Source: Geminicoccaceae bacterium (GTDB taxonomy: Bacteria > Pseudomonadota > Alphaproteobacteria > Geminicoccales > Geminicoccaceae). Taken from it: DNA of 37,585 nt. Below the pieces are notes generated by a model, which was not told where the DNA came from, ran no database searches, and was given only the letters and a program-made list of their open reading frames with translations. The stretch covers positions 1-37,585 of the forward strand of contig JAABSG010000004.1 of the NCBI GenBank assembly GCA_011390475.1. The letters are read 5' to 3'. Both the position numbers and the translations under genes were made by a program. Shown one piece after another: positions 1-37,585 of this stretch. Each line of letters opens with the position of its first letter. The first letter of the stretch is position 1.

Positions 1-348
1 GGGGTCCACATTCGCCGTCTCGATGGCGAAATCGCCGCCTTCCTCGCGCAGGTAGCCGATCTCGCTGAGGAACGCCTTGTAGCCCTCGTGATCGTGCGGC
101 TGGCCCCGCCGCTGGATGTGCCAGGCGTCGATCTTCGCCTGCAGGTCTTCGCGGTGCCGTAAGAGAGCCGCATTCCGCGGCCCGAGGTCGTGCACGAGAT
201 CCGAAAACCCCCGCCAGAAATCATCCGGTGCCACTCCGGTCCCGGGCAGCGCCTCGGTCTCCAGAAACCGGGCGAGCTCGGGCGCGACCCTGAGGTCGCC
301 GCGCTTCACCGGGCCCTGCGCCGAATGGCTCTCGGTCGATTGATCCAT
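1..348 (-). CDS. glcB: Malate synthase G, N-terminal part (truncated by window edge)
   Basis: Minus-strand frame from ATG at 348 reads MDQSTESHSAQGPVKRGDLRVAPELARFLETEALPGTGVAPDDFWRGFSDLVHDLGPRNAALLRHREDLQAKIDAWH...YKAFLSEIGYLREEGGDFAIETANVDP, typical of malate synthase G N-termini. Confidence 0.8.
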   Translation of the reverse strand, partial: MDQSTESHSAQGPVKRGDLRVAPELARFLETEALPGTGVAPDDFWRGFSDLVHDLGPRNAALLRHREDLQAKIDAWHIQRRGQPHDHEGYKAFLSEIGYLREEGGDFAIETANVDP

Positions 349-655
349 CTTCCCCCCTCGCGACGTCGTCGACTGGCAAATCGTCCACCTGACTGGCGCG
401 CCCGTGCAGCGTCGAGTGGTGCTGCGGGCACGTCTCCGCTGTTTAGCCCAGAGCGGGCGTGATGGCGAACCGTCATCGTCGCGGGCCGGCCGCCGCGTCG
501 CTCGGGTATCGTCGTGTGGCGGCCCGACGCCTCCGCTTGCCGGGCCCCGGCGTCAAGGGCTAAACCTCGCGGCGGCAGCGCTGCGACGCCCGCGCGTGAC
601 GGCTACACGATCCGCCGGGTCGAAGGCGTGACACGGAGTAGAGAGTTTAACGGCA

Positions 656-2251
656 TTGCTGTTGCGCATCCTGAAATCACTTCGCCGGTGCGCCGCATCC
701 GCCATGCCGCGGGCGTCCCTGCCGTTGCTTTCTGGTGGACCCGGCAGCCCGGTCGATCGACGATTGCTGGCGGCCGTCCTGGTGCTCGTGGTCGCCGGCA
801 ATGCCGCGGGTGCCATGATCGTCGAGATCGTCGCCGGCCGCATGCTCGCCCCCTATTTCGGCATGTCACTCTACACCTGGACCACCGTGATCGGCGTCGT
901 CCTCAGCGGCCTCGCGATCGGGCACTGGGCCGGCGGGCGCATCGCCGACGGTTACCCCGAGCAGCGCGCGGTGGCGCTCGGGCTCGCCTGCCTCGCGGGT
1001 GCCCTGGCCACGATCCTGATCCTGCCGGTGGTCGGTCTCGTCGCCGGCAGCCTGAGCCTGTCGGGCGTTTCGCCCTCGACCGCCATTGTGGTGAGCGGCT
1101 TCGCGGCCTTCTTGATCCCCAGCGTGATGGCTGGCCTCGTGCAGCCGATCGCCACGACTTTCGCCCTGGACGCGCTCGGCAAGAGTGCCGGCAGGATCGT
1201 CGGGCGGATGCTCGCCGCCGGGGTCGTCGGCGCCATTCTCGGCACCTTCCTCGCCGGCTTCGTGCTCATCTCGTATCTGGGAACCGCCGGCTCGATCTGG
1301 CTGGTCGCGGCGCTGAACGCGTTGCTCGGCGTCATGCTGGTGACGGCGGCACGGCATCGCGCGGCGGGGTGGAGCCTATTCACGATTGCGGTCGGATTCG
1401 CCGCGACCGGTACATCACTGCCGGGCTTCGCCGCACCCTGCGATGCCGAAAGTCGCTACTATTGCATCGCCGTGTTCTCGGGCGAAGAGCGCAATTTGCC
1501 GACCGCGCGCATGCTGCGTCTCGATGCGCTGATGCACAGCGTCAACGACGCTGATCCGCAATACCTCGCCTTCTCCCATCTGCAATGGATGGACGAGCTG
1601 GTCTGGCAGCGCTTCAGGGCGGCGCCCTTCGCCTCGTTCTTCATCGGCGGTGGCGGCTACACCCTGCCGCGGACGTGGTTGGACAGAAACCCGCTGAACG
1701 ACATCACGATCGCCGAGCTCGACCCGCTGGTGACGTCGATCGCCAGAAGCCAGATGTGGTTCAGCCCCGGGCCGGCGACGACGATCCTGCACATGGACGC
1801 ACGGGTTGCCTTGGCCCGCCTGTCGGATGGCCGAGAATTCGACGTCATCGTGGGCGATGCCTTTCGCGATATCGCCCTGCCGGCGCATCTGATCACCGAC
1901 GAGTTCCACCTTCTCGTCCGCGAGCGGCTCGCGGACGACGGCTTTTATGTGCTCAACGTGATCGATGCCGTGCGATCACGGCGCCTGGTCGGCAGCGTGA
2001 TCCTGACGTTGCAGCACCGGTTCGAGGTGATCGAGGTCTGGTACGACACGGCCGCCTATCAGACCTCCGACTCCATCAATTTCATCATCTATGCGTCGAG
2101 CCGGCCATCCGGCCTGCCCAGTCCGCTCGTTTCTCGAGCCGCGCCCACGACCCGATGGGCCCGCTTCGCCGGCCCGGCCCTCGACGACGTTCCAGGCGCC
2201 ATCCTCCTGACCGACGATCTGGCCCCTGTCGAGCGGCTGCTTGCGCCCTGA
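656..2251 (+). CDS. Fused multi-TM / spermidine-synthase-like protein
   Basis: N-terminal multi-TM region (AGAMIVEIVAGRMLAPYFGMSLYTWTTVIGVVLSGLAIGHWAGGRIAD) followed by a SAM-methyltransferase-like domain (FFIGGGGYTLPRTWL...ITIAELDPLVTSIAR...DVIVGDAFRD). Start uncertain: TTG 656 or ATG 704. Confidence 0.75.
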   Translation: MLLRILKSLRRCAASAMPRASLPLLSGGPGSPVDRRLLAAVLVLVVAGNAAGAMIVEIVAGRMLAPYFGMSLYTWTTVIGVVLSGLAIGHWAGGRIADGYPEQRAVALGLACLAGALATILILPVVGLVAGSLSLSGVSPSTAIVVSGFAAFLIPSVMAGLVQPIATTFALDALGKSAGRIVGRMLAAGVVGAILGTFLAGFVLISYLGTAGSIWLVAALNALLGVMLVTAARHRAAGWSLFTIAVGFAATGTSLPGFAAPCDAESRYYCIAVFSGEERNLPTARMLRLDALMHSVNDADPQYLAFSHLQWMDELVWQRFRAAPFASFFIGGGGYTLPRTWLDRNPLNDITIAELDPLVTSIARSQMWFSPGPATTILHMDARVALARLSDGREFDVIVGDAFRDIALPAHLITDEFHLLVRERLADDGFYVLNVIDAVRSRRLVGSVILTLQHRFEVIEVWYDTAAYQTSDSINFIIYASSRPSGLPSPLVSRAAPTTRWARFAGPALDDVPGAILLTDDLAPVERLLAP

Positions 2252-2669
2252 AGAACCGTCGCCTGAAGAACCGAAGCGCCCCGGGTCTGCCGAAGGCTGT
2301 TTCGTTCCAGGCAAATTGAACGCCGCGGTGAACTGTTTCTGGTTGATCTCACGGCGCCAGTTGCGCAGACGCGGGACGACTTCGCAGGCGTGGTGGCGCT
2401 CGAGGCAGTGGATGGTTCCGAGCTAGGAATGCCCCTCCGAGATGCGACGCGCGGCCCGGGCTTTGGTTCGGTCATCGGTTGGCCGACGGCCGATGGCGAT
2501 GATGTGGAGCGCGCTCCTGGCGACGCAATCGCCACCGCGGTTCGGACGATGACGCCGAGAACGGGCAGGCGCCGCGCAGGTACCTCGACGCTTAAAGACC
2601 GGAGATCACGCAGCGGTTCGGTGCTCGGGGTTCCCGGTGTCTCGACGCCGACGCGTCGGGGCCGACCGA

Positions 2670-2703
2670 AGGATACCGCCAGCCGGCCGCATGGCGGTAT
2701 CCT
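2670..2703. repeat. Perfect 12-bp inverted repeat, 10-nt loop (AGGATACCGCCA-N10-TGGCGGTATCCT)
   Basis: Direct base pairing in sequence; lies between convergent genes. Confidence 0.7.
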
Positions 2704-2770
2704 CGATGGGCAGTTGCGCAGCTGGACGTGCCGAGAAGCCGGTCATGCTCGTCGAAACCGCCGCAATAGG

Positions 2771-3232
2771 TCAGTTGGCCGAAGCCTCGTCGTCGGCAGC
2801 GCTCCACGCCTCCGTGAAGGCGTCCCAGGCGTCAGAAAAGCCGGCTTTCAGCTCGTCCCACGCGCTGCTCGTGCCAGCCTGCAGCGCGCCGTAGCGCTCG
2901 CCCAGCCGGTTCCGCGCCTCGCGCAGATCCTGCAAACGGGCGCGGGCGGTTTCGCGTGCCGAGTCGGACATCTCCGCCCAACGCTCACGCAGCGCCTGCT
3001 CGCGGCGCTCGATCTCGGCATCGAGTTCGTCGAGCGCTTCGCGCGCCTCGGCCTGCGCCCGTTCGCTTTCCTGCTCCGAATAGTTGGCGATGGCGTCCAT
3101 CGCCTCCGTTATCTCGGCTCGAACGTCATCGGCGGTGGTGGCGGCCTCTTCGTCCTGCGCCAGTGCCGGCACGGCGATGCAGGCGATGGCGGCTGCAACG
3201 ACGGCGCCGCGAAGTTTCGCGAATAATTTCAT
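2771..3232 (-). CDS. Exported, Ala/Glu-rich coiled-coil protein
   Basis: From internal ATG: MKLFAKLRGAVVAAAIACIAVPALAQ signal peptide, then a charged helical region; the ORF upstream of this Met is unlikely to be coding. Confidence 0.65.
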   Translation of the reverse strand: MKLFAKLRGAVVAAAIACIAVPALAQDEEAATTADDVRAEITEAMDAIANYSEQESERAQAEAREALDELDAEIERREQALRERWAEMSDSARETARARLQDLREARNRLGERYGALQAGTSSAWDELKAGFSDAWDAFTEAWSAADDEASAN

Positions 3233-3245
3233 TTGTGCGGCCTTC

Positions 3246-3533
3246 TCACTTGAAGCGCGACATCGCGCTGTCGAAGGCGCCGGAGATCTTGTCCCACGCA
3301 TTGTCGAAACCGGCCTTGATGTCGTCCCAGGCATCGTCGCCGGACTCGGCGATTTCCTTCAGCTTGGCCTCGGCTTCGTCACGCTGCTTGCGCATCTCGT
3401 CGAGCTGCTGTTGATACTCGATCTTCGCATCGGCCTCGGCCTCGTCCACCTTCGCCTTCATCTTGTCGATGTCAGCATTCCACTGGTCGAGCTTTGCTTT
3501 GGCTTTTTCGATATATTGAGTTTTGTCGGCCAT
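3246..3533 (-). CDS. Small coiled-coil protein (stress-response-like, tentative)
   Basis: MADKTQYIEKAKAKLDQWNADIDKMKAKVDEAEADAKIEYQQQLDEMRKQRDEAEAKLKEIAESGDDAWDDIKAGFDNAWDKISGAFDSAMSRFK; heptad-like charged helix. Confidence 0.7.
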   Translation of the reverse strand: MADKTQYIEKAKAKLDQWNADIDKMKAKVDEAEADAKIEYQQQLDEMRKQRDEAEAKLKEIAESGDDAWDDIKAGFDNAWDKISGAFDSAMSRFK

Positions 3534-3677
3534 TTGGTTTTTTCCACTTGAAGTTGAGGTTGAGACTGAAGGCTTGCGACAAAGTGGCTGAAGACCGGTT
3601 AGCCAATTGTTCGATGCTCGAGAAGCGGGCACAACGTCACACGAGAAAGCCGATCCATAGAGAAAGGAGGTCATTCG

Positions 3678-4055
3678 ATGTCCGAAACCCAGAAACTCAC
3701 GCTGCCGGTCGTCGATCTCGCCCGGGAGAACGACGAGTTCCGCAAGGTCATCTGGACCGGCGACAAGACGCAGCTGGTGCTCATGGCGATCCCCGCGGGT
3801 GGGGAAATCGGCGGCGAGGTGCACGAGGGCCACGACCAGCTGCTCTATTTCGTCGCGGGCAACGGCGTGGCGAAGATCGGCGAGGCGGAAAGCGACATCG
3901 CCGATGGCGATGTGAGCATCGTGCCCTCCGGCACTTTTCACAACTTCCGCAACACCGGGGCGGGCATGCTCAAGCTCTTCACCACCTATAGCCCGCCCGA
4001 GCACGAGCCCGGCACCGAGCATGCGACCAAGGGCGAGGCGGACGCCGACGAATAA
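3678..4055 (+). CDS. Cupin-domain protein
   Basis: Cupin motifs GGEIGGEVHEGHDQLLYFVAGNGVAKIGE and GDVSIVPSGTFHNFRNTG; AGAAAGGAGG ribosome-binding site just upstream. Confidence 0.8.
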   Translation: MSETQKLTLPVVDLARENDEFRKVIWTGDKTQLVLMAIPAGGEIGGEVHEGHDQLLYFVAGNGVAKIGEAESDIADGDVSIVPSGTFHNFRNTGAGMLKLFTTYSPPEHEPGTEHATKGEADADE

Positions 4056-4227
4056 GGCGGTAACGGGCGAAACGGGAAGCGCAAGGCGCCACGTAGGTCA
4101 GTGCCGAGCACATCGGCGGGGACCATCGCGTCGACCCAACGCGGCCATGCTCGGCGCTGGTTCGGCCGAGAAGCGCGGCCGAGGCGATCAGTCGGATCTC
4201 GTCGCCTTAGCTGCCGCTCGCGCGGTC

Positions 4228-5319
4228 CTAAAGCGTGATCGCACGCTCCTCGTCGATGCTCTGCTGGGCGGCGAGCACGATGCGGAGTGAGTTGACGGCA
4301 TCGGCCATGCTCGCGGTGAGGTCGATGTCCTCGGTGATGGCGTTCAGGAACATCGCCTGCTCGCGCTCACAGAGGGCCTGGTGGTCCGGCTCGTCCTCGG
4401 TCGAGATCCACTCGTCGGGCCGCTTGAAGTTGTTGTCCTCGTCGATCGCCGAGTGGTGCAGCTTGATCGCGTTGGTCTTGGTGTGCTGGTCGATGTCGGC
4501 CGAATCGGACAGTTTGTCGGGGCTGGCCTCGCTTTGGCCTTCTTGCGGCTTGTAGGCGATCGAGGCCGAGCCGTTGGGACCCCAGACGTCCTTCACGAAA
4601 TAGGCCACCTCGGACATCATCGGCCCCCAGCCGGCCTCGTACCAGCCGACCGAGCCGTCGTCGAAGGTGACGTGCAGGTGGCCGTAGTTCTGCACCTTGG
4701 TCTCGCTGCTCAGCTTGGCGCCGATGCCATGGACGCGGACGGGCTTGGCGCGGGTCATCTGGCACATCACGTCGACATAGTGGACGCCGCAGTCGACGAT
4801 GGGGGTGAGGCTCTCCATCAGCGCCTTGTGCCAGTTCCAGGCGGGGCCGCTGGATTGCTGGTTGAGGTTCATCCGCATGACGAGCGGCTTGCCGAGCCCG
4901 TGTGCCAGTTCGACGAACTTGGCCCAGGCGGGATGCACGCGGAGAATGTAGCCCAAGACCAGCTTCCTGTTGGTCGCCTCGGCCTTGGCCACCACGGCTT
5001 CGGCGTCCGCGATGTTGGTGGCGATGGGCTTTTCCATGAAGACGTGGCAGCCGGCATCCATGGCCTTGATGGCGTAGGACGCATGGGTGTCGGGGTAGGT
5101 GTTGATGGAGACGGCGTCGGGTTTCGTCTCATCGAGTGCCGCCTCGAAATCGTTGAAGCGCGGGTAGCCGGCGATCTCGTCGGAAAGCGTGGTGGCCTCG
5201 CTCATCGAGCGGCTGACCAGGCCCACGAGCTCAAAGCCCGGGTTGCGGTGATAGGCTTTGGCGTGGCTCGCCCCCATATTGCCCACACCCACCACCAAAA
5301 TGCGCACCGGTTCCGCCAT
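4228..5319 (-). CDS. Gfo/Idh/MocA-family NAD(P)-dependent oxidoreductase
   Basis: N-terminal Rossmann motif VRILVVGVGNMGASHAKAYHRNPGFELVGLVSRS; GCHVFMEKPIATNIADAEAVV. Confidence 0.85.
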   Translation of the reverse strand: MAEPVRILVVGVGNMGASHAKAYHRNPGFELVGLVSRSMSEATTLSDEIAGYPRFNDFEAALDETKPDAVSINTYPDTHASYAIKAMDAGCHVFMEKPIATNIADAEAVVAKAEATNRKLVLGYILRVHPAWAKFVELAHGLGKPLVMRMNLNQQSSGPAWNWHKALMESLTPIVDCGVHYVDVMCQMTRAKPVRVHGIGAKLSSETKVQNYGHLHVTFDDGSVGWYEAGWGPMMSEVAYFVKDVWGPNGSASIAYKPQEGQSEASPDKLSDSADIDQHTKTNAIKLHHSAIDEDNNFKRPDEWISTEDEPDHQALCEREQAMFLNAITEDIDLTASMADAVNSLRIVLAAQQSIDEERAITL

Positions 5320-5423
5320 CGTTCATCCTTCCCAGGGTCTCGTGTCACTGTCCCCAACCAAGGCCGAAGTCTGGAGGGGGTCCGGGGGACATCATGCCCC
5401 CCGGATTTTCTAAGCCAGTGCCG

Positions 5424-6581
5424 TCAGATCGCCGCGTCGAACAGCCCAGCTTCGATCGCTGCCATGTCGAGCGCCTGCATGTCTTCTGACAGTTCGTAGC
5501 CGTCGGCGTCGGCCTCGACCGCCGCGTGGTCGAAATCGTTGGCGGGGCCGATGAGGTCGTTGGTGAGCACGTTTTCCGCGTCGATGGGCGCGGAGACCTG
5601 GCCCATGTCGTGGATGGTGTCGAAGAAGGCCTGCCAGCTCGCCATGTCGTGCCAGCCCCAGCCTTCGCGGTCCTCCATGTCACCGCGAAAGACGTTGATC
5701 TGCTGGAGGATCGAGGTGGTGCCGAGCTCGGGCCCGAGGCTGGAGGCCAGGGTCGGGAACTGCTCGAAGACGGCCTCCACGGCGGCACGCGGGTTGTGGT
5801 AGGCGAACTCCATGCCCATCGCCCAGCCGCGCAGGTACTCTTCGAGGAACGCCTTGCGCTCGGGGTCGTCGAGGTCCGAGCGGCGGACGACGAAGGTGTT
5901 GGCCGGGAAGGTCGAGTGCTGGACGCCGAGCCAGTATTCGAACTCCAGGCCCGTGGCGATCCATTCCGCGCGGAGGCCTTCCCAGGAGAGGGCGGCGTCA
6001 CCTTGGCCGGCCGCGAGTGCGGTGCCCCAGGTGGGCCAGCCGGCCTCGACGTAAGTGACCTTGGAGACGTCGACGCCTTGAGAGGCGAGGAGCGGGTCGG
6101 TGATCGACTGCCATGCAGCCGAGCCGAGGAGCACGGTCTTGCCCTCGAGCGTCTTCAGGTCGTTCGAGCCTTCGCCCTTGCGGAAGGCGAAGCTGAAGGT
6201 GTCGCGCGCTCCCATGTGCCAGACCGAGACCAAGTCCATGCCGTTCTCGAGGGCGAAGGCGAAGACGCCGGGCGAGGGGAAGCCCATGTCGGCCTGGCCC
6301 ACGTCGACGAACTTGACCGTGGCGGTGCCGTCCGAGGGACCGGGCTGCATGTCGGTCGAGAGGTCGCCGAAATAGCCCATCTTCCGGCCGACCCAGTAGG
6401 GATAGTCGTCGAGCACCTCGAGCGTGCCGCGGGGCGAGATCCAGGTGAAGGTGCCGTAGGGCTCGGCCTCGGCGCTGTTGCCGCGGCCGAGGGCGGTGGC
6501 GGTGACGACGCCGGCTGCTGTCACCTGGAGGAAGTAGCGGCGGTCGAGGCCGGCCTTGGCAACACCCGTCTCTTTGGTCAT
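5424..6581 (-). CDS. ABC transporter substrate-binding protein, NitT/TauT type, with Tat-like signal
   Basis: N-terminus DRRYFLQVTAAGVVTATALG (twin-arginine-like); body resembles SsuA/NMT1-type binding proteins; adjacent to cognate permease and ATPase. Confidence 0.75.
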   Translation of the reverse strand: MTKETGVAKAGLDRRYFLQVTAAGVVTATALGRGNSAEAEPYGTFTWISPRGTLEVLDDYPYWVGRKMGYFGDLSTDMQPGPSDGTATVKFVDVGQADMGFPSPGVFAFALENGMDLVSVWHMGARDTFSFAFRKGEGSNDLKTLEGKTVLLGSAAWQSITDPLLASQGVDVSKVTYVEAGWPTWGTALAAGQGDAALSWEGLRAEWIATGLEFEYWLGVQHSTFPANTFVVRRSDLDDPERKAFLEEYLRGWAMGMEFAYHNPRAAVEAVFEQFPTLASSLGPELGTTSILQQINVFRGDMEDREGWGWHDMASWQAFFDTIHDMGQVSAPIDAENVLTNDLIGPANDFDHAAVEADADGYELSEDMQALDMAAIEAGLFDAAI

Positions 6582-6618
6582 GGCGGTCGTCCCTGTGCTT
6601 GGTGCTTCGTTTGGCGGG

Positions 6619-7467
6619 TCAGGTTTCCCAGCTCGCCCATTTTTTGCCGATCAGGAAGAAGATCGTATAGATCAGGATGCCGAGAATCGAGAGGATCAAG
6701 ACGACCGCGAAGAACTCCGGCATCTTGATCATCGAGGAGTAGGTGGTGAGCCGGTTGCCGAGGCCGAAGCCGCCGCCGACCATCTCCGCCCCCACGGTGG
6801 TCAAGAGGCCGAAGATGGCCCCGACCATGAGGCCGACCAGGATCATCGGCAGCGCCATGGGTGCCCGGATCTTCCAGAAGATCTGCAGGGTCGAGGCGCC
6901 GTAGGAGCGGGCCAGCGCTATCTTGGCACTGTCGACGCGACGGAAGCCGGTGGCGGCGTTGATCATCACCATCGGGCCAGACGCCAGGGCGACCGCGATG
7001 ATCCTAGGCTCGTAGCCGAAGCCGAAGCGGAGGATGAGGAGCGGGATCAACGCCAGCATCGGCGTCGTGACGAGGATCAGGATGTAGGGGGCGATGATCT
7101 TCTCGGCGAAGGGGAACTGGGTGATCACGGCGGCCAGCACGAGGCCCACGGTGGCACCGATCGCGAAGCCGCAGCCGAGCTGGACCAGGGTGTGCCCGAG
7201 ATGCGGCAGGATGAGAGGGAACTCGGTGACGAGTGCGACGCCGACCAGGCTGGGTCGCGGCATGATGTAGTGGGGGACGGCGAAGTACCAGAGCGAGAGC
7301 TCGATACTACCGATGACGACGACGGCGACCGCGATGATCGCCAAGACCTCGACCCAGGAGCTGATGCCGGGTCCGGCGGTCAAGGCCGAGAGGTTGGTGA
7401 CGCCGACCTCGTTCGCGTCAGCCCGGTGGCTCTGGCGGAATTCCGGGATCGCGTCCTGGCTGCTCAT
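6619..7467 (-). CDS. ABC transporter permease, SsuC/TauC type
   Basis: Multi-TM protein with EAA-like loop (ALARSYGASTLQIFWKIRAPMALPMILVGLMVGAIFG); start chosen at MSSQDAIPEF. Confidence 0.8.
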   Translation of the reverse strand: MSSQDAIPEFRQSHRADANEVGVTNLSALTAGPGISSWVEVLAIIAVAVVVIGSIELSLWYFAVPHYIMPRPSLVGVALVTEFPLILPHLGHTLVQLGCGFAIGATVGLVLAAVITQFPFAEKIIAPYILILVTTPMLALIPLLILRFGFGYEPRIIAVALASGPMVMINAATGFRRVDSAKIALARSYGASTLQIFWKIRAPMALPMILVGLMVGAIFGLLTTVGAEMVGGGFGLGNRLTTYSSMIKMPEFFAVVLILSILGILIYTIFFLIGKKWASWET

Positions 7468-7498
7468 CGGCCCCGATCCTTCATGCCCCGGGCGCCCT

Positions 7499-8293
7499 TC
7501 ATGCGGCGGCACCTCGCGGCACGCGCTGGCCCATGATCTCGCCCTTGATCGCGTTCGTCAGATCGAACACCTCGCGGCTGGCCATGACCTCGAAGGAGCG
7601 TGGCCGCGGCAGGGGCACCCGGTATTCGCTCGCCACCCGGCCCGGCCGCGGGCTCAAGACCACCACCTTGTCGGAGAGGAAGATGGCCTCCTCGATATTG
7701 TGGGTGATGAAGACGATGGTGGTGGGCGTATCGAGCCAGATCTCCTCGACCAGTCGGTTCATCTCCTCGCGGGTGAAGGTGTCGAGCGCCCCGAAGGGCT
7801 CGTCCATCAAGAGCACCGACGGCTTGAGCGCCAAGGCACGGACGATGGCGGCGCGCTGCTGCATGCCGCCCGAAAGCTCGCGCGGGAACTTACCGCCGAA
7901 GCCGTCCAGCCCGACGCGGTGGAGGAGGTGGTCGATCCAGGCGGGGTCCGGCTGTTGTCGCTTGATCTCGAAAGGAAAGGCGATGTTGGCGTCGAGATTG
8001 CGCCAGGGCAGCAGGTTCGCCTCCTGAAAGACGATGCCGATCTCCGGCCGCGGGCCCGTCACGGGCGTGCCGTCGAGCAGGATGTCGCCGGCGGAGAGGT
8101 GGTGCAGGCCGGACATCGACCAGAGCAGCGTGGTCTTGCCGCAGCCCGACGGGCCGACGATCGAGACCACCTCGTTGGTGGCGACCTCGAGGCTGCAGCG
8201 GTCGAGCGCCAGAAGGTCGCCGGACGCCGTATGGTAGACCTTGGTGGCGTTCCGCACGGCGAGCTTCGTGGCTGTTCCCTCGGGCGGTTGCAT
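7499..8293 (-). CDS. ABC transporter ATP-binding protein, SsuB/TauB type
   Basis: Walker A GPSGCGKTTLL, signature LSGGMQQRAAIVRAL, Walker B SVLLMDEPFGALD. Confidence 0.9.
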   Translation of the reverse strand: MQPPEGTATKLAVRNATKVYHTASGDLLALDRCSLEVATNEVVSIVGPSGCGKTTLLWSMSGLHHLSAGDILLDGTPVTGPRPEIGIVFQEANLLPWRNLDANIAFPFEIKRQQPDPAWIDHLLHRVGLDGFGGKFPRELSGGMQQRAAIVRALALKPSVLLMDEPFGALDTFTREEMNRLVEEIWLDTPTTIVFITHNIEEAIFLSDKVVVLSPRPGRVASEYRVPLPRPRSFEVMASREVFDLTNAIKGEIMGQRVPRGAAA

Positions 8294-8551
8294 GGTTTCC
8301 TCGACGCTCGCGAACGGTCGACTCTGGCCGCGCCAGCGTTGTCCGGCGCGTCTTTTCGGAGCCGATCACCATACCACTTTGAGGCGGCGGCAATCCGGCT
8401 GTCAAGGAGCGCCCGGCGGCGGCGGGGCGAAAAGGAGCGGGGGCGACAGCATCTTGACACTACCCGATTCTCCAGCGCTCGTTGCCGGGGTGCGATGATC
8501 AGGCTGGCAGCGCAAAGCGGCTGTCGTGCTGCAAGAGAGAAACGGCAAGCA

Positions 8552-10366
8552 ATGTCCGAGACGACCCCGACACCGGAGAGCACGGCCACGGCCTGGCTCG
8601 GCGATTTTGCCCGAGCGCTCGATGCCCGTGATCTGGAGGCCCTTCAGGCGCTCTTTCACGAAGACTGCTACTGGCGCGATCTGCTGACCTTCACCTGGAA
8701 CATCGCGACCATGGAAGGCTGGCCGGAGATCCGGGCGATGCTGGATGCCAGCCTCGAGCGGACGGCACCCGCGGGCTGGCGGCTCGAGGGTGCTGCGACC
8801 GAGACCGCGGGCGTGGTCGAAGCCTGGCTCGCCTTCACCACGGCGGTCGCGACAGGGACGGGCCACCTTCGGCTGCGGGACGGCCGCGCCTGGACGCTCT
8901 TCACCGCGATGGAGGATTTGCAGGACCACGAGGAGCCCCGCGGCCCGAGGCGCCCGCTGGGGACGATCCACACCGCCAGCCGGGCCCGGGAAACCTGGCA
9001 CGAGAGGCGCGAGCGCGAGACGGCGGCGCTCGGTCGCGAGGTGCAACCTCATGTGGTGATCATCGGTGGCGGCCAGGGCGGCATGGCCTTGGGCGCCCGG
9101 CTGAAGCAGCTGGGCGTGCCGGCCCTCATCCTCGAGAAGAACGCGCGGCCCGGAGACAGTTGGCGCAACCGCTACCGCTCGCTCGTGCTGCACGATCCCG
9201 TCTGGTACGACCACATGCCCTATATTCCGTTTCCGGAGACCTGGCCGGTCTTCACGCCCAAGGACAAGATGGGCGACTGGCTCGAGATGTATGCCCGGGT
9301 CATGGAACTCGACTACTGGCCGTCGACCACGGCGACCAGCGCGCGGTTCGACGAGGCGGATGCGGTCTGGTCGGTCGATGTCGTGTCCGGTGGCGAGCAG
9401 CTGACGCTACGCCCGCGCCATCTGGTCTTCGCGACCGGCGCCTATGGCCCGCCGCGGCGCATCGCCTTCGTCGGTGCCCAGGACTTCCGTGGGCGCATCC
9501 TGCATGCGAGCGCCTATCAGGACGGCCGCGACTTCAGGGGCCAGCGGGTCGTGGTGATCGGCAGCGCCACCTCGGGCCACGACGTCTCGCTCGACCTCTG
9601 GGAAGGCGGGGCGGCCGCGGTCACCATGGTCCAGCGCCACCCGACGACGGTGGTGCGCTCGTCGACGCTGATCGAGCTCGGCTTCGCGCTCTATTCGGAG
9701 CAGGCGTTGGCGGCCGGGATCACCACCGAGCAGGCCGACCGGATCGTGGCCTCCACCCCGATCGCGCTTTTCGCCGACCTGCAACGCCCGCTCTACGCCG
9801 AGATCAAAAAGCGCGACGCCGATTTCTACACAGCACTGGCGAAGGCCGGCTTCGCCCTCGACTGGGGTGAAGACGACAGCGGGCTGATGATGAAAGCCTA
9901 CCGCACGGGCTCGGGCTACTATATCGATGTCGGCGCGTCGGCGCTCATTATCGACGGCCGCATCGGGCTGAAGAGCGGGGTCGAGATCGACCGGCTGACC
10001 CCGGACGGCATCCGCTTCGCTGACGGCACCACGCTGGAGTGCGACGTGATCATCGAGTGCACGGGCTATCAGTCGATGCACGAAACGGTGGCGGGGCTCG
10101 TCTCGCGCGAACTCGCGGATCAGGTCGGCCCCTGCTGGGGCCTCGGCTCCGGGGTCAGGAACGATCCCGGTCCCTGGGAAGGCGAGCTGCGCAACATGTG
10201 GAAGCCCACGGCGCACGAGGCTCTCTGGTTTCAGGGCGGCAACCTCGCCCTCTCGCGTTTCTACTCACGCTATCTGGCACTGCAGCTGAAGGCGCGCATG
10301 CTTGGCATGGCAACACCCGTCCACCGGCCACGGGACACCGCGCCGAGGCGTTCGGTAGCTCGCTAG
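8552..10366 (+). CDS. Flavin-containing monooxygenase / NAD(P)-FAD oxidoreductase with N-terminal NTF2/SnoaL-like domain
   Basis: N-term WLGDFARALDARDLEALQALFHEDCYWRDLLTFTWN; FAD motif VVIIGGGQGGMALGARLKQLGVPALILEKN; NADPH site VVVIGSATSGHDVSLDL. Start is an internal ATG of the long track ORF. Confidence 0.8.
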   Translation: MSETTPTPESTATAWLGDFARALDARDLEALQALFHEDCYWRDLLTFTWNIATMEGWPEIRAMLDASLERTAPAGWRLEGAATETAGVVEAWLAFTTAVATGTGHLRLRDGRAWTLFTAMEDLQDHEEPRGPRRPLGTIHTASRARETWHERRERETAALGREVQPHVVIIGGGQGGMALGARLKQLGVPALILEKNARPGDSWRNRYRSLVLHDPVWYDHMPYIPFPETWPVFTPKDKMGDWLEMYARVMELDYWPSTTATSARFDEADAVWSVDVVSGGEQLTLRPRHLVFATGAYGPPRRIAFVGAQDFRGRILHASAYQDGRDFRGQRVVVIGSATSGHDVSLDLWEGGAAAVTMVQRHPTTVVRSSTLIELGFALYSEQALAAGITTEQADRIVASTPIALFADLQRPLYAEIKKRDADFYTALAKAGFALDWGEDDSGLMMKAYRTGSGYYIDVGASALIIDGRIGLKSGVEIDRLTPDGIRFADGTTLECDVIIECTGYQSMHETVAGLVSRELADQVGPCWGLGSGVRNDPGPWEGELRNMWKPTAHEALWFQGGNLALSRFYSRYLALQLKARMLGMATPVHRPRDTAPRRSVAR

Positions 10367-10428
10367 ACAGTATCCGTGATGGTCGAGCGGGTTTGGGGAT
10401 CCAGAGCCGATCATCGCGGATACTCTAG
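10363..10428. terminator. Long inverted repeat at convergent FMO/crtC 3' ends, probable bidirectional terminator
   Basis: CTAGACAGTATCCGTGATGGTCG ... CGATCATCGCGGATACTCTAG pair over about 20 bp with a 2-nt bulge and two G-U wobbles. Confidence 0.65.
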
Positions 10429-10450
10429 CAATCCGTTTCGGTCTTCGCGG

Positions 10451-11410
10451 TCAGCCTGCTGGTGATCGACTGCGGCGGGGCATGCGGAAGGGTAGCATCG
10501 CCTGGACGATGGGCAGGCTGAAGCGGTCGAGGTCGAGGCTTTCGTGCACCGCCGTCGTCGTCTCGCCGAGGAGCTTGGTGCGCAGCAGCGAGCGGGCATA
10601 GAAGGGGGTGTCCTCGAGGGTCGCCTCGATCCCGGTTGTAGCGTCTCCCTCGGTCCGAGTCGCACGCGGAATACGCCAGATCCGGGTGCGGGGCAGGGGG
10701 CAAGGCCGTGGCGGGTCGAACGGCGTGGCCCGGCCGTCGGCGGCGAAGTGGAGGGCCAGGTTGAAGGGCGAGCCGTCGCGCCGCTCCCCTTCGTAGAGCA
10801 CGGCACTGCCCCGGCCGATCGGCGACCGGCTCCAATCCCAGCGCCTGAAGCTCGCCTCCAGCGGCACGGCCCCCCAATTGCTGTCGAGATAACCGTGGCC
10901 CTGCCAGTCGAGAGCGGGTTTTTCCAGCGCCACCTCGACCCTGGCCGTGGGTGCTATCGGGCGCCAGTGGTGCAGACCGTCGGCGTCGAGGCCGAAGGGC
11001 TCGGTGTTCAGGTTCTCGGGGTGAAGGCGGATCTCGCCCCTGATCCGGCCGGGCAAGGGGAAGGTCATCTCGTCGAGGCTGATCTCGAGGCTGTCTTCCA
11101 CCCAGGCAAGGCGGCTCGGGCCCACGGTGAAGTGGCCTCGATCGCGGGCGACGGCGTTCTGGCCGCGCTCGGTCATCGCCCATTTATGGCCGCTGGCGCC
11201 GTAGAGGGCCACGTTGATCGCCGCATGGTTCAGGGGCTCGGCCGGTCCCCGCCGCCGCGCCCACTTGTAATAGGGAGAGAAGACGCTGCCGATGAAGGCG
11301 ATGATGGTGAGCCCGTGCCGGCCGTCGTCGCTCAGCGCATCGACATACCACCAGTGATAGCCGCCTTCGGGGACTTTCGGGTCGAAGGTCACGGGCCGGC
11401 CCGCGGTCAT
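10451..11410 (-). CDS. crtC: Carotenoid 1,2-hydratase (hydroxyneurosporene synthase)
   Basis: FDPKVPEGGYHWWYVDALSDDGRHGLTIIAFIGSVFSPYYKWARRRGPAEPLNHAAINVALYG, CrtC signature; 4-nt overlap with crtD. Confidence 0.92.
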   Translation of the reverse strand: MTAGRPVTFDPKVPEGGYHWWYVDALSDDGRHGLTIIAFIGSVFSPYYKWARRRGPAEPLNHAAINVALYGASGHKWAMTERGQNAVARDRGHFTVGPSRLAWVEDSLEISLDEMTFPLPGRIRGEIRLHPENLNTEPFGLDADGLHHWRPIAPTARVEVALEKPALDWQGHGYLDSNWGAVPLEASFRRWDWSRSPIGRGSAVLYEGERRDGSPFNLALHFAADGRATPFDPPRPCPLPRTRIWRIPRATRTEGDATTGIEATLEDTPFYARSLLRTKLLGETTTAVHESLDLDRFSLPIVQAMLPFRMPRRSRSPAG

Positions 11411-12906
11411 GGGCGCCGGCCGAGGTCGGCCAGCAGGCTGGCGGCTGCGAGGCGGCCGGAAAGGGTGGCCATCGGTATGCCCGGTCCCGGGTGGACGCTG
11501 CCGCCGGCGAGATAGAGGCCGGCGAGCTTGGTCTTGACGCCCGGTCTTTGGAACGAGGCCTGCCAGCCATGCGAGGCCGGGCCGTAAAGGGCGCCGCCGG
11601 TCGCCGGAAAGAGCCGATCGAAGTCGGTGGGGGTGGTCAGGGTGAGGCTTTCGGGCGCGGCCTCGAGCGTTAGGCCGGAGCGGCAGAGAACCGCGTGCAG
11701 CTTGCCTGTGCAGGCCTCGATCGCGTCGGCCGTCAAGGGACGGCTGTCGCCGCTCGCTGGCGCGTTGATCAGGGCGAAGATGCGCTCAGTGCCGGCTGGC
11801 GGCACCGTGTCGTCGTCGCCGCGATCCTGGGCACAGACATAGACCGTGGGGTCTTGCGGCAAGCGGCCGTGTTCGTGGATGTCCTGGAACTCGCCCGGAT
11901 AGTCCCGCGAGAAGAAGACGTTGTGGTGGACCAGTGGAAAGCCGCGGACCTCGGCGGCCATAGCGAAGGTGACGGCGGAGAGGGAGCGTTTGGCAGGGGC
12001 GATTCGGGGTACGGCCTTGGTGACGGCAGCCCCGAGCCGGCCCGTGGCCAAAGCTGCCGTGTCGGTGTTGGCAATCACCGCATCGCCTGCCAGCCGCTCG
12101 CCCGAGGCCAGGCGGACACCGGCGATGCGGCTGGCTTCGACCAGGATCTCGGCAGCTTCGGCCTGGTAGCGAAACTGGGCACCGTGGCGGCGGGCGATGG
12201 CTTCCAGGGTGCGGGCCAGGCTGTGCATGCCGCCGTCGAGCAGCCAGACGCCCGCCTGCTCGACATGGGTCACGAGCATCAGGGTGGCGGGGGCCTGGAA
12301 GGGCGAGGAGCCGCAATAGGTGGCGTAGCGGGCGAAGAGCTGGCGCAGGCGCTGGTCCGCGAAGTAGTCGCCGAGGGCGCGCCAGAGGGTGGTGAAGGGA
12401 CGGATGTGGCGCAGCCCGAACACGCCGCCGATGCCGACGCCGCCGATCAGGCCCTGCATGCTGGGCGCTGCCGCCTGCATGAAGCTCTGGTCCAGGATCT
12501 GAAACATTCGCTGGCTGTCGGCGCAGAGCCGGCGGTAGCCCTTTGCGTCCTCGGCCCCGGCGAAGTCGCCGATGGCGTCTGCCGACCGGTCGATATCGGC
12601 GAAGAGATCGAGCCTGGCCTCGTCCCAGGCGTGGCGGGCGAGGATCGTTGCTGGGCGCAGCTCGAGTTCGGCCTCGAGCGAGGTGCCGAGCGCCTCGAAG
12701 AGGGCCTCGAAGACCCAGCGCATGGTGAAGACGGTGGGGCCGCCGTCGACCCGTAGACCCCCGCCGACCGGCACCTCGCGCAGCTTGCCGCCGGGTGTGG
12801 CTTGCGCCTCGACCACGGTGACGTGGAGCCCTCGGGCGGCGAGCTCGGCGGCTGCTGCCAGTCCGCCGATCCCGGCGCCGATGACGATGACCCGCTGCTC
12901 CGCCAA
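11407..12906 (-). CDS. crtD: Hydroxyneurosporene / methoxyneurosporene desaturase
   Basis: FAD motif VIVIGAGIGGLAAAAELAARGLHVTVVEAQATPGGKLREV; ends GLYLAGGSVHPGPGIPMATLSGRLAA; TTG start (LAEQRVIVIG) gives best N-terminus. Confidence 0.9.
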   Translation of the reverse strand: MAEQRVIVIGAGIGGLAAAAELAARGLHVTVVEAQATPGGKLREVPVGGGLRVDGGPTVFTMRWVFEALFEALGTSLEAELELRPATILARHAWDEARLDLFADIDRSADAIGDFAGAEDAKGYRRLCADSQRMFQILDQSFMQAAAPSMQGLIGGVGIGGVFGLRHIRPFTTLWRALGDYFADQRLRQLFARYATYCGSSPFQAPATLMLVTHVEQAGVWLLDGGMHSLARTLEAIARRHGAQFRYQAEAAEILVEASRIAGVRLASGERLAGDAVIANTDTAALATGRLGAAVTKAVPRIAPAKRSLSAVTFAMAAEVRGFPLVHHNVFFSRDYPGEFQDIHEHGRLPQDPTVYVCAQDRGDDDTVPPAGTERIFALINAPASGDSRPLTADAIEACTGKLHAVLCRSGLTLEAAPESLTLTTPTDFDRLFPATGGALYGPASHGWQASFQRPGVKTKLAGLYLAGGSVHPGPGIPMATLSGRLAAASLLADLGRRP

Positions 12907-12964
12907 TGCCTGCCCGTACCTCCGTTTCCCGTCTAGGCGCAGTCTTGTCGTCAACTGATCCTTG

Positions 12965-12982
12965 TGTCCATCATCAATGACA
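12965..12982. promoter_or_regulatory. TGT-N12-ACA palindrome (PpsR/CrtJ-type site) in crtD-crtE divergent promoter
   Basis: TGTccatcatcaatgACA; a degenerate partner TGA-N12-ACA at 12991-13008 starts exactly 8 bp later and contains TTGACA. Confidence 0.65.
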
Positions 12983-13058
12983 GTTATGGGTGACAAGATA
13001 GATTGACACTCGGGTCCGACCACGTTTGGTGGCGCCCGAGGCAACAGGAGGCGAAGGC

Positions 13059-13946
13059 ATGGGTGCCGGAACGCGGATCGAAGAGGCTCTGAGTGCTGCG
13101 ATCGACGCTGCCGACGGCCCGAGCTGCCCACCCGGGCTTGCCGCCGCCATGCGCTACACCGTCTTTCCCGGTGGTGCCAGGGTCCGCCCCAAGCTCTGCC
13201 TCGCCGTGGCGCTGGCCTGCGGCGACGACCGGCCTGAGCTCAGCAATGCGGCGGCCGCGGCGATCGAGCTCTTGCACTGCGCGTCCCTGGTTCACGACGA
13301 CCTGCCCTGCTTCGATAACGCCGCGTTGCGCCGTGGCAAGCCCTCCGTCCACTGTACGTTCGGCGAGCCGTTGGCCGTGCTCACTGGCGATGCCTTGATC
13401 GTGATGGCCTTCGAGACGCTGGCGAGAGCGGCGGGCGCCGCCCCGGAGCGGCTGGGGCCCTTGGTCTCGATCGTCGGGCGTGGCGTCGGAGCACCTTTCG
13501 GACTCTGTGCCGGGCAGGCCTGGGAGAGCGAGCCTGCGGCACCCTTGCGCGAGTACCAGCGGGCCAAGACCGGGGCGCTCTTCATCGCGGCCACCGCCGC
13601 TGGTGCCGCTGCCGCCGGTGCCGATCCCGCCCCCTGGCGGGCTTTGGGCGACCGGCTCGGCGAGGCCTATCAGGTGGCGGACGATCTCAAGGATGCACTC
13701 GAGGATGCGGCCACCATCGGTAAGCCCGTGGGCGTCGATGCGGCGCTGGCCAGGCCCAATGCGGTTTGCGAACTCGGTGTCGAGGGTGCTGTCGGGCGGC
13801 TGAAGCAGCTGATCGGCGGGGCCTTGGCCGCCATTCCCGACTGCCCGGGTGCCGACATGCTCGAGGCCATCGTCAAGGGCGAGGCCGAGCGGCTGGCCCC
13901 GGCCAAGGCATTGCCGGAGAAGCGGCGGGTTCGGGTAGCGGCCTGA
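13059..13946 (+). CDS. crtE: Geranylgeranyl diphosphate synthase
   Basis: Asp-rich motifs HDDLPCFDN and YQVADDLKD; conserved position before crtF/bchC. Confidence 0.9.
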   Translation: MGAGTRIEEALSAAIDAADGPSCPPGLAAAMRYTVFPGGARVRPKLCLAVALACGDDRPELSNAAAAAIELLHCASLVHDDLPCFDNAALRRGKPSVHCTFGEPLAVLTGDALIVMAFETLARAAGAAPERLGPLVSIVGRGVGAPFGLCAGQAWESEPAAPLREYQRAKTGALFIAATAAGAAAAGADPAPWRALGDRLGEAYQVADDLKDALEDAATIGKPVGVDAALARPNAVCELGVEGAVGRLKQLIGGALAAIPDCPGADMLEAIVKGEAERLAPAKALPEKRRVRVAA

Positions 13947-13961
13947 TCGTCGGTCACTTCG

Positions 13962-15161
13962 ATGGCGAAGAGCACTGCGCAAGAGGCGCAAGCCATGCCG
14001 ACTTTCGCTTGGCGTGATCGGCTGCTCGGCTGGCGCGACCGGCTGATCGCGAGCCCTCGGTTTCGCGAGCTGGCCGCCGCTTTTCCGCTCACCCGATTCG
14101 TCGCCCGGCGGCGGGCCGGGGCGCTTTTCGATCTTTGTGCGGGCTTCGTCTACACGCAAGTGCTGCTCGCCTGCGTCCAACTCCGACTCTTCGATGTCCT
14201 GGCGGAAAGGCCGGCGACCGCAGCCGATCTCGGCCGCCGGTTCGGCATGGGCGAAGAGGGCATGCTGCGCCTCTTGCGCGCCGCCAAAGCGTTGCGCCTC
14301 GTCGAGGATCGGGGGGCAGGGCGGTTCGGGCTCGGCCAATTGGGGGCGGCCATGGTGGACAACCCCGGCATCGCCGCCATGGTCGAACACCACACCATGC
14401 TCTATGCCGACCTCGCCGATCCCTTGCCGCTCTTGCGTGGCGAGGCCGGGGAGACCGAGTTGCAGCGCTTTTGGCGCTACGCCAGGAGCGACGATCCGGC
14501 CAGAGTTCCGCCCGATGCGGCCCTGGCCTATAGCCGCCTGATGGCGGCCTCGCAGAGCCTCGTTTCCGCCGAGATCCTGGCCTCCTACAGCTTCAAGAAG
14601 CACCGCCGGCTGCTCGATCTCGGCGGCGGCGACGGGACGTTCCTGCGTGCCGTGGCCAAAGCCGCACCCGGCCTCGAACTCCGGCTCTTCGATCTGCCGG
14701 CCGTGGCCGAGGGCGCTGCCGAGGCCTTTGCTGCGGCCGGGCTGACTGAGCGCGCCGGTGCCCATGGTGGCAACTTTCTCACCGATCCGCTGCCCGAGGG
14801 TGCGGATATCGTTTCGCTGGTGCGGGTCATCCACGATCACGACGATGCGGCCGCCCTGCGCATTCTGGCCCGCGCCCGAACGGCGCTGCCGGCGGGGGGC
14901 ACGTTGCTGCTCGCCGAGCCGATGGCCGGGACGACCGGGGCCGAGGCCTCGGGCGATGCGTATTTCGGCTTTTACCTCATGGCCATGGGCAGTGGCCGGC
15001 CGCGCACCAAGGCCGAGCTGGAGGTGATGCTGGGCCGGGCTGGCTTCGTCCGGCCCCGTCTTTTGTCCACCCGCACGCCGCTCTTGGCCCGGGTGATCGT
15101 CGCCGAAGCGGCGCCGCCACAGGGATCGGCGGGCCGCGGAGAAAGTGTAAGTCTTGCTTGA
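13962..15161 (+). CDS. crtF: Hydroxyneurosporene/demethylspheroidene O-methyltransferase
   Basis: O-methyltransferase with LLDLGGGDGTFLRAVAKAAPGLELRLFDLPAV; position between crtE and bchC. Start may be internal ATG (MPTFAWRD). Confidence 0.9.
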   Translation: MAKSTAQEAQAMPTFAWRDRLLGWRDRLIASPRFRELAAAFPLTRFVARRRAGALFDLCAGFVYTQVLLACVQLRLFDVLAERPATAADLGRRFGMGEEGMLRLLRAAKALRLVEDRGAGRFGLGQLGAAMVDNPGIAAMVEHHTMLYADLADPLPLLRGEAGETELQRFWRYARSDDPARVPPDAALAYSRLMAASQSLVSAEILASYSFKKHRRLLDLGGGDGTFLRAVAKAAPGLELRLFDLPAVAEGAAEAFAAAGLTERAGAHGGNFLTDPLPEGADIVSLVRVIHDHDDAAALRILARARTALPAGGTLLLAEPMAGTTGAEASGDAYFGFYLMAMGSGRPRTKAELEVMLGRAGFVRPRLLSTRTPLLARVIVAEAAPPQGSAGRGESVSLA

Positions 15162-15189
15162 CATACAAGGCCGTCAAAGTAACCTGACA
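15146..15189. promoter_or_regulatory. bchC promoter region: TGT-N12-ACA palindrome (15146-15163) plus degenerate CGT-N12-ACA (15172-15189), 8 bp apart
   Basis: TGTaagtcttgcttgACA overlaps TTGACA (15158-15163) and the crtF stop codon. Confidence 0.65.
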
Positions 15190-15237
15190 GGGTAGCTGAT
15201 CAGCAGTTGCACGGCTCGTTGGGAGGCGAGCACCGAC

Positions 15238-16188
15238 ATGAATACCCTTGCCGTGGTCCTCGAAGCCCCCGAACGTTTGGTCCTCAGCCGGCTCGACCTG
15301 GTCGCGCCGGAAGCTGCCGACGTCGTGGTGGACATGGAGTGGTCCGGCATCTCCACCGGCACCGAGCGCCTCCTCTATACCGGCCGCATGCCGCCCTTTC
15401 CGGGCATGGGCTACCCCCTGGTGCCGGGTTACGAATCGGTCGGCCGGATCACCTCGGCAGGACCGGAGGCAGCAGCCAGGGTCGGTGAGCGGGTGTTCGT
15501 TCCCGGGGCGCGTTGCTACGGCGAGGTGAGGGGGCTTTTCGGTGGCGCCTCGTCCCGCGTGGTCGTGGCGGCCGATCGGGTGACCCCGGTCGGTGACGAT
15601 TTGGGCGAAGAGGCCGTTCTCCTGGCGCTGGCCGGCACCGCCTGGCACGCCATCGAGGGCTCGCGCCGCGACGGCAAGCTCACGGCCCCCGACCTCATCA
15701 TCGGCCACGGTGTGCTCGGCCGACTCCTGGCCCGCCTCGCGGTCGCCATCGGTGGCGAGCCCACGGTCTGGGAACTCAATGCCGATCGCGCGCAGGGTGC
15801 CGAGGGCTACCGGGTCGTGCACCCGGACGAGGATTCGCGGCGCGACTACCGCGCAGTCTACGACGTCAGCGGGGACAGCAACATCCTGGATACGCTGGTC
15901 GCTCGTTTGGCGCCGATGGGCGAGATCGTGCTCGCCGGCTTCTACAGCGAGCGCGTCGCCTTCACCTTTCCCATGGCCTTCATGAAGGAGGCCCGGATCC
16001 GCATCGCCGCCGAATGGAAGACACCGGATCTGCTGGCCGTTCGCGAACACCTCGACGCCGGCCGGCTCTCCTTGGGCGGTCTCATCACCCATCGCGCAGT
16101 GGCGACGGATGCGGCGAGTGCCTACGGCACGGCTTTTTCCGATCCCGCCTGCCTCAAAATGATCCTCGATTGGAGGAGCTGTTCATGA
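15238..16188 (+). CDS. bchC: Bacteriochlorophyllide a dehydrogenase (2-desacetyl-2-hydroxyethyl)
   Basis: MNTLAVVLEAPERLVLSRLDLVAPEAADVVVDMEWSGISTGTERLLYTGRMPPFPGMGYPLVPGYESVG, BchC signature. Confidence 0.95.
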   Translation: MNTLAVVLEAPERLVLSRLDLVAPEAADVVVDMEWSGISTGTERLLYTGRMPPFPGMGYPLVPGYESVGRITSAGPEAAARVGERVFVPGARCYGEVRGLFGGASSRVVVAADRVTPVGDDLGEEAVLLALAGTAWHAIEGSRRDGKLTAPDLIIGHGVLGRLLARLAVAIGGEPTVWELNADRAQGAEGYRVVHPDEDSRRDYRAVYDVSGDSNILDTLVARLAPMGEIVLAGFYSERVAFTFPMAFMKEARIRIAAEWKTPDLLAVREHLDAGRLSLGGLITHRAVATDAASAYGTAFSDPACLKMILDWRSCS

Positions 16189-17174
16189 CCCTAGGTTCCA
16201 GCCAGACCGACGACCTTCGCGCGGAAGCGGCCATCGAGCCCGATCCGGTCTCGACCGAGCCGCCGAAGAAAGAGACCCAGGTCATTGCGATCTACGGCAA
16301 GGGTGGCATCGGCAAGAGCTTCACGCTCTCCAACCTCTCCTACATGATGGCGCAACAGGGCAAGCGCGTGCTGCTGATCGGCTGCGATCCGAAGAGCGAC
16401 ACCACTTCCCTTCTCTTCGGCGGCAAGTCCTGCCCGACCATCATCGAAACGTCGTCGAGGAAGAAGCTTGCCGGCGAAGAGGTCGCCATCGGCGACGTCT
16501 GCTTCATCCGCGACGGTGTGTTCGCCATGGAGCTGGGTGGCCCCGAGGTCGGCCGCGGCTGCGGCGGGCGGGGCATCATCCACGGCTTCGAGCTCTTGGA
16601 GAAGCTGGGCTTTCACGACTGGGGCTTCGACTACGTCCTCTTGGATTTCCTCGGCGACGTGGTCTGCGGCGGCTTCGGCCTGCCGATCGCCCGTGACATG
16701 TGCCAGAAGGTCATCGTCGTCGGTTCCAACGACCTGCAGTCGCTCTACGTGGCGAACAATGTCTGCTCGGCGGTCGATTATTTCCGCAAACTGGGCGGCA
16801 ATGTCGGGGTCGCGGGCCTCGTCATCAACAAGGACGACCACAGCGGCGAGGCCCAGGCCTTCGCCGAGGCCGTGGGCATCCCGGTCCTGGCCGCCATCCC
16901 CGCCGACGAAGACATTCGCAAGAAGAGTGCGAACTACGAGATCATCGGCATTCCCGGCGGCCGCTGGGCCTCGGTCTTCGAGGATCTCGCCAAGCAGGCG
17001 GCCGAGGCCCAGCCGGTTCGGCCCAATCCGCTGACCCAGGACGAGCTCCTGGGCCTCTTCAAGAGCCAGGATGTCGGTCGCGGCGTGACGCTGCAGCCGG
17101 CGACCATGGCCGACATGTGTGGCCGCGAGATCGTCGAAAAGGCGTCCCTCGAAGTCGTCTACGACGACGCATGA
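16185..17174 (+). CDS. bchX: Chlorophyllide reductase iron protein subunit X
   Basis: [65 protein letters not shown]. Confidence 0.97.
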   Translation: MTLGSSQTDDLRAEAAIEPDPVSTEPPKKETQVIAIYGKGGIGKSFTLSNLSYMMAQQGKRVLLIGCDPKSDTTSLLFGGKSCPTIIETSSRKKLAGEEVAIGDVCFIRDGVFAMELGGPEVGRGCGGRGIIHGFELLEKLGFHDWGFDYVLLDFLGDVVCGGFGLPIARDMCQKVIVVGSNDLQSLYVANNVCSAVDYFRKLGGNVGVAGLVINKDDHSGEAQAFAEAVGIPVLAAIPADEDIRKKSANYEIIGIPGGRWASVFEDLAKQAAEAQPVRPNPLTQDELLGLFKSQDVGRGVTLQPATMADMCGREIVEKASLEVVYDDA

Positions 17175-17187
17175 GGGCGCATAGCTG

Positions 17188-18804
17188 ATGACCGAAATTC
17201 TTTCCGACCGGACCGCCTCCGCCCAGCTCGATGCCGCCCGGCACGACGACGCCGCAAGGACCGTCGCGCCGCACCAGGGTGGCGAGCCGGCGGCTCAGGC
17301 ACCGGCGTCGTCGCCCCCCTCCGGCGACGGCGCCGGCTGCCACAGCCAGGCCGAGAAGATGAAGGCCGAGGCGGCAGCCGCTGGCAAGAGCGAGACCCTC
17401 GAGCGCTATGCCGAGGACTATCCGGTGGGCCCGCACGACCAGCCGCAGAGCATGTGCCCGGCCTTCGGGTCCTTGCGTGTTGGTCTCCGGATGAAGCGCA
17501 CGGCCACGGTGCTCTCGGGTTCGGCCTGCTGCGTCTACGGCCTGACGTTCACCTCGCACTTCTATGGGGCCAGGCGGACCGTCGGCTACGTGCCGTTCAA
17601 TTCCGAGACCCTCGTTACCGGCAAGCTCTACGAGGATATCCGGGAAGCTGTGGTCAAGCTCGCCGATCCCGAGCTCTATGACGCCATCGTCGTCACCAAT
17701 CTCTGCGTGCCGACGGCTTCGGGGGTGCCGATCCAGAAGATCGCCAAAGAGATCAACGGCGTTCGCATCATCGCCATCGACGTGCCGGGCTTCGGCGTGC
17801 CGACCCATGCCGAGGCCAAGGACATCCTGGCTGGGGCCATGCTCGACTATGCCAGGAAGGAAGCCGAAAGCGGCCCCGTCCAGGCGCCCCGCGGCGGGCG
17901 ACAGGACAAGCCTACGGTCACGTTGCTCGGCGAGATGTTTCCGGCCGATCCGGTCGGCATCGGCATGATGCTCGAACCGCTGGGCCTCGCTGCGGGACCA
18001 GTGGTGCCGACCCGCGAGTGGCGTGAGCTGTATGCCGCGCTCGACAGCGGTGTGGTTGCCGCCATCCACCCCTTCTACACGGCCTCGATTCGCGTCTTCG
18101 AGCAGGCCGGCCGCAAGATCGTCGGCTCGGGTCCCGTCGGCCGTGACGGCACGGCGGCCTGGCTCGATGCCATCGGCGAGGCCTACGGCGTGGCCCAGGA
18201 CAAGGTCGATGCGGCCAAGAACCGGTTCCTGCCGGCGATCCAAGGGGCTTTGGCCGGTATGCCGATCAAAGGGCGGATCACGCTCTCGGGCTACGAGGGC
18301 TCGGAACTCCTGGTCGCCCGCCTCCTGGTCGAGAGCGGCGCCGACGTCCGCTATGTCGGCACCGCCTGCCCGAAGACGGCCTGGTCGAATGCCGATCGCG
18401 AATGGCTCGAGGCCAAAGGGGTCCAGGTCCAGTTCCGTGCTTCCCTGGAGCAGGATTTGGCGGCCATGGCGGAGTTCCAACCGGACCTCGCGATCGGTAC
18501 CACGCCTGTGGTGCAGAAGGCCAAGGAACTGGCGATCCCCGGGCTCTACTTCACCAACCTCATCTCGGCCCGGCCGCTGATGGGTCCGGCCGGTGCCGGC
18601 TCCTTGGCCCAGGTCGTCAACACGGCGATCGGCAACAAGAGCCGTTTCGACGAGATGAATGCCTTCTTCGACGGTGTCGGCGCCGGATTTTCGGCCGGGG
18701 TGTGGGAGGATCGGCCGGTGGATCGCTCGGAATTCCGGGAGCGGATGATGAAACGCGGTGCCAAAGCCACGGCCAAGACCGCATCCAAGCTGGCGGACTA
18801 CTGA
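17188..18804 (+). CDS. bchY: Chlorophyllide reductase subunit Y
   Basis: Nitrogenase-like subunit: [61 protein letters not shown]. Confidence 0.96.
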
Positions 18805-20261
18805 TGTTGGTCCTCGATCACGATCGGGCGGGCGGCTACTGGGGTGCGGTCTACGTCTTCACCGCCATCAAGGGCCTGCAGGTGATCATCGACGGCCCCG
18901 TGGGCTGCGAGAACCTGCCCGTCACTTCGGTCCTGCACTACACGGACGGCCTGCCGCCGCACGAACTCCCCATCGTCGTCACCGGTCTCGGCGAAGAAGA
19001 ACTCGGCCAGCACGGCACCGAAGGGGCGATGAAGCGGGCGCACCGCGCGCTCGACCCGCATCTGCCGTCGGTCGTGGTGACCGGCTCGATCGCCGAGATG
19101 ATCGGCGGCGGGGTGACGCCCGAAGGCCTCAACATCCTGCGCTTCCTGCCGCGGACCATCGACGAGGACCAGTGGCAGAGTGCGAACCGGGCGATGGCTT
19201 GGCTCTGGTCCGAGTTCGGGGCGATCAAGGGCCGGATGCCCAAGGAGAAGAGCCGGCCAGAGGGTGCCAAGCCGCGCGTCAACATCATCGGTCCGGCCTA
19301 CGGCACCTTCAACATGCCGTCCGATCTCCACGAGATCCGCCGTCTGGTCGAGGGCATCGGCGCCGAGATCAACATGGTCTTTCCGCTCGGCAGCCATCTG
19401 GCGGACATCCAGCGGCTGGTCGACGCCGACGTCAATGTCTGCATGTACCGCGAGTTCGGCCGGCTGCTCTGCGAGGCGCTCGACAAGCCCTACCTGCAGG
19501 CCCCCATCGGCCTCTTTTCGACCACCAAGTTCCTGCGGACCTTGGGCGATATGCTCGGTCTCGATCCCGAGCCCTTCATCGAGCGCGAGAAGCACACGAC
19601 GATCAAGCCGCTTTGGGATCTCTGGCGATCGGTGACCCAGGATTTCTACGGCACGGCGAGCTTCGCCATCGTCGCCAACGAAACCTACACCCGCGGTGTG
19701 CGGCACTTTCTCGAGGACGAACTGGGCTTTCCCTGCACCTTCGCCATCCCGCGCATCCCCGGGGCCAAGACCGACAACGCGGCGGTGCGCGAAGCGGTGC
19801 ACAAGCAAACGCCTCTGGTGCTCTTCGGCAGCTACAACGAGCGGATGTATCTGGCCGAGATCGGCAACCGCGCGATCTACATCCCGGCCTCGTTCCCCGG
19901 CGCCATCATTCGCCGGCACACCGGCACGCCGTTCATGGGTTATTCCGGGGCCACCTACATCGTCCAGGAAGTCTGCAACGCGCTCTTCGACGCGCTGTTC
20001 AACATCCTGCCGCTCGGCAGTGAGATGGACAAGGTCGAGGCCACGCCGACCCGGCTCGAGGAGCAGATCCCCTGGGACGACGAGGCCAAGGCTTATCTCG
20101 ACCGGCTGGTCGACGACTACCCCGTGCTGACCCGCATTTCGGCCGCCAAGCAGTTGCGTGACACGGTCGAGCGTCGGGCGCTCGAGGCTGGCGAAGGCCG
20201 GGTCACGGTGGCCCGGATGCGGACCTTGGGCACGGTTCGAGAGGCGGCGCCGGTGGCATGA
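18804..20261 (+). CDS. bchZ: Chlorophyllide reductase subunit Z
   Basis: [76 protein letters not shown]; overlaps bchY stop by 1 nt. Confidence 0.96.
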
Positions 20262-20323
20262 CCAGGACCGTCCGTCTCGTTTCGACGTTTCTTCGCTTTT
20301 CCCTGACGGTGCGGGCGGCAATG

Positions 20324-20345
20324 CCGGCCGAGCGTCGCTCGCCGG
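20324..20345 (+). repeat. Hairpin upstream of pufQ
   Basis: CCGG(C)CGAGC-GTC-GCTCGCCGG, 9 bp with one bulged C. Confidence 0.45.
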
Positions 20346-20375
20346 GCCAGATGGTCCGGCGCTCAAAGAGAACAG

Positions 20376-20624
20376 GTGGCTGACATGGCAAATGCTAGCG
20401 CTTCGATGATCCAGATGCCGACGGATGTTCGCTCGGCCACGGCCAGGCAGTTCCGGCTCATCTACTTCGTGGGCTTCGCCTACTTTTTGATGGTCGCGGT
20501 CGCTCTGCGCTTTTTGCCGAAGAGCCGGCGGCCGTCCTTGCCGGGTCTTGCCGGTAACCGGTCGGTGATCGGCGAGGCCAGGGCGCTGACCAGCACCTTC
20601 ATCCCTTTCGCGTTTACCCGTTAG
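20376..20624 (+). CDS. pufQ: PufQ, bacteriochlorophyll / assembly-related protein
   Basis: Position between bchZ and pufB; RQFRLIYFVGFAYFLMVAVALRFLP single TM segment as in PufQ; GTG 20376 or ATG 20385 start. Confidence 0.85.
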   Translation: MADMANASASMIQMPTDVRSATARQFRLIYFVGFAYFLMVAVALRFLPKSRRPSLPGLAGNRSVIGEARALTSTFIPFAFTR

Positions 20625-20694
20625 GCGACGCGAAGACTGTCCGCTGGGGGAGGGGCTGGGGAGCCGGCGCCGCCATCGGACGGAAGAACCCCCG

Positions 20695-20713
20695 CCGCGC
20701 GGGATTTGCGCGG
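20695..20713 (+). repeat. Hairpin between pufQ and pufB
   Basis: CCGCGC-GGGATTT-GCGCGG, 6 bp stem. Confidence 0.45.
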
Positions 20714-20749
20714 TAACGGCCCAAAAGGCCAACAGCCGGAGTAAACGAT

Positions 20750-20980
20750 ATGGCTGCGGAAATGGAAAAGCAGGGCGGTCTCGCCGGCCTGACCGAGGAT
20801 GAGGCGAAGGAGTTCCACAAGATCTTCGTCCAGAGCTTCATCATCTTCACGGCTGTGGCCGTGGTAGCCCACATTCTCGCCTGGGCCTGGCGCCCCTGGC
20901 TGCCGCCAGAAGGCGGTTGGCAGGCCGCGTTGAATGGAGTGCAGGATACGGCACTCCAGACCATCACCTTCCTCGTTTAA
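20750..20980 (+). CDS. pufB: Light-harvesting 1 beta subunit, with C-terminal extension
   Basis: [38 protein letters not shown] is LH1 beta; about 26 further residues follow RPW. Confidence 0.95.
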
Positions 20981-20991
20981 AGGAGCGACCC

Positions 20992-21198
20992 ATGGAAATG
21001 TGGCGCGTTTGGCAGCTCTTCGACCCGCGGCGTACGCTGGTCGCCCTCGCTGTCTTCCTCATGACGCTGGCGTTGCTGATTCACTTCATCCTGCTCAGCA
21101 CCGACCGGTTCAACTGGTTGGCTGGCCCGGCTGCCAGCGTCGAGCCGGTGGCCACCGTGGCGTCGGTCGAGCCGACCCACCGGGGCTTCATCGTCTAG
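20992..21198 (+). CDS. pufA: Light-harvesting 1 alpha subunit
   Basis: [43 protein letters not shown] is LH1 alpha; good RBS AAAGGAGCGACCC. Confidence 0.95.
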
Positions 21199-21263
21199 TC
21201 GCATGCGACAGCGGCAGCGGACTCGGGTCGGGCTTGGTCGTCCGTGCGGGTCCGTTGCCGGAG

Positions 21264-21312
21264 CCGCCCAGCCCCGGTGCCGCCTCACGTTGCGGCACCG
21301 GGGAGGTGGCGG
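21264..21312 (+). promoter_or_regulatory. Large pufA-pufL intercistronic hairpin (mRNA processing/stability element)
   Basis: Perfect 12-bp stem CCCCGGTGCCGC-CTCACGTT-GCGGCACCGGGG (21272-21303) plus outer CCGCC/GGCGG pairing (21264-21268 with 21308-21312). Confidence 0.8.
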
Positions 21313-21348
21313 GGACGTGGTCCGGGCCTCCCGATCGGAGCGAAGAAA

Positions 21349-22173
21349 ATGGCCTTGTTGAACTTTGAACGAAAATACCGCGTGCGCGGTGGGACGCTGA
21401 TCGGCGGAGATCTCTTCGATTTCTGGGTCGGGCCCTTTTATGTCGGATTCTTCGGGGTCACGACGATCTTCTTCTCGGCTCTGGGCACCGCCTTGATCCT
21501 CTGGGGTGCAGCCCTCGGGCCCACCTGGAACGTCTGGCAGATCAACATCGCCCCGCCGGATCTCTCCTACGGCCTCGCCTTTGCGCCCCTGGCAGAAGGT
21601 GGATTGTGGCAGTTGATCACGATCTGCGCGATCGGCGCCTTCGTCTCGTGGGCACTCAGACAGGTCGAGATCAGCCGGAAACTGGGCATGGGGCTCCACA
21701 TCCCCTTCGCCTTCAGCGTCGCGATCTTCGCCTATATCACGCTCGTCGTCTTCCGGCCGGTGCTGATGGGCGCTTGGGGGCACGGCTTTCCCTACGGCAT
21801 CTTCAGCCATCTCGATTGGGTGTCGAACGTCGGCTACCAGTACCTGCACTTTCACTACAACCCCGCGCACATGCTCGCCGTGAGCTTCTTCTTCACGACG
21901 ACGCTGGCGCTGTCGCTGCACGGTGCCCTGATCCTCTCGGTGACCAACCCGCCCAAGGGCGAGAAGGTGAAGACGCCGGAGTACGAGGACACTTTCTTCC
22001 GTGACACCATCGGCTACTCGATCGGTTCGCTCGGCATCCACCGGCTCGGCCTTTTCCTGGCGCTCAATGCCGGCTTCTGGAGTGCCGTCTGCATCATCAT
22101 CAGTGGCCCATTCTGGACCCGCGGCTGGCCCGAATGGTGGAACTGGTGGCTCGATCTGCCGATCTGGCGCTGA
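21349..22173 (+). CDS. pufL: Photosynthetic reaction centre L subunit
   Basis: [37 protein letters not shown]...[16 protein letters not shown]...LHGALILS...[17 protein letters not shown]. Confidence 0.98.
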
Positions 22174-22190
22174 GGGGTGGAGGAACACCG

Positions 22191-23177
22191 ATGATCAACA
22201 TGGAATACCAAAACATCTTCACCCAGGTCCAGGTGCGCCCGAAGCAGCCGGAGGTCGGTCCCGACCTCCCCGCCCAGGACGACCCGCGCACCGGCACCGG
22301 CTTCTTCGTCTACTGGTACGGAAAGCTCGGCAATGCCCAGATCGGCCCGATCTATCTCGGCTGGCTCGGTATCATCTCGATCGTCTGCTTCATCGTCGCC
22401 TTCGAGATCATCGGGCTCAACATGTGGGCTTCGGTCGGCTGGGATCCGATCCAGTTCGTCCGCCAGCTCTTCTGGCTCGCTCTCGAGCCGCCAGCAGCCG
22501 AGTATGGCCTCAGCATTCCGCCCTTGAACGAGGGGGGCTGGTGGCTGATCGCCGGCTTCTTCCTGACCACCTCGATCCTTCTCTGGTGGCTCAGGACCTA
22601 CCGCCGCGCCCGGGCCCTGGGCCTCGGCACGCACGTCGCCTGGGCCTTCGCGTCCGCCATCTTCCTCTATCTGGTTCTGGGCTTCATCCGCCCCGTCCTG
22701 ATGGGCAGCTGGTCGGAAGCGGTGCCGTTCGGGATCTTCCCGCACCTCGACTGGACCGCGGCGTTCTCGATCCGTTACGGCAACCTCTTCTACAACCCGT
22801 TCCACGCTCTTTCGATCGCCTTCCTCTACGGCTCGACCCTCCTGTTCGCGATGCATGGCGCCACCATCCTCGCGGTCAGCCGGTTCGGTGGTGAGCGGGA
22901 GATCGAGCAGATCACCGATCGTGGCACGGCATCCGAGCGCGCCGCCCTCTTTTGGCGCTGGACGATGGGCTTTAACGCCACGACCGAATCGATCCATCGC
23001 TGGGCCTGGTGGTTCGCCGTGCTGACGACGCTGACCGGTGGGATCGGCATCCTTCTGACCGGAACCGTGGTCGACAACTGGTACTTGTGGGCGGTGAAGC
23101 ACCAATTCGCGCCGATGTACCCGAACGTCTTCCCCGAGACGGTCGACCCGGCCCTGCTCACGGGAGGCATGCAATGA
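22191..23177 (+). CDS. pufM: Photosynthetic reaction centre M subunit
   Basis: [74 protein letters not shown]; Fe and special-pair ligands conserved. Confidence 0.98.
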
Positions 23178-24304
23178 ATATCGGCATCGGCGGTGCTGCC
23201 GCCATCGTCGTCGGATCTCTCTTGGGCGTTGCGGTGCTGGTGGGGCCCGGCTGGGATGTGCCACCCATCGAGGCCGAGCAGATCGGCTGGCGCGGGGTGG
23301 CGATGGAGAAGGTGGTCAACCCGCGCACCCGGGCGAAGCTGGTCGACGCCAGCCAAATGCCGGAGGCAGTTTGGCCTTACGAGGAATCGCCCGAGGGTAC
23401 GCCCTTGGCCTCGGAGATCTACGAGAACGTCCCGGTGCTCGGTCACCTGCCCGTCGATCAGTTCGACCGGCTGATGGCGCAGATCACCGAGTGGGTCTCG
23501 CCGATCACGGACGACCCGCAGGAAGGTCCGCTCGAGCAAGGCTGCAACTACTGCCACAACCCGGAGAACCTCGCCGAGGACTCGGTCTATACCAAGATCG
23601 TGTCGCGGCGGATGATCCAGATGACCCAGGCCATCAACACCGACTGGGACGCGCATGTCGGTAACACCGGCGTCAATTGCTACACGTGTCACCGTGGGTT
23701 GAACGTGCCGCAGGAGATCTGGTTCACGCAGGACCAGCCGATGCGTGGGATGGCCGGCTTTCGGGCCGGACAGAACGAGCCCGGCATCGCTTCGGCATCG
23801 CTGCCTGGTGATCCGTTCACGCCCTTTCTGCTCGACGACCAGGATATTCGCGTGATCGGCAACAATGCCCTGCCGCCGGCGTCCGGACCAGTGATCGGCA
23901 CGAAAGTGACCGAGTACACCTACAGTCTGATGAACCATATGTCGGAAGGCTTGGGCGTGAACTGCACCTTCTGCCACAACAGCCGGCAGTTCCAGGGCTG
24001 GGAGGGGGCGCCGCCACAGCGGATGACTGCCTGGCACGGCATTCGCATGACCCGTGCGCTCAACGTCGACTACCTGGCACCCTTGGGTCCGGAGTATCCT
24101 GACTATCGCTTGGGCGAACTCGGCGATGCGCCCAAGACCAACTGCGCCACGTGTCACCTCGGCTTGAACCTGCCGCTCAATGGCGCGCCGGCTTACCTCG
24201 AGTTCCCGTCGCTCGGTCCGGCCGGGCTGGCGCCGGTTGCCGCAGATGGGGCACCGCAGGCGGCATTGCTGCTGCCGGAGATCGACGGCGTGGTTATCGA
24301 CTGA
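23174..24304 (+). CDS. pufC: Reaction-centre-bound tetraheme cytochrome c subunit
   Basis: Four CXXCH motifs (CNYCH, CYTCH, CTFCH, CATCH) with conserved Met-containing helices ([37 protein letters not shown]); 4-nt overlap with pufM. Confidence 0.95.
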
Positions 24305-24369
24305 TCGTCTCGAAGATGCAGGGGGTGCGTCCTTCCGATTAGGGGGGCGGGCGCGCCGCCGGCTGGCTA

Positions 24370-24401
24370 GCGGCCTCGGGTGGGGAACCATCCGGGGCCG
24401 C
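24370..24401 (+). terminator. Hairpin downstream of pufC (terminator or 3' mRNA stabiliser)
   Basis: GCGGCCTCGGGTGG-GGAA-CCATCCGGGGCCGC: 14-bp stem (two G-U pairs) capped by a GNRA tetraloop; no long U tract follows. Confidence 0.65.
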
Positions 24402-24547
24402 GCGGGTTTCAAGTGTGCACTTTGCGGCTCGGCTTGACATCCCGACGATGCTGCGACTTTCTCGATAATGTCGAACACGCGGCGTGGCCGGTCGTTCGTT
24501 CTCTGACGTTCGACACGGCTCTCACGTTCAACATGGGTGAAGCTCAG

Positions 24548-24979
24548 ATGACACGTTTCGTTTCCGCCTTCGCGCTCGCACCAGTGGCGGCTCTTGGTTT
24601 GATTGCGGGGGGCTTGCTGGGCAGCAGTCCGGCTGTGGCCGAGTACGACAACCCGACCATGGGCGACACGCCGTGTGTGGTCTTGTCACGCTATATCGGC
24701 GATGAGCCGACGAGACGGCGGACGGTCGGCGGCACCACGATGCATCGGGCCGAGGTCGGGATCGCCAATATCTGCGGTCGGAGCGTCGAGGTGTCGCTCT
24801 GCGTCGGCTATGCGGAGCCGGTCGATGGGGTGGAAGAAAGTTGCTTGAGCGGCTTTCTCCGTCCCTGGAGCAGCACCGAGATCCACACGGTCGAGGCGCC
24901 GGTCCAGCTCGCCGGACCGGAGATCGAGTGGCGCTGGGTCCGTGGCACTACCGGGGGCACCAGCGAGGTCGGCATGTAG
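24548..24979 (+). CDS. Uncharacterised exported protein with four cysteines
   Basis: MTRFVSAFALAPVAALGLIAGGLLGSSPAVAEYDNP signal peptide; mature part has C at PCVVL, NICGR, SLCVG, ESCLS. Confidence 0.6.
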   Translation: MTRFVSAFALAPVAALGLIAGGLLGSSPAVAEYDNPTMGDTPCVVLSRYIGDEPTRRRTVGGTTMHRAEVGIANICGRSVEVSLCVGYAEPVDGVEESCLSGFLRPWSSTEIHTVEAPVQLAGPEIEWRWVRGTTGGTSEVGM

Positions 24980-24998
24980 CCTCGGCCCGAGATCGGGT

Positions 24999-25598
24999 CT
25001 ACCAGTCGAGCTCGAACACGCAGGCGGCGTCGCCCAAGGCCTCGCAGGTCACCTCGCGAGCCTTGGCCTCGGGGTTGATCAGCGCGCGAAACAGCGCCTC
25101 GAAGGTCCCGGCATAAAAGTCGCATGCCGGCAGTTCGCTTTTCAGACCGCGGCAGAGTGGGTTGTGCGTGATGCCGAGGCGCGCCGGGCGGCCGTAGACG
25201 GCGCAGAAGGCGCCGCTACCGGCGAAGGTCCAGGAATTGCGTTCGATTGCCCGGAGCAAGAGGCGGACGGAGATGGGTTTCGGCAGCCGGCGCAATAGCC
25301 ATTGTGCCGGCTTGGGGATGCGCCGCTCGAGCAGGTAGGAGGCGGTGCGTCGGCCGGCGGCCCGGGCGAGAGCCTGCGCACAGGCGGCGCCGAACTGGCG
25401 GCGGAGTGTCGCGTGGAGTGCCCGAACCTCCTGCTCGTCGACCATCTCTTCGGGCATCGCATCGAGATAATGCGCCATGCCCGCGGCCTCGAACAGCCGC
25501 TGCACCGGTGCAGCGCCGACACGGTCGCCGAGCACCGCCGCGAGTTGACTGATGGCATTGGGGCCGATTCGGCCGAGAGACCCCGCAGCTTCCTGCAT
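24999..25598 (-). CDS. bchJ: BchJ, V4R-domain protein of bacteriochlorophyll synthesis
   Basis: ISQLAAVLGDRVGAAPVQRLFEAAGMAHYLDAMPEEMVDEQEVRALHATLRRQFG...FYAGTFEALFRALINPEAKAREVTCEALGDAACVFEL (V4R signature). Confidence 0.88.
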   Translation of the reverse strand: MQEAAGSLGRIGPNAISQLAAVLGDRVGAAPVQRLFEAAGMAHYLDAMPEEMVDEQEVRALHATLRRQFGAACAQALARAAGRRTASYLLERRIPKPAQWLLRRLPKPISVRLLLRAIERNSWTFAGSGAFCAVYGRPARLGITHNPLCRGLKSELPACDFYAGTFEALFRALINPEAKAREVTCEALGDAACVFELDW

Positions 25599-25686
25599 CG
25601 CCTACTTCCCCCGAGGTATCGCGAAAGACGAGCCGGCGCCAGCCGCCCGACACGCCAATAAATGCCGAAATGAAGCTAGCGGTTCA

Positions 25687-25700
25687 TTGATCGAAATCAA
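25687..25700. promoter_or_regulatory. FNR/FnrL/FixK-type box upstream of bchJ
   Basis: Perfect palindromic consensus TTGAT-CGAA-ATCAA; a TTTATT hexamer (minus strand, 25657-25662) lies 34 bp downstream centre-to-centre. Confidence 0.7.
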
Positions 25701-25720
25701 GGAGTGCTGCTGAAAAACCC

Positions 25721-25757
25721 TGAAAAAACAAGGCGGGCCGCCAGTTGTCGCCGGCGG
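25721..25757 (-). terminator. Possible hemA terminator
   Basis: On the minus strand a CCGCC...GGCGG stem (25738-25757 +coordinates) followed by TTGTTTTTTCA. Confidence 0.4.
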
Positions 25758-25805
25758 GCCGGAGGATGAGGGAACCAGCCCCGCGAGCGGGTTCGGCTGT
25801 CTTGA

Positions 25806-27020
25806 TCAGGCGGCTTCCTTCAGGCCTACAGCGGCCCAAATCGCGACGAGAGCGCCGATCAGGTTGTCGATGTCGGCATCGCTGTGCAACGGCGAGGGGG
25901 TCACCCTGAGGCGCTCGGTGCCGCGCGGCACGGTCGGGTAGTTGATCGGCTGCACGTAGATGCCGTGCTGCTCGAGCAGGCGGTCGCTGATCTGCTTGCA
26001 GCGCACCGGATCGCCGACCATCACCGGCACGATGTGGCTCTCGTTCGCGAGATGCGGGATGCCCACGGCATCGAGCCTGGCGCGAACGGTGGCGACCCGC
26101 TCCTTCTGCCTGTCGCGCTCGGCCGAGCTCTCCTTGAGATGCCGAATGCTGGTCAAGGCACCGGCCGCCAAGGCCGGCGGCAATGCCGTCGTGAAGATGA
26201 AACCCGAGGCGAAGCTGCGGACGAAGTCGCAAAGTGCCGTCGAACCGGTGATATAGCCGCCCATGACACCGAAGGCCTTGCCGAGGGTCCCTTCGATGAC
26301 GTCGACCTGGTCCATCAGCCCCTCGCGCTCGGCGATGCCGCCGCCGCGCGGTCCGTAGAGCCCGACGGCGTGCACCTCGTCGAGATAGGTCATCGCACCG
26401 TGCTTCTTCGCGACCTCGCAGATCTCCTTGATCGGGGCGACGTCACCGTCCATCGAGTAGACCGATTCGAAGGCCACGAGCTTGGGCTGTCCAGGTGCGG
26501 TGGTCGCCAGCTTGCGGTCGAGGTCCTCGGGATCGTTGTGACGAAAGAGCATTTTCTCGGCACGGCTGTGGCGAATGCCCTCGATCATCGAGGCATGGTT
26601 GCCGGCATCCGAGAGGACCACGCAATTGGGCATCTTGGACGCCAGCGTGCTCAAGGCGGCCCAGTTCGAGACATAGCCCGAGGTAAAGAGGAGGGCCGAC
26701 TCCTTCTGGTGCAGGTCGGCCAACTCGCGCTCGAGCAGGACGTGATAGTGATTGGTGCCCGAAATGTTGCGCGTCCCGCCGGCCCCGCAGCCGCAGAGGT
26801 CGATCGCCTCGTGCATGGCGTCCATCACGGTCGCGTTCTGCCCCATGCCCAGATAGTCGTTGGAGCACCAGACGGTCACCTGGTTCCGCCTGCCGTTGCG
26901 GTAGTGAGTGGCCCTGGGAAAGTCGCCGGCGTGGCGCTCGAGATCGGCGAAGATGCGGTAATTGCCCTCCTCTTTGAGACCGTCGAGCTGGGTCTTGAAG
27001 AAGCCATCGTACTGCATCAT
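25806..27020 (-). CDS. hemA: 5-aminolevulinate synthase
   Basis: [65 protein letters not shown]...[20 protein letters not shown] at 27020 within a longer track ORF. Confidence 0.97.
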
Positions 27021-27865
27021 TGCCTCCGCTGGGTCGATGTAGCCGGGATCAGGCCGGGCGTGGGGGTGAAGTGGTGGGCTTTGCCACCGGGTTCGCTTGT
27101 CGAGCGCTCGGCCGCCTTGAGCGCCCAGGTCCAAAGAGCCGCGTCGGGCAGTGGCAGGACCAGAAACCAGTGCTCGATGATGGCCAGGGCGAGGATCGTC
27201 GCGACCAGCGTGTAGCCGGCCACGACGAACGGCGTGGCGTCCGCCGCGGTCGCGATCTGCACGACGACGGCCAGCGCCAGGGTCGCGGCGGTGACCGCGA
27301 GCGGGAAGAAGACGTTCATCGGCGCCTTCTTGAAGTAGCTCTTCAGGTGCCGGAGATGGCGCGGCAGGAACTGCTCGGCGAGGTTGGGCACGCCGAGAAA
27401 GACGTTGAGCTTGGCCGAGAGACGCATCACCCAGAGGACGAGATAGGTTGCGGCACCGATCTGGTTCTCGGCGCCGAAGGTCAGCGCCAGGATGAGGAGG
27501 CCAGCAGCCATGATGGCCAACTCGTGGTAGAGAATGGTCTGCGTCGCATAGACGAAATGCCGCCCGAACCCGCAGCCAGGCGGGCTCGGCCGGCGCCGTG
27601 GTCCCGTTATGTAGCCCATGAGAAAGGTGATTTCGGGCCAGGCCCAGATCAGCAAGGCCGACATGAAGGCCACATAGGCGCCGGTTACGCTGGCCTCCCC
27701 GGCACTCCAGGCGATGCCGTAGATCCCCAGGGCCAGAAGGGTCGTTGCGACCCAGAGGCTCCAGCGGTAGCTCGACCGGGGTGAGCGGACGGCAAAGAGC
27801 ACGATGCCGGTCGAGAACCACCAGACGAAGAGCACCACCAGGATGGGCCAGCCGTAACCGGACAC
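27017..27865 (-). CDS. puhE: Photosynthetic complex assembly protein PuhE
   Basis: Multi-TM protein [38 protein letters not shown]... between acsF and hemA, standard PuhE position. Confidence 0.88.
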
Positions 27866-27883
27866 TGCGGCGTTCCTCCCTGC

Positions 27884-28975
27884 CTACCAGACCGGCTGCA
27901 GGCGGATTTGCGCCGGCAGCTCGTTCTTCTTGGTGGGCAGGAGGTAGAGCCGGGCGAAGGTGAAGAAGGCCTTGGTCGCAAGAGCGCCCTTCTTGATCTT
28001 GCCGCCGATGCCGCCGGCTTTCTCGGCCTCGCCGATGGCGACCGAGGTCCGGCGCAGCGATTCGAGGCAGGCATGAAAGCGCGGATCGTCGATGTCGACG
28101 GTGAGCGGGAAGACCTGCTTGGTGATCTCTGACGTGATCCGGAAGACCTGGAAGTCGTACTCGGTCGGATCGAGGCCCAGGGCGTCGTGGAAGGCCGGGC
28201 GGGCATGGTCGCGGACATACATGGTGGCGTAGACCGCCAGCACGAAGAAGCGCACCCAGAGCTTGTTCATGCCTTCGAGCACGCTCGGGTTGGCGCGCAT
28301 CAGGAGCGCGAAGGCCTCGCCGTGGCGGAACTCGTCATTGCACCATTTCTCGAACCACTTGAAGATCGGATGGATCCGGTTTTCCGGGTGCCGCTCGAGG
28401 TGGCGATAGATCGAGATGTAGCGGGCATAGCCGATCTTCTCGGAGAGGTAGGTCGCGTAGAAGATGAACTTCGGCTGGAAGTAGGTGTACTTCTTCGCCT
28501 TCGTCAGGAAGCCGAGATCGACACCGATGTCGAAGTCCTTGAGGGTGTCGTTGATGAAGCCGGCATGGCGTGATTCGTCGCGCGCCATGAGCTTGAACAG
28601 CTCCTTGATGTCCTTGTTCTGGATGCGTTTTCTGATCTCGGTATAGAGCACGCAGCCGGAGAACTCGGCGGTCAGCGAGCTGACCAGGAAGTCGGTGAGC
28701 TCTTTTCTCAGCTCCGGGGTCAGGGCCTCGAGGTCGACCTCGTCCCACTCGTCGGTGCGCTTGAAGTGACCCTTGTTGGGGTCGTCCTGCATTTCCTTGA
28801 TCAGCGCGTCCCACTGTGCCCGGATCGGCTCGACGTCGAGCTTGTCCATCTCGGCGAAGTTGGTGGTGTAGAAGCGCGGGCTCAGCATCGTGGTTTCCTG
28901 AGCCATCCGCGTGGTCTCGTTGATCTCACGCTGCCGCGGCGTGGCGGTCTTGGCGTCTGCCATCGTGGCGCTCAT
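27884..28975 (-). CDS. acsF: Mg-protoporphyrin IX monomethyl ester aerobic oxidative cyclase
   Basis: [42 protein letters not shown]; diiron motifs [10 protein letters not shown] and [10 protein letters not shown]. Confidence 0.97.
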
Positions 28976-29277
28976 AGCTTGGTTCCCGATGAAAAGCTGA
29001 ATTCCAGGAGTTCCATGAACTCCAGCCGGCCGGTGAGCTTGGTCCAGGCGCGCTCGACCGAGGATGCCCGCAGTATGGTCGCGGTCGACCGCACCGTCCG
29101 GGTTTCGCCGTAAGGCACGTCGGTCGGCGCGTCGTGGATGATCACCTCGTCACCGGGAAAAATCTCGATATCGCCGTCGAGATCGGCATAGGCATGAAGG
29201 CTGTCGAAGCTGTGCTCGACCTCGACCGTGCACGGCACCTCGAAGCTTTGTCGACTGATCAAAAAGCCTGCGATCAT
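28972..29277 (-). CDS. Uncharacterised 101-aa protein of the puh operon
   Basis: Small ORF with 4-nt overlaps to both puhC and acs[73 protein letters not shown]. Confidence 0.8.
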
Positions 29278-29750
29278 GAAGCTGTCCCTCCTTTCGCCAC
29301 GAGAATACGGGCAAAGGCCTCCGCATTGGTTCGGCCGAAGCCGTCCAGGGGAACCTTTCGTCCCGTCTCGGGATCTTCGAGGAACAATCGACCATCGACC
29401 AGCGCCGAAAGCAAGAAGGGCGGCTCGATGCCGACGCCCGAGCGATGCCGGTCACGGGCGAAGCCGCGCAGCACGCCGCGGACGAAGCCGCTATTGGTGC
29501 CGGGCTCGATCGTATAGACGAGCGTGTTGGCCGGCGATTCGAAGACCAGGAGCGCACCATTCTCCCGATCCTCGAAACGCAGCTCGCGGACGACCGCCAC
29601 GGCGGCCTCCGGGTTCTTGACCGTGCCGATATCGAGTTCCTTGCCACCGATGGTGGCGAGGAAGGTAAAGCCCACCAGCAAGGCGACGCCCAAAAGCGCC
29701 GGCTTGGGAAGGTGGGGTGTCGTGTTGGTCGTGTTTGGCTTGCTCTGCAT
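29274..29750 (-). CDS. puhC: Photosynthetic complex assembly protein PuhC
   Basis: N-terminal TM (PALLGVALLVGFTFLATIGG), RELRFEDRENGALLVFE...GVGIEPPFLLSALVDGRLFLEDPETGR; internal ATG start at 29750. Confidence 0.88.
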   Translation of the reverse strand: MQSKPNTTNTTPHLPKPALLGVALLVGFTFLATIGGKELDIGTVKNPEAAVAVVRELRFEDRENGALLVFESPANTLVYTIEPGTNSGFVRGVLRGFARDRHRSGVGIEPPFLLSALVDGRLFLEDPETGRKVPLDGFGRTNAEAFARILVAKGGTAS

Positions 29751-29778
29751 GACCGGGTCTCCCTCCAGACCAGGAAAG

Positions 29779-30528
29779 TCAGCGCGCCGCGGCGGCAAGG
29801 CCCGAACGCCTGCCCGAGGCCGGTATCGACCGGTCTCGTTCGGCAGTGGCAGTTGCGGGCTGTGGGGCCGGTTGCGGCCGCGCGGCGTCACTCTCGACGA
29901 TGGTGAACTCGGGTGGGGTGGCCGGCGTGATGGCACGGCCGAGGATCTCGGCTGCCCGCATCGGCTCCGGGATGCACCGCAGCATCGGCTCGGGGCGCTT
30001 GAACCGCCAGCGGCGGACGTGCGGCCAGAGGTGGACGTAGGCGATCCGGTCCTTGCCCGCGACCTTGAGGATCACGTCTCCGGTGCCGTCGCGATGCAGC
30101 TTGAGATTGCCCTCGGCCAAGCTCTTGAACGGGATGTTGATGCTCATCGGAATGGCGATCCCGGCCCTGAGCACGATCCGCTTGTTGGTGATCGTGTAGA
30201 TCGTGGTCCAGGCACTCAGCCAGCCGAGCCCGGTCAAGAGCGCGGTCACCGCAATCGTCAAGAGCACCGGGATCGTCAGCGCGTTGAGCGCCATGGCGAT
30301 CGAGTAGCCGTCATAAAGCCGGCCGTAGAAGTGCCAGGCCATCAAGAGGAGGCAGTAGATCGCGACCTTCCGCGCATGGAACGCCCGGATCGCGAGGCTC
30401 CGCCAGTCCGGTGCCCCCTGCCAGAGGACGTGCTCGCCCTCCGGCAGCTGTCCGGGCAGCCCGGGCGTGGGCTCGTAATCGTACTCGCCCATGGCCTCGG
30501 AGTGGTGCGGCTCGAGATGTGCGCTCAT
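29779..30528 (-). CDS. puhB: Photosynthetic complex assembly protein PuhB
   Basis: YDYEPTPGLPGQLPEGEHVLWQGAPDWRSLAIRAFHARKVAIYCLLL, PuhB; 4-nt overlap with puhA; MGEYDYEP is an alternative start. Confidence 0.92.
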   Translation of the reverse strand: MSAHLEPHHSEAMGEYDYEPTPGLPGQLPEGEHVLWQGAPDWRSLAIRAFHARKVAIYCLLLMAWHFYGRLYDGYSIAMALNALTIPVLLTIAVTALLTGLGWLSAWTTIYTITNKRIVLRAGIAIPMSINIPFKSLAEGNLKLHRDGTGDVILKVAGKDRIAYVHLWPHVRRWRFKRPEPMLRCIPEPMRAAEILGRAITPATPPEFTIVESDAARPQPAPQPATATAERDRSIPASGRRSGLAAAAR

Positions 30529-31292
30529 AGGAGGGGACCGAGCCGATCAGCGGTGGCATAGAGAGTGCCGCCACCATAGTAGGCGCAGATCTTGTCTTCC
30601 TCGAGATGGGTGACCTGATCCATGCTCTTGGTGCGTGGCACGTCCTTGAAGTGTGCGCCGAGGATCGACTTCACGCCGACGAAGCCTTCGCGCTTGTTCA
30701 GGCGGGCCATGGTCACCGGCAGGAGGACATGGTCGCCGCCGGCGATCTCGACTTCGTAGTAGCGGGCAATCGCTTCCGACCGGTCGACCCAGACATCGGC
30801 GATCGTGCCACCCACCGCACCGTCGGCGCCCCAGACCGGCATGCCGCGCGGATCAGGATCCTCGGGCGCGATCTCGAAGTGGTCATCGATGCGCAGCGGC
30901 ACGATGCGGACCTTGCCGTCGAAGGTGACGTCCGCGACGTCCTGGCGCTCTGCGTAAGAGCCCGGGCCGATGGCGTCGAGCATCGGGTCGCCGGTGGGCG
31001 ACAGGGGTGCCCCTGGGAACCGTTCGAGCGCCTCACCCTTGATCGGCCGCGTGTCGAAGATGCCGTCGGGCACCGAGTAGGTGCCGCCCTCGGCCCGCTG
31101 GTAGGTCTTGGCGGCGGGAATCGGCAAGAGGAAGTTGCCGATGTCGTTACGCCCACCATCCGGATCGAGCGGATAGCCTTCGCGCTTGCCTTCGCGCAGG
31201 AGGTAGATGATGAGGCCGAAGAAAAAGGCCCAAAAGACGTAGAGGACGACCTGTGCGACGTCCATATAGCCGGTGATTGCGCCTGTTTCCAT
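30525..31292 (-). CDS. puhA: Photosynthetic reaction centre H subunit
   Basis: METGAITGYMDVAQVVLYVFWAFFFGLIIYLLREGKREGYPLDPD...LPIPAAKTYQ; ATG at 31292 within a longer track ORF. Confidence 0.97.
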   Translation of the reverse strand: METGAITGYMDVAQVVLYVFWAFFFGLIIYLLREGKREGYPLDPDGGRNDIGNFLLPIPAAKTYQRAEGGTYSVPDGIFDTRPIKGEALERFPGAPLSPTGDPMLDAIGPGSYAERQDVADVTFDGKVRIVPLRIDDHFEIAPEDPDPRGMPVWGADGAVGGTIADVWVDRSEAIARYYEVEIAGGDHVLLPVTMARLNKREGFVGVKSILGAHFKDVPRTKSMDQVTHLEEDKICAYYGGGTLYATADRLGPLL

Positions 31293-31315
31293 TTGACGTC
31301 TCCGAAGTCCGTTGT

Positions 31316-32773
31316 TCAGGCCGGGAATTCGTTCAGGCCGAACTTGCCGGTTTGGGTTGAACCGTTGCTGGTCACCCGCGAGCTCACGAGTGGGCCGATC
31401 GCGACCAGAGTGGCGAAGAGGAGCGCTATTTCGAGGTGATAGACGACGCTGTAGCCGACCTCCGGGCCGGTCATGGCGGGGCCCAAGTCCCCCGAAGTCG
31501 CGAGCCTGGTGACGATGTCGCGGATGGCGCCGCCCAGGCCCACGGCAACGCCGGTCGAGGTGGCGACGACCGCCCCCCACGCCCCCAGCGCCAAGCCGCT
31601 CCGGCCGTCCGTGGCGAGTTGCATGCTGGCCGTCAGCATGGCGACGGCGAAGAGCCCGCCACCGAAGCCGATCAAGGCCGTGCCGAATCTGAAGATCAGG
31701 GCCGATTCCAGGGGCTCGGCGAAGATCACAGCCGAGAATGCCACGATGCCGGCGAGAATGCCGAGGCTGGCCAGGCGGAAGGGATCGCTGCCGCGGCCGA
31801 GCCGCCGGGCCGCCAGGGCAAAGCCCGAGAGTGAGCCGCCGGCCAGTAGTGCCGTCAGCATCGTCGTCTGGCCGACGGTGAGGCCCAGGATCTCGCCGCC
31901 ATAGGGCTCGAGGAGGATGTCCTGCATCGAGAAGGCGGCGGTACCCAGGCCGACCGCGACCAAGATACGGGTGGCCTTGCCACCGTTGATGAAGGCTTTC
32001 CACGAGGTCCGGAAGTCGGGCCTGGGCGCGTCGTGCCGGGTGGCGCCGGGATTGCGCGCTTCCTGCTTCCAAAGGGCCACGACGTTCAAGACGATGGTGA
32101 CGACAGCGGCCCCCTGGATAACCTGGATCAGCGTGACCTGGCTGAAGTCGTGGAGCACCCAGCCGAAGATCAGGGAGGCGCCGACCATGCCGAGCAGAAG
32201 GGTAACGTAGAGCAGGGCCACGACCCGCGGCCGCTTGTCCTCGGGGGCCAGATCGGTGGCGAGAGCCAAGCCCGCCGTCTGCGTGGTATGCAGGCCAGCG
32301 CCGACCATGAGAAAGGCCAGAGCTGCTCCTGCGGGGCCGAGCCAGTCGGGAGCGTTGGTGGTGTCTCCCGAGAGGACGATCAGCGCGAAGGGCATGATCG
32401 CGAGGCCGCCGAACTGGATCAGCGTACCCATCCAGATATAGGGCACCCGGCGCCAGCCGAGGAATGAGCGGTGGTTGTCGGATTTGAAGCCGATGAGCGC
32501 CCTCAAGGGCGCGAAGAGCAGCGGCAGCGAGACCATGAGCGCCACGAGCCAAGTGGCGACACCCAGCTCGACGATCATCACCCGGTTGAGCGTGCCGGTA
32601 AGAAGGACCACGGCCATGCCGACCGAGATCTGGAAGAGCGAGAGGCGGAGCAGGCGGGACAGCGGCAGGTCGGTGCTCGCGGCATCGGCGAACGGCAGGA
32701 ACTGCGGACCCAGGATGATCCAGGTCTTGGCCAGCTTGGTATTGACCCGGTCGACTGCCGTTGCCGCTTTCAT
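31316..32773 (-). CDS. lhaA: Light-harvesting complex assembly protein, PucC/LhaA-family MFS
   Basis: LLRLSLFQISVGMAVVLLTGTLNRVMIVELGVATWLVALMVSLPLLFAPLRALIGFKSDNHRSFLGWRRVPYIWMGTL; between bchM and puhA. Confidence 0.92.
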   Translation of the reverse strand: MKAATAVDRVNTKLAKTWIILGPQFLPFADAASTDLPLSRLLRLSLFQISVGMAVVLLTGTLNRVMIVELGVATWLVALMVSLPLLFAPLRALIGFKSDNHRSFLGWRRVPYIWMGTLIQFGGLAIMPFALIVLSGDTTNAPDWLGPAGAALAFLMVGAGLHTTQTAGLALATDLAPEDKRPRVVALLYVTLLLGMVGASLIFGWVLHDFSQVTLIQVIQGAAVVTIVLNVVALWKQEARNPGATRHDAPRPDFRTSWKAFINGGKATRILVAVGLGTAAFSMQDILLEPYGGEILGLTVGQTTMLTALLAGGSLSGFALAARRLGRGSDPFRLASLGILAGIVAFSAVIFAEPLESALIFRFGTALIGFGGGLFAVAMLTASMQLATDGRSGLALGAWGAVVATSTGVAVGLGGAIRDIVTRLATSGDLGPAMTGPEVGYSVVYHLEIALLFATLVAIGPLVSSRVTSNGSTQTGKFGLNEFPA

Positions 32774-33470
32774 GGCCGGCGGAGTTCCATGGCCTGGCTG
32801 GTGTAGAAGCCGCGTGCCACGCGCTCGGTGCGGGTGGCCAGCCACTCGGCGAGTTCCGGGGTATCGATGATCAGCCGCTTGAGTTGCTGCTCGGCCACGG
32901 GCTCGATCGCCGGGGCGCGGTCGCTCTTCGGAAAGAGCTTGCCCACGGCGTGCATGGCCGCGAGCGCAGTGGTTCTGGGCGCGAAAGTGAACAGCACCGA
33001 GTCGGTGGTCCGGGCGGAAAAGCCCGAGAGCACGCGGGCGATGTCCGGGGCCGTATAGTGGATCAGGCTGTCCATCGCGACCACGTGGTCGAAGCGGCCC
33101 AAGGCAGGATCGAGCATGTCGCCGCTCTTGAAGGTGATCCGACCCGGGCCGAGATCGGCCGGCAGCCGCTCCTGGGCGAGGCCGACCAAGGTGGGCGAGA
33201 GATCGATCGCCACCACATCGGCGCCGCGCCTCGCGGCCTCGACCGAAAGGGCGCCGGTGCCGCAGCCGGCATCCAGAAGCCGACAGCCGCGCAGATCAGC
33301 CGGCAGCCAGCCGAGCAGCGTCGCGCGCATCTCGTCGCGGCCGGCGCGCACCGTGGCGCGGATTCCACTCACCGGCGCATCGGTGGTGAGCCTGGCCCAG
33401 GCATCGACCGCGGTACGGTCGAAATAAGTCAGGAGTTGGCTGCGCCTGAGTTGGTAGCTGGAGGTGGTCA

Positions 33471-33471
<1 letters not shown>
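32770..33471 (-). CDS. bchM: Mg-protoporphyrin IX O-methyltransferase
   Basis: LLDAGCGTGALSVEAARRGADVVAIDLSPTLVGLAQER; SDRAPAIEPVAEQQL; between bchL and lhaA. Confidence 0.95.

Positions 33472-37585
<4,114 letters not shown>

Follow-up and report, generated by a model that had tools for sequence, protein, structure and literature searches.

A putative two-site PpsR/CrtJ operator spanning the predicted bchC promoter of a Geminicoccaceae bacterium

Introduction

Two palindromes resembling the TGT-N12-ACA sites of PpsR/CrtJ, a repressor of photosynthesis that responds to oxygen, stand in tandem just upstream of bchC in a Geminicoccaceae genome, within the stretch of DNA analysed here (37,585 nucleotides, hereafter the window), raising the question of whether they form an operator built into the bchC promoter or have another origin. 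CrtJ sites of this promoter in Rhodobacter capsulatus were reportedly described in original work by Ponnampalam, Elsen and Bauer in 1998. The original prediction, made from the window's letters, proposed such an operator here and considered a chance origin less likely.

Results and discussion

Architecture of the bchC upstream region

Direct reading of the sequence reproduced exactly the predicted arrangement of TGT-N12-ACA, 8 bp and CGT-N12-ACA at positions 15146–15189. The upper palindrome (TGTAAGTCTTGCTTGACA, 15146–15163, plus strand) agrees with TGT-N12-ACA at 6/6 positions and the lower one (CGTCAAAGTAACCTGACA, 15172–15189, plus strand) at 5/6, with the 8-bp gap TACAAGGC (15164–15171) between them. 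A TTGACA hexamer (15158–15163, plus strand) lies inside the upper palindrome, and TAACCT (15180–15185, plus strand), of the form TAnnnT and with 3/6 matches to the −10 consensus, lies 16 bp past it, inside the lower one. In the R. capsulatus bchC promoter, according to excerpts of PMC5362033 and PMC6199135, CrtJ palindromes occupy −47 to −30 and −21 to −4, spanning the −35 and −10 elements. Placing this register on either palindrome gives the same predicted start, base 15193 on the plus strand, under which TTGACA would be the −35 and TAACCT the −10 element, with a 16-bp spacer. A strict promoter scan of the bchC upstream region found no promoter and a search for Rfam families found none; a terminator-like match on the minus strand (15190–15171) was rejected, being the lower palindrome itself.

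A likely Shine-Dalgarno sequence of bchC, GGGAGG (15221–15226, plus strand), precedes the ATG at 15238 (bchC, 15238–16188, plus strand; TIGR01202, 442 bits). On the upstream side, a crtF-like methyltransferase gene (13962–15161, plus strand), the best NCBIfam match of whose product is a related methyltransferase under its cut-off, ends with a TGA stop at 15159–15161 inside the upper palindrome; the first site does overlap TTGACA and end 2 nt past this stop, as had been described. Downstream of bchC follow bchX and bchY and, at a greater distance, reaction-centre genes, and because all of these genes and the crtF-like gene are on the plus strand, the predicted bchC promoter is, judging from gene order, internal to a gene run of the crtEF-bchCXYZ-puf type.

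A sister tandem (TGT-N12-ACA-N8-TGA-N12-ACA, 12965–13008) stands before crtE in the same window. It shares with the bchC pair a TGT-N12-ACA site, the 8-bp gap and one degenerate member, whereas that member is TGA-N12-ACA and the bchC-type −35/−10 register is absent. Both pairs score 11/12 at N8, each with one perfect and one degenerate member, as had been noticed. An N8 pair of the same kind precedes crtE in many relatives, in which the crtE/crtD intergenic pair roughly reads TGTCTATATT-N3-TGACA, N8, TGACAA-N7-TTACA; the TGA instead of TGT start of the lower crtE site is conserved among them.

PpsR, its neighbour and the proposed function

The genome encodes PpsR (G000:C415), the sole protein above the family cut-off (517 bits vs 275.4), with a PAS region that matches R. 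sphaeroides PpsR structures. Its helix-turn-helix (HTH) segment ERLCIEAALELTGDNRASAAELLGLSRQSLY contains C458, a cysteine conserved in most of the PpsR proteins compared and, judging from its position rather than from an alignment to CrtJ itself, the putative counterpart of CrtJ C420. A gene for a B12-binding-domain protein lies just upstream of ppsR on the same strand, and its position and domain suggest an AerR/PpaA-like protein. In three genomes of the window's family, PpsR (L151, L155 and L156) has a tyrosine in place of the HTH cysteine, and the bchC operators of these genomes (L009, L011 and L012) are intact; since tyrosine-bearing PpsR coexists with intact operators, redox sensing via this cysteine cannot be universal.

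With the sites, their spacing, the embedded hexamers, ppsR and the B12-binding neighbour all read directly from the genome and their conservation from related loci, and with a pair that matches the R. capsulatus sites mapped at bchC exactly, the region is very probably a bchC promoter with a two-site PpsR/CrtJ operator, as had been predicted, for which redox-linked repression and AerR/PpaA-aided relief are proposed by analogy. Binding, cooperativity, redox and B12 control and the start site are carried over from R. capsulatus in the following scheme. RNA polymerase would use TTGACA-N16-TAACCT and start at 15193. One PpsR dimer would occupy the upper palindrome, a strong site that covers the −35 element, and another the lower, weaker one on the −10 element, and because only 8 bp separate the palindromes (26 bp between their centres), the two dimers might bind cooperatively. 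Under oxidising conditions the promoter would be blocked, switching off bchC and, by way of read-through, also bchXYZ and later genes; under reducing phototrophic conditions repression would be lifted, probably through reduction of the HTH cysteine and through the B12-binding AerR/PpaA partner.

It is conceivable, if rather unlikely, that the pair mainly serves anaerobic activation by PpsR together with AerR in an extended, wrapped complex and not aerobic repression. An AerR/PpaA-like gene adjoins ppsR in this genome, and excerpts of PMC5362033, PMC9144470 and PMC6199135 describe an extended footprint and activation at bchC by LAerR-CrtJ in R. capsulatus. However, activation and repression share the same sites in R. 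capsulatus, so an activator role would add to repression rather than replace it.

Conservation across bchC loci

The comparison covered 90 bchC loci of alpha-, beta- and gammaproteobacteria, 80 from species genomes and 10 from relatives found by whole-genome search, the window included. In this sample, which over-represents the nearest BchC proteins and in which at least two loci (L010 and L104) look like duplicates, a pair of at least 10/12 at exactly 8 bp was found in 78 loci, vs a mean of 0.34 and a maximum of 2 in shuffles; among the other spacings from 0 to 30 bp, the next most frequent reached 19 of the 90 loci. Going by these sequences, the N8 pair is found in most purple bacteria compared.

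TTGAC was present in 81/81 and TTGACA in 79/81 of the aligned loci, counts that are biased upward because TTGACA was in part a criterion for inclusion in the alignment. Neither the −10 element nor the lower palindrome's outer half-sites entered as such into this selection. The T, A and final T of the −10 element were found in 79, 79 and 80 of the 81 loci, and TAnnnT stood exactly 16 bp past TTGACA in about 79/81. Outside the hexamers, the upper palindrome kept G2 (81/81) and T3 (78/81), and the lower one GT at positions 2–3 (81/81), A16 (80/81) and C17 (81/81). The first base was T in 68 of the 81 upper sites; in the lower sites it was A in 28, T in 26, C in 21 and G in 6, so nearly unconstrained that one perfect plus one degenerate palindrome is the usual state. 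The commonest form was accordingly 6+5 (41/81 loci), to which the Geminicoccaceae pair (6/6 + 5/6) also belongs, and a degenerate lower site fits the weaker affinity of its R. capsulatus counterpart.

Although the crtF stop does lie inside the upper palindrome here, this overlap is not conserved: the stop falls inside the upper site or at most 2 nt after it in 24/78 loci, before it in 52/78 and beyond it in 2/78. We regard the overlap as incidental, since only that minority of loci shares the position, and a special role was rejected given this variation.

Genomes without PpsR or without the pair

PpsR above the cut-off was absent from 5/34 genomes, namely four of the nine without a bchC pair, plus Tychonema. 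Its absence was associated with absence of the pair (Fisher p = 0.003 without Tychonema, 0.012 with it) in a test that ignores kinship; two of the four genomes are sisters (Phaeospirillum/Magnetospirillum), and the remaining two are metagenome bins, which may be incomplete. The pair is missing from every one of these four purple genomes, and all keep TTGACA-N16-TAnnnT before bchC, by which conservation of the promoter and of the operator separate. Erosion of the operator is partial, as L092, one of the four, and its sister L057 keep upper palindromes (6/6 and 5/6, respectively). Such promoters, with −35/−10 kept and operator lost, provide a natural contrast to the two-site form.

These data bear on the idea that the promoter TTGACA-N16-TAnnnT alone is under selection, with the TGT/ACA matches as by-products and no action of PpsR. 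The ACA of the upper site does belong to TTGACA, and the −10 element does fall inside the lower site; nevertheless, the upper TGT and the lower GTCA and GACA are conserved outside the hexamers, and the genomes lacking PpsR keep the hexamers but lose the tandem, which leaves this idea very improbable. We consider it likely that a fused bchC promoter-operator, approximately TGTAA-N7-TTGACA-N8-NGTCA-N3-TAnnCTGACA, is kept across three proteobacterial classes, with the 8-bp operator spacing coupled to the 16-bp promoter spacer. In it, the lower site would have an almost free first base, and where PpsR is lost, the operator would erode while the promoter core stays.

Five Chromatiaceae (L071, L073, L079, L098 and L117) have PpsR and a strong N8 crtE pair (11/12 or 12/12), and neither a tandem nor TTGACA was found before their bchC, which means that the link between PpsR and the bchC pair is not universal; bchC may depend on read-through in these five. 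The cyanobacterial assembly Tychonema sp. LEGE 07203 (L075) contains a purple-bacterial bchC contig with a perfect PpsR pair and no PpsR above the cut-off; this contig is probably a contaminant.

Chance level of the tandem

Only two N8 tandems of at least 10/12 occur in the window, at 12965 (crtE) and 15146 (bchC), and an N8 tandem of at least 11/12 arose in the 240 bp upstream of bchC in 1 of 5000 shuffles. Whole-genome statistics (4.1 Mb) come from pattern searches in which the reversed pattern served as control. No N8 tandem other than the crtE and bchC pairs had at most one mismatch, and N8 tandems with two mismatches were not more frequent across the genome than the control. A third, weak tandem with two mismatches (C270:3097) was set aside; its contig is short and places it downstream of a gene for a MocR-like regulator, with no recognised photosynthesis gene nearby. 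Lone TGT-N12-ACA sites were not significantly enriched, either in the window (5 vs 2.36 expected) or in the genome (180 vs 161 in the control). A chance match in a GC-rich window is an extremely improbable source of the bchC pair, as the original prediction had leaned towards: single sites are near chance level, but tandems of at least 11/12 averaged 0.005 per window in 200 dinucleotide shuffles vs two observed, no other of equal quality exists in the genome, and the pair is kept in other bchC loci across classes, a conservation that refutes chance.

Comparison with known operators

CrtJ/PpsR palindromes are "typically separated by eight nucleotides", in the words of an excerpt of PMC9144470, and the two at R. 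capsulatus bchC are 8 bp apart, the upper having the higher affinity (excerpts of PMC5362033 and PMC6199135). The Geminicoccaceae locus likewise has two palindromes 8 bp apart, the upper on the −35 and the lower on the −10 element, whereas its lower palindrome begins with C and its start and operator function are predicted. It had been suggested that repression geometry may differ here, the degenerate member being downstream of the −35 element; this is not supported, as the lower R. capsulatus site also covers the −10 element, and since the R. capsulatus coordinates fit here, the layout is the standard one.

The Rubrivivax gelatinosus crtI tandem (TGa-N12-ACA, N8, cGT-N12-ACA; excerpt of PMC4452267) resembles the bchC pair in its 8-bp gap and cGT lower site. 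It differs, going by the same excerpt on crtI/pucB, in standing before another gene and in that both members are degenerate and that PpsR bound this 8-bp pair without redox dependence, a 9-bp pair being redox-dependent; because of this redox-independent 8-bp pair, redox control should not be assumed from spacing alone. The layout is thus already known from R. capsulatus and Geminicoccaceae bchC is a further case, which adds a concrete candidate PpsR operator, together with a predicted start site, for a new genome; the comparison also shows that the arrangement at R. capsulatus bchC holds generally, so that spacing and half-site mutants of one species become readable across others.
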